Part shown: piece after piece, positions 1 to 64,000 of the stretch
Layout: the number at the start of each line of letters is the position of its first letter
How positions within the stretch are numbered: position 1 is the first letter of the stretch
Assembly (NCBI GenBank): GCA_025677825.1
Contig: JAIXMO010000071.1
Location: 1 to 64,000 of the forward strand
Origin: Helicostylum pulchrum
Lineage: Eukaryota > Mucoromycota > Mucoromycetes > Mucorales > Mucoraceae
Reading direction: 5' to 3'
DNA length: 64,000 nucleotides
Notes under the pieces: model-generated
Seen by the model: the letters and a program-made list of their open reading frames with translations, nothing else
Databases searched by the model: none
What the model was told of the DNA's origin: nothing
Program-made: the position numbers and the translations under genes

Positions 1-299
1 AAACAAAAAATATTTTTGAATGTCTTTTTGTCTGTAAAAGTTGGTGTGTATATGCCAGTCAGATATACTAGAAAGAAGTGTCGATCTACTTTAAACGTAT
101 TACCGATCTGAAACAGCTTTTGGAATCAACGAATTGCCATCAGTACTTCAAATACGGAAGTTTGACTCAAACACTATTCTTCGAAACTACGACCAAAGTA
201 AATGAGCTAGTACCAGAGAACTTTAGTGTGCACCAAGTCACGCAGTTAATGCGATGTTTTCCTAACCTGCAAGAGATTAAGATGCAGGAAATTTAATAT
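1..299 (+). pseudogene. Possible 3' exon of an LRR/F-box-like gene cut by the window edge
   Basis: An open frame of about 70 codons ends at a TAA near 294-296. It has no ATG: it would open with GTG at 78, so it is either the last exon of a gene starting outside the window or a relic. The peptide has a leucine-rich tail (MRCFPNLQEIKMQEI) that resembles a leucine-rich repeat of the F-box/LRR proteins common in Mucorales. That resemblance is an inference from a few residues. No other exon is visible and the following 3 kb are decayed. Confidence 0.25.
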
Positions 300-2309
300 G
301 TGGTTCGACACCTTTTTGCTTTGTTCATAAATATAAGGAGCTGCGCCTGGATTAGAATGAAAAAACAAAAAGTAGAGATAGAACAATTTTTGGGTTATAG
401 GTACCTTTATAATAAGCTCCTTTTTTTCTTATTTATTTCTTTCTTTTTTTCTTTATGTAATAGCTTATACCCAGCGGTTGCTTTAGAAAGAAATGTATTC
501 TTTTGTATGAACGGAGCCACTAAGTTTACTTTTTATCAGCTCTAAAAAAAAAGGCAGTATAATAAATGAATATATGATATAAACTCCATTAAAAAGTACA
601 CGTATAAAAAGAAATTACTTACCAGTGTTATGCATAGTAAAGAAAAAGATAAAGAGAAGCGATTTATTCTACAAAAAAAAAAAGATAGAATAAATACATA
701 TTGGGCTGATAAAATGGGTTGTCATTTTTACTCATGTGGTCTATTTAATCATTTTGTTTCACACCTGTTTTGCGCAAGGAATCAGTAGCGACTCAATTTA
801 AGTGTGTGTAAAAACAGCAATAATAAGGCTGCTGCTGCTGTTCTATTTTGCACCTGACGGTGACCATAGCTTTCTACGGTACTCTAAACCAATAAGTTGC
901 ACATATAATGTCGTAATTTGTAGTGTGATAATTATTTAAAAAAAAGGCCATTTTTTTACACTCGACTGCGATCACGGCTTTCCATGGTATTGGTTACCAA
1001 TGAGCATTTATTTTTCTGAAGGGGACTATGTTGTTTCTTTTTTTTTTAAAAAAAAAACTGTGGTTGGCTTGTACATCCGTATTTGAAGACATTTTTATAG
1101 TATAATTATCTCATTGGGCCATCATTTGTTTTGATCTACGATACGGCTCCCCCAGCGCCTTAAAAAGCATTTCACCGCTGTGACAATGTTAGGGTTGGAC
1201 GGTCCTGACCGCCTTAATAAAAAGAAATGATCGTAAGAGGTAGAAGACTCAGGAGTTATACAAATAGCGTTAGTTTTATAAAAATGAGTCTTTTACCGCC
1301 TCAATTTTTAGAATAGAATCAAGGGTCCGTAGTTCTCGGGTTTGTAGGTATAAGTATTTAAAATGATAACGTAAGATGGTTTTAATAAGAAAAGGAGCTT
1401 CGTATATTTTAGAATAACCAGTAATGGTACATCACGCTCTATTGTTGATAAGGAAAAAATATATTTAACTTGAAGTGTCCTTTAATTTCAAAATAAAATA
1501 AAATAAAAAGCGACTGCCCTCAAGTAGGAAATAGAGATTTTGGTGGGCGTCAAGAAGTCGACTTTTCTATTTCTTTCAAAAACAAGTACATATTAAAGGT
1601 AATTATTTTAATTACTTAATGAATCAATTGTTCTAGGGCATATTTGATGGATGCGACTAGTCTCCAGAAGAGGATGGATTGCTAGGTATGACTAGACTCT
1701 GCCGTTTTGAGCATGCTTGAAGCTATTGTTGAAGGGCCAGGTTTGATGCGACTGAGGTGATAATAAACTTAGGATGTGTCTATTTAATTTATGAAAAATT
1801 GTACGGAGGCGTTTAGTATTATCAATCGATGCTATTTATAAACAAAGGGATAATAATCAAGTTGATAGAGAGAAAATAATGCAATAAACCTTACAAATTA
1901 ATTAAATTCGAATGGAGCGTGAATCTTTAGAAAATTAACTAGATACAGAGGATTGCTAAGCGATGAAATATTGAAAAGGGATACAGTAAAAACCAAATAA
2001 AGTGAACATAAAGATACTTTTTAGTCCTATATACCATAGCTAGCAGTTTTTTAAATGTATTGTTATGTGGTATTCGTAACTGATAGGAATAAAAAAATTA
2101 ATACAATTTAAAATGATTCTAATTTTTGAGCTCTTGCAGAAAAAGATACAAAGCATAATTTTTGCACAATATCTTAGGTGGGCTCAGAGTGTCGTAGTCC
2201 GTCATTGTTCATATTTAAAACGGGTGTTTTGAAGTGAATATTTAGATACTTAGACATCACTTCTATAAAAAAAGGTGATCAAAATCAGGTGTTTTCTTTA
2301 TGTAATTAA
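300..2309. other. Gene-poor spacer with decayed sequence
   Basis: I see no convincing gene in these 2 kb. Open frames are short and of low complexity. Two stretches, about 850-900 and 960-1005, are loosely similar to each other (both contain GGCTTTC/AGCTTTC followed by a CCAAT-like end), suggesting an old duplication. A T10A10 palindrome lies at 1038-1057. Confidence 0.5.
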
Positions 2310-2510
2310 TTTGCACAAGTTGCTTAGTAAAAGTTAGTCTTTAGGATGTTATATTTAATATCTATTATTGAAAACTGCTTGTTGTTTTACACCTTTATCG
2401 ATGTTTTTTTTCGGTTGGTCATTTTTGATAATTTTGGGGGGTTAATCCCTTTGGTGTTTTAGTAATTACACCCGATCCACTTTGCCTTTTTTCTTGGAAA
2501 AAAACAATAA
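2310..2510 (+). repeat. Dispersed repeat copy A (relative of the 20.1 and 20.7 kb repeats)
   Basis: This stretch can be aligned by eye over about 190 bases with the reverse complement of 20640-20850. Shared blocks include TTGCTTAGTAAAAGTTA, TTGAAAACTGCTTG, TCGGTTGGTCATTTTT and a G-rich/CCCT-rich core. Copy B (20117-20210) is in the same orientation. A further block at 2583-2616 (GGGTCTAAAACGCGTTTCC) is the inverted form of 20023-20044. It is a degraded copy of the same mobile element family; no end is clear here. Confidence 0.7.
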
Positions 2511-3421
2511 TTATGTAGCACTCGTTTAGCTTCATTTAATACATTAAAAAGTATTCAAAACAACTATTTTGTATTATACAACTTGGGTCTAAAACGCGTT
2601 TCCTGTTTCTTAATAACTATAACTGCTAAAATTAGCAATGAACGATTTTCTTACATGATATATCTCAGTGATCTTTTTTCTTCAGCAGTCATCATAATTG
2701 CTCTCTTCTTCAAACTTCAATTGAAAGTTATATGCATTATTTTTTTCATTAAGAAACCCATACAAGCGACACTACAGCGTCCATTTCTCGCAGCTAAAAT
2801 GACATTCTAGTCTCTTTATTATCAACACAATGAAGCAGTTATTAGGTTTCAAGTCATAACTCGCAGCAGAGTTTGCAGACTTATTCTAATATAACTTTCG
2901 GAGGTTCGTATTCCGGATTCATTTTTAAATTTATGAAAGCAGGCCCTGAATATTTTTTTTAGTTAGTTACAGCATAAATTCATGGATTCGGGTTGATGTT
3001 TTGTCCGCAGATGTTACGAGTGCGCGTAATGTAGTGAAAGGTAGATAGTATGCGCCTACTAGCTGTTTGTGATAAATACATACTTACTGACAGCATTGAA
3101 AAGTTTTCGCTAAAAAAATAAAATATCGGCGCTTTTAATACACTTGAAAGATATAAACCCTATTTTGACAGTTTTACGTCGAAGCAGTTTAATTTTGTAA
3201 TAGTATACAACACTTTTTATAATTGAATGATTACCTAAAAGAGAGCAACCTTTTTTCAGTACAAACAATAACAAGCAAACTTTATTGCTTGATATAAACA
3301 CGAACGGTAAAATAGATAAACCGTATCCAGTTTTTAATTGTTCTCTGGTTTCTACAGATAAAAACTTTTTTTTTTCTTTTTCCTTTCTTTCTTTTTTTTT
3401 CCTACTCATTACTCATTACTC
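2511..3421. other. Spacer upstream of the VC0807-like gene
   Basis: No gene is supported. The first 110 bases contain more fragments of the dispersed repeat. The last 60 bases before the ATG at 3422 are pyrimidine rich (runs of TTTC), a pattern seen upstream of several starts in this window. Confidence 0.4.
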
Positions 3422-4591
3422 ATGGTGTGGCCATTTAACAAAGAAAATAAAGTGGATCAGGAGAGTCAAGGTGGGTCTTCGAGTGAACTTTTACAGAACC
3501 GACAAAATACCGAGAACAAAGAAGAAGAAGAAGACGACGACGAATATCAAAATAAATTTAAATACGCTCCGAAACGACAAGATGAAGAAGTAGCTATGGA
3601 TTTAGGCACATTACTAGATATCTTTAGTTTTGGGTTTCTGCGAGGCCGTCCTATACTTAATTTTTTCATCGCAATCCTATGGAGCATTGGCTTGCCTATT
3701 TTACTGTATAATATTTTAAAGCCTCTCATAGGTCAAGTACTTGCTATGATTGTCGCGTCTGCACCTCCTTTGGGTATTGTGATTGTGTAAGGATGACTTA
3801 TAATTGTTATCATGGTACCGGTTATTTACATTTTTTTTTTGTTATTGTTATTATTAGTCGCATGCTCAAAGATCGTACATTTGATCCTCTCGGATGTGTG
3901 GCTGGTACAAGTTTTCTTATTTCCGGTATTGTGGTAATACAAGCTAGTAAATTGATGATCTTTTTTTTTCTTTTTTTTTATTCTAATTCCTATTTTGTAG
4001 TCAATTGCTGAGCCTGAAGAAAAAACCGCCGCTATTTGTGAGTCAATTGTACCTTTAGTTGTAGGATTACTTTGTGTATTATCGGCATTACCTATAAAGA
4101 TTGGATCATTTGAGCTAAAGCCTCTTGTGTTTCAAATGGCAAATCAGATTATGCCAAGAAACGAATGCGAAGATTTACAAAAACAAGATGATTTACGTTT
4201 AACAAAAACACAGCCACCTTCTCCCCAAAAGAGACTAGATTATTTATACCATAATATGTCAAAATTTAGGCATGATATGAGATTTATGACTATTTCTTGG
4301 GGTGTCATCTTGATTATTTCATTTATTGTCAAGGTTATTATTGTAATGACAAGTACTGATGTTGGTAACTATCAATTAATGGGCGTTATTATACTCGGGT
4401 TAGCTTCCGTGTCCATTATTGTATTTACTTGGTTTTATACCAATATCATTAAGGGACACGTATTCACTCAAATTGCCTTTTGGAGAGAAGAAGAAGAAAA
4501 TAAAAAGATGGATAAAGATGTAGAAATCGCTGAAAACGTCAGTTGGGGTATTAACGGTTTAAACAATTCCTTCTCGACAGTGTTGGGTTAA
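3422..4591 (+). CDS. Polytopic membrane protein, VC0807-like family
   Basis: Three exons are inferred: 3422-3786, 3858-3933 and 4001-4591, with GT-AG introns of 71 and 67 bases and a continuous frame. The product is about 340 residues. An acidic, charged N-terminus (about 50 residues, with an EEEEDDDE run) is followed by hydrophobic segments, including LNFFIAILWSIGLPILLYNI and two in the C-terminal half. The core RPILNFF, then LKPLIG, then SAPPLG, then DPLGC resembles the bacterial VC0807-like membrane family, which also has fungal members; its biochemical role is unknown. The family call is from motif memory. The start is the first ATG after a pyrimidine tract, and the stop is TAA at 4589-4591. 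Confidence 0.75.
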
Positions 4592-4714
4592 TTCGACACA
4601 GTCACGTTTACCCAGATATATCTCATCATGCTCTAAATTTGTATTCCCCCCCTTTTTTTCTTCTTTTTCTTCTGCACCCCCAAAACCTAACAATAAATAA
4701 AAAAAAAAGAGACA

Positions 4715-5507
4715 ATGTCCTCTAATCCTGCTGTGAAACAATATAAAGCTTTAGGTGATGAAGTCTGGAAGTCGAAAGTAGACAAGATTGTAAGTAGACT
4801 ATTTTTTTTTAAAAAAGAAAGAAAGAAAGACGCGCAAGTTGTTAAGGTCAAATAATAGAATGCCGAACTTTTTACTTTAACTTATGGTTCCATGGTGGTT
4901 CAACTCGTTAAAGATTTTGAAGATTATACTGAAGTCAATAAGCAACTCGAGAAAATGTAAGGCCTAGATGAAAGTAACTTTTTTTTTTCTAAAAAAAAAC
5001 CATGACTTTAACCTGTGTTTATGTTTATTAGGGGTTATAATATTGGACAACGTATGATTGAAGATTTTTTAGCTAGATCTGGTATTGGTCGTTGTTCTGA
5101 ATTTAGAGATACTGCAGAAGCCGTATCAAAGGTAATCATTATATGCACAAAAGGAGAGAGAGAGGGTAGAAATTAAGCTCATTTTTTTGTGTAAAAAGGT
5201 TGGCTTCAAAATGTTTCTTAATATTACACCAAACATCACCAATTGGTCGAGCGATAACAAGGAATTCTCACTGATTTTTGATGAGAATCCATTAACTGAT
5301 TTTGTAGAATTACCTGATGAAGCTTTAGAGGGCGGTTTATGGTATTCAAATGTTTATTGTGGTGTTTTACGTGGTGCTCTTGAGATGGTACAAATGCAAG
5401 TGGAAGCACATTTTGTTAGCGATACTCTTCGTGGTGATGATGTAACTGAGATGCGTATAAAGTTGATTCGTTATTTGGAAGAAGAAGTACCTGTTGGTGA
5501 AGATTAA
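4715..5507 (+). CDS. BET3: TRAPP complex core subunit Bet3 (TRAPPC3)
   Basis: Bet3 is a core subunit of the TRAPP complexes, which act as Rab1/Ypt1 exchange factors and tether ER-to-Golgi vesicles. Four exons are inferred: 4715-4789, 4859-4956, 5032-5131 and 5199-5507. Each junction is GT-AG and in frame. The product is about 193 residues, the usual length. Recognisable family signatures are [44 protein letters not shown] and the C-terminal [12 protein letters not shown] block. The spacer to the preceding gene is 123 bases. Downstream it converges with PET191, with stops 160 bases apart. Confidence 0.95.
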
Positions 5508-5667
5508 AAAAAAAAAGATGATGATACCAAAAATTTAGTGCGCAAAAGAAAGAAAGAAAAAAAAACCTCCTCCGTTGTATAATACACTTCTTTTTTTTTA
5601 TGGTTATTGTATATCCTTTTTGACGTTAAATATACTTTTTTATTATTCAATTGGTATGGGGTTATTA

Positions 5668-5950
5668 TTATTGTGTTTTGTTACCACGGAAGCGCATACG
5701 AGGATCCATCTATTTTTTTTTAAAAAAAAGAATCAGAAGCCGTACATGTAAAAGCTCACTGTTCAAAACTTACCATGCCACGACGACAATCGCCAAAACT
5801 CTTCTTGATACTTAAACATTCAGAAGGAACGTCAGGTTTATGCTCTTCCTTGAAGCATTCTTTTACAGTATTACGTTTTTTTAAAACACAATCGGACTTG
5901 AGCATACATTCAATGAGCTCTTCTCTAATTTCTTTGCATGAAGAAGGCAT
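5668..5950 (-). CDS. PET191: Cytochrome c oxidase assembly protein Pet191/COA5
   Basis: This is a small mitochondrial twin-cysteine protein needed for cytochrome oxidase assembly. Exon 1 runs from the ATG at 5950 to 5774, and exon 2 from 5709 to the TAA at 5668-5670; the 64-base intron begins GTAAGT. The product is about 72 residues. Conserved cysteines are visible in SSCKEIREELIECML, SDCVLK, VKECF, SECL and FGDCRRG, and the tail MDPRMRFRGNK matches the basic RFRG end typical of the family. An upstream in-frame extension to 6019 exists but opens without family similarity, so I chose the inner ATG. Confidence 0.93.
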
Positions 5951-6096
5951 AGTTTTTTTAATAAAATAAAGTAAAGAAAGAGAAAAGGAAAACCGGGGAT
6001 TTCGGTTCCCTGGGTTCAAATGATATAATTATATAATTTTCTATTTTATTTTATTTTTTTTTAAAAAGAAAAAGTCAAAAAGTCTATGTATTTTGT

Positions 6097-8288
6097 TTAC
6101 ATTCTAAAGACACCAAAGTTTGTCTTTTCGATAGGAGCGTTCAAAGAAGCGCTAAGGGCTAAACCGAGAACGGTACGTGTATCACGAGGGTTGATAACAC
6201 CATCATCCCATAATCTGGCACTGGAGAAGTAAGGGTGACCTTCAGCTTCATACTTTTCAACAATAGGTTCCATGAACTTCTCTTCTTCTTCTTCAGACCA
6301 AGATTCTCCTTTCTTTGCTTTACTTTCTCTTGTAATTTGAGCTAATACCTTGGCACTTTGTTCACCACCCATGACAGAAATACGAGCATTAGGCCACATC
6401 CACAAGAATCTAGGAGAGTATGCACGGCCACACATACCGTAGTTACCAGCTCCGAAACTACCACCAGTGATAATAGTGAACTTGGGAACCTTGGCACAAG
6501 AAACAGCATTGACAAGCTTAGCACCATTCTTTGCAATACCACCAGCTTCAGCAGAAGAACCTACCATGAAACCAGTAATGTTTTGAAGGAACACAAGAGG
6601 AATACCACGTTGAGAACACAATTGAATGAAATGAGCACCCTTGAGAGCAGATTCAGAAAAGAGGATACCGTTGTTAGCAACAATACCAACGGGGTTACCA
6701 TGAATATGTGCAAAACCAGTAACAAGTGTGGTGCCATAGTTTTCTTTGAATTCAGCAAACTTACTACCATCAACAATACGAGAAATAATGTTCTTGCTGT
6801 CAAAAGGCTTTCTCAAGTTATCACCAACAATACCACCGATTTCTTCAGAAGAGTATAAAGGCTCTTCAGGAACACGAGTGTCCAATTGAGGCTTCTTGAC
6901 TCTGTTTAAAGTACCAATGGCTCTACGAGCTAATACAAGCGCATGCTCATCATCAAGAGCATAGTGATCAGTAACACCGGAGGTTCTACAATGGAGATCA
7001 GCACCACCTAATTCTTCACCGCTAATCACTTCACCAATAGCGGCTTTGACAAGAGGAGGACCAGCCAAGAAAATGGTGCCTTGGTTCTTGACAATAATAC
7101 TTTCATCAGCCATAGCAGGGACATAGGCACCACCAGCAGTACATGAACCCATAACAGCAGCAATTTGAGGAATACCTTGAGAAGACATGTTGGCTTGGTT
7201 ATAGAAAATACGACCAAAATGTTCACGATCAGGGAACACATCAGCTTGTCTAGGAAGGTTAGCTCCTCCAGAATCAACTAATAAAAAAAAAGGGGGGCGG
7301 GGTCTGTTATTAATTATTGTTAAAAGATAAATAAAAATAACAACTTACCAAGGTAGATACAAGGAAGGTTGTTCTCCTTTGCGATTTCTTGAGCACGAAG
7401 ATGCTTCTTGACTGTTAATAGTATTAGTAAGAATGAATGAATAACAATCTTTTTTTTATAAAAAGTTTACCTGTAATTGGGTAATAAGATCCACCCTAAG
7501 AAATAATAATGATTGTGAGAAAAAAAGTACTGCCTAGAAATTATCTTTTATGTTACCTTGACAGTGGGATCGTTGGCGACAACCATACATTCGACACTAT
7601 TAAAACTCAGTTTTAGTTTCCCACGACCCACTTCAAAATTTAAATATATTACCCATTCACGCGTCCAATACCAGTGATAATACTACCAGCAGGGACAACA
7701 TCATCGTATAATTCATAACCTGCTAAAGCAGAAAGTTCAAGGAAAGGAGAGCTACAAACAAAGGTTAATTTACACATATAGAATACACATACAGTGTTAA
7801 CTTACTTGGGATCCAATAAACGGTTAATTCTACAAAAAAAAAGATTTAATACCGGGAAAAACAAAAAACGAGATATTTTTTTAAACACTGTACCTTTCTC
7901 TAGGAAGCATCTTCTTTCTGGATAAATGTCTCTTGCGTGCAGCCTCTCCACCACCTAAGAAAATGATATAAGTCCTTACTCATGCTTTTTCTCTTTCTCT
8001 CTTTCTTACCAAGTTTAATCTTTTCGGTTGTCAAGTTTAAATCATCAACCAATCTTTGCATTTTTTCGGCATTTTCCTAAATATACGCGCATCAGTATCT
8101 CTTTTAATTTTACGTCAAACCATTTTTTATTTATTTTTTACCTTGAAGGAAGCACTAGCAGTTTCAACATTATTAGGCAACACAGAGGAACTGTCTTCGT
8201 GGAGAGAATGGAACTTGGCTCTAAGTAAAGTATTAAAAGCAGGTCTTGAAATACGAGAAGTATGTTGAATTAATCTTTGAGATAACAT
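6097..8288 (-). CDS. MCCC2: Methylcrotonoyl-CoA carboxylase beta subunit, mitochondrial
   Basis: This is the carboxyltransferase subunit of 3-methylcrotonyl-CoA carboxylase (leucine breakdown). It moves carboxylate from biotin on the alpha subunit to the acyl-CoA. About nine exons are spread over 2.2 kb. The first, from the ATG at 8288, encodes a basic, serine-rich presequence ([18 protein letters not shown]) expected to target mitochondria. The large last exon (6097 to about 7278) contains [51 protein letters not shown] and [16 protein letters not shown], hallmarks of the acyl-CoA carboxyltransferase fold. The end FGVFRM is typical. The alpha (biotin) subunit is not in the window. Seven of the introns are crowded into 7279-8130. 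Confidence 0.95.
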
Positions 8289-8999
8289 TTTCGTACTATG
8301 TGTTTATATAAAAAGGAAACAAAGAAGAAAACCCTATCTTTTTTTTTTTTTTTTTTTTTTAATCCTTTATGGATTTTCCCACGACCTTTATGCTATCATT
8401 TGGACACGTGACACGAAATATGGATTTAGCTCTGTATTAGATGGATCCATTGGACAATCTATTACTTGATGCCTGGAAGAATTACTCACGGTGGTGTTCT
8501 ATCTTCGTTTTAGGTGTCACCAACACTCGTATCTATTTTATCTTTCGGTGTATTTGCGTTCCTGAAAAAAAAGATCAAAAGTTCGTACTGGTTTAATTTT
8601 ATTCTTCGTTTTTTACTTCCTTGTTATAAAAGAAAGGTTGAAAAGTAAGGTTCATGTGTATACATAGGATGTTGATAGTTTTGTTGGAATTAAACCACTT
8701 GATAAGTTACTGGTATTTATGATAATTTCTCGATGTTATACTCTTCAAAAAGTAAAAAGTATACTACATAAACTCGAGCCTGTACGTATATAAGCGCGTA
8801 TATATAGTATATGTACTCCCACACTTCATTTCTAAATTTTGTTTGTGTGTTTCGATGTCACTTTCCCCCTACCGACATATTTTGGATTGTACTTTAATAT
8901 CACATGACGTTGAGAGTAAGCAGGTCACATTCAAAAGTAAAACCTGCTTCGTAACAAAGAAAAAAAAATTGTATTTCTTTTTTACTGCAGTTTGAACCG
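8289..8999. other. Divergent intergenic region between MCCC2 and VPS15
   Basis: About 700 bases separate the two divergent starts. I see a T-tract at 8338-8360 and a TATA-like TATATAAG at 8787-8794, about 206 bases before the VPS15 ATG. No coding sequence is supported. Confidence 0.5.
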
Positions 9000-11900
9000 A
9001 TGGGGAACAATATATCAAACTTTACAGACATTGCTGCCATTGGAAGCTATGTAAGCGAATTAGGCGACGTGTATTATGAAAAGAGGCAACTATCTTTCTC
9101 TCCTTCTTTGAATCCCCCCATGTAATTTTTTAACCATTTATGCAAAACTTTAGTATTGGAGCAGCTCGATTTATGAAAACTTTACGTGGAAGACATAAAG
9201 ATGGTTATGTTGTTATCAAATTATTTGTTAAACCTGAATCGGGCATGTCTGTATTAAAACAAATAAAAAAGTTTAACGGTAATAATAATAAAAAGTTGTT
9301 TTCTTTTTCTTTTTTTTATTATTATCTCCATCTAACAATGTATAATAGAGGAGCAAGAAGCGTTACAACAAGTACCCAACGCTTTTTATTTTCAAAGAAT
9401 ATTAAATACAAAGCAAGCAACATTATTGGTTCGACAATACCTTTACAGTAGTTTATACGATAGAATCAGGTACAAAGAAAACTCTATACAAATATTTCCT
9501 TTTAAGCTTAAATATTTTATAATGCAGCACTCGACCTTTTTTAACTATCATTGAAAAAAAATGGATTGCATATCAATTATTAAAAGGTGTTGCAGACTCA
9601 CACGCCAAAAATGTTTATCATGGTGATATCAAGACAGAGAATGTTCTAGTAACATCTTGGAATTGGGTTTTTTTAGTGGATTATGCGTTTTATAAACCAA
9701 CTTATCTACCAGAGGTAAAAACAACAGATTGTCCCCTAATCATCTTTTTTTTTATACCGCTGATCCCATTTTTTGAAATAGGATAATCCCGCGGATTTTT
9801 CCTTCTTTTTCGATACATCTCACAGAAGAACTTGCTACATTGCTCCCGAGCGATTTTATAAATCTGGCACTGAGATAGATCATAGAATGGTAAATGTTCC
9901 TTTATCGTATATATATATAAACGAAAATTCATAACACATTAATGAAATAGAAAGAATTGGCAGCAAATAATTATAAAAGTGAACTTACACCTGCAATGGA
10001 TATTTTCTCGGTTGGGTAAGTTAACCATGACAAAAAACAAGGCGCATTTTGCCAACTTGATTTTATTTAGATGTGTAATCGCCGAACTATTTTTGGAAGG
10101 TACTCCCCTATTTACCTTATCGCAACTTTTCAAGTATCGAAGTGGAGACTATAGTCCCAACGCAAGTTTAGAAAAGATTGAAGATAAAAACATAAGAGTA
10201 AGTTTCTAAGTAAAGTAAGTTTCTTTTTTTTTACTTGCGCTTTAACTCTCTCTCTTTTTAGGATATGGTGAAACAAATGATTCAAATCGATCCAACATCT
10301 CGGTTGACAGCAGAGGAATACCTTTCAGAATGGCACGGAAAAGCATTTCCACATTATTTTTATTCGTTCTTGTACCAGTATATGAGTTCTTTGGTCGACA
10401 AAGTGGATAACCAGCAGCAACAGCCAGATTCCACCATCATGTCTGCTGTATCATCTGCTTATCCAAGTGTCAACAGAAAAAAAATAACTGATGCTGATGA
10501 AAAGATTGAATCTATATTTTATGATTTTGAAAAAATCATGTATTTTATATCGTTTCCTTGTGATGATACAAACGAAGGTGAAAAACGCAGAGCAAGAACT
10601 GAACTATCTAATACAACCACCGCTTCTTCTGTAAGTTAGAGGGGGGAAAAGTTGGTATAAAGAAAACAAGTGTTCTTATTTTATTTTTTACGTAGATTTT
10701 ATTCCCACCTAGTTCGAATATACTCAGCTATTCTTCTAACGATGCTGAGAGTCCACCTGTTTCTTATAATCCTGGAGGTAAGTTACTCAATACAGATTAT
10801 TTCTTTAGAAGAAAAAAAAATACTTACGTATAAAAATTAGAAGAAGGATCGTTAATCCTGTTATCGTTCGTTTGCTCTTTGATAAGAAATACACTTTATC
10901 CCGGCTCGAAATTAAAAGCGCTTGATATCCTATTGGGTTTAGCTGAACGACTTCCTGACGATGTAAAGCTGGATCGATTACTACCTTATATAATAGTACT
11001 ATTAACCGATGAATCATCCTTAGTAAGAGCTAATACTATCAAGACATTAACTCAAGTCGTAAGTAAAATCTATATAATCTTAGCTTTTTATTTATTTATC
11101 AAACACCCTTTTTTTTGTAGTTGTGTATGGTCGAATCCATTTCTCCTATTAATGCTCGCATTTTTCCAGAATATATTATACCCAGCATTCGATCCTTCTC
11201 TACTGACCCTGATGTCCTTGTTCGATCTACTTATGCTAGTTGTATTGCCTTATTAGCTGAAACTGCCCTTCGATTTTTAGAAATGACACAATTGTTGAAA
11301 GCCGACAATGTGTATCCTATAAATGATATGGATTCGGAAGACCTTAACTTTGAGGTAAACTTTCCCCTCCCCCCTCCCTAAATACTTTAACATATACTCA
11401 TATTAGATATCTAGTCAGCATACGATTCTTCACTTCAAGATTTACACGCTGTCATTCAAGAACAAGCAACCATTTTATTGATTGATAGCGAAAGTTCTGT
11501 AAAGAGAGCATTATTGACGAACATTACTGGCTTATGTATCTTTTTCGGAAGGCAAAAGGCCAACGATGTATTACTAAGTCATATGATTACCTACCTGAAC
11601 GATAAAGATTGGATGCTTCGTAGTGCATTTTTCGAAAGTATTAAAGGAGTTGGTACATTTGTAGGTGCTAGAAGTTTAGAAGAATATATTTTACCGCTGA
11701 TGATTCAAGCACTTACAGGTAAACAAAATCTTTTTTTTTTAAAAAAAAATATTATATATTTGGTATAAAAAGTTATTTAATTATATAATATATATATAGA
11801 TGCCGAGGAATTCGTTGTTGAAAAAGTTTTAAATTCGTTAACGAGTTTAGCTGACCTTGGTTTATTTCAGAAAATGAAACTTTGGGAATTGGTTGGGGTT

Positions 11901-12643
11901 ATTTGGCCGTTACTGTGTCATCCCAATGCTTGGATTCGAAATGGTGCTGTAGGGTTTATTGCTTCCACTGCTAAACATTTGCCGAAAACAGATATTTGGT
12001 GCATTGTGTACCCTATGATTCGTCCCTTTTTACGATCGGATATTGCAGAGATAAACGAAGAGACTTTACTTGAAAATATAGAGACTCCGGTAAGTAAAAT
12101 TGATGAGCAAATCCATGATAGAATGAACTCACTTTTTTTTTAAAAAAAAAACCCCCCTCCGGTAGGTTCCTCGTCAAGTATACGAGCAGGCCATTGTTTG
12201 GGCTACAAAAGCTACCGCTAAATCTAACTTTTGGAAACTTCAAAATACAAAACCTCCTAAAAGCACATCAAAGAGATCGCCTCGATCCGCGTCTTCTAGC
12301 TCAACGCACCGACAAAGTAAAACATTTTGTAACTGGTCTTACTAAATATTTTGATTCGCTAATACAATATATACATAGCTTCTTTATTCAATAGCTTTAT
12401 GGTTGAAGAACACCACGACAACTCACAAGAGTATGTATATAAATCTTTGCAAATATACAAAAAAAAACTAAAAAAAGTTTAAATGTTATAGGGATGAAAT
12501 GTATCTTGAGCGACTAAGAACATTCGGTATGTCTACTGACGACGAAGAAAAATTACGATTTATGCGTGAATATGTATTCAAAGTATCCAAAACAAAAATG
12601 AGGTAAAGTATACGTAAAACACTATATTACCACTATATATTCA

Positions 12644-12674
<31 letters not shown>

Positions 12675-15118
12675 GAAAAGTCGACCTAAAACTACGGATG
12701 ATTTTGGAATGGAACGTGGTGAAGTTCTTTTAAAGAATCTTAACGTGACTCCCATGACAGTCTTTTTACAAGATCTATTACGACAGTTACGTGCTACAAA
12801 GTCAAAAACGACCCCCACGTTACCTATCAAAGCTTCCGCTCATTCGTAAGTAATTTATATACATGCTACCCCTTCTTTTTTTTTAATTGGCATTCTATTT
12901 TTCCTCAGCCAAAAAGCATCTACGTCCGTAATACCGAGATCAATTACAGAATCTCGTCCTCGAGAAGATGTGTGTAAACTAAGTCGAGTTGCTAACCAGC
13001 CTCATATTCAAGCGCTTTCTCCTAATACTGCCGGTAGAGAATCTCATTACCACCATGAACGTTCATCCTCAATTCCTATCATAAAAAGTGGCAGTCGTAC
13101 GTTTAATTCACCTATACCCAGCCCCTCTGATTATGCTTACGGATCAAGTATACCCAAAAGTCTCGAAAGACCTAAAAGTAAAACAGCTGCAAAAAAATCA
13201 CTTTTTTTTTTATAAAGAAAAAACTAATGCAAAATTCTAGGTATTATTTTGACAATGGATGCTATTAAAGGTAAAAATGCTCGTATTGGAGATCCTGTAG
13301 AGTTGAGTCTATTATCGCAAGATAAACAAAGTAGTAATGACGAAACTTATCCCAAAGAGTATTTGGAAGATATTAGTTCAGGTTAGTTTTATATATCAAT
13401 TGAAAAGTTTTTTTTTTACTAAGTGATTTTTAAATCATAGTCGGCTATGCTCATTTACAAAAACTATTGCGTAAAACGGCTATGGAAGCATTTCCACCTC
13501 ATATACCAGGTAAAAAAAAAAAAAAAAAATGATTTTGAACATGTATTCAAAAAAAAGTCTTTTATAGAGTTTTCTGTAGATCCAGCAGTAATGGAACGTA
13601 TTCGACGATTGACACAAGGAATTGCCGTCTCTAAAAACATCAATAATTGGAAACCAGAGGGTACACTTGTTGCTCATTTCACTGAACATACTGCTACTAT
13701 TAACCAACTTGCCATCTCTTGGGATAATTTATTGTTTGCATCTTGCTCTGATGATGGATCTGTCCGTATCTGGGATTGCTCTAGATTAGAAAGAAACGTA
13801 ACCAATCGGTCTCGAGCCACATATAATCAGCAAGGCGGAAGAATTAAATGTTTAACATTTATTGAGCAAACCTACAGTATTGCTGCTGCTTCTGATAATG
13901 GAAGTATTCACGTATTCCGGTAAAGTATGATGTATTCTTATGATATGTTTAAATCGCTAAACATTTTTGTGTAGTGTGGATATTCGTAACTCAGGTCCTG
14001 CTTTAAAGTTTTCTAAATGTGTTACTGTACGTGAATATCAGTTGGCAGATGAACACGCTATTATATTAAAACACTTTACCAGTAGTAAGTTATATATATA
14101 ATCACATGTAAGATAATAGAGAGATTTTAATTTATAATAATGTTTTAGATGCATCAAATACAATGGCTGGTTCGAAATCTATATTAATGTTTGCAACTAC
14201 CAAAGGAAATATTTATGCACTGGATCTGCTAAAAATGGAAATCATTTGGAAATTACAAAATGCCAAGAGCCATGGTATTATTACAGCTATGACAATGGAT
14301 AGATTACATACATGGCTTCTGGTTGGTACCATGCGAGGTATTTTAACCATGTACGATTTAAGATTCCAAATCCCCTTAAGATCGTGGCTTCATCCCAGCA
14401 AGAGTCGAATTAGTGCCTTGGTACTGAATCATGATCCGCGTACTGAAAGCAAGCACGTTATGATTGCAGCAGGTAGAAATGAAATATCTGTATGGGACAT
14501 TGTTACATTACAATGTGTAGAAGTATTTGCGGTAAAAGCAGGAGATGAAAAAACGACTGGAGTTATGTTGGAAGCTTACAAGGCGTTAGAAGCACCTAGT
14601 GATACAGATATACTAGTGAACTCGTTTACGAATAATGAATCGAATTTTACTGAAAACTCAGTGCGAGCTATTGCATCACCTTTTGATTGCAAGTTTATGA
14701 TTACAGGTGGATCAGATCGAAAGATTCGATTCTGGGATACATCGCGAGTTGAAAATTCCGGAGTAGTACTTGGATTAGATATTGATGAAGCTAAGCCTAG
14801 ATACAGGTACATATACAACAACTTGAATTCTCTTTTAAAAACTAATAATAATCGAAACATAGTACAAATACATTTGAAAATATGAAATTTCACTTTGAAT
14901 TTACACATTCCAATAGAAATCAAAACACGACAAATGTAGGAAGTCGTACAGGATTTAATGCATCAAATCAAGCTGGAAATAATAATGCAATTGCGCAACA
15001 ACAATATTTATTGAGAAATCATACAGATGCAATTACGGATATTATTTTAGTGACAGAAACAACCTACCCTTTGATAATTAGTGCTGATAGAGATGGTGTT
15101 ATTAAAGTTGTATCTTAA
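9000..15118 (+). CDS. VPS15: Vps15 pseudokinase/serine-threonine kinase, regulatory subunit of Vps34 PI3-kinase
   Basis: Vps15 scaffolds and anchors the Vps34 phosphatidylinositol 3-kinase complex for autophagy and endosomal sorting. The start MGNNISNF fits the N-myristoylation consensus of the family. A kinase-like domain follows: [13 protein letters not shown], then VVIKLF, then the catalytic-loop HGDIKTENV, with [13 protein letters not shown] where ordinary kinases have DFG, as in other Vps15 proteins. The APE-like segment is CYIAPERFY. Armadillo/HEAT-type helices follow (10.8-12.4 kb), then C-terminal WD40 repeats (13.6-15.1 kb; [25 protein letters not shown]). There are many short introns; the first appears to be GC-AG. 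The stop TAA (15116-15118) overlaps the MIS12 stop on the other strand. Confidence 0.95.
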
Positions 15119-16036
15119 TCTTGCGTTTCGCTAAAGGATTTTAATTGCTCTTGTATTGCTAATCTCATTTGAAATGTTCTCTCTTCTGGTTTGACGTCTT
15201 TAAAATTATCTTGTAATATAGGAAGTGCTAGCAATACCGCTTTTTTTAATTTTTTCAAGCTTCCCTTTACATTTTCAGTTGAAAACTCGATATCAATCAC
15301 TATAATATATCAATTGTTTATTTTTATTTTTATAAACCTCTTAAACTTTGAATTATATATATATTTACCTTCATGCTTTTCAGGTACTTGAGATAAAAAT
15401 GATAAAATTTGACTGTATTCATCCATTGAGCTCAATTCACCTTGCATACTAGATGCCTTCTTTTTAAGAAAGTGATTCAGCCTTTTTTGCTAAACGTAAA
15501 ATATATCTATAAATTAATCACATAAAATACATAAAAAAAAGGGGGGACTTACTGCTATAATTTTTTTTCGAAGTACATCTAAACTTTCGTCTAGAACTTC
15601 TTCGTGTTCTTCAGATAAATCAGTTCGAATGCCTGTGATATCATCATATCTTACATCTATAGTACGTGGTACAGCTAGCACAGAACCTAGTAAATAATCT
15701 TGAAAGGTATTAAAAGCAGCATCCAATTCCATTTCTATTTGTTTTTCAAAAGAACGAAGTGCCTACAGAATTAGAAAAAAAAAAGAAAATAGTTGGACAA
15801 AGTATAAAGCTTCTTTTTTTTTTTTGTTGCTGTTGCTGTCGTTGTTGTTGTTGTTGTACCTCTTCTATTTCAAACTCTTTTTCAGGACAAGTGGAAGTAA
15901 GTTTTTCGGTGATACCATCGAAAACATTGTATATACATGCGTTCATAAGATCGTAAAGCCCATCAGAGAGACGAGTTGGAAAGAAACCAAACAAGTCAGA
16001 CAATAGTTCTTGATCAGAATAAGTATGAGGTTCCAT
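15115..16036 (-). CDS. MIS12: Kinetochore protein Mis12
   Basis: Mis12 is a subunit of the MIND/Mis12 complex that links inner centromere proteins to the microtubule-binding Ndc80 and KNL1. Four exons are inferred: 16036-15860, 15762-15553, 15489-15369 and 15299-15115, all GT-AG and in frame, giving about 230 residues. The N-terminal block QELLSDLFGFFPTRLSDGLYD and the following ACIYNVFDGITEKL match the Mis12 head. The rest is helical and charged (ALRSFEKQIEMELDAAFNTF, then a C-terminal coiled coil). I use the ATG at 16036 because the longer frame opens with TTG. The first intron carries a CAA-rich repeat that would be read in frame if retained. Confidence 0.88.
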
Positions 16037-16299
16037 TCGATTCAACAAGGTAATAAAGAAAAAGGGGATAGTTGTGAAAAAGTCACACTTTACTTTTCAA
16101 AGAAAAAAGTCGGTCATTTAAACAATAAAAACAACGAACACACGCGTCTTTGTAAATTTGGAGTTTTTTTTTTTTTTTTGTTATTATTTTTTTACTCTTT
16201 TGGTGTACCATATTTTACATATAAAACTACATATTTTTTTACAGCTTAAAAAAAAAAATTACAAATAATAATTAAAAAAAAAACAAAAAAATAGTGGGC
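16037..16299. promoter_or_regulatory. Divergent spacer between MIS12 and the BTB gene
   Basis: The 263-base region between two head-to-head starts must hold both promoters. It is rich in T tracts (16165-16180) and A tracts (16249-16290). No clear TATA box stands out. Confidence 0.35.
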
Positions 16300-17412
16300 A
16301 TGGATCCAATAGTACCAATCAATTATAATAACGAACATTATAAAGCAGTTAACTTTATGAATGGTAATGAGTATCAACAACATCCTCCACCTTTACGACA
16401 TCAACAACAGATGAATATGGGTTTTGCAATGCCAATGATAAGTCATCTCATGCCACCTCATCACCCTTCCCACCAACCACCTAATTTCTTTCATCCGCCT
16501 CCTCCACCTCCTCCTCCTCCTCCAATGTATTCTAATGACCAAACCAACGGACAATACATGGACTATGGATACCACCCTAATGTACCATTTATGCAACCAG
16601 GTAAATTACTGATATAAGTTTTTTTTTTCTTTTTCTTTTTTTTTTTTGATAGAATAACAACAACAAAAAATAATCTCACACTTAAATTAGGATACTATTC
16701 AGACATTACAGTATTTGTTCCTACTTTACAGAAATCGTTTGCATTGAACTCAAACATTCTTAAACGATCCCCTATACTTCGTCAACGTATCATTGAAGAA
16801 CAATCATCTACACTTGAGCTGGATCTCTATGTACTTCTTGAAACTTTTCAAACCATTATGGGTCACTTGAATCATCCTTTAACTCCACAAGATATTTTAT
16901 TCCTAGCTTCAGAAAAACCTCAAATTGCAATTGAATTATTGGAAGCATCGGAAGAATTAGGTATTAATGACTTGTTGATAGCAATCTTGGCAGTTTTGAA
17001 ACAAAACTTGGTTCATTTAAAGACGGCAATGATTTATGTGAATGCCATGGAACCTTATCAACCTTTGGAAGATGAAGAACCTCGTCATTGGGTAGAAGCG
17101 TTAGAGGAACATGTCGTTTCGTTTATGGTTCGAGTGTTACCTGCTCAATTAGACGCTTTTTCAACTAGCGTAAAAGTAAGTGGTAATGTATTAATTGGTC
17201 AAATTAGTGCTTGTGGTTATATGCCTTCTCGTACTCCTCCAAAACAAGGTTTGACATCCTTGGCTCGCGCATATGCTGCTTTACCTCAACATTTAATGAT
17301 TCGCTGTTTAGAACATCCCGCTTTACCTGCTCAAGATGCTATTCAAAGATCCTATTTTGCTAAACGCGTATTATCCATTGTCGATAGTATGAATCAACAA
17401 CAACATCAACAG

Positions 17413-17446
<34 letters not shown>

Positions 17447-17598
17447 CACAGCAACGTCAAAATATACATTCTAGCAGTAACAATAATAATCTTATGGCTG
17501 TTATGAAATTTGAAAAAGGTATCGAGACAATTGCTATAGTTAGACAAACTGGATTAAAGAAAGGCTGCTGGAATCCAAAGCTTTATGGTACAATTTAG
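16300..17598 (+). CDS. BTB/POZ-like domain protein with proline- and glutamine-rich tracts
   Basis: Two exons (16300-16600 and 16691-17598) give about 402 residues. The first 100 residues are low complexity, with His/Gln stretches and a run of prolines near residue 70. Exon 2 opens with YYSDITVFVPTLQKSF, followed by ILKRSPILRQRI, the usual beginning of a BTB fold (SDVTV, then a residue run ending in RSP.F). A helical region follows with QPLEDEEPRHWVEALEEHVV, and a Gln/His repeat lies near residue 330. BTB proteins commonly mediate dimerisation or act as cullin-3 adaptors; the role here is unknown. I start at the ATG at 16300, although an in-frame GTG lies two codons upstream. Confidence 0.7.
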
Positions 17599-17665
17599 CC
17601 TAAGCTTAAAGACAAAATAAAATATACATTTAAAAAGAGAGAGAGAGAGAGAGTCTATTTTTTAT
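17599..17665. repeat. AG microsatellite in a short 3' spacer
   Basis: Positions 17637-17654 are an uninterrupted AG dinucleotide run, followed by a T-rich stretch. It separates the BTB gene from the degenerate sequence to the right. Confidence 0.8.
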
Positions 17666-18921
17666 TTATTTTTTGGAGGAAGAGATATATTCAGGTTTCA
17701 ATAGATTCAAGGTGAAATCAAGCAGGGCGTACTGAACAAATTCAGTAAAAGCGCTTGATTCAGCAGGGAAGTTTATAATTGCCTTCTTCATCTTCAGATG
17801 ATCTTGGATTTGCAGAATCACTAGTAGTTTGTCATAAATTTCACCAGGCACTTCTTTAAGAGACTTGTGCAATTTTTTTTTTCATTCATGCAAACCATAA
17901 ACTCTTGCTTGGTTTCTTCGATAGCCTTATCTTGATTCGTCCCAATGCAGATGTCAAAATAGTCTTTCAGAACACCTAAATCGCTTGCTTTGTGAGGTGA
18001 AATGATATTTTGCGCTGGGGCTTGGTACTTGTATATGTTTTCTCTTTAACGACCTTCAGAGTTGGGAACTAATTTTAATCGTTAGAACTCATGTCCATAA
18101 TGTAAAATGCGTGAACTTACCTCTTCTTCTTCTATGAATGGGCCTTCAATATGGACGTTGGAAGCATTAGTGGCGTTACCAGCTTCAGGCTCATCAGTGA
18201 ACGATCGTGTAGATGCGAATGGTTAAAGTCAAAATTTAGTGTTAAAATATGCATTTCTCATACTCTAGTGAATACAGAAGTCTACAACAGACTGACTTGC
18301 CTGAACACCTGCTGTTTCTTCTTCATTAAGGATATTACTGTTATGAACAACTCTCTATTTTACCATCATCTGATTCAACTGTCATTGAAATCTTCTCTTT
18401 TTATGTAAATAGCCATTTTTTTTTTCATTTAAATAATAAAATATATTACTCTACTTTTATCAATTTTAATATATTTAGCAAATATATCAGTCATGAGGAT
18501 CCGGCCGGGAATATGAGCTTCAGTCTGCGCTTCTTCTTCAAGCTCTCCAGGTTGATAGTCGTGGAGAAGCTTCCTGTATTACATGTTGAGTTTCTGTTTG
18601 CTTTTTTCTGTCTCGAATTGTCGAATGAGAGCAGTGCTGTAATTTTTTAGTTTTGCATCTGCATTCTTATTGTTGATTATTTAGTGAAGAGTTGATATGG
18701 TCTCCGGCATATCTATATGCTGAAAGTAAGAGCGAACCAAGGAATCCTCCTGCTTCCATTGTCGTGCCTCTAATGTAGCAATGAAAACAGGCGCCTTTTA
18801 CTTCCTAGCGAGATCCTTGGTTAAAACAGTGTTCCTAGGAAGGTTCGCGAGACAGGCTCTCTTGCTGCTAATTGGTGTTGATTGCAATGCGGTTTCCTTT
18901 TGCTTCTTTTTATTCGTGGCC
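17666..18921 (-). pseudogene. Degenerate minus-strand gene of unknown family
   Basis: Reading leftward from an ATG at 18921 gives a basic start (MATNKKKQKETALQSTPISS) and then protein-like sequence interrupted by several in-frame stops (for example after DLARK, after STLHx and after QKLNM). Stretches such as KLLHDYQPGELEEEAQTE and TALIRQFETEK still look coding. The leftmost open part, 17666-17872, is helical and charged. I do not recognise the family. It lies head to head with the tnp2-like transposase relic and may have been part of the same mobile element, or may be an independent broken gene. Confidence 0.4.
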
Positions 18922-18979
18922 ATGATGAGTGATGAAATAGATAGAATGTGAAGGAGAGAAAAAAGAAGGAACGAGAAAA

Positions 18980-19640
18980 AGTGGACCTAAACTCCAATCA
19001 AAAGTTCAGTATATCATTGTTTGATTAGCTCGTTACAGAAATTGTACCTTAGAAAGAGTTTTGAAGAGAAGTATGAAGAATGGCGCAATTTTTCTGAAGC
19101 CACAGGACCTGATGACATGATGTACCATTGATCCCAAGGAAAAATGTGGAGGAGTATCCTTTCTACTGATGGAAATATACCTTTTGTAAATGACAATCGT
19201 ACCCTTTGTTTCACTCTTAACGCAGGTAAAAAAAAATACGATTCCTTTTTTTTTCTTACTTACAAAATGATATTAATAGACGGCTTCCGACCTTTTGATA
19301 ATACTTCAGCCTCATGAGTTGTATACTATATTCAAGTAAACTTGCCAGTAGATGAAAGAATAAAAAAAGAGAATACCATTCTTCTTTGTCTTGTGGAAGG
19401 GCCTGGTGAAGCTAATTGTAATCAGACACAAAGAGTGTTAGAAATCGTAACAAAACAACTGCGTAATTTACTATAACGATGATGGTGAGATTTTTAAAGC
19501 CTGTCTAATTCAAGTTCTTGCTGATATACATATGCAGCGTAAGCTGAGTGCCTTCACTGGTTTCTCCTCTACTCGATCTTGCTTTCGTTGTGGACCACGT
19601 TTGGGGGCTTGTAACTAGTGCTCTTGTGCACGGCTGTTGC
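18980..19640 (+). pseudogene. Relic of a tnp2/CACTA-type transposase
   Basis: Plus-strand translation recovers TGPDDMMYH, then NDNRTLCFTLNA, then across an intron-like gap (19228-19279, GT-AG) DGFRPF, then VNLPVDERIKKENTILLCL and VEGPGEANCNQ, ending near ADIHMQRKLSAFTGF and SCFRCGP. The order of these blocks (NADGF.PF, NLP...R.K.ENI, L.GP.EP, ADIPA.RK..GF) is that of the Tnp2 transposase domain of CACTA/EnSpm elements found in many fungi. In-frame stops (after MYH and after TSAS) and frame changes show it is dead. The terminal CACTA repeats were not found. Confidence 0.7.
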
Positions 19641-19826
19641 TAAAAGCAGAAAGGTATACTTTTGTACGGACATAAAAAAGAAAAAGAGAAAGAAAAGTGG
19701 TTAATTTTATTACGTACTTTTGATATTTTCTCATGCGATGTATTTAATCAATGCTGCCGGTTTACAGAGTTACCATATTTTACGGACTCTATATTTTTCT
19801 TATATGATCTACTTTCCTAGGGGATA

Positions 19827-20966
19827 CAGTAGCGGCTATATTTAAGGGTGGCCGAAATGTGGAAGAAATCCACTCTTATATCGAACATACCCTTAAATCG
19901 AACAGTGAATAATTACTTCTAAAAAGAAAAAAACTCACTGAGATACCTGGGTTTAAATAATCGCTCACATAAAAAATCACTGCAGTTATAATAAATGTCG
20001 GGTTTTATTTTTTAAAGAAACAGGAAATGTGTTTTAGACCCAAGCTACTTAGTACGGAATGGCTGTTTTAAATATATCTTTCATAAAAAAAATTAAAAAA
20101 CGAATTGTTTTGTTTTTTTCGATTTTCATTTTTGGGGGTCAACCCCTTTTGTGTTTTGTGGTTATTTTGCCATTACTCCGGATCTAATTTTCCTATCTTT
20201 GTGGAAAAAACATGGATGACCTAGAACTCGTTTAGAAACCTCTAATCTATTTTAAATCATACTTCTACTGCAAAAACTGAGAGTAATCTCTGTTTTAGAC
20301 GTTTTTTTTTTTAGGTAAAAAAATACGCTTTTTTAGTGTAACGTCGTGTAACCATTTTCAGAGCTTCGCGATTACATAAAATGTAGTTTTTTATTACCGT
20401 GTTTGGTTATAGCGCCGAATGTAGATATTTAAAAACTATATATTGGATGTTTATAAAAGAAAGTGCAACATCGAAAACTGGGCGAGAAACGCGCTTTAAA
20501 GAAATCGCTATTTTAAGGACCACTTAACTCGAATTTCAGCGTCTAAAACGGTGATTACTCGTTCAATGTTTTTATTAAAAATATGATGTTAGATGGATTA
20601 GATGCGCCGCAAAGAGCTCTTTATTATCATTGCTTTTTCCACAAAGAAAGCCAAATTGGATCGGAAGTAATTTTAAAATAACCTCAAAAACACAAAAGGG
20701 GTTGACCCCAAAACCATCAAAAACGCCAAAAATGACCAACCGAAAAAAAAAAAAAAAATCGAGAAAGATATGAAACTGCAAGCAGTTTTCAATTTTGGTA
20801 TTAAAGACAACATCCTAAGGAGTAACTTTTACTAAGTAACTTAGAAAAAAGAATCATTTCTTGATAGAGGTGTTAAAACGGGGCACCAAAGATGTTCTGG
20901 AGAAATCCACCCTTAAATCGATCTTACCCTTAAATCAGGTCACCCTTAAATAAGAGCCGTACATTG
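19827..20966. mobile_element. 1.1 kb non-autonomous inverted-repeat element (mariner-like ends)
   Basis: The left end reads CAGTAGCGGCTATATTTAAG and GGTG. The reverse complement of the right end reads CAATGTACGGCTCTTATTTA followed by AGGGTG. Both ends continue with subterminal CCTTAAATCG/TTAAATCG repeats and TTCTCCAGA/GAAATCCAC motifs. The interior is also symmetrical: the block containing GGTCAACCCCTTTTGTG at 20117-20210 recurs inverted at 20635-20760. No coding capacity remains. The CAGT-type tips and adjacent TA suggest a Tc1/mariner-dependent element. Identity between arms is partial, so the insertion is old. Confidence 0.72.
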
Positions 20967-21119
20967 TTCCAAAGGTTAATAAAAAGGCACGTAATCAATT
21001 GAAAAGTACTATTAAAAAGAATCCTTTTGCTTCTTTACTAATTCTGATCTTAGTACTTTGTAATTCCAATCTTAATCTATTGTAAGAATGCAATCGCTTA
21101 TATTAAGAATCTCGGGTTT

Positions 21120-21730
21120 GGATCGTTTATTGGAGTACGGAATCTCTTGCTGAAAGAAGAAAATTTGAAATGTAGGGAATGGGTTAGGATCATATGAATC
21201 GGGCGAGTCAGAAATGGAACATTGTCATTTGGTCAGATGAGTTTCGTTACCCTTTGAGAGGCAGTGGTAATTCAAAAGGAGTTGTTGAAGTACCAGGAGA
21301 ACGATACCAGATGGGAAATCCCGTATCAGCGATGCAATGGAAAGGTGAAGAAGTAAAAGCTTGGCTGCTTTTGGGGTAAAGGCTTTGGGTCCCTGGTTGT
21401 TGCTCATGGTACTGAAGACCTGGGTGTTTACATGACCGAGTTTCATCCATGGTTCTCAAAAGTTATCGAAAAAAAGAAGGAGCAACCAGCTCAAGTGGAT
21501 AGAACTCTTGCCTGCTCCAAACCCATATCTTAATCCCTTTGAGCATTTTTGGCATGCTCTAGAGAGGTTGGTAGATACAACAAAACACGAGATTGGTTTT
21601 ATCCAAGATTCGATGAATGGAAATGGCTATGTATCGAGTATACCGGTCGTTTATTAGTTGATAGTGTGAAGGAAAGATACCAAGCCAAAGACGGTCCAAC
21701 TATTAAAACAACTAAGCCAGCAACACTACA
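21120..21730 (+). pseudogene. Relic of a Tc1/mariner-type DDE transposase
   Basis: Fragments in different frames give KWNIVIWSDEFRY (the WSDE block with the second catalytic aspartate), VPGERYQMGNPVSAMQWKG, then KGFGSLVVAHGT, KVIEKKKEQ, and finally LLPAPNPYLNPFEHFWHALE, which is the third-acid block (LPW..QSPDLNPIEH.W). The PNPYLN reading replaces the usual QSPDLN, and frame changes occur around 21379 and 21480. The gene is inactive. It lies directly right of the 1.1 kb inverted-repeat element and runs up to the 3' end of the F-box/DUSP gene. Confidence 0.8.
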
Positions 21731-21844
21731 ATATCTTTTTCAAAGTTTATTATTTTTATATATAAAAAAATTTGTCCATATCTATTTTGTCCCGTTGTAT
21801 ATATTTATATAAAAAAGAGAAAAAAAAAGGCGGGGGGAGGAGGC

Positions 21845-23115
21845 TTAAGGGTAAAGATGTATGCTCTTTTTGAAATCGTCTACATAAACTCTCAGTCTGG
21901 CATACTCGGGTGCAATAATATCATCTACATAATAATTTTTAATAAAATATGTATAATAAAGAAAAAAAAAGTAACAAACCTTCGCTATAAGCCCTTCCTT
22001 GTACACCATATGCTTTTACTAGATAACTCCAAAGCTTTTCACTTACGATATCACCATGAGTTTCTGGTGCCGGACGAAATTTATCCATTGGTAATCTGAT
22101 ATTTGGATCTAATGTACCATTGCTACGTGCCAATTTATTGTTGGCAATCTTTCCAGGTAATGGGGATCCTTCACCTACAAGAAAAAAAAAATTGAGTAAA
22201 TATGTATTTAGAATAAATAAATAAATAAAACTTACGTGTTCTAAATAACATCCAAGTTCTACCCCATTGCTTTTCCACTAAATAGTGTTTCAATGACATA
22301 TCTTCTCTTCTCAATTCTTGAACATAAAGTTGGTGTTCTGCTTTACGTCTTTTATCTAAATCATCACTGGATACAGGTGCTGTGATATATTCTACAATAC
22401 TATCTACTTTTTCCGAGTTAATAAGTTTAAGAGGAGAATGGTCTTGTTTACATTCGAAACAATACAAATCTCCTGTTGATAATTCTAGTTGAATAGGAAA
22501 ATGTTCTTCGTCTTGTACATCGTTATTTTCTAAACAGGATTGACATGCTACAATACTTTTGATAAGTATTTTTCTTTTCTATTATGTTTATTTATATACG
22601 TGTACACTACCTTCATTATGACAGTTATCACTCATATTCAAATAAGCACCTGTTTGTGACAAACAGAGATCGCATAAAGATGTATGACCACTTTTATAGA
22701 TGATTCGCTTGATCTCATTCACTGAATCAGAAAGTTGCTCTAAATGAGGACAAGGCTGACCTTCTGTTTCTGTAGCAACACTAGCAGCAGGAATATCTTG
22801 CTCTACGGTTTCCATAACAACGTCCTCGACAATAAGCTGTTGCTCTTCTTGTGTGGTATGTGTGACTTGTGGTTCAGTAGCAACTGTACTCGATCTTTGC
22901 TTATATAACTCTAACCAAGATTGATCTGGTTCCTTTTCTGTAACGTGGTAATCACGTTCTGCCAATTGCTTAAACACCAATTCATCCTTGATGAGGTGAC
23001 TGAACGCCTTTGAGGTAAGAGAAAGTTGTAATATTGAAGTAACGTTCAAAAAGGAAGTAATATTTATCAAAACTTCTGTAGTCAATTTTTCTATACTTGT
23101 TTGACTAGTAAACAT
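21845..23115 (-). CDS. F-box protein with UBP-type zinc finger and DUSP domain
   Basis: The ATG at 23115 opens an F-box (IEKLTTEVLINITSFLNVTS, then LSLTSKAFSHLIKDE). A linker of about 80 acidic, Gln-rich residues follows. Then comes a ZnF-UBP-like domain spread over an intron: CPH, CDLC, CHN..ACQSC, H and LELSTGDLYCFECKQDH. The C-terminus has KHYLVEKQWGRTWMLFRTR, then HGDIVSEKLWSYLVKAYG, characteristic of a DUSP domain. ZnF-UBP and DUSP usually occur in ubiquitin-specific proteases, but no peptidase domain is present, so an SCF-type substrate receptor is the likeliest role. The last exon (21912-21845) ends in a sequence resembling the transposon ends to its left. Confidence 0.8.
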
Positions 23116-23361
23116 CGCGTCTTTTCTTTATTATTATTTTATTTATCCAGGTTTCCTTTATTTTATTTTTTTCTAAGAAAAAGAAAAAGAGAGAGAGAGA
23201 GAGAGAAAAAAAAAGAAATGTTCGCCCTTGTTAAAGAGAAAAAAAAAATGTTGGGATTCAACTTTAGATGATTGGATTGGCTAAAAGATGGTACAACTGT
23301 TAATTTTTAAAAGAGACGCGTAAACGAAGACTTTATTAAAAAAAATAACAAAGAAGCCTAT

Positions 23362-25054
23362 TTATTCTACATCATCGCTTGAAGGTTGAACAAGAGCTCT
23401 AACAGTAAAAAGATAATTTTCAATAGTTTTGGAAGTCTAGTTTATCCGAAGTTAATTTTTTTTTTTTTTAATTATAATATTTTTTTTTACCTCAATCTTT
23501 GACTGTAATAATTCAATCTGTTTGTTGGTTTCTATGATTTCCTTTTCCACTTCCATTGTGTCTGCTACAGCCGTAAGATGGTCCTTAGTCATTTGTTTCG
23601 ATAACAAATCCATATAATGCACTGCGGCACTAGCTTCTACGTATGCTTGATATTCAACATCATACTCATTAAATGTACTCATCAGTCTAGAATAAAAATC
23701 TTCAATAGCACTGCGTACTAATGGATCCTGCGTGGAATTTCTAAACTCCACACACAATTTAGTTACAATAAAACATTCTAAAACAAACAACATATATTAC
23801 CTAGTTTCCCGCATTGGACCATAGCACGTCTTTTCCAGCGCCTCAATATGTAAAAATCCAAGTCTACTCAATCGAGTATATTTTTTTGTCTTTTTAAATA
23901 AAGCCCCCATTTCTTCCATTTCTGCTAATATTTGTGCTTCAGTGATACCGTTTTCATCTTCTTCATCTTCTTGTATGAGTTCTTGTTCATCTTCTTGTTC
24001 GTCTTCCTGTTCGTGTCCATGTACTTGATCATGTTCTTGTGTGCGTTCTTGTTCGTGATCATGTTCTTGTGTATGCGCTTGGCCCTGTTCATGTTCATGC
24101 GTTTGCGGTTGTGTTTGTGTTTGTTCTTGTTCAAAATCAGAATCGAAGTTATTATCATTTGGGTCATACATATCTACATCTGCCATAGCTTGAAATCCGT
24201 CCATTTCGATATTCGTTAATTCAGGCTCTCCTGCTTCATCTACCGTAGGTATATTTTCTTCAATGTCTCCAGTAACAGATTGTTCCCTATCCTGTACAGT
24301 AGGTATATCTTCTTCATTCGTTACAGGTGCATGTATTGGTAACTCTTCACCCTGTACTATATCCATTGCATCGTCACGTTGTTCTTGAGGAGAAGTATCT
24401 CTTTCCATGTCTACATCATTGTCAGCAATATCCGTGGTTGTATTAGGTTCAGCGAGCAATTCGGTATTTTGTAACGAAGCATTACTATAAACGGTATATG
24501 TAGATCTAACAGGTGAATCGATTCTTTCTGGTGTCAGCATACCTGTATTTGACGTGATGGAGGCACCAGGACTTATAATAGCGGTTGGTTCTATTCGTAT
24601 CATTTTTTTTTTAAAAAAAAGGGTTTTTTTTTCTGACAAAAGTAATCTTTTATACGTATATGTATATACCTGGAGGTTCTACTGTGGAATGAACTCGAAA
24701 TGGTTCATTTATTAATGATCGACTTCGTGTTGATTCACTTATGACTGATCGACTTATGGAAACTGGATGCTCTTTGGTAGAAGGTTCAGTCGTAATAGAG
24801 TAGGTGGAACTTGTTTCTGGTATAAAAACTGACGGTCTGTCTATAAGGTAATTAGCTCGAGTTCAACATGTGGTCATACCAAATACGATACCAGTATCGA
24901 CCACCACAAAACGTGGTATTGGGCGCATACGCCTATCATTATAATTATATCATTAATGCTTGAGTTCGCAATGGTGTTTGTATTATTCAACATACCATGA
25001 GCCTCTTCTTTTTTGTTGACGTCTTAGGGCGGTATAATTTTTGAAGGATTCCAT
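23362..25054 (-). CDS. Unrecognised acidic protein with His/Gln-Glu repeat and coiled-coil C-terminus
   Basis: About six exons are inferred from 25054 to the TAA at 23362-23364; all junctions keep the frame. The basic start MESFKNYTALRRQQKRRGS is followed by a Ser/Thr-rich stretch and a long acidic region. That region carries an imperfect EQ/HEHEQ/QEHD repeat (about 24000-24130) and an EDEQEDEQEL run. The final 110 residues are predicted helical (AIEDFYSRLMSTFNEYD, then TNKQIELLQSKIE). I place the intron near 23741-23800, because the splice site nearest the next open frame would shift the phase. The exon at 24604-24632 translates a T/A tract (KKTLFFKKK) and is the least certain part. I do not recognise the family. 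Confidence 0.6.
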
Positions 25055-25163
25055 TTTTATCTTACGTTTTGCAAGTGAAAGAAAGATGAAAAAATATGAA
25101 ACGACTGCTTTTTTTGCCATTTATTAAAAAAAAACAGAGAAAGAGAGGGGGAATATGAACAAG

Positions 25164-26473
25164 CTATACGATAGGAATAGTTGTATTTAGCATGGAAGAT
25201 ATAGTAGGCTCCTTTTGCCAGTATTCGTCATTGCTAGAAGTGGTTGTTGGATGAGATTGCATAGGAGGTAGATGCGGAACAGGTGAAGATACAGTCGGTG
25301 GAGAAGGTATAATATTATTTTGATAATAAGAGAATAATTCTTCACCGGGCAAAATATCTTTTTTACTCCAACAAACAATTTGGTTGATGTGCTCTCCTTC
25401 ATAAAACACGACATTTACTTTTTCAAGTATCGATGTTTCTTTTATATAGTGAAACGGGCAAAGAGGACCACCATTATAGTAATAAATTCTACCATTTTCA
25501 TCTGTTGGATCTATCACGGTTTTACGATACATGTAACTATAATCGGATGCTTGTCCAATACCATCCTTCATAGAGTCAAACTCATCTTCAGTCATTGGTA
25601 CACCAAAGTAAAATCCTAATGGTGTATTATTTGGTAATTTAAGATTAGCAAATAATCCATAATAGTTGTTATTGTTATAATAACAATAATTGTCGTTTAT
25701 AGACACAGTCGATTTCTTTAACAATACAATGTCTTGCCATTTCTTTGGATAAAGGCTTGTATCGTGTACTATTAATTTACTTTCAACTGTTGTGTTTGCT
25801 TTTTCGGATCTTGCTCTTTTACGTTTTGCAATAAACTCGTCAAATTCAGTCGGGTACACTTGTAAAACTTCCAAATCCTGTACTATATTTTCTTGTTTTT
25901 CGCCGCCAAAACAAAAAGGCCAATCATTTCGCACTAAGTTTTCCTGCCATTCGTTATATTCTTTAAAGGCGTCTTCGAAATTTCCTGGCTCAAACGATAG
26001 TCTGAAATGCATAGACTTACTTCCATCTGGTTTAAAAGGTATAAAGTAGCGATCACTATTATTAGTTAAAATGGCGGATGCAGAGTTCATTGGTGTCTAG
26101 TTTTAATATACACTTTTTTAATTATTTTTTTTTAGAAAAACAAAACTGATAACTTTCAAAAATATACCTTTCCTCGAAAGACTTTTGGTACTAATCTTTC
26201 TTCACTTATTCTTTTATCAATTGCCAATGCAGACTTTATAAGGTCAGTACGTGCCATTGTTTTTTCATTATGTTGTCGAAGTGCCAAAAATAACATGTAA
26301 GCTTGATTATGCCACCTTGGTTGCTGATTAGTTGAACTAAACCTATTAATCTTTTTTCTCTTTTGCGCTTCACTTAAACTAGATCTTTCCATCTTGCTAT
26401 ACAATTCTAGCGACCGCTTTAAAGACTTGCCATCTTCTAGTGTGGCAGGTGTACTACATTGACTGTCAGGCAT
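25164..26473 (-). CDS. SET-like domain protein
   Basis: Exon 1 is 26473-26168 and exon 2 is 26096-25164, joined in frame across a 71-base intron (413 residues). The N-terminus is Ser/Lys-rich, then a conserved-looking block QPRWHNQAYMLFLALRQ and ERLVPKVFRGK. The C-terminal half resembles a SET lysine-methyltransferase core: GLFANLKLPNNTPLGFYFG, then YYYNGGPLCPFHYI in place of the usual NHSC segment, then VNVVFYEG and DILPGEELFSYY, the typical last SET strand. The altered NHSC region makes the target, and even activity, uncertain. The tail is Pro/Ser/Thr rich. Confidence 0.65.
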
Positions 26474-26674
26474 TATTTTTTTTTTGGAAGAAAAAAAAAA
26501 AGGTGTATGTTTGCCGTTTCGGATTTTATACTAGACGCGCACGGTTATGAAGAAATACCTCTCAAACACTACAAGCAGTAATTATTTTCTTTTTTGTTAA
26601 AGGAAGAAGAGGGGGAAAAGAAAAATGAAAAAAAATGGGTCAAAATGAAAATATACAAATAAAGTCACTTTTTT

Positions 26675-27322
26675 TTATTTAGAACGCTTTACGACAGCGG
26701 CAACAAGAGCAGCACCTACAGCAACAACACCACTAACAATAGCTAATCCGATAACACCCTCTGTTTATAATTATAAGTAAAGAAACCACATTTTCATTTA
26801 AAAAAATAATTTACCTGTTGATACTTTCTCATCGATCATTTGCTTTAAACTCGTTGCTTGGTCGTTACGTGGTTCCAACTTTAATAATTGCTCGTTAAAC
26901 CTTCTTGCTTCCGAATAATTTTTGATTTTAAAGTTTCCAATAGCAAGAAAGTATAAACACTCTCTTCTTCTTTCAGGTGCATCTGTATAGATTTCTACTT
27001 TCCCTAGTTTAATATACATTGCTCATTGACCACAAAAGAAAAGAAAAAAAAACTAACCTGTGAGTAACTTAATACCGAGCTCAATATGATCACTTTTTGA
27101 AGACTTTATAAGTCCCCATGCATAGTTGAATTTAGTTTGAATGGTTACATATTCGCCTTCTTTAATGTATTGTCGTCGAAGTACCTGAAACAAAGAAAAT
27201 AAGTATCTGCTTTCTTTTTTTTTTTTTAGAAAAGACTGAGCTAGTATGCTACTTACTTCGAGTTCAGCAGGACTAAGAGGAATCTCAGCATCTTGTATTA
27301 ATGGTGCAGAATCTGGTCTCAT
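26675..27322 (-). CDS. FIS1: Mitochondrial fission protein Fis1
   Basis: Fis1 is the tail-anchored outer-membrane protein that recruits the fission machinery to mitochondria and peroxisomes. Four exons are inferred from the ATG at 27322 to the TAA at 26675-26677. The family core is unmistakable: [36 protein letters not shown], then the second TPR-like repeat [18 protein letters not shown] and [14 protein letters not shown]. The last exon encodes the tail anchor ([20 protein letters not shown]) with a short basic end KRSK. Length (about 150 residues) is normal. Confidence 0.96.
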
Positions 27323-27446
27323 TTGTATATATAATTTGTTTCGAAGAAGACCCTAAAGAAAGAAAAAGAAAAGAAATCGGTCAATAAATATCACTCTCAG
27401 ATGACGTATTTTTTACTGCGATTACACGTATTACTTTTTCATGCGT

Positions 27447-27566
27447 TCACTCAAATTTCGTTTATCCACATGAAAAGGTGGGTTGTGGCTCGATTCGGTT
27501 ACGCGCGGATTTGACTTTCGTATGATTTATTTACACGTTCAATTTCGTTCTATCCGCATAAAAAGG
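27447..27566. repeat. Tandem pair of a 30-base motif upstream of FIS1
   Basis: The motif TTTCGTTYTATCCRCATRAA AAGG occurs at 27447-27480 and again at 27535-27566, about 88 bases apart. A third degenerate copy is at 29253-29278. It may be part of a decayed element or a duplicated promoter block. Confidence 0.6.
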
Positions 27567-27604
27567 AAACTTATCAAGTCGGGGACAGCAGGTGTAAATA
27601 CGAG

Positions 27605-27677
27605 TATTATGAAGCTAATGGGAGTAGTATAACTACACCATGATTAGCAAATAGATCATATGAATATATAAAAGTGA
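27605..27677 (+). repeat. Direct repeat, left copy (partner at 29851-29912)
   Basis: The 70-base segment (AAGCTAATGG, CCATGATTAG, AAATA.ATCA, AAAAGTGAC) recurs in the same orientation at 29851-29912, about 2.2 kb away. The right copy sits just before a broken gene of a lineage-specific family, so this copy may mark a lost paralogue's promoter. Confidence 0.75.
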
Positions 27678-28032
27678 CTCCCAAAGCATCGATTAAAAAT
27701 ATTGAGCCAGACATTTATATGTATAGATTTTTTTGTAATACATATTTATTATCGAGAGGTGGAACTATTACCGGGAGAGTAAAACAATTAAAACTTATTC
27801 TACGTTGTTATGTTTGGGAAGGAGATCTCGGCCAAGAGATGAGGTATCCAGAAGACGTGAGATCCTTGGGATCAAAAAGGGAGCTTTAAATTGGATAGGA
27901 AATTAGACCTAAAAAAATAAAAAATCGCTTCATATAATTGAACACCATAATACATATATTATACTTAACCGTTCATATTTGAGTATTCAAGTTGATACAT
28001 AAGAGAATAACCCTGAAACTAGGTCAATACAG

Positions 28033-28490
28033 TAAACAAACACTTTCTGTTATTCTAAGCCACAGAGCATCATCCCTTTCTGTTTCTTCATAAGAAATTT
28101 CAGGTTGACTTCAATAGGACAAAAGTACATAACGTAATTTTGTTGTTCAACTATTTACAGAGCTGCCCAAACAGACAGACCTATAGCCCCAGTCTTAATT
28201 AGTCGACCACGAACTATAGAACCTCCATGTCAGATCAAAGGTTATCCACGTATACCCTCTTTACTTCCTAGCTTATATATATATAATATATATATATATA
28301 TTATATATATTATATAAGCCTTCCGATGACTACCATCAATAATGGGCATTACTGCTATTCAACATTATTGTAAGCTGTCCAAGAAAAACAGATCTATAAT
28401 CCCCAGACGATAAACGTCCACGAACTAAAGTACCTTAGTAGTGCAAGACGTATAGAGCCATAACAATGCCGAATAGAAAGTGTTTGTTTA
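28033..28490. mobile_element. MITE-like element of about 460 bp
   Basis: The left tip TAAACAAACACTTTCT (28033-28048) is repeated exactly, inverted, at the right tip (ending 28490), and a further TATTC is shared. Inside are two diverged direct repeats, about 28160-28235 and 28373-28446, both with AGCTG.CCAA, CTATA.(T)CCCCAG and CCACGAACTA. Between them lies an AT palindrome (28273-28317). There is no coding capacity. I could not settle a target-site duplication. Confidence 0.7.
28273..28317. repeat. AT-rich palindrome/microsatellite
   Basis: This is an uninterrupted TA repeat with phase breaks (ATATATATATAATATATATA and so on) flanked by CTTATAT and ATATAAG. It can fold into a perfect cruciform. 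Confidence 0.8.
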
Positions 28491-28499
28491 AAGATTGTT

Positions 28500-29850
28500 T
28501 CCAATTTCAATATGATAATGCAGATACTAAAGACTAGTTTTTAATGCATTTGTATAAATATTTATATTGAAGAATTAGTCTATTACCAAGTATATCTTCA
28601 ATATATTTAGGTCGATTATATTTAGACATGGTGGAGTTATTTTCAAGGATATCTGTAGCTAGAAAGTTCTTGATGTCCTAATAATCTGCATCACTTCCAT
28701 CTCGCTGCGAAGTTAACTAAAAAAAAAGACTTGGTATCAAAAAATTCATAAGTGGCCCTATTATAATTTTTTGATTGGATAAATAAATGATGACGTTGGT
28801 AATGACTTTTTTAGGCAGGAAAAAATAAAGTAAGAAGTGCATTATAGTCTTCAAAGTAGCATGTCTATAATTGATATTGTAGCTATTGTTAAAATAATCC
28901 ACAAAAATTGAAGGAATATTCAATGCCGCATTAATATCTCCGTCCTAAACCTATTATTTTTTTGAAAAACGTGTTAGTAATTTTTTTTTAAAGAAGAAAT
29001 AAATATACTATTTACCGTAATAACTGGGGCATATCTAGCGATAACTAGGAAGCACTTCTTTATTTCAGAAATCGAAAAAAAATAAAGAGTAATGGTCCAC
29101 ATACTGTAGAAACTTCCTCTGTATGTAATCGCAACAGACAAATTAAACACAGCATTTTTTTTTTTTATAACTATTAAAGATTATGAGAAGGCATACAAAG
29201 CTCTTTTATTACGATTGAATATGGTAAAGAGCGATTTGATTGTCAAATAAATCAATTTCGTTCGATCTGCATAAAAAAAACAAGTTTTGGAATTTATTGA
29301 ATTGACTGCATTCTTAGTGCTGCGCTTAGAGGAAACAGCTAGATTTACACTCGGAATTGAGATTTTCTTTTTTGTTTGCAACCAAATTAAAAAAAAATCT
29401 ACGGGTGCCTTGACGAAGAATTAGGCTTAAGGTAGATGTTATTCCTACACATCATTTTTGTTTTACGTTGTTCGTCCGAAATAAAAAATCATTTCGTCTT
29501 AAAATCCCGTAGCATCTCAAATTTGATCAAAACTCTTGTGTGGTGAAGTTTAGAAAACACTGTCTAACTCTTTCCTTTAATAAATTGGTCCCTTTATTCT
29601 TTTCTGTGATTTTTATTGTATCTTTAACGTGTAGCTTTAGTCTTACGTTACCGTAGTATATTGAATCAATAGTACTACAGAGAATAATACACAACCATTT
29701 CATATTATTGTCTTTATAGTATTATATAGAAGTCAATCAAGTTTATTTATATTTCATTTCAATCCTGTTAGATCACCGAGTTCTATTTAACACCGCTCTA
29801 TCTTCAACATTGATAAACTACTATATTTCAAGGATTATGGGAAACTTATC
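28500..29850. other. Repeat-derived spacer without recognised genes
   Basis: Open frames here are short and low complexity on both strands. Apart from the degenerate copy of the FIS1-upstream motif (29253-29278) I see nothing I can name. Confidence 0.5.
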
Positions 29851-29912
29851 AAGCTAATGGTAGTAACTATACCATGATTAGTAAATACATCACATGAGTA
29901 CATAAAAGTGAC
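29851..29912 (+). repeat. Direct repeat, right copy
   Basis: This is the partner of 27605-27677. It lies about 100 bases before the ATG at 30009, with a TATAAAA box between them at 29942-29948. Confidence 0.75.
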
Positions 29913-29941
29913 GGCACGTTAAATTATCACTGGCCAACGCG

Positions 29942-29948
29942 TATAAAA
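29942..29948 (+). promoter_or_regulatory. TATA box of the 30009 gene
   Basis: TATAAAA lies 61 bases before the ATG at 30009, followed by a pyrimidine tract, a typical arrangement for a fungal promoter. Confidence 0.5.
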
Positions 29949-30008
29949 TATATTATTTTTTCTTTTTTTTTTTCTTGCCTTTTCTTTTCTCAACAACTTT
30001 TTTTTCTA

Positions 30009-32395
30009 ATGCCTGAAAGTGATTATCTGGAGAGAACAAATAGCTCTTACTGGGATCTAGAGGAGGCCGTTGCTTCTTTTATGAATGATGGTAACTGCTC
30101 TTTTGATCAAGCCGTACCCACGATACGATCAAATCTTGACAAATATAATTACGGTGTCGCAAAAACATGGAAAAAAAATTGGAAGGTATGTGGTATATTT
30201 GAATGAAAAATCATAATTTGACGACTTTTATAACTAGGAGTATACAAAAGCGGTAAAAGATAAATTTGTTCCTTTAAGACAAGAGGCGGAAAGGTTTGTG
30301 TCTACAGTTCTAAAAAAGATTAATGTGATATTCAAATATGTCTTTAGTTCTAGTACCGTTTCATATAATCAAAATTTTAACGCCAACACATATAATAATC
30401 AGGTGTGATGATAATTAAAATTACCAAAAAAAATAATAATAACATGGAGTCACCCTATATATAAGACCACGGTAATCACCAAGAAAAATACCGGCATAAA
30501 GTAAGCCTAACCTTTCAGTCAAATCAATAAAAATTTATCTGTTTCAGGCAAGATCCACGGATCACAATCAGTGCATGAATAATTTGTTTGACGACGATAT
30601 TAATCTCGAAGAGGTAAGATTCACTATTTTTTGAGGTGAGACTAAATACTTAAAATAAACCATTCCTTTAGGTTGCCGAAAGAAATAAAAGGTAAGTGGC
30701 CAAGTCATTTTACAGACATTGGTTATTATTAACTAACCTTCATGAATATAACAGAAGGCATAAAGGTGCAGAAAAAGATGGTTCAAAAAAAAGTAAAACC
30801 CACGGGTAAGATATATATTTTTTTTTTCCATTGTCAACATTATTATAACTTTTGTTTATTAACTAGTCGATCATTACACTTGCCAAGACTGCCAACACAA
30901 TCGAATATTAGCGCAGAGGACTACGTCCGAAACCCTCCCACTAATGCCATAAAGTTACCGAGTAATAGCACGCACGATGAATTATTCATTTTGTACCAAG
31001 TAGAATCCGCAAAAAAACTGAAACAAATGATTTTAATTGAAAATGATACACATAAGGTTTTCGCTATTGATAATATCCTTTTAATTAAAAACTACCAACA
31101 TTCAAAGCTCTTGTTAGATGTATTTGGCGAACAGAACTTGGATTTTATTAAGCAAATGGTATTCGAAAAATTTGGTGTGAAGAGTGTGGTGAAATCACCA
31201 CATAAAATAAATGTAATTAATATAATCGATGAACCATCTATTATAAAACATAACATAAGTAAAATAACACTGGATCTAGTAAAGCAAGATCTTCAGTCTA
31301 TAAAAGTGATTAATTGTAACAATCAATCACAATAGGGTGACCACTATTAAAATTAGTATAAATAACAAAGAATAAGCAATAAACATTATCACACTTTTAA
31401 TCTTATTCCTTCTGTTTTATTAATTTTTCCGTGTCAAATATAAAAGTATTTTTCCACAAAGAGTACGCCCCAACTACCAAGCATTGTACGGGACAACATT
31501 TGTATGGTTTTACAGGTATATTATATTCTTATATTTCGTTATTTAACTCAAACTGACCATTTACTCACTTAAATAGAGCTTGAAAGAGAGAAAAATTAGT
31601 TCGAGGGTAGCTTCGAAACAATTAACTAATTTAACATCTGATGAAGACAATAACTATGTCGATTCTTTAGTCCTCTCTGTTAGAAATTTGTAAGTATAGT
31701 AAAACTCAGTTAGTACTATAGTTCTAAATAGTATCAAAATAGGATTGAACATACCCCGAACAAGAAAATGAACGAAGTGATTCGTGAGGACAACATCTCT
31801 TACAATCATCTACATCAAATAATCAACCCTCTTTTTACTCGTCCTGAAAAAAAACTCGTATCTCTCTTGGTTGAATACTCAAGTTTTAGAAATCAGTTCT
31901 AAACAGCCTGACTTTGGTGTGTCTCGTATCAATAATGCCACTTGGACCAGTCCATTAGTCGTCGGAGAAGTAAAAGGAGATGATAAAAAAGATGATTTAT
32001 ATCTTTGTTTGAGTGATTTGCTTCGAGTTGGTATGCTGTCTGTTGATATAATCAACGTTGCTCGCTATACTGGTATAATAGGGGTTCATGTTGTTGGCCT
32101 TCAAGTCACTTTTTACGTTACGACCTTATTATCAAAGTATATTTACATTATGGTAGAAATTTGTTCCATTACCATGCCTCGTGATACTACAGAACTAAGA
32201 AAATATGTTTCATGTATGGAAGATTTGCTACCCGTTTCAACAATATTTGATAATTGTTCTACTGTTACCGATGCTGAACTCACAGAATTTGGAGAAAATA
32301 TGAATAAAGATATTATCCGTACGCCCGAATTCAAGCGAATTCTTGAACAAACACGAGATCGTACCCGCTCTACTCCAATCGTGTATAACCATTAG
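30009..32395 (+). pseudogene. Broken multi-exon gene of an apparently lineage-specific family
   Basis: Exon 1 (30009-30185) encodes MPESDYLERTNSSYWDLEEA and FDQAVPTIRSNLDKYNYG. Later exons give QCMNNLFDDDINLEEVAERN, KDGSKKSK and a Cys pair (HYTCQDCQHNRI). At about 30912 the reading frame must slip by one base to continue into DYVRNPPTNAIKLPSNSTHD. A stop ends that frame at 31335. A further coding stretch (31576-31860, then 31880-32395) needs another slip near 31870. Its C-terminal part (SPLVVGEVKGDDKKDDLYL, FYVTTLLSKYIYIMVEIC, CSITMPRDTTEL) resembles large uncharacterised gene families of Mucorales. I cannot assign a function. Either one decayed gene or two neighbours are possible. Confidence 0.55.
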
Positions 32396-32499
32396 CTTTT
32401 TTTATTTTATTTTTTATTTTATTTTTAAGTTATTTAAATAGTTTAACAGATATTATCGAACAGCTTTTTTTAAAAAAAAAAACTAATTAAATTATACCA

Positions 32500-33170
32500 A
32501 ATCTTAAGGATGTGTAAAGCTACTTGTGTAATCCTATTAATGTAAGTCGTACTGTAAACGCTAAATTTAATCAATTATGCAGCTAAACGAATGATTAACA
32601 GTAAATTGACACCAAAAATAATTGGATTTGATGAACGAACCGCTTTCGCTTTGAATGTTACACGTAAAAATTGTGCTAAATATGTACAAGGCGTGGTTCA
32701 GCAAGAGACTACAGCTCTCACTGCAACGGCATTGGATAATGACCCCCTTTGGAGCCATGTATATTCAAGGACACCAACTTAGTCGAGTCATACACACAAT
32801 TTCAGCAAGTAGTTCGCCAGAATGACCGCCATTCAATTTGTTTTTTTAAAAAAAGAACTTTCTATTCACGAGCTTTTCATATTCTTATTTTATGCACTAA
32901 TCCAGCAAGGTCGGATGTGCAAGGATATTTTCTCTAAAGACATCCTTATTAAACTTAATAAGGAACTCTTGGGTTTGAATGCATGCAGTATATGTGCGAT
33001 GAAACGTGTATGAGACTGGAGCCATGGACTCAAAAGCTGCAATCAAAAAAAAAAAAAAAAAAAAAAAAAAACGCGACTTGCACAAGAACTTTCAAGGACT
33101 TGATTGTGGGTCTATTCGTGCTGCATGGATACACCCGCCAAGTTTCTTGAATAGCTTGGAATAAACCTTT
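32500..33170 (+). other. Possible exon remnants, unassigned
   Basis: Three plus-strand pieces look mildly coding: TPKIIGFDERTAFALNVTRK (about 32605-32665), LSIHELFIFLFYALIQQGRM (about 32855-32915) and GSIRAAWIHPPSFLNSL (about 33100-33152). They are in different frames, separated by stops and a 27-base A tract, and no splicing scheme joins them. I take this as an old pseudogene of unknown type. Confidence 0.3.
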
Positions 33171-35222
33171 TTTTTTCCACTTGGCTTTATAGGTTTTTTT
33201 TCTTGAGTAGTTCCTCCCTTTACCAATATATGTATTAGATTAAATATTATTACTTTTTTTTAAAAAAAAAAAAAGAGAAGATAGAGCTCTAGACTATTTT
33301 ATAATTTTTCTCCTTGTAAAAAGTTCAACACGTTAACATTCGATACGTTTCTTTCTTTCTTTTTTTTACGTTCAAATATTTATGATTATTTTTTGAAAAA
33401 CAAAGATATTTTGGTAATTTAAATAATTTACAGTTTATTGTTTAGACTACTGCTCTTCTTTCATTACTCGGTAAAAAACTACACTTGAAAAAGCCTATCT
33501 GGCGAAAAAAAAAAGAGAGATCGCCCAGAGGGGGGGTGTTACACCTTTAAAAAAAATACTCCATATGATAACCCTTCTGTGACACTTATCTTTAATGATA
33601 GAAAAAGAAAAAAAAAACTCCTGTTCGCTACCAAATAAAAAAGAGGAGGGGACTATATGTAACTACCATATCCCTTTTTCTTTCAGCTGGTATATATTTC
33701 TTGCGTATACTAAGTTAAAAGGCGTTTAAACGGTCAGATATGATTAGTGTCGTTTGAGGTTAAAATACGCTAGTGGGAATGTATAAATCGCAGTATTGCA
33801 TCTCTATTGTCGCACTGCTTGGGATCAAAATTACCCTTTTCCTTCGATACGTTTGGCAATAAGGGGGAGGGGGAAGAGAAAGCATAATTTTTTCGGGAGC
33901 CAGCAAAAAATTATGTCAAAAAGCGACGATCCCTACTGCTTAAATTAAAATATCTCGTATATCTATTGACCTATAGTTTAGAATAAAACGTATCTTGATT
34001 TGAGTTCCCTTTTAATTGGAAATATAATTTAATTCTCGGTCTCGCAAAGTCGGGGGTATCTTTGTAAGCCGGCATAATGTTCAAAAATAGTAAAAGGTTA
34101 TATCTTTTCCGGTAATTACAGCAGAATTTACTTCTGCATAAAAGCAAACTATGTATAATCAACAAACCTATTTTTTTCTCTATTTTGTAACAAGATGCTT
34201 TTATAAACATCTTGCTTTGATAGATATATTCGTTCCTTTCAGTCCAAGTAATTGTAACCAAAACCTATGCGCAGAAAACCATGTATACTCCTTGGTTTGA
34301 TTCGCAATATTGTCTACGAATATCATCTCACTGATTATATAAAAAGAGAGAAGGAGGGGGGGGGGGCTAGTATAAATATATATTCTTGGCGCTTGATATG
34401 GATCCTAACAGCATATATCAAGCTTCTTGTTCTGTTAATACTTTAGAAAAGTAGTCTATACTTGATACTTGGTTTAAAGTAGTACTATATTATCGTATGA
34501 TACGGTTCCAAGCAGCTGGTTTTACATGCACATATATATAAAGGATATATATAGTATGTGCTTATAAAAACTATAAAATTCTGTTTTCTGGTGCTAAAGT
34601 GCTAAACAAAGAAATAATGGGGTGTTACAAATTAATTAGCTATTTTAAAACCAAATAGAACAAATTTATGCGTAACCAAGCTTTCCATTTCTTATTATGT
34701 TGTAGTGAAATGATGTATATCCATTAAAATAGTATTTAATTTAAGCCAACATAAAGATATGACCGAGAATTTGGGATCAATGTCTTTCTTTTTGCAAAAG
34801 AGGGAGGGTTGCTCTCCTTTTTTTTTCTAAAAAAAAAAAACCCCATTTTTGTAAAAGGGATGTCTTGGCTAAAAAAAAAGTTATTGGATACTACACTCTC
34901 TCCCTGTCAAAATTTTACATTATTTTCGAAGATACATCTTGAAATTTATTTTACTAAATATATCCATTATAAAAGGATAAATTGCTTGTCACTATATGTG
35001 TTTAGAGAGACAATAAATAGTTTTGCCTTTGTCAAAAAAGCAAAGTTTTATTCTTTTTTTAAAAAAAAGGGGTGTACATAGTTAACATACAATGCATTCA
35101 TGAATGACTTGTAAAAAAAATTCTACATACGAAAAAAAAAAAAAAAGAAAAAAAAAAGAAGAGGTATTGAATTAATAATATCTAACTATGATAAAACCTT
35201 CTTCTCCTATTAAAAGGTTATA
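33171..35222. other. Spacer of about 2 kb, no gene seen
   Basis: The sequence is AT-rich with T/A tracts (33254-33274, 34820-34840, 35054-35068) and a G run (34355-34366). No frame on either strand shows recognisable protein sequence or a plausible exon chain. Confidence 0.5.
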
Positions 35223-35804
<582 letters not shown>

Positions 35805-35957
35805 GGGGTTCCCAATCTCCGATATATGAATAAGAGAAAATATTATACACAAAGCGAAAAAAAAAAAGGGAAACGATGTGAATACCGAGAAACTTTATAG
35901 AAGAAAAAAAAAAATCTTCACAAAAGGAGTAAAGATATGACTGTAGAATGGGGGCTC

Positions 35958-35964
35958 CTTTATA
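35958..35964 (-). promoter_or_regulatory. TATA-like element upstream of the C2H2 gene
   Basis: TATAAAG on the minus strand lies about 155 bases upstream of the chosen ATG at 35804. Confidence 0.35.
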
Positions 35965-36229
35965 TGATATTTTTTATTATTGCACTTATTATATCCCACT
36001 GTATTTCACTCTCGGTTAAATATATCTTTCCTCCTGCCAGCCATACAAAGAAAGTAAGTGTCACAAAAATAAAACGGTCCTAATAATCATTGTGAATAAA
36101 AAAACTGTAGGTCATTATTAAACTTACCCCTTTTCTCTTCTTTTTTTTTCTCTCTTTAACTTCTTTCTCTTGCATACAAACAAAAAAAACACATACACAC
36201 AAACACACACTCCTTATTTATAGTATACC

Positions 36230-38284
36230 ATGACCTCTTCAATACAACATACTCCAATAACATTACCTGAAATTGAACTGTCGGATAATTGGGATGACTT
36301 GAACTTTTTACCACAAACAGACCCACCTCGTCCCCCACCTCATGAACCCGAACCCGCAGTTGAATCAGATGCCATCACAACCGGTTTAACCAGAGCATTA
36401 TCATTACCTAGACATTTAAACCGCTCTTCAACAAAGAAGAAAGAAGAAGATAATAATATTCGGACAGAAGTTATTAATATTGCAACTTCTAATCCATCAC
36501 ATTTATTTTGGTAAATGGGTAAAAAAAAAAGAAAAGCATATACATTCATAGTATAATAAAAAAAAAAAAAGACACACAGTAATATTAAATATTATATGTA
36601 AAATAGGGTTCCTGCATCACAACACCCTGAAATAGCACCAGCTGAATTTGAGAAATACGTAGATACCCATGGTTTGACCATTAGAAAGAAGAGCATTAAG
36701 AGAAGACAATCAGTACTTTCCGTTTATTTTACTGCAAACGATCAACAAAAATTACTGGAAGAGTTGGCTGAACGAGATAACCATTCTGATCTGGATGTGT
36801 TGGAGGAAAGTGACGAAAACGAGGATCGAAAGAGAAAATTGGTATTACGTAGAAGTGTTAGTTTACACTTACCCACTGCAGGAGGTATTATAAAAATAAA
36901 AAAAATTGGTTTGTATTTGTATTTTTCTATACTTATATTTTTTTATACCTAAGGTTATGCTCGTAATGTACCAGATTTATTAGTATTCGATCGTAATTCT
37001 TCACCGTTTGATGAATCAAGAGCTCTCGTACCTAAAGGTGATCGACCTTTATTAAGAAGAGGTGCCAGAACAAATTTTAAGCGAAATTCATCTGTTACTG
37101 CACCTAATAGACCCATCCTGATGAATCGAAAGAGTGAATCGGACTGTATGAACGACGGACTAGAACCGGAACCGATGATACGATCTTCTTCTGCTGATGG
37201 TGGGGTTACTTTATCCGACCAAACCGAACCTCTCTCACCTGTAGTCGAAACCGAAGAAATAAGAGATTTATGTATAGCATCCCGACCTGAGCTAAACCCG
37301 CTACAATCACAACCAGTACAACCGCAAGAAGAAGAACAACAAGATCCTATTATACTAGAAAGGTCTGTTTCTGCCTCCACCGCAAATTTACATATTGGAC
37401 GTAAAAGTAGTTGGTCATGGGCATTTTGGTCAGATGAAAAGTCATCTAAAAAGAACAATAAAATCGATCCAACTGACGAACAGCCCCATGAAGAACCCCA
37501 AGAACAAGAGAATAATACGAGACAACCTCAGTTATCTAAATCCTCGGATGCTGCATCTATTTCTGCTACTACCACCAGTGTATCTAGTAATAGTAATAGT
37601 AGTAGTAGTAGTAAAAGGTTTACACTTTCTTCTTTATTTTCGAGAAAGTCAAAACATACCAGTAATTTGGATTCAGTGATCACAAATGGAGTATTAACAA
37701 AGGAACCACCTAAAGACTTTCAATTGAATAGGATGCACCTGGCCAGACTACCATTACACGTAGAACGAGCGATTTATAAACTATCGCATGTGAAATTAGC
37801 TAATCCTCGTAGACCACTGCATGAACAAGTTTTGATCTCTAACCAAATGTTTTGGTACCTTTCGATTATTGCTACCAATCCACCGGAGCATCATCATCAT
37901 CAACAACAACAACATCATCAATTGCAACAGCAAAAGAAGAAGAAACCACGTAAATTAGTAAAGAAACAACGTCCACCATCGCCCCAACAACAACAACAAC
38001 AACAATCATCGAAATTAACAAAGAACGCTATTGCTAGTGGCGGTACATTTATGGCAAACAAATCATCATCGAGAGAATCATCTACAGGCTTTGTTGTACC
38101 TGATAATTATTTAAACCCAAAATATCAAAAAAAGAAGTCCAAGGTAGAGTATGACCCTAAATTAAGTGACAGTTCTTCCGGTGAAGAAGAAGAAGAGGAT
38201 GAGGATGAGGATGAAGAGGATCAACAGAAAGAGGATGATTTACCTTTGGCACTGTATAAAACTACTTCTCATAGAGTAAAATAA
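36230..38284 (+). CDS. Zds1-like protein with Zds C-terminal domain
   Basis: Three exons (36230-36510, 36607-36884, 36954-38284) give 629 residues in one frame. A conserved segment near the first junction (LFWVPASQHPEIAPAEFEKY) is followed by basic and serine-rich stretches. The diagnostic part is LPLHVERAIYKLSHVKLANP followed by RRPLHEQVLISNQMFWYLS, the C-terminal motif of yeast Zds1/Zds2, regulators of PP2A-Cdc55, mitotic exit and polarity. The tail has His/Gln tracts and an acidic run (EEEEEDEDEDEED). The function is inferred by homology of that motif only. Confidence 0.85.
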
Positions 38285-38387
38285 AAATAAAAAGTGACCA
38301 TGAATCTTACTTTTAAAATATTTTTTTTTTTTGCGTTTTGTTTTTGTTTTACTCCTTTTTTTTTTAACTATTTTTACAACTTTGGGA

Positions 38388-39536
38388 ATGGTACAATACT
38401 TGCCATGTGCTTTTTGTAATTCTGTTACTGCCACTCAAAGTACTGAAGCCATTTGTGGTACTTGTCGACTATTAGCTGATGATCAACAAGTAAAAAAAAA
38501 AAAGAAACGAATATTTTTTCTTAAAAAAAAAAAAAAACTTAAAATACTCTCTCTTTTTTTTTTTTAGCAAGCTTACCAAGACTTTGAACGATCGTTAGCC
38601 GAAGAAAACGAATACTGGGAATCCGACACAAATCGAGCCGATGCAGATCTCTTTGAAGAACAACTGCGAACAGAAATGGTCGAAGACGATCAGCAATTAT
38701 TTATAAACCGCTTAAGAAGCAACCGCCACGACGAAATGTTTCGAAGTATATACCGAGACGGAGATAGAGAGGAACAAGAGCTGTACGAAAACGACCAAGA
38801 TGATTTTGATTTTAATATGAGCTACCAAGATAACGTTGAAGCAATTCGTGAGGGATTCGCTGACGAACAGGAGGATCAACCATTTGAATCTGCGCATGAT
38901 TATTCAGCTATTGCACTAAGATTACTAAGGTAGTAGTAGTAAAAGAACTTTTTTAAGTTTATATTATTTATCATTGATTCGTAAATTATTAGAATTGTTG
39001 ATAATGCAGAAGATACAAGGTATAAACAAAAATTGAATTGAATTGATTCACAGAGTTGATAAATTGTTCTAGAGCGACAAAAGGTGCTACGGAATCTGAC
39101 ATTGCAACCTTAAAAACAAGAACATCTGATACAAGTGATTTATTAGGTACCATGTCCCCCCTTTTGCAGTTATGTTTTTAATCAAAAGAGTGAAAAAAGC
39201 TAATGATAATAATAGGAACCAATACAGAGTGTGCCATTTGTACCGAAACATTTGATGATATGGTTATCACGCAACTACCTTGTAAACACGAGTATCACTC
39301 AGAGTGTATCGGGCACTGGCTGAAATTAAAAGATTCTTGTCCTATTTGGTAACTATTTGTTCTATTTTTTTCTATAAATCCTACCCTTACTGAACACTAT
39401 TAGTCGGCAATCGATATCAAAAGTAATACAGCCTGTTATGCAGGAGGAAGAACCCGATATGATTGTAATTACAAGAGAAACTGCTGATAGAATACGGCAG
39501 AACCAACCTGATTCATTTATGGATGATGTTGACTAA
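38388..39536 (+). CDS. RING-H2 E3 ubiquitin ligase
   Basis: About six exons are inferred. Exon 1 encodes MVQYLPCAFCNSVTATQSTE and CGTCRLLADDQQ, a small Cys-rich N-terminal element. An acidic middle follows (EENEYWESDTNRADADLFEE and so on). The RING-H2 domain is complete across exons: ECAICTETFDDMVITQLPCK, then HEYHSECIGHWL, then CPICRQS, with the cysteines and two histidines in order and the Trp that contacts E2s. The tail ends SFMDDVD. All splice junctions are GT-AG and in phase. The substrate cannot be inferred. Confidence 0.88.
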
Positions 39537-39827
39537 GAACTGCGTCCTAAATATCTTTGTATACAAAAAGTGTGTGTACACCACCCCCCAAAAAAAAACA
39601 GAAAAAAAAGGGTGCTTTTTTTTTTTAGTCCACAAAGTCCCGGTTTTTCCCATTTATACCTTTTCTTGTGTACAAGTCTATATTGCGTTATTACGAGCAT
39701 TTCTAAAATAAAAATGATGATAATAATCCGAACGGTAATTACTACTGTTATTTACTATTTATTATACTCGAGCAAAATATTATACGTATTAAAACAAGTA
39801 GAGTATATATCCTTCTTTTTTTTTTGA

Positions 39828-39860
<33 letters not shown>

Positions 39861-40982
39861 CGTGTATGTGTGTGTTCTAAACCGATTAGCTTGTCAGATG
39901 AATTTATTCATTTAAAGTAAGATCCCGAAATATTCCTCCTCCTCTCTTAAAATAACTTTTTTGGTACAACAAATAACAACGTTTTTTATGTAAATATTGA
40001 TAAAGTTTGTGTAATAAGGCGAAATACGACGATTCAACTGCTGTATTTTTAGCTGTAGTAATGATGACTACATTACTGAACGTATGTGTGCGCGCGCAAA
40101 AAGTCGCTCACCAAAAAGAATAGTTAGAAGCAAAAAAGTGTTGCCAAGAATAGATACTCGTCTTGAGTTTGGGGGAAAAGTAAATCACTCTTAGTAAAAA
40201 TACAACTCAGATTGAAACTTAGTTTGGCATGTCTCCCTCGGGTTGGGGTAAAAACTTATAGTTGACACATTTTTTTTATTTATTTTTTGCTTTGGACATT
40301 TCTCACAGACAAATTTATAAATTTGACGTTACAGGTAACATAATTGCTTAGGTATTGTGGGAAAAATCGACTCTTTTTATTTAGTAAAACGGTCTAGTTC
40401 CTGACACACACACACACACACAAAAAACCCACGGTCAAAAACAGCTTCTTTTTTTTTTTCTTCTTGACTTGCTTGTTTAAGTTTTTGGGGAAGAAAAAAA
40501 AATAGACACTTTATTTTTAGGGCGCAGCTAGTAAAAAACGAGAACCTTTTTTGCCAAAGGAAACAACGGGATCAAATCTGCTGTTTATTTACTATTTACA
40601 CATGTTGTTTATTTGAAGATAATCGGCTTCAAAATCAGGTGTTAAATGTATATATAACCGATTCGATTATCGATTTGTAATGCAAGGGTAAACTTGAAAT
40701 TAATTACTAGCCTTTTACTCGTGTTAAAAGAGAGAGAACTTCCTGCAAGCTGTTCCGTTTATTGTTTGAGAGCGTACAACCCCGCAATTTATAAAAATTT
40801 CCCTTTAATTTAAGCCAAAGAAAACAAGGCATGAATAATACAGTACAAACACAGCTATCTATTTTGATTCGCCAAACCTAAAACACTTGATTTTTAATCT
40901 TACACATATATAAAGGGTGTGTAAATTTAAGTTTTCTATATTTTTCGTTATTACAAAAAAAAAAAAAGTAAAAAAGGTAAAA
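39537..40982. other. Intergenic region with microsatellites
   Basis: This 1.4 kb has no supported gene. It contains a GT repeat (39827-39855), a CA repeat (40404-40421) and several T/A tracts. Confidence 0.5.
40907..40914 (+). promoter_or_regulatory. TATA box of the malic enzyme gene
   Basis: TATATAAA lies 69 bases before the ATG at 40983, consistent with a strongly expressed metabolic gene. Confidence 0.55.
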
Positions 40983-42857
40983 ATGGCACCTTCAACTTAC
41001 AACACTACTGTATCATCAGAGAATACTACTGAATCAAAAACTATTTCGGGTTATTATAACGAAGGTAAAAAGAATTACACTTTTATGTGTGTATAAAACT
41101 AACCGCGCTTTTTTTCTTATTTTTTAGGAACTGCTATTGAACAACAAAAGCGTAGAGCACTCAAGCTAAACGGTATTTTACCCAACGGTATTGAAAACAT
41201 GGAAATCCAAAGCCGCCGCGCATTACATCAAGTGCGCTCAAAATCCACCCCACTTGAAAAATACATTTTCTTGGCCCAACTGCGTACATCTAATACGCGT
41301 CTATTCTACAAGCTCATTATGGACGATCTTCAAGAATTTGCTCCCATTATTTATACCCCAACTGTCGGTACCGCCTGTATTGAGTACTCCAACATATATC
41401 CTTTTTTGGCTGCACCTGGTGTTCCCGATGGTCTCTATTTGGACTCCACTGACTTGACAAATTTAAAAGAGACCATTTTAAATTACCAGCCCGTCGATAA
41501 TTATTCGCCTGAAATTGCTGTCATTACCGATGGCTCTCGTATCTTGGGTTTGGGTGATCTTGGTACTAATGGTATGGGTATTAGTATTGGTAAACTTCAA
41601 TTGTATGTCGCTGGTGCTGGTATTGACCCTCGTCGTACATTGCCCATTGTATTGGATCTGGGTACCAATAATGAAAAATTACGTAATGATGATTTCTACC
41701 TTGGTCTCCGTAAACCTCGTCCCGCCGACGAAGAGGTAAAGAAATAACTATAAAAATTATTTATACATTGTATATTAAAAGAACATGTTGTGTAGTTTTA
41801 CAGCATTGTGGATACTGTGCTAGAGACACTTCATCAAGTATACCCTCAATTACTGATCCAATTTGAAGATTGGTCCAGTGAACATGCGTTTGGTCTCCTG
41901 GAAAAGTATCGAAACCAATTAGTTTGTTTCAACGACGATATTCAAGGAACTGGTGCAGTTATTTTATCTGGTATTATTAACGCCGTACGTAAAGTACATC
42001 AAGAAGACAACGTTTTACCTCGCGATCACCGTGTTGTATTCTACGGCGCTGGATCTGCAGCTATCGGTGTCGCACGTCAAATCCAAGAGTACTTTGAAAC
42101 CGAATTTAATTTAACGGAAGAAGAAGCTAAAAAAGTGTTTTGGATTGTTGATTCCAAGGGTCTCGTCACTTTAGATCGTGGCGATAGACTTCCTCAACAC
42201 AAGGTATATTACGCTCGTGATGATAATGACGGACACCAATACAAGGACTTGCTTGATATTGTCGATTATGTGAAACCTACAGTCTTAATCGGTCTTTCCT
42301 CTACCACTGGTGCATTTAACAAGACCGTTTTAAACCGTCTCGCCGAATTAAACGAACAGCCTATTATTTTCCCCCTTTCAAACCCTGCAACGCAAGCTGA
42401 ATGTACTTTTGCTGAAGCCATGGAAGGTACAAATTACAAGGTCATTTTTGCCTCCGGTACTGCGTTCCCTAGTTACACTGTACCTACCACTGGTGAGGTG
42501 CGTATTCCTGGTCAAGGCAATAACATGTATATCTTCCCCGGATTGGGTTTAGGTGCGGTTCTTGCTAAGCCTAGCTCTATCTCCAATGGCATGATCTACA
42601 GTGCATCCAAATCTTTAGCTGACTCTTTAACCGCTGAAGAAATTAAACAGGGTTGGCTTTACCCTTCGTTGGTTAGAATTCGTGAAGTATCTGCTATTGT
42701 TGCTGCTGCTGTCATTGAAGAGTCGATCAAGGAAGGCATTTCAAATAACAAGGAATTAGAGTCTCTGTCACATGACGAATTAATTGAATTTGTTACAAAG
42801 AATATGTGGACACCAACTCAAGAAAGTTATGGTAGCTTACGTTCAAGTCGCATTTAA
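40983..42857 (+). CDS. Malic enzyme
   Basis: This enzyme carries out oxidative decarboxylation of malate to pyruvate with reduction of NAD(P). In Mucorales, NADP malic enzyme is discussed as a source of reducing power for lipid synthesis. Three exons are inferred (40983 to about 41064; about 41128-41735; about 41797-42857), joined in frame. Hallmarks: FAPIIYTPTVGTACIEYS, VTDGSRILGLGDLGTNGMGI (the substrate/metal region), FNDDIQGTGAVILSGIINA and the nucleotide-binding FYGAGSAAIGVA. The C-terminal half has PIIFPLSNPATQAECTFAEA and ASGTAFP. Cofactor preference cannot be read safely from sequence alone. No clear mitochondrial presequence is present, so a cytosolic form is likely. Confidence 0.95.
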
Positions 42858-43096
42858 ATCATTTTTTTTTTCCCCTCAGTCATTTCATTTTATATAATAA
42901 AAATTTCATTAACAAAAAAAAAACAATCCGAAGAAAAAAAAAAGGTCTGACACACAGCCTATGGTTTTTTGTCATGGCAACGGATTTATTCGGGTTGATT
43001 TCGAATTTCTTTTTTTCCTTTTCCTTTTTTTTATAAAAACAAACTAAATACTTCTTTTACTTCTTTTTACCCATTATTTACCAGTTGGAAAATAAA

Positions 43097-44725
43097 ATGA
43101 TCATTTTAAGACACAACAAGTTATCAATAGACGATCTTTTTATTATAGAACGGGTAAAAAAAAAAAAAGGATAAAGAAAGGGGGGAATATGTAACTTACT
43201 TAAACTAGATTCTATTAAAAGTATCAGAAACACCTTACCAAACGCATTCTCTCGATTATTCGCTATTAAATAAACCAAGAGCAGAAGTTTATGGATTTAT
43301 AGCTGGTATATTTCAGCGAATGAATATTTGTCAAACGCTTGGTATCACCACATCAGATTTTTTGGATTTTTTAATCGATATCGAAAAAGGATATAACGAT
43401 AATCCCTATCATTCGTTTTATCATGCCGTTGATGTTGCCATGGTTTTATACCATATGATAGAACAATATGATATGGCTGAATACTTGACTAACGTTGATT
43501 TAGCCATGGTCATGATCGCTGCTTTATGTCATGACATTGGCCATGTAAGTCTAGCAATGTAATTCATATTCTTTTTTTTACTATTCACTAATATATATAA
43601 CTACTTTAGCCTGGTAAAAACAATCACTTTGAAGTATCGTGTAAGACATCAAAGGCAAAATTATATAAAGATTTATCCGTACTCGAAAGCCATTCATGTT
43701 CTTTAGCACTAGAACTCTTGGATAAGCACCAACTGTTACGAAACTTGGAGTCACAAACTTCTTTATTAGGCATTGCCATTTCGAAACAAGATTTTAAAAT
43801 TTCCGTAGTAAAAATGATATTAGCGACAGACATGATGTGCCATTTCACTTTAAAAGATAATATATCCATCTTGCATGAGAAAATAGACACCTTGAAGCAC
43901 CACTCACAAGTGAAGAAAGTACTGTTATCGATGGGCAAACAAGAACGGAAATTGAAACCATTGTTCCCAAATCAGAACCCCTTTCATTACTTTAAGCAAC
44001 ACTTCTTTTCTGCACCACCACAGGCATCATCATCATGTTCACATACTACTACAAAAAGCTTATTACTGAACCCAAAAGAAAGGTCGATGCTATGCAAGAT
44101 ATTAATTCATGCAGCAGATATAAGTAACCCTTGTAGGCCTTGGACGGTGTTTCACCAACAATCAAGGTTAGTCTGTGTTGAATTCTTTAGACAAGGAGAC
44201 GCAGAAGAAAGTTTAGGGTTACCGATCTCGCCCAACATGAATCGAAAGGAAGCGAACCCTTCTTCTATTAATGTAGGATTCATCGATTATATTGTCCAAC
44301 CTTACTTTGAAGTACTATCACTACTATTTCCTAAATCCAAAGAACTCTTGGTGCAGTGCTCAAAGAACCGAGGAGAATGGCTAAAACTATCCACAGAAAA
44401 TGTGGATATATTTGGCAACAAATTATTACCGATCGAAGTAGCTATGGGTGGTTCCATCACCACTCAAGTTACAATTGCAGCTGGCACAGTAGAAATTCCT
44501 GGAAAATTTGAAAAGGTCATTCGTAACAAATTAAAAAGAAGTCATTCTTTTAACCCAACTGCTGATGTCTATCTCTCCTCCACTGCTGACAATCATTTGA
44601 AAATACGCAGAAAGAGCGAGGAAATATCTTTACTTTATCAAAGATCTAGATCACCTATTGGGCGAAGGAAAAGCGACGCAAGTGCTTATATGAACCAACC
44701 AAAGATGGTATCATTTTCAGAATAA
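43097..44725 (+). CDS. Class I 3',5'-cyclic nucleotide phosphodiesterase
   Basis: This enzyme hydrolyses cAMP/cGMP and so dampens PKA signalling. Exons are inferred at 43097-43153, 43209-43544 and 43610-44725, giving about 502 residues. The metal-binding HD-type motifs are present: NPYHSFYHAVDVAMVLYHM, then across the intron ALCHDIGHPGKNNHF, then LATDMM and ILIHAADISNPCRPW. The C-terminal extension is basic and serine-rich (RKSEEISLLYQRSRSPIGRR), with PKA-like RRKS sites suggesting feedback control; that is inference. The N-terminal part is short compared with many fungal PDEs, so an upstream exon is possible, but none is obvious. Confidence 0.9.
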
Positions 44726-45303
44726 GAAAAAAGAAATCTCCCTTTGCCCGCTGTAAATAAATTCCCTTTTTTTTTCTTATCCCCGCACACCCACACCCAC
44801 ACCCACATAGACACATATTCTTGTAAAAGACATAATATATATACATATAAACAATTCTGTAATAAATAAAAAATCTACGCAAAAAAAAAAAAGGTACATG
44901 TAGAACCATTTAATGTGTGTGGCTGTTGTTAATAAGAAGTAAGGGGGTACGATATAAAGGAGATGTGTACATGACACTACACAGAATAAATATAAAAAGA
45001 ACAAGAAAACCGAAAAAAAAAAAAAAAACTCATTTAAAATTTGATTGTAGTAATACGCTGACATAAATGTTTAAAAAAAAAGTATTTCTAATTCCTTACA
45101 TATTAAAAATGAAATGGGAGAGAGAGGGGACCTTCTTTTCCCCTCGTACTACCACCAACAACAAGTGATACTACGTACATATCTGTTATATTATGCTTTT
45201 TCATGTGTATACATATACTTTTGGGTGGAATTTACATAATAAAATCTTGGTAATATGATTTTAGTCTTAGGAGGAAAGGGAGTAAAAAAAAAAATTGACA
45301 TTC

Positions 45304-45345
<42 letters not shown>

Positions 45346-45539
45346 GAGAGTAGAATATACAGTGAAAAAAAACCCCTTCTTTAGTACACTACTTTCCTTT
45401 TATAATATTTCAAGCATATTACCAAAACTAGTTTCTTTCGTTATACATATACGTATCATTCTTTTTCTTTTTTTTTTTCCTTTCTTTCTTTTCTTTTCTT
45501 TTCTTTTCTTTCTTTTTCACTGTACATAATCGCCACCCA
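44726..45539. repeat. Intergenic region with CACCCA and GT simple repeats
   Basis: CACACCCACACCCACACCCA lies at 44786-44807 and a GT dinucleotide tract at 45306-45339. The last 60 bases before the next ATG are a CTTTT-type pyrimidine tract. No gene is seen. Confidence 0.7.
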
Positions 45540-46646
45540 ATGTCACTCGTTCAAACCCTCATAAAAAAATCAAATACAAACACTTATATACCAAATCAAC
45601 TATTTCCTTTTGTCTGTGTCTTTATTATTGCAAAGACACCTGCAATCCTGCTGGTCGGGTTTGTACTTGGATATATCATGATTCAACCAACCACCTATAC
45701 TTTACTAACCGACACTACTATTCCAAAAATGATTGAAGCAACACCCAAAAAACCTGAATCAGTGGCTGATAACGAACAAGATGAAGAAGAAAAAACTCTA
45801 ATATTAGAAAACGAATTGATTAAAAAGCCTTTACTTTTAGAAGACAATGCCAACTCTATTGACTTTGAAAACCTAATGAAGTTTCCTTCTTGTCCTACCA
45901 CTTTACCAAGACTAGACACACACTTTAATTTCGTTATAGATCATGATATTAAAAGCCCTGATTCTACTGATATTGATTGGTCCGCTATTAGTCAGGAAAT
46001 GGAATATGATCAGCAGAGACAAGATGTGGCGGATTCTGTTAACACTAGCAGCTGCTGCTGCAGCAGTGGTAGTAATCACAGCCAACAGCTTGAAAAATCT
46101 CAACAACAACTTCCCTCATTATTACAACAGGAGAATGTACCTGTAATGTTTATTACAAACGAAAAGGATAATTTATTTTCCTTGCCTGCAACATTTGATG
46201 ATGAGGGACGGTACGGTATTGCTGCGCATATTCCCTTTCATCTCACCACTGACGCTGCCATCTTGATGGTAGAGAATGAATCCGAAGCTGCAAAGAAAAA
46301 TAATTCTCCGCTTTCAATTGATATTGAAGACTTGTTACTGTTCCCGTCTCCACCTACACCTTCTAAACCCTCCATGTCTAGTCCAGGCCAACTATTCAAA
46401 AGCAAGTTTCAGAAAGCCGTAAAGAAAATGAAGAAATCCTCCAACCTGATGAAAAATGAAGACTTGGACTATAAACGATCCAGTACGTTTAGTTACACGA
46501 GCAGTAAAAGAGCTGCCTCACTTCAACTGAATTCGTATATCCCGCCAGACCCCTTATTTAATACTCCATTGTCTCCTCGACCTTCTGCTTCTGCTAGAGT
46601 TCATGATCATTTTAAAGGTCGATTGAATAAATTATTTAAGAAATAA
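45540..46646 (+). CDS. Unrecognised protein with N-terminal membrane segment
   Basis: A single uninterrupted frame of 368 residues starts at the first ATG after a long pyrimidine tract. Residues of about 20-50 are hydrophobic (PFVCVFIIAKTPAILLVGFV), one or two membrane spans or a signal anchor. The rest is soluble: acidic (NEQDEEEKTLILENE), with a Ser/Cys cluster (SSCCCSSGS), two DFENLMKFPS/DIEDLLLFPS-like repeats followed by proline-rich stretches, and a basic tail (HFKGRLNKLFKK). The doubled short motif may bind a partner. I recognise no family. Confidence 0.7.
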   Translation: MSLVQTLIKKSNTNTYIPNQLFPFVCVFIIAKTPAILLVGFVLGYIMIQPTTYTLLTDTTIPKMIEATPKKPESVADNEQDEEEKTLILENELIKKPLLLEDNANSIDFENLMKFPSCPTTLPRLDTHFNFVIDHDIKSPDSTDIDWSAISQEMEYDQQRQDVADSVNTSSCCCSSGSNHSQQLEKSQQQLPSLLQQENVPVMFITNEKDNLFSLPATFDDEGRYGIAAHIPFHLTTDAAILMVENESEAAKKNNSPLSIDIEDLLLFPSPPTPSKPSMSSPGQLFKSKFQKAVKKMKKSSNLMKNEDLDYKRSSTFSYTSSKRAASLQLNSYIPPDPLFNTPLSPRPSASARVHDHFKGRLNKLFKK

Positions 46647-46710
46647 ATAATGCTGTGTATTTTTATATAAAAATATATAAAAAAAAAGGGGGAAAGGGGG
46701 AAGGGGGGAT

Positions 46711-47667
46711 TTATAATAATTGTGCACTTGTATGAAAATCATATTGATTTGATTCCTTTACTTTGTTAACTTTTTCTAATTCTTCTGATGAAAGTGGCAA
46801 CTCAATAATTTCTTCAATACCGTGTCTATTTAACTTTACTGGCCAAGACATATAAGCGTCCAAGTGAGGTACATATACCGACAGAACCCAGGTACGTTGG
46901 TTAAAAGCCCCCGTCATCACTTTATCCTGTTGCGCGTTTAAGAACCCCTTGATCAATCGAGCCACTGTAGCTGCCACACCGTACCAAGCTTTTCCTTTCC
47001 GTTTACGAATCAAGTGGTACCTGTGATTCGAAACGACGGTATCCAAGGCAGACCTTTGAGACACAAGTAACGGGATAAACGCTATGGACGTATTTTGTAC
47101 TTTGGCATAACTCCATACTACAATCGGATCACTTTGCGTGCCAATACAGTACGCGTCTGTAATATCGTTTATCTTAGTGTCTGTCAGTTGAGTTAACCAC
47201 GTCTGAAATCGAAACGTCGCCATCGCCGTACCAATCCCAAACACTCGCTTCGGTGAAAGTCGAGGGAAATACTCTGCCAGCACGTGCACGTAGAGATCCG
47301 TAGGCTCACTCGCTACTACAATTAAAATGTCGTCGTGGATAGGAGACATGGACGACATGATGCCCAGAAACAATCGACGACTACGCGTTAACCATTCATT
47401 ACGTTCTTCGTCCTCGTAAGGTTCGACATCGGCAGTGATGATGACGAGCGACGATTGTCCTGCTTCTTTAAAGGTACCGGCACGCAAAACAATGTTGGTC
47501 CCTTCCGACGCCTCGGCTAAATCTAGTACTTGGCCTTGCACAATATTACTGCTCATATCCACAAGCAAAATCTCTTTGGCTAGATCTTCCATGATGAGGC
47601 TGTAAGCTATTGTCCCGCCTAATGTACCAGCTCCTATAATTGAAACTCGACCTGGATAATGAACCAT
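46711..47667 (-). CDS. L-lactate dehydrogenase-like protein lacking catalytic residues
   Basis: A single-exon frame of 318 residues follows the LDH fold from end to end: Rossmann motif VSIIGAGTLGGTIAYSL, VLDLAEASEGT, ITADVEPYEDEERNEWL, VVASEPTDLYVHVL, GIGTAMATFRFQTWL, YCIGTQSDPIVVWSYAKV and the C-terminal VSVYVPHL-type block. Compared with active LDHs, the GEHGDS segment with the proton-accepting histidine reads GTQSDP, the paired aspartate (LD..R) is replaced (MATFR), and the NPVD asparagine is lost (SEPTD). The frame is intact, so the gene is under selection or very recently changed. I use the ATG at 47667 where homology begins; the upstream 50 codons translate T/A tracts. Confidence 0.88.
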   Translation of the reverse strand: MVHYPGRVSIIGAGTLGGTIAYSLIMEDLAKEILLVDMSSNIVQGQVLDLAEASEGTNIVLRAGTFKEAGQSSLVIITADVEPYEDEERNEWLTRSRRLFLGIMSSMSPIHDDILIVVASEPTDLYVHVLAEYFPRLSPKRVFGIGTAMATFRFQTWLTQLTDTKINDITDAYCIGTQSDPIVVWSYAKVQNTSIAFIPLLVSQRSALDTVVSNHRYHLIRKRKGKAWYGVAATVARLIKGFLNAQQDKVMTGAFNQRTWVLSVYVPHLDAYMSWPVKLNRHGIEEIIELPLSSEELEKVNKVKESNQYDFHTSAQLL

Positions 47668-47988
47668 AATTTTTTTTACAGAAAAACCTTTACTACCAAA
47701 AAAAAAAAAAAAAAAGTTTAAAGGAAAAGAGGAGAAAAAAAGATTGGATAGGGGAAAAAATAATTTTTTTATTTGTTTAAATGATATATTCATCTTTGTA
47801 CTTGGGGATAATCTGACACGCAAGTGTGTGAATCAAACACATTTATCAAAAGAGGCGCGTTCTTATTTATATTGTCTATTCGGTGAAAACTTATTTAATT
47901 CGTCGAGGAAGTTATAATAACCATATAAAAGGGATAACATATTTGTTTAATTACAATTTATTTATTACTTAAAAAAGAAATACAAATA
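47668..47988. promoter_or_regulatory. Bidirectional promoter region, LDH-like gene and pepsin gene
   Basis: 321 bases separate two head-to-head starts. A TATA box TATAAAA at 47924-47930 lies 59 bases before the pepsin ATG. A long A tract (47698-47715) precedes the LDH-like start. Confidence 0.55.
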
Positions 47989-49409
47989 ATGGTTAGGTTT
48001 GTTACGTCTTCAGTTATTGCATTGGCCGTTTTAGAAATCGTACAAGGTCAACTTAATCACTTGAAGTAAGTCTATTTTTTTTTTAAAAAAAAAAGAAAAA
48101 ACTAAATAAAATTTTCATGGTTTTAGTGTTGGCTTAGAAACTACAAATGGCCGCGCTATGAATACGCCAGAAAGAGTTAAAAGAGCCTTAGCAAAGTACA
48201 ACATTGTCGATGAAAAAATAAATGATCGGATCAGATCCGCTGGTGGAGCTGCTATCGAGTTAGAAAGTGCCTATATCGATATCGAGGTAATATATACATA
48301 CTAAAAAAAAGCATTTTTAAAAAAAACTCACAAACTTTTTTTTATATAAAAAAAAAAAAAAGTATATCGGTCAAATTTCTATTGGTACACCTCCTCAAAA
48401 GTTTAATATGGATTTCGATACAGGCAGTTCTGATATTTGGGTTCCATCCATGTCGTGCGGTGTTACCTGTGGTACGCATCGTCGGTTCAATCCTGAAAAG
48501 TCGTCTACGTATGTTGGAACTGATAACAAGACCTGGGCTCTTCGATATGGAGACGGCTCTAGCGTCGTAGGTTATACTGGACGAGATATCGTTCATCTTG
48601 GAAACATCAGTCAGCCAGACCAGTTGATCGGCTTGGTCACAAAGGAAACTGCTCAATTTGCTAGTGATCGATACCTCGACGGTATCTTTGGTCTTGCTTT
48701 CCCTCCCTTGGCCTTCACCAACATCAATAATTCCATTGTTGAAGAATTGTATATGTCTGGTTCGATCCCTGCACCTATTGTCAGTTTTTATCTTGGTCAT
48801 TATCGAGACGGTGGTAAAGGCGAAGTGGTAACGTATATATACACAAAGTAAAATATCCATACACAGAACTAACTTTTTTATATAAAATAGTTATTTGGTG
48901 ATATCAATCAAAACTATTTTGAAGGTGAACTTCGATACGTTCCCGTGACATTAAAAAAGTACTGGCAAGTCGATCTTTCTGGTATTTCTGTAAACGGTCG
49001 AAAAGTGATGAACGGTAGTGTGCCTGCGATTATCGATACCGGAACTACTTTAATTATCGTGCCTCCTTACATTGCTCAAGAAATCCATTCTGTAATTCCT
49101 GGTTCTGAATACAGTTCAATGTACGGCTGGCGTATCCCTTGTTCGTTTGCTGGTCATCCTACACAAGAAGCCATTACGTTCAACCTGGATAACCAAGACT
49201 TTCCTATTTTACTAAAGGATTTCGTTCGTGCAAAGACATCGCCTTCCTCCGGTAACTCGACCGTTCAAATGTGTTTCTCTGGTATTGCACAGGCCAATAC
49301 ACCGCTTATTATCTTGGGTGATACCTTCTTACGAAGCTACTACTCTGTTTATGATTTTGCTAATGCTAGAATCGGTTTAGCTAAATCAAAACCTCACAGT
49401 TTAAAATAA
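47989..49409 (+). CDS. Secreted pepsin-type aspartic protease (rhizopuspepsin-like)
   Basis: Four exons are inferred. The start MVRFVTSSVIALAVLEIVQG is a signal peptide. A propeptide follows (RVKRALAKYN and so on) up to YIGQISIGTPPQKFNMDFDT. Both catalytic motifs are present: FDTGSSDIWVPS and later IDTGTTLIIVPP. The flap YGDGSS and the C-terminal ILGDTFLRSYYSVYDF are typical. The enzyme class is A1, active at acid pH and used for extracellular proteolysis in Mucorales. The stop TAA is at 49407-49409; it converges closely with EMC3 (59-base gap). Confidence 0.95.
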
Positions 49410-49468
49410 TTTCCCTTCCCCCTTCGTAATAAATTTTACATTTAATTATATTATGTTTATTTATTTTT

Positions 49469-50709
49469 TTAACGACGTTTACTTCCACCCTTTTGAGCAG
49501 CCTTGATTTTATCACGTACAGTTGTTTCACGGGTAGGAGAAACTAACTTTTTACCCTCGATTTTTTTGGATGCTGCTACAGTCTTTCCGTACTTTTTTAA
49601 TAATCTTTCTTCGACATCTTCTAAATCCCAAACGTGAGGTGTAATCATCACGTTTTCCTTTTCGGCCAAGAAGAGTTTGTTGAAATCTTGAGGTTGACCA
49701 GGTTGTGCACCAGGCATAGCACCAGGCATCATACCAGGCATAGAACTCATTGCTGTCATATCAACACCCGCAGCTTTTTTTGGGGGGATTTTTTTAGAAA
49801 ATTGAAGTAAAAAAAGTAGTATAAACGCTTACCATTGTTATCACCTAAAATTAAAGAAAAGACACTACCGAGACCAAACAAATTAAGGAAATACCAAGAA
49901 AGAGAAGAAACCCAAGTAACATCCATATCACGCGTATCCACACCACTTTGTAACATTTGTTTAAATCGAGGAGTCAAAGGGAAAGGAAGTTTGACTATAT
50001 AGAAAAAAAGTTTACTATCTCGTAATTCTTTTTAAAAAAAATATAAAACTTACTGACAATAAATCCTTGGAAAAAGAAATTAATCCAACCCATAATAACC
50101 ATTTGGGGTACCATATTCATCAATTGTTTCTTCATGCCTTCCATCATACCTTCCATCATATCGGGATCTGCCATTGGATTAGCAGGACTAGACCCTTCTT
50201 TATTAGCATCCGGGTTCTTTAAATATTTTCCTTTTTCAAACGCATCGGCTAAATATGCTTTACGAGTAGCAAACGCATGTTGAGGAATATTATTACCAAC
50301 TGTTCTTAACCGCATACCACGTAATAAAGCTTTACTACTCGTACATAAAAAAAACGGTGGATGAGAACGTGTAGTAAAATACTGAACAAAAAAAAAAGGA
50401 CTTACGATTCTCGAATGGCTTTTAATTGTGGCGCTTTAGGTGCGCCTGTAATAAGCATAGTTATGTGATGACGAAGTACACCAACCAACACCATTACTAT
50501 CATGATGGGTATAAGAACCCAATCACGAATGGCTATTTTTTATATATAAAAGATTAGTGGAAAGTTTCGTGTATGGTTTTTTTTTTTTTTTTTGCTGTTA
50601 TTTTACCAGGATCGAGAATCATGCGCTGTCTTTAGACGTATATATTAAAAAAAAATGTGTATTTAGTTTGTTGTTAATGCTACTTGTCATCAACTTACGA
50701 ATCTGCCAT
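49469..50709 (-). CDS. EMC3: ER membrane protein complex subunit 3
   Basis: EMC3 is the Oxa1/YidC-related insertase subunit of the ER membrane complex, which inserts tail-anchored and multi-span proteins. The first exon has only 11 coding bases (50709-50699; ATGGCAGATTC then GTAAGT). The next exons give [20 protein letters not shown], then RHHITMLI. Later blocks are MWGWINFF-like ([15 protein letters not shown]), [39 protein letters not shown] and SLILGDNN, matching EMC3. A Met/Pro/Gly-rich stretch ([15 protein letters not shown]) follows, and the end is basic (QKGGSKRR). The family length (about 270 residues) is met. Confidence 0.93.
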
Positions 50710-50785
50710 TTTTTTATTATGTGTTTATATAAAAGAGGGGAAAACATTTGTAAAATGTAAATTGAAAAAAGTAATTGCGCGGACT

Positions 50786-52601
50786 TTATATGTGAGCAAG
50801 TTTTGTATTTAAATAGTTTGTCAATCCATAAGGACCCGAATGATTCAAGGACTGAAGTTCAAGCTTATAACCAGACTTGATTAACTGGTTTACTTCTTTA
50901 CTATAATACACACATATACATGTGTATTAAATATAAAATAATTTTTAAAGCTTTTATATGTATAAACTTACATGTAGCACTGATGACCTTCTGAAGCTAG
51001 CTGTTCAACGATATCATCTGCCCAACCTCTATCTCTTAACTGAGACGTACCTGGCGACTCGTCTAAACTAAAAGTACGCACCATACTTGCCAATTTGGAC
51101 TTGTCACGCTCTGTCATTGGAATAAGACAACCTCTACTAATTTCAAACTCGATTCTATCTTGACAAGTTAAACCTATCAACACGATATCTTTTACGGCTA
51201 AATTAAGTACATCGAATGCAAATGCCTATACACACACACAGTTTCGTTACTAATTAAAAAAGTATAATAATATAATTCATGCTTTTACTCTGGCGCCCCA
51301 TTTATAAGTGGCGTAAATATCTAAACCATGAGGATCATTGTCCATTAAAGCAAATATAGGTAATTTGCTGTAATGAATAGAGAAATACTTTACAAATTGT
51401 CGAGTAGATAGGTCTGGATACCCTTTTCCCTAGTTATATTACATCATGTTTAACCTAAATGCATATTCTATATATACACGTATAGAGACTTACAGTCACT
51501 AGAATACAACTCTCTGGTAAAGATTGACAGAATCCGATCGATACTAAATAACGAAATGTAGCCTTTTTATGCTCGAGGTCATTTTATAAGGTTTACTACA
51601 GCATGAAATTTTTTTTTTGCTTACTTACTTCTTTTTCAATCACAATCATGCATTTTGCTTTACATTGTACTTGTGATACTTGACTGATAGGTGGAATAAG
51701 TGTGCCCTAAATGCTTTGTTAATAAAATTATTATCATTGTGCATTCTATTTATAATACTATACTTGTTCATCATTGCATTCATCTTGGTTTGTAGGCGTA
51801 CTCATGCAATCCAATACTTTATTGTTTTTTAATTTGATAATGATTGGTCCAAATATCAACCCTTTCGAAGCAGCACTCTAATAAATGTTATTTTCCTTTT
51901 TTTTAAAAAATGTATAGATATTGTATATAAAACTTGCCACATTTAAAGAAGACCTTGGTACGTTATAATGACAAGAGATGTCATCAACAATCTTTTTTTG
52001 GGGAGAGGGTTAAAAAGGAATAACAGGAAAATACATGATCTGTACTTACGATATCGACAACAGATTGAGTGTTAAATAAAGATACATCTCTATAGAACAT
52101 ATCTCTTTTTGTAACCATAATCTTGTAAGCCATAGCTTCATAAATTATTTGTAATACGGATAAGTAGCGTGCTAATGTTTTGGCGGCATCTGCAGAGGAT
52201 AGAGATAAAACTCTGCTTTTTTTGTGATTGTTGATTTTACTACTATATTAAATGTTGTTAGTTTAGCAAATAAAATATACACAAAAAATAATAAACAATG
52301 ACTTTTGAGAACAAGTTTGGTTTGACATGTTGCTTCTTGTGATGATGGATAGTTTTATTGGTTCTCCAAATGCTATACAGGTAATAACCTGTTCTATTGT
52401 ATCTTGTATATTTGACATCAATTCTTGGCGTGATTTCGCTACAGTTGAATTCTGGTTAACTAGTGTTGCTTCTGCAATATAATCTGATGTTGCTTCTGCA
52501 ACGTAATTAGGTATAGTATGATCAAGTATATGTTGTTGTTGAACCGTACACACTTCTTCTTCTTCTTCTTCTTCTTCAAAATCTAGATAAATGTGCGGCA
52601 T
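50786..52601 (-). CDS. SPO11: Meiotic recombination protein Spo11 (topoisomerase VI A-like)
   Basis: Spo11 makes the DNA double-strand breaks that start meiotic recombination. At least eight exons are inferred. The start MPHIYLDF leads into an acidic run, then IEQVITCIAFGEPIKLSI. The 5Y-CAP block with the catalytic tyrosine is TKRDMFYRDVSLFNTQSVVD. The Toprim half has ILVTGKGYPDLSTRQFVKYF, then ALMDNDPHGLDIYATYKWGA with the DxD metal-binding acids, and ends LNHSGPYGLTNYL. All key residues I can see are intact, suggesting a competent sexual cycle. Several introns are under 80 bases; exact limits of the second exon are uncertain. Confidence 0.93.
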
Positions 52602-52800
52602 GATTTTACGAGATAGATAAAAAAAAAAAATAAAAAAAAAGGAAAATGTATAAAGAAGTATTAAAAATAGTTGAAGCTGCCTTTTATTTGTTGTACGGTC
52701 ATAACATGTGGTCAAAAATTATAAATATTTCAAAAAAAAATGTTTATCTCTCTCGCTCTCTCTCTTTTGTACATACTTATTTTTTCTTTCTTAGTTAGTT
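52602..52800. promoter_or_regulatory. Divergent spacer, SPO11 and small membrane protein gene
   Basis: 199 bases separate the two starts. It holds an A tract (52620-52641) and a CT-rich stretch (52745-52772) just before the plus-strand start. Confidence 0.35.
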
Positions 52801-53268
52801 ATGGTGTTTCTACCTAATTTTAATGAAACAATAAATCTATATAATACTACAGGATTCGACCCAAGTTCATCAGATAGTAGATATACTAGGAGTAGTAATT
52901 ATGAAGGTGGTGGTGATAATGGTAACCGTAATAATGGATTCTTGGTGGCAGTAGAAGTGATATTTTCATTGCTAGTATTATTTATTTTATTGTTTTGCTT
53001 ATTTTCTGGAATAAGAAAAAAGAGACGATTACGGATGGAAAGAGAAGTGATGATAGAAGCAGCTGTTGAAAGACAAGTACAACAAATGCAATGCCACTCC
53101 AATACCACAGTGGCCACTTTAATACAGTGTCCTCCACCTTCTTATTCTCCTCCAGACCCAACAACTCAATTATCAAGTGCAACAGTAAATCGACTTGATC
53201 AGCTATTACTAGAAAATCAAATACCTTTATCATTATCAAATAGAGCATTACCAAAGTATTCAGAGTAA
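52801..53268 (+). CDS. Small single-pass membrane protein with PPxY-like motif
   Basis: A single frame of 155 residues. The N-terminal 45 residues carry several N-glycosylation sequons (NET, NTT) and are Ser/Asn/Gly-rich. A membrane segment follows (FLVAVEVIFSLLVLFILLFC), then a basic stop-transfer KKRRLRMER. The cytosolic tail holds CPPPSYSPPDP, which contains a PPxY motif able to bind WW domains such as those of Rsp5/Nedd4 ligases. That layout suggests a ubiquitin-ligase adaptor or regulated plasma-membrane protein; this is inference. No family is recognised. Confidence 0.65.
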   Translation: MVFLPNFNETINLYNTTGFDPSSSDSRYTRSSNYEGGGDNGNRNNGFLVAVEVIFSLLVLFILLFCLFSGIRKKRRLRMEREVMIEAAVERQVQQMQCHSNTTVATLIQCPPPSYSPPDPTTQLSSATVNRLDQLLLENQIPLSLSNRALPKYSE

Positions 53269-53378
53269 TAAAACATAACTTTTGCATTAGTAAAAAAGAA
53301 GAAATTGATTTGCAGTTGTGTAACCGTTCCATTTTCTCTGTGTAACTTTTTTTCTTTTTTATTTTTTTTATTTTTTAT

Positions 53379-54504
<1,126 letters not shown>

Positions 54505-55812
54505 GTTAAATGCAGTAAGAAGAAGAAAAAAATTATTATGTGTATGAATATATAGAAAAAAAAAGAAAAAAAAAGAGAGCACAAACGATCCATCCCAATG
54601 AACCTCCTTATTTACCAAACAGTTAAGGAAAGTAAGGTGATTGGATGAAACGAAAGATGACGTCAGTTTTAATTTCTTGGGGATTTTTATGAGCTCCATC
54701 CTTACCTAATTAAAGGGGCGCAAGGGCCGAACGGTGTTGAAACCGCGGCTAATGAAACTTTTCTAAGTTTCCTCGTTGTTATACGTCTTGATACGACAAA
54801 TGGCAAAGTCCTTGTTCTAAATAAGTATATGTAAGTAAAGATGTATAGATAAGTGTTATATTCCATACCAATTAATCAGAGTCATTAGCCACTATGTGCT
54901 GGTTACAGCCATAATGAGTAAATCATCGTGATATATTGTTCTAAGAGAGTAGTTAAAAGTAAAAGTAAGATTAATTTAGATGGGCCTCGAGTTAAATACA
55001 TAATATTTATATTTTGATATATCTTACCTGTACTAAAATCAAACATTATTTGTAGTCAACGGAAACCATGTAACTACCAGAATAAAGGGATCACATATCG
55101 GAATAAGATTAAGTAGACGGCACTCTTGGGTAAATAGATAAATGAGCTGCGTTCGTACTAAACCTTGGCATCAATAAAAACCTCTTGCCACCATTAAAAA
55201 ACCTTTCGAGAGGAAAAAAATTAAGGGGTACAAGAGGAAAAGATAACCAAAGAGTAGCATCAGCTTGAAAATATAGAGGCAGCAGTTGTTACCAAAGTCC
55301 ATAAAAGATTACTAACTAGCAAGAATTTTAGCAGGCCTTCAATAAAGGTAAGTAACCTATTGTAGGATTGATTTATTATAAATAAGGATAGATACTTTAC
55401 CAAGAGGATATGTAGATTTACAACACCTAAGTAGGTATTCGCTTTTCTTTTCAGCAACCATCTTGATTATCAGAACAGTGTATTTCTATAAAATAAGTAA
55501 AATTGAGTACCGTATATGAAAACTATTCTTTTCACTTATGAAACTTATACTTCCCTCTTTTTTCTCGGATAATGCAGATAAAAAAAAAATAAAGAAAGAA
55601 AAAAGTTGGAAGTTTGATTTATAGTTTGAGATGTCCTGATATACGAGTTTTTTTTTTAAAAAAAAAAATCTTATTTCAATCCTTTTATGAAAAAGTAGAT
55701 TCAAAACAATACGTTAAGCTACAAAAATGAGGATATGTTGACACCCTCCATTCTATTGAAATACTTAGTGTTTGAAAGTATACTTAAGTACCGTAAAAAA
55801 GATCGAGAGTAG
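54505..55812. other. Spacer left of the Fanzor element, no gene seen
   Basis: The RAB2 promoter must lie in the first 200 bases. A GC-richer patch (54715-54760) stands out in otherwise AT-rich DNA. A T10A11 palindrome is at 55648-55668. I searched by eye for an inverted copy of the 62.5-62.65 kb sequence and found only weak matches, so the left end of the mobile element is undefined. Confidence 0.4.
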
Positions 55813-56223
55813 TTAACAACATAACATGTGTATACTTTCATTATACTTGAGTTTCGTCCATTTGATTGGTGTAAGATGTCGATGAAACTTTATTCTAAAC
55901 TCAAAATAATATTTATTAAAAAAAAGAGAAATCTCTCGACTTCTAAACCATGAAAAATAGAAATATTTAGCGCCTACTTTCACTATTTTCGAGTTTGGGT
56001 TGTTTCGATTGACGTAAAAGACGAATAGTTGAGCAATAGCATTTTTCAGTGATATATTCTTTTGGTTGAGCGCTAGAAGGAGTCTCTTCGCCCATTGCAG
56101 GTGTGAGTCCGCTGTTACTGATAAATATAGGTACATATTTCTTTGTTTATGCAGGAGGGGCATAAACGTATCTGTATTTTCTTTGCCTTTATAAATCTCT
56201 TTCTTTACGCCATCTGTCGACAC
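55813..56223 (-). other. Open frame of 136 codons divergent to Fanzor, no ATG
   Basis: The frame opens with GTG at 56223 and reads TDGVKKEIYKGKENTDTFMP, then LHKQRNMYLYLSVTADSHLQ and NRNNPNSKIVKVGAKYFYFS. The first 100 residues have protein-like composition; the end is Tyr/Phe/Lys-rich and less so. It may be an exon of an element-borne gene, a relic, or chance. I recognise no family. Confidence 0.3.
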
Positions 56224-56289
56224 TTTTTTACTTTACACTTTATTATAATCTATCAGCCATCTTAGATAAGTATTCCAATTCTGATTAAA

Positions 56290-59200
56290 ATGTCAAGTAA
56301 GTGAAAAGAAGCTCTGTATGTGTATTTTAAACTAGTATTCATATCCTTTTCTGCTCAGGAAAAAGAAAGAATACCGGACCCGGACCAGGACCTTCCACTC
56401 GTCGAATAAAAGATAATGATCCTCCCGTTGAGCCTCCTCAAGATCCAAATTTGCTTGAACTCCCTAATGAAATTGTTTACTTTACCCGCAAATGCAAAGT
56501 TAGTACACTTCTGAATCCTCTATGTAATGGATATAGAGTAAGTATATAAATAGTACTATTGAGTATACATGCTTATAGTTTATTTTATTAGGACACGATG
56601 CGTACTATCGCCGAAGAATTTTCTATTCTTCGAAGAGATGCAGTTAATTTAACTCTCTTTATTGTTATACAATTCATGATAACCCAGCAAATTGAAATTA
56701 GAGAAAACTATACTAGAAGAATAACGAATATTCAACGTGCTGCTTATCAATTAGTTCATGATCTTGATTTTGCTCGTCAATTACAATTGGATTTAGAAAA
56801 TTTAAATCGAAATGTAGAAGTCCAAAGAGTACAAGAAGAGATTAACCATAACAATGTGTTAAATAACGTGCAAAATCAGTTGGACGAACGTATTACTGGT
56901 ATTCAACCAAACGTACAGCTTATAAACACCATCGTAGAAGAAATACAAGACTATATCGCGTTAGAAGAACCTAATTACGAATTGCTCAATGACCTTCATT
57001 TTGCGTTCACTGAAGCTATTGCAACCATTGTGCCTTTGGTCACAGCTCTTCAACAGTTTACGGCCGAGGTGGTACAAATGATTACTGATATTAAAAACAA
57101 TCTGGAAGGTAATTTGCCCGATATCATGAACATGTTGCCCGAACAAGAAAGAACAATACTACAAACCGTAATAGAAGCAAGAGCCTTGCAAGTTCAGAGC
57201 ATACAGACTCAGGCCTTGCTTCAAAGTCGTATGCAAAATCAGCGAAGATCAGGTATTTCTAATGCGGAAGCACTAGTCGAACAGCAGCTTGCTACCCAAA
57301 TTAGAGTATATCTTATGGCAGTTCAAAGTAGACTTCAAAGATTAGAAGAGTATGAGACACAAAATCAAAATTTTCTTGAACAAAATGAACACAGTCAACA
57401 TTATTTTTTAATTTACGGCACAATAACAAGAATTAACGCCATTATAAGTCGCTACGGTCAAATTTTCCAGCAAGTAGAAATAATCGGATAGCAATTACAC
57501 CTTATGACTATGGCCGAACAAACTAACATTATGTTTCCGGATATAACTAACGTTACATTCTGGTCTCATGTTTATCGAAAAGTTGCTTTGGACCCAAATG
57601 ATATGAATGCAATAATGGTAAGCCTTTTTTTTTTTTTTTTTTTTGAAGATATCCTAATAGTTACCTTTTTTTTCAAAATTTTCATCCGTCGATCACTAGA
57701 AACTTCAATGATTTTGATCTTTCAAGAAAGAGACCAGGTTTAGATGAATACTTATATCAAATTCCTCCCTTGGACTATACTCACCGTGCTATCTCTCATA
57801 ACTATGGTAGTACAATTATTCAGAGTAAGTTTATTATTATAGATTGTTTTTAGACTATATCTAACAAAACATGGTACATAGATACTATCATGCATCTTTT
57901 AAATATAAGATTGTGGGTTATTCGTATTTTCAAAGGTTTTTTTTATTAACCAGCAACGGCCTGACAGAAGACTACCTATCATGGGTTTAGGTATAACATT
58001 ATATACATTATTATTTTTGGTTACAATAGTAATTATACTAACATATCTTTTTTTCTGCAGCAAATAGAGTCGCTACCAGCATTGTTAATCATACCACTTT
58101 ACATAACTTTACTTTTCAAAATGAAGAAGAAAGTGCTGATGATTACCCTGGATTTGATGATCTCTACACCCGTGTTTTTCGAGTATACAACGCCGAATTT
58201 GGAAACAGTAACTACGAAGCAGTTGTAAATGACTACTCTAATGCTACCAACCACCCTTTGAAATACTTAAGAGCAAGTTACCGCCTATTGAAAATAGCTA
58301 CCGCTGAAGTCAATTTGAAAATAAAACTTTGGAATTTTTTACCTGATCCAGGTCACTCCATTGTATTTGCACCTTAGAGCGGCGTTGAGGCTATGTATGG
58401 AATTTTTAGAAGAGCTTCTCTTGGAAGACTCCCGGTCCCTGATTTTTTACTTGGATATCAAAATGAACTTGTTACTATCACCGAATTTAAAGATTTATAT
58501 TCCGCGCCCAATGACAAAAGGAGAATTTGGGAATCAATCTTCATCCTGGATAATCTTCAACATGGACTAGGTAACTTTGATGCTCCAGTAAGACTAGGAT
58601 ATGGTATGAAAACGGACGGGCATATGATATCCATTCTTTTCGAAAAAGATTCTCGTCTTTTTGTCCCCCTTACTACCGGAGACGTAAAAATGCAAAAGCG
58701 AAATATTACTCTTCAAAACTGGCAGAAAGGGATGTATCCGCTATATAAAAGCCCAACAGGAATCACCGAAAACGATAGAATTATTGGAATAGATCCCGGT
58801 AAGTTTCTCGAAAATATCGGTTTTACATTTATGCATGTATGTTTAAATTATTTGATATAGGTGTTAGGGATTTAATTTGTGGTGTTGATTGCCAAGATTT
58901 GGCGCTTACAAACAAATATACTACCCGTCAACATTCTTTCAGTTACAGTAACGCCACATATAAGTAAGCATATAATAAGCCTAAAATTTATGTAATTGAA
59001 ATCGGACATTAATTTTTTTCTTCTGACAGGCTCCGTTCTGGAATGGACTGGATTAAACAAAAAGAGCTGGTCAGTAGAGCTGTGGAAGGTATAAAATTGG
59101 TTTATGACAGATTGAAAACACGAAAAGTATGTAGCAACGGAGGTATTATGAACTTCTTAAATTCAGCCGCCGCGGAACAGAAAAGGTACAAGTGAAAGAT

Positions 59201-60286
59201 CTTCTTTTTACACAGCATTTATCCTAATATTCATTGTTTTTCTTTATACTTATAGTATTCATGAGTTTATGAAGTCGTACCGACATCGAGAGAATAAGGG
59301 GTACGCGTTTTCCAATCGACAAGCGTCACAAGATCATGCTGCTAGAGTAGTAATTGGGACAACACATACAGATGAACCATTCAAACTTTGTCATACCTCC
59401 ACTTCCAAACGTCGATACAGAAAAAGACGTTTATATCGCGAAACCATTAAGCAAATTTATTCGCAGCGCCCTTATCCTGCTCGTCCCCTTCCAATCCGTG
59501 ATTTGGTTCAAGACTCAAGAAGAACGGTAGTGGCGTATGGGGACGCATCTCTCAAAGGAACGTATAAAGGGAACACCCCTGTTCCCGTAAAGATAAAGAA
59601 AAACACGTTATAAAGCGTAGTATATATTTAGTAATTTTGGTTGTATATATAGAGTATACAAAGAGCAATCGCTAACAAAGCTATTGTTATATCAGTAGAC
59701 GAATTTCGTACGTCCGTCACCTGCTCACATTGCCTCAGAAGATTAGAGAACGTGTATAACGATACGTTCTTAGAATGTAATCACCGGTAATATTTTCTGG
59801 CACATTATGAATGTTGAATATCGCACTCAACCCTGTTTAACTTATAGAAAAAAAAACATCGTTATTATGATCAAGACAGCGAGAGTAACGACTGCCGAGC
59901 GTTTTTAAAATGTCTGGACGAAGATGGTAACATCCTACATAGATCAAGTGCTTGTCCAGAAGGTAAAGTATGCATTCTTGATTATTATAGAAAATCAATC
60001 TTATACTTTTTTAAGCTCAAGAAAAACGTCGCTTGATTTATCCACTGAAGCAATGCAAGGAATGTCCTATGAGTGCAAATACAGACATACAGGTATTTAA
60101 CATACATATGTATATAACGTATATTTTTTTAATATGTACCCTTTTTAGTATTGGAACAGGGATGTGAATGCGGCAACCAACATCCGTGAAATTCTTTTTC
60201 GGTATATCACGCATGGATTCGATTTGAATTCGAGGCAGCCTCAATTGTCTCGTATAAGAGAAATAAACGATGATGACGAAAACTAA
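56290..60286 (+). pseudogene. Fanzor: eukaryotic TnpB-like RNA-guided nuclease homologue (damaged copy)
   Basis: About 13 exons would encode roughly 1,080 residues. The N-terminus (PNEIVYFTRKCKVSTLLNPL) leads into a long helical region. The nuclease core is clear: RuvC-I IIGIDPGVRDLICGVDCQD (split by an intron at 58799-58860), VVAYGDASLKGTY, the segment VISVDEFRTSVTCSHCLRRL carrying an acidic pair and the first zinc-ribbon CxxC, the second CKEC, and RuvC-III YWNRDVNAATNIREIL. These are TnpB/Fanzor hallmarks. Known Fanzors use an RNA guide to cut DNA; activity here is not shown. Lesions: TAG at 57489-57491 and 58375-58377, a splice-phase conflict at 57617/57700, and one-base shifts at a T run (57938-57945) and an A run (59847-59855). 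A MULE transposase follows on the same strand. Confidence 0.87.
56640..57490 (+). other. Coiled-coil expansion within the Fanzor N-terminal region
   Basis: About 280 codons between the N-terminal helical start and the next conserved exon (FWSHVYRKVALDP) are rich in Gln, Asn, Glu and Leu, with heptad-like spacing (RQLQLDLENLNRNVEVQRVQ, VLNNVQNQLDERITG, IIVEEIQDY-like segments). It remains open until the TAG at 57489. Confidence 0.6.
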
Positions 60287-60359
60287 GCGTTTTTAAGTCT
60301 GGTTAAAAAAATAATCACATTTTTACTTTAATAAATATCAAATATTTTTATTTTAAACA
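60287..60359 (+). promoter_or_regulatory. Short AT-rich gap between Fanzor and MULE genes
   Basis: Only 73 bases separate the Fanzor TAA and the transposase ATG. The sequence is nearly all A/T. It must serve as Fanzor 3' end and transposase leader, or the two are transcribed together. Confidence 0.5.
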
Positions 60360-62503
60360 ATGTCAAGTAATAACGCTACATCTATTCATATCAGTTGTTA
60401 TACGCCCATTTCAGAGAGACTTACCGTACCTTTGACCAATTGGAAGAAATCCGTAGTAGACTATATTCCCCTACACGGTGTCAGATTTGTGAAAGGCACA
60501 ACTAGAACCGCAGAGGGGCAAGAGAGGGCAAAAGCTCAGCGATTAAATACCACCGAAGGTCCCAAGCCCAGAACCCGGTATATTGATTATGTTTTCAAAA
60601 CGTATTACTCTTGTCATCGTTCTGGTGAAAAGAGACAAACTAAACCGAGCAAAATAATAGCAGCGAAGGATCTAGAAAATTACAAAAAAAAGTAAAAAAA
60701 ATTGAATGTACTGCTAATTTGGTAGCTACCTGTTATAAAAGCGATCCTAATAATGTTGTCTTGCATCACACCGGTAACCATAATCATCAGATTGGTGGTC
60801 TTGAAGACTTGAAGTTTCTGCCATTGTCGCAAGTAGCTAAACAGTTGATTGAGCAAAGATTACGCGAAGGATTTAGAAAGAGAGACACCAGAATTTCAAT
60901 TCAAAACAATTTTCTTCGTTATAGTCAAGCCAACTTGAATACCGATGTAGAGCAATCTCTTGGTAACGAAGCTCAAGTTATCGTTCACCGTGATCAGATG
61001 GTTCACTCCACAGAGATTTATAACATCTATAAAAAAATCCAAGAAGCTTTCTACAAAAAAGCAGATGATCAGAAAGAATCTGTTAAACTTTGGTTGACCA
61101 AGTTAAAAGAAAATGAAGGATACAATACTTTTTTGGCAGATAATTTTGATAGCACCTTCTCGTTTGGATTTGTCTCATCATGGCAAAAGGCACTCTTGAT
61201 TGAAAGTGCAAGTGTATGTCCGGATGCCACTCATTGTACCTCTAACATTGATAAAGGGATACTTTACACCATCGTGACCCGTCATCCATGGACTGGTACA
61301 GGATGTTCTGTAGCATTCTTTTTTACGACTGATCATTCGATGTTACCAGTAAAGCATTTTCTTTACTTCTTGAGATATACCGTTCACTTTTCGGGCTGGA
61401 AAAAGATCACCATCGATATCAGTACCGCCGAAAGAAATGCAATCAATTCTGTCTACCCAGAAGTTGTGATTCAGTGGTGCCTTTTCCACGTCGCAAGAGC
61501 CTGGATGGGTAAGATTCGCGAGTATATCAAGCTTGGAAGTTCAGCAGCTAACGCCTGGGTACATAGAGCAATTATTACCGATTTTAAAAGAATGATGTGG
61601 GAGAAGGACACCTCTGTTTTTCTGCCAATGCTTAGTTAATTTGTGATTACTTATGCAGCATATCCTGATTTCATCCAGTACTTTAATCGACAATACTTGG
61701 AGAACGATGCTTTTATGCGCTGGTCTGTCGCCTTTCAGCCTCAAGTTTTTACCAGTATGGAGACCAACAACTATGTTGAGAGCTGGCACAATCAGCTTAA
61801 AACGACATATTTAAACAGAAAAAGAAATAGACGCGTTGATAGATTGATTTTCATCCTTGTCAGAGATGTACTTCCTGATTACGTTCAAAACGTAAACAGA
61901 ATGGTGTTGAATATCGGCAAAATGAGTCCAGAAGAAAGAAGAAGAAGGGCTCGCGAGATGAGTGCAGAAGATGTGAACGTGGCTACTCTTGTAACAATGA
62001 TTGAAGAGCTGGAAGAGCAAACTGGATACAAGGTTCGCTCTTTTTCAGATGAGGAAGTGTACTACATCATTCAAGTGGAGCAGGATAGCATAAAACCTTG
62101 TGGTTGTAAGGATTTCCGTTGGAACCGTATCTCTTGCAAGCACATGTACCTTCTCAAACGTTTGCACAGGGATTTAGCTACTTTTGAGCGTGAGTATAAA
62201 AAAAAATATCAGCATTTTTTTTTATTAAAATCTAACCATTATGTATTTTAAGCCGTCGTGTACGATGGAATTAGAATGGCAAGAGCTGAAGAAACAGCAA
62301 ACGAGGAACCTGTACTTGAACCTTCTACCGTATTCGATTTTTCTGACTTGATTGCAACATTATCTATGTATCAACACAATCCTCGCAATCTAAATGAGCA
62401 ACAGTTAGAAAGTATCAAATCACATGTAGATGAAATTAGTTTGTTACTTCAAAACGATGACAGATTACCTTCAAACATAAATTTACAAACGCAACATCGA
62501 TAA
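60360..62503 (+). pseudogene. Mutator-like (MULE) DDE transposase with SWIM zinc finger, damaged copy
   Basis: The frame starts MSSNNATSIHISCYTPISER. An N-terminal zinc-finger-like region (YYSCHRSGEK, IECTANLVATC, HHTGNHNH) resembles the FLYWCH/WRKY-type DNA-binding fold of MULEs. The catalytic core shows CPDATHCTS (first Asp), ITIDISTAERNAI (second Asp), the CxxH motif WCLFHVARAW, and TNNYVESWHNQLKTTYL (Glu). The SWIM finger is CGCKDFRWNRISCKHMYL. One intron (about 62191-62252) precedes the last exon. Lesions: a one-base shift in an A tract at 60684-60691 and an in-frame TAA at 61637-61639. Otherwise it is well preserved, so the insertion is not ancient. Confidence 0.85.
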
Positions 62504-62700
62504 AATAATAAAAAAAAAATAGTAATAAAAAAAAGAGGCCATGATTGATATTTAAAAGCCGCTTATCTGTTAGGTAAATAAGGGCGTTCTGCATGAAAAA
62601 ATACGTCACACTTTTTTTTGTCAATAGAACGTGTACCAAAGTTTTTGAATAATTTTTTTTCTTCAATAGATTTTATTTTTATAAAACAGTATAATATAAA
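62504..62700. other. Right flank of the Fanzor/MULE unit and UCH37 promoter
   Basis: This 197-base region must contain the right end of the mobile element and the promoter of the next gene. A 7-bp stem with a 2-base bulge forms between 62560-62566 (CGCTTAT) and 62578-62586 (ATAAGGGCG). T tracts at 62611-62620 and 62650-62660 precede the start. No terminal repeat could be paired with the left side. Confidence 0.45.
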
Positions 62701-63901
62701 ATGGCAGAAGAAATGTGGTGTACGATTGAAAGCGATCCTGGTAAATCACTATACGGAAAGAGACAAGCCAAAAGTAAAATTGACCTTTTTTTTATGCAGG
62801 TGTTTTCACCGAGTTGATGGCAGGTATGGGTGTTCAAGGTGTTCAAATGGAAGAAATTTATAGTTTAGACGAAGCAACCATGGAAGAATTAAAGTAATTA
62901 TTAACTACATCGATTACTTTTTTTAAAAAAGAAAACCAACTAAAAAACAATTTCATGTGTAGACCTATTTATGGTTTAATCTTTTTATTCAAATGGCAAA
63001 ATAAGAAGAATGGACAACCTGCTCCTGAAGTTGATGAAAATTCGAACGTATTCTTTGCTAACCAAGTCATTAACAATGCTTGTGCCACACAAGCTATTTT
63101 GCAAATCTTGTTAAATAGAGACGATATAGAAATTGGACAAGAATTAAGAAACTTTAAAGAATTTACAGCGGATTTTCCTCCTGACGTACGAAAAAAATAT
63201 TATATGTTGTATCCATATAGGAAAGACTTAACCATTCTTACTATTTAGATGAAAGGATTAGCTATCTCTAATAGTGAATTGGTCCGCACAGTGCATAATA
63301 GTTTTGCTAGATCAGACCCTTTTGTTAATGAAATTGTTGATCCTAATGCAGGAAAAGACCAAGACGTATACCATTTTATTGCTTATACACCTATTCATGG
63401 TGCACTTTATGAATTGGATGGATTGAGCCGAGGACCAGTGAATTTAGGTGCATGTGATGATAACAATTGGACTAACCAAGCCAATGAAGCTATTCAACGT
63501 CGTATGCAGGGATATGGAGATTCTGAATTGCATTTTAGTTTAATGGCTTTAACCAAGGATAAAGTTGAATGCTATCAAGAACAAATTGAGGAATTGGATG
63601 GCTTACTTTTATCTCTTGGTGAAGATGCTGTAAATGAAAGAAATCAATTAAATAATCAACGTAGTTCGTTACAACACAAGTTACATTTGGAACAAGAAAA
63701 GAGAGCTAGATGGCATGTAAGTTATACAAATAAAGATGCACTTTTTTTTTTAATACGTGGAATTTAATTGTTTTCATATAGAGAGAAAATGTATTGAGAA
63801 AGCATAATTTTATACCAATGATTTACAATCTTTTAAAGAAACTCGCTGAAAAGGATCAATTAGTACCACTTGTCGCAAAGGCCAAAGAAAAAAAGCAATA
63901 A
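62701..63901 (+). CDS. UCH37: Proteasome-associated ubiquitin C-terminal hydrolase UCH37/UCHL5
   Basis: This is a deubiquitinase that binds the 19S proteasome (or INO80) and trims ubiquitin chains. Exons are inferred from the ATG at 62701 to the TAA at 63899-63901. The start [19 protein letters not shown] is typical. The catalytic cysteine lies in [14 protein letters not shown], and the catalytic histidine in [20 protein letters not shown] with the following GL. The C-terminal helical and ULD-like tail is present ([20 protein letters not shown]), with a Lys-rich end. All junctions are GT-AG and in phase. It lies just right of the Fanzor/MULE unit and appears undamaged. Confidence 0.94.
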
Positions 63902-64000
63902 TGCACTAAATAAGGAAACTTTTTAAATAAATTAGTCATCGATTTTTGAAGCAACTCATCATCATCTACTTATCTCGTTTTCGAGAAGTGGCAATTGTTA
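63902..64000. other. 3' flank at the window edge
   Basis: Ninety-nine bases follow the UCH37 stop, with AATAAATT-like polyadenylation context (63925-63932). Nothing else can be seen before the window ends. Confidence 0.4.

Follow-up and report, generated by a model that had tools for sequence, protein, structure and literature searches.

Fanzors are eukaryotic RNA-guided nucleases and relatives of the CRISPR nuclease Cas12. Fanzor1 genes in MuDr-like elements of mucoralean fungi were published in 2013 (PMC3627910); like the element analysed here they have inverted repeats, and they show target duplications, but that paper states that they lack a MuDR transposase and gives duplications of 9 bp, whereas here a MULE transposase is present and exact duplications, found in two of seven paired elements, are 8 bp long. 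SpuFz1 of Spizellomyces punctatus (PMC10432273; 8gkh, 9ceu) is the best match of the present family both by sequence profile and by fold, and it shares the RuvC domain, the zinc ribbon and the DE[FY].TS glutamate. It differs in that, within the available part of its description, it is a single ORF in a locus of about 2.1 kb with no transposase found between the repeats, its ghost loci keep both repeats where the solo ends described below have one, and the approximately 600 residues resolved leave no room for an insertion of 290 residues. PpFz1 of Parasitella parasitica (PMC11423790; 9cf0, 9cf1) is a mucoralean Fanzor1 with a lineage-specific insertion and a fold match to our family, but it is not among the 11 chains returned by the sequence profile of the family at E <= 10, and its insertion, as given in the available text, comprises about 100 residues, lies in RuvC (FRI) and binds cyclophilin, whereas the one seen here comprises about 290 residues and lies in the N-terminal part. 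That paper, a structural survey from 2024, gives 600-700 residues for most Fanzor1s, and the one insertion to which it draws attention is that of PpFz1 in RuvC. On the transposase side, MULE-Mucorales (PMC6446971) is a Mucoromycota MULE with a transposase, a SWIM finger and repeats of about 40 bp, a likeness to the present transposase that is drawn from its description and not from a tree; it is listed with one ORF and 10-bp duplications, and the word “Fanzor” appears nowhere in its main text.

The DNA analysed here, referred to as the window, comprises 64,000 nucleotides (contig C138, 1-64000) of a genome assembly of 32.2 Mb in 168 contigs. We interpret the locus as a decayed copy of a MULE transposon of about 8 kb (54600-62589) that encloses a Fanzor1 nuclease gene and a MULE transposase gene, and we give this explanation as a whole, including the model of transposition and RNA-guided cutting set out below, a probability of roughly four in five. 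No report of a Fanzor paired with a MULE transposase was found in the open-licence literature, which is weak evidence of absence; the presence of both in one element looks new, the Fanzor1 gene type being already known.

The Fanzor1 gene occupies 56290..60286 of the plus strand, exactly where a preliminary description of this DNA had placed it, with an ATG at 56290 and a stop codon ending at 60286. An exon model of predicted splicing, based on homologous proteins and on other genomic copies, gives 13 exons (56290-56296, 56359-56537, 56592-57617, 57677-57824, 57882-57990, 58061-58798, 58861-58963, 59030-59185, 59256-59592, 59653-59786, 59848-59962, 60016-60092 and 60149-60286) and a product of about 1000 residues; the 12 introns, each of 53-70 nt, bear out the “about a dozen” originally counted. 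The interval 56290-57491 was considered as a separate upstream gene and rejected, since the homologues P0002, P0003 and P0004 show a single protein. RuvC-I, a zinc ribbon and RuvC-III had been reported in this order, and RuvC-I, VDEFRTS, CSHC...CKEC and NRDVNAATNI do follow one another, each within an open exon frame. RuvC-I (GIDPG-VRD; 58785..58872, plus strand) is split, as claimed, by an intron (58799-58860) that interrupts the second G codon of GIDPG. On the same strand, exon 10 (59653..59786) carries VDEFRTS, CSHC and the TNB (PF07282) match, exon 12 (60016..60092) carries CKEC, and exon 13 (60149..60286) carries NRDVNAATNI and the stop codon. The window copy keeps the RuvC D (GIDPG), E (VDEFRTS) and D (NRDVNAA), of which the catalytic E is assigned by the position of VDEFRTS following accounts of other Fanzors, together with the four zinc cysteines.

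The spliced product fits the Bao & Jurka pattern D-X(125,275)-[TS][TS]XX-C4-X(5,50)-RD when the two CXXC pairs are allowed 5-90 apart, a pattern that none of 2000 shuffled versions of it fits; it also fits the stricter form G.D.G...DE.[RK][TS]S..C..C...RD.NA. The Pfam TNB profile (PF07282) scores 22.1 bits (E 1.8e-4) against it, under the cut-off of 26.3, and a sequence search with the damaged window product alone gave no PDB match. Homologues numbered 31 proteins at E <= 1e-3. The best of them (89-91% identical over the covered part) come from Helicostylum pulchrum, in agreement with the mucoralean host proposed earlier, which is most likely this species, followed by Mucor, Choanephora, Rhizopus, Lichtheimia and Cunninghamella (six genera in all). 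PF07282 is present in the precomputed annotation of 5 of 21 mucoralean homologues (P0004, P0005, P0007, P0014 and P0021), while direct scanning put P0004 (25.5) and P0003 (20.0) slightly under the cut-off; the guided_TnpB profile matched P0005 at E 3.4e-5, also under its cut-off. Among PDB chains, a profile built from 16 homologues reached SpuFz1 at E 9.3e-4. The Mucor circinelloides homologue P0003 (985 residues) was modelled with AlphaFold from 16 sequences (mean pLDDT 64.6, pTM 0.37), and Foldseek with this model returned six PDB chains below E 1e-3, all of them Fanzors, with E 9.1e-8 for a solved Fanzor1. The profile search and structure prediction that had been proposed as checks therefore do not refute the Fanzor assignment. 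Judged from sequence and fold, the gene is a Fanzor1. Its carrier, with a MULE transposase and terminal inverted repeats (TIRs), is a eukaryotic DNA transposon of a type distinct from IS607. The ORFs scanned matched TNB, MULE, FAR1 and SWIM, and there was no recombinase among them; a serine recombinase in an IS607-type element is the trait of Fanzor2. Elsewhere in the genome PF07282 has 18 matches, 17 of them above the cut-off, and none at the C138 locus; these suggest several other Fanzor- or TnpB-like loci.

The window copy of the gene is a pseudogene, with two in-frame TAG codons, two lost splice sites and two frame slips. The TAG at 57489..57491 (plus strand) is also present in the copy on contig C108, and that at 58375..58377 (plus strand) is absent from the three other long copies. 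The acceptor before 57677 and the donor after 59592 are lost here and intact in the other long copies. One frame slip falls near 57940 within a run of T and the other at 59848 within a run of A, and both of these homopolymer slips could be sequencing errors. Nearly identical DNA (97-99%; family 1) contains three further long copies, on C108, C32 and C115, which have net indels relative to the window in one to four exons. Two deleted family-1 copies lie on C94, one at 30860 with half of the Fanzor gene gone and one at 130257 with an internal deletion. At least one stop is present in every long copy that was examined, namely those of the window, C108, C32 and C115. When we looked at RIP-like bias, the changes private to the window copy leaned to G>A, with 18 of these and 10 C>T.

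Such damage raises the possibility that the Fanzor is an inert passenger of the MULE whose nuclease role has gone in the whole family. The stops in all four long family-1 copies and the six lesions of the window copy would fit this, as would the lack of a guide-RNA signal in a fold test of the element ends: 77-nt pieces of the left end (LE) and right end (RE) on both strands, the 72-nt intergenic segment and a 150-nt stretch at RE had z-scores no lower than -1.67 (for the minus strand of RE) and no higher than +0.67. In Rfam no match stood above gathering, and one sub-threshold match lay outside the element. We nevertheless consider an inert passenger unlikely, because non-synonymous change between copies is lower than synonymous change in the Fanzor gene, most of the aligned homologues, whose identity to the window product is about 30-55%, have the active-site and zinc motifs in place, though P0011 is without the first RuvC D, and homologues occur in six genera. 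Six pairwise comparisons of the Fanzor gene gave dN/dS values of 0.26-0.68, and five of the transposase gave 0.70-1.06, a sixth being without any difference. These values are consistent with selection on the Fanzor during spread of the family and do not prove it. Over 619 codons, the transposase genes of the window and C115 show no difference.

The N-terminal part of the protein (56359..57600, plus strand) contains a helical insertion of about 290 residues encoded by exons 2-3. In P0002, P0003, P0004, P0007, P0010 and P0013, approximately 240-300 residues separate the conserved RRDA..N helix from the P.(I/L)T...W segment, whereas in P0014 and P0015 (Lichtheimia) and P0021 (Cunninghamella) the two segments are joined by about 10-40 residues without an insertion. 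The remaining seven of the 16 homologues aligned begin inside the gene and are uninformative on this point; the insertion is present in homologues from Mucor, Rhizopus and Helicostylum. In the P0003 model it forms seven helices, the longest of up to 60 residues. Its structure matches to pore toxins and designed bundles are not taken as kinship, such matches being the usual result for helical bundles. A profile search with A3 found 4 proteins only. The helical part looks new, and a form of about 1000 residues carrying it (P0003 has 985 and P0004 has 999, outside the usual Fanzor1 length of 600-700) extends the known Fanzor1 size range, for which the available text of PMC11423790 gives mostly 600-700 residues. 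An extra part of this size, not mentioned in the available descriptions of solved Fanzors, would also suit a protein that acts without cutting DNA, for example by RNA-guided binding of DNA or, through the insertion, in a structural or regulatory role. As the D, E, D set and the zinc ribbon are kept in the letters of the window, we regard a non-cutting role as decidedly improbable. On our preferred explanation of a MULE-borne nuclease, the insertion would be a partner or dimerisation surface and not a catalytic part, which is the weakest inference in the model.

The element that carries the gene is bounded by TIRs of 28 bp, LE at 54600..54627 (plus strand) and RE at 62562..62589 (minus strand), the left one being 86% complementary to the right. 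Allowing up to 3 mismatches, 33 TIR-type ends were found genome-wide, and a reversed-pattern control gave 0. The MULE transposase gene (60360..62251, plus strand) begins 72 nt beyond the Fanzor gene and is followed by 0.34 kb of further DNA before the right end; its reading frame slips near 60690 and is interrupted by a TAA at 61637-61639. Its MULE domain (PF10551; window 60644-61639) scores 30.8 bits against a cut-off of 27.6. A longer open copy in the fetched locus L012 scores 27.1 for MULE and 22.9 for FAR1, respectively just and well under cut-off, and the FAR1-like N-terminus and SWIM finger of the transposase are seen under cut-off only. The 1.7 kb at the left (54600..56289) contain no recognised gene. 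The diverged family 2 shares pieces of this region at 97-98% identity and some adjoining ones at 87-93%, and the segment 55134-55566 resembles, at 66-84%, pieces from about 20 further genomic loci, of which six were fetched (L041-L046); no coding frame was seen in these pieces. A Ras-family GTPase gene (PF00071) is the upstream neighbour of the element, and a ubiquitin C-terminal hydrolase gene (PF01088) the downstream one.

Family 2 (C139, C166, C116, C83 and C87) carries a Fanzor gene that is related to P0004 and has 66-78% DNA identity over the aligned pieces, with a shortened transposase gene (open frame of 201 aa) in convergent orientation. The right flank of the window copy (62590-63564) is 99.4% identical over 0.97 kb to that of C115 (L011 9030-10000), and this flank, with the hydrolase gene, is common to three contigs, including L010 9201-9676. 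Misassembly may account for the tails of C115 and C32 at their contig ends. That the gene is instead a domesticated resident of the host, lying between transposon remnants by chance, is barely credible: a spliced, host-like gene with 12 introns and no duplication flanking the window copy would be expected of it, but at C108 and C32 the gene is again accompanied by the transposase and both ends (at C115 by these except the left end), the left flank of the window copy occurs in none of the fetched copies, and the window copy is a pseudogene. The introns had been taken to mean that the gene has lived in a eukaryotic genome for long. Such long residence is plausible; in a rough test of intron sharing, tblastn matches break near P0004 residues 801 and 952 in both families. 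The gene is, however, cargo of a multicopy MULE transposon and not a resident host gene, and the earlier interpretation has to be amended in this respect, as it does for the state of the window copy.

The insertion sites share a sequence motif. Twenty right-type ends were found, of which 19 were analysed after C115, which repeats the C138 flank, had been dropped. TGACGT or its complement occurs within 30 nt of 10 of the 19 (8 in one orientation, 2 in the other), whereas none of the 15 left-type ends has it and its frequency among 30-mers of the window is 0.6% (binomial 5.5e-18; right versus left, Fisher P 7e-4). The motif was picked post hoc, so the binomial figure is descriptive, and correction for all hexamers would leave the conclusion unchanged. 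In eight of the 19, TGACRT stands exactly 13 nt from the junction (5 TGACGT, 3 TGACAT), although two of these (C90 and C166) lie beside or inside another transposon end and not in plain host DNA; one end, C132:23048, looks left-type, and without it the figures are 10/18 and 8/18. At the window copy, TGACGT occupies 62603..62608 (minus strand) of the host flank, at a distance of 13 nt from the right end. The 13-nt motif is also seen at right ends in L009, L015, L017, L018, L021, L032 and L036, and the motif lies 14-17 nt outside right ends in L021, L029 and L030.

MULE transposons are marked by target duplications of 8-11 bp. Exact 8-bp target duplications flank two of the seven paired elements, C87, which has the motif as well, and C139, which has no motif at 13 nt. 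C108 has a 7-bp repeat in a T run with the motif at 13 nt, and no duplication was found at C138 (window), C32, C94 and C83. A joint rule, TGACRT-N5-[8-bp duplication], is likely, resting on few elements. The missing duplications may be explained by ectopic recombination or assembly joins, because the window and C115 share a right flank and C115 is without its left end. Promoter targeting was considered and is not supported: an ATG-led ORF of at least 59 aa starts within 350 bp outward of 7/15 right and 1/13 left ends, compared with 34% of random window positions (the right ends C90:384844, both C132 ends and C166, and the left ends C166 and C79, were left out).

Other Fanzors are directed by an RNA from an element end to DNA that matches the flank (PMC10432273, PMC10711439, PMC11423790). 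In the model we favour, undamaged copies of the element would be cut and pasted by the MULE transposase at TGACRT-type sites, and the Fanzor protein would bind a short RNA read from the element end into the flank. It would then cut DNA that this RNA matches, the likeliest target being the emptied donor site or an empty sister or homologue, and repair of this cut would copy the element back. The guide of other Fanzor1 elements is reported to begin just past the target duplication and to be about 15 nt long. If it were so placed here and came from the right end, the guide of 8 of the 19 right ends would read N5-AYGTCA-N4 and would carry the CRE-like motif of its insertion site. It would be a long shot to suppose that the target rule of the transposase coincides with the Fanzor guide to make a partly programmed homing system; if true, the nuclease could recognise related CRE-type sites besides its own empty site, and the solo left ends described below could be by-products or separately mobile units of guide-RNA size. 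With several young copies in one mucoralean genome, an element that combines a Fanzor with a DDE-type (MULE) transposase, has both ends and shows a sharp target motif offers a natural system for joint tests of transposition and RNA-guided cutting.

The first 77 nt of the left end (54600..54676, plus strand) also occur solo elsewhere in the genome. This unit contains TGACGTCA (54658..54665, plus strand); counting 13 nt onward from its TGACGT leads exactly to LE position 77, where the 13-nt rule would place an insertion. Solo left ends of 83, 78, 78, 77 and 77 nt lie on C57, C93, C123, C102 and C125 (L022 2028-2110, L023 2044-2121, L024 2070-2147, L025 2041-2117 and L026 2003-2079), 98.7-98.8% identical and set in otherwise unrelated DNA. 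Plain excision footprints are disfavoured as their origin, since none of the five has an 8-bp bracket or, read by eye, ACGTCA 13 nt to the right. On C166, LE positions 1-77 (97.4%; L015 3466-3542) run directly into a right end. Finally, L021 1855-5845 has facing right-type ends that both adjoin TGACGT, with a third right-type stump outside.
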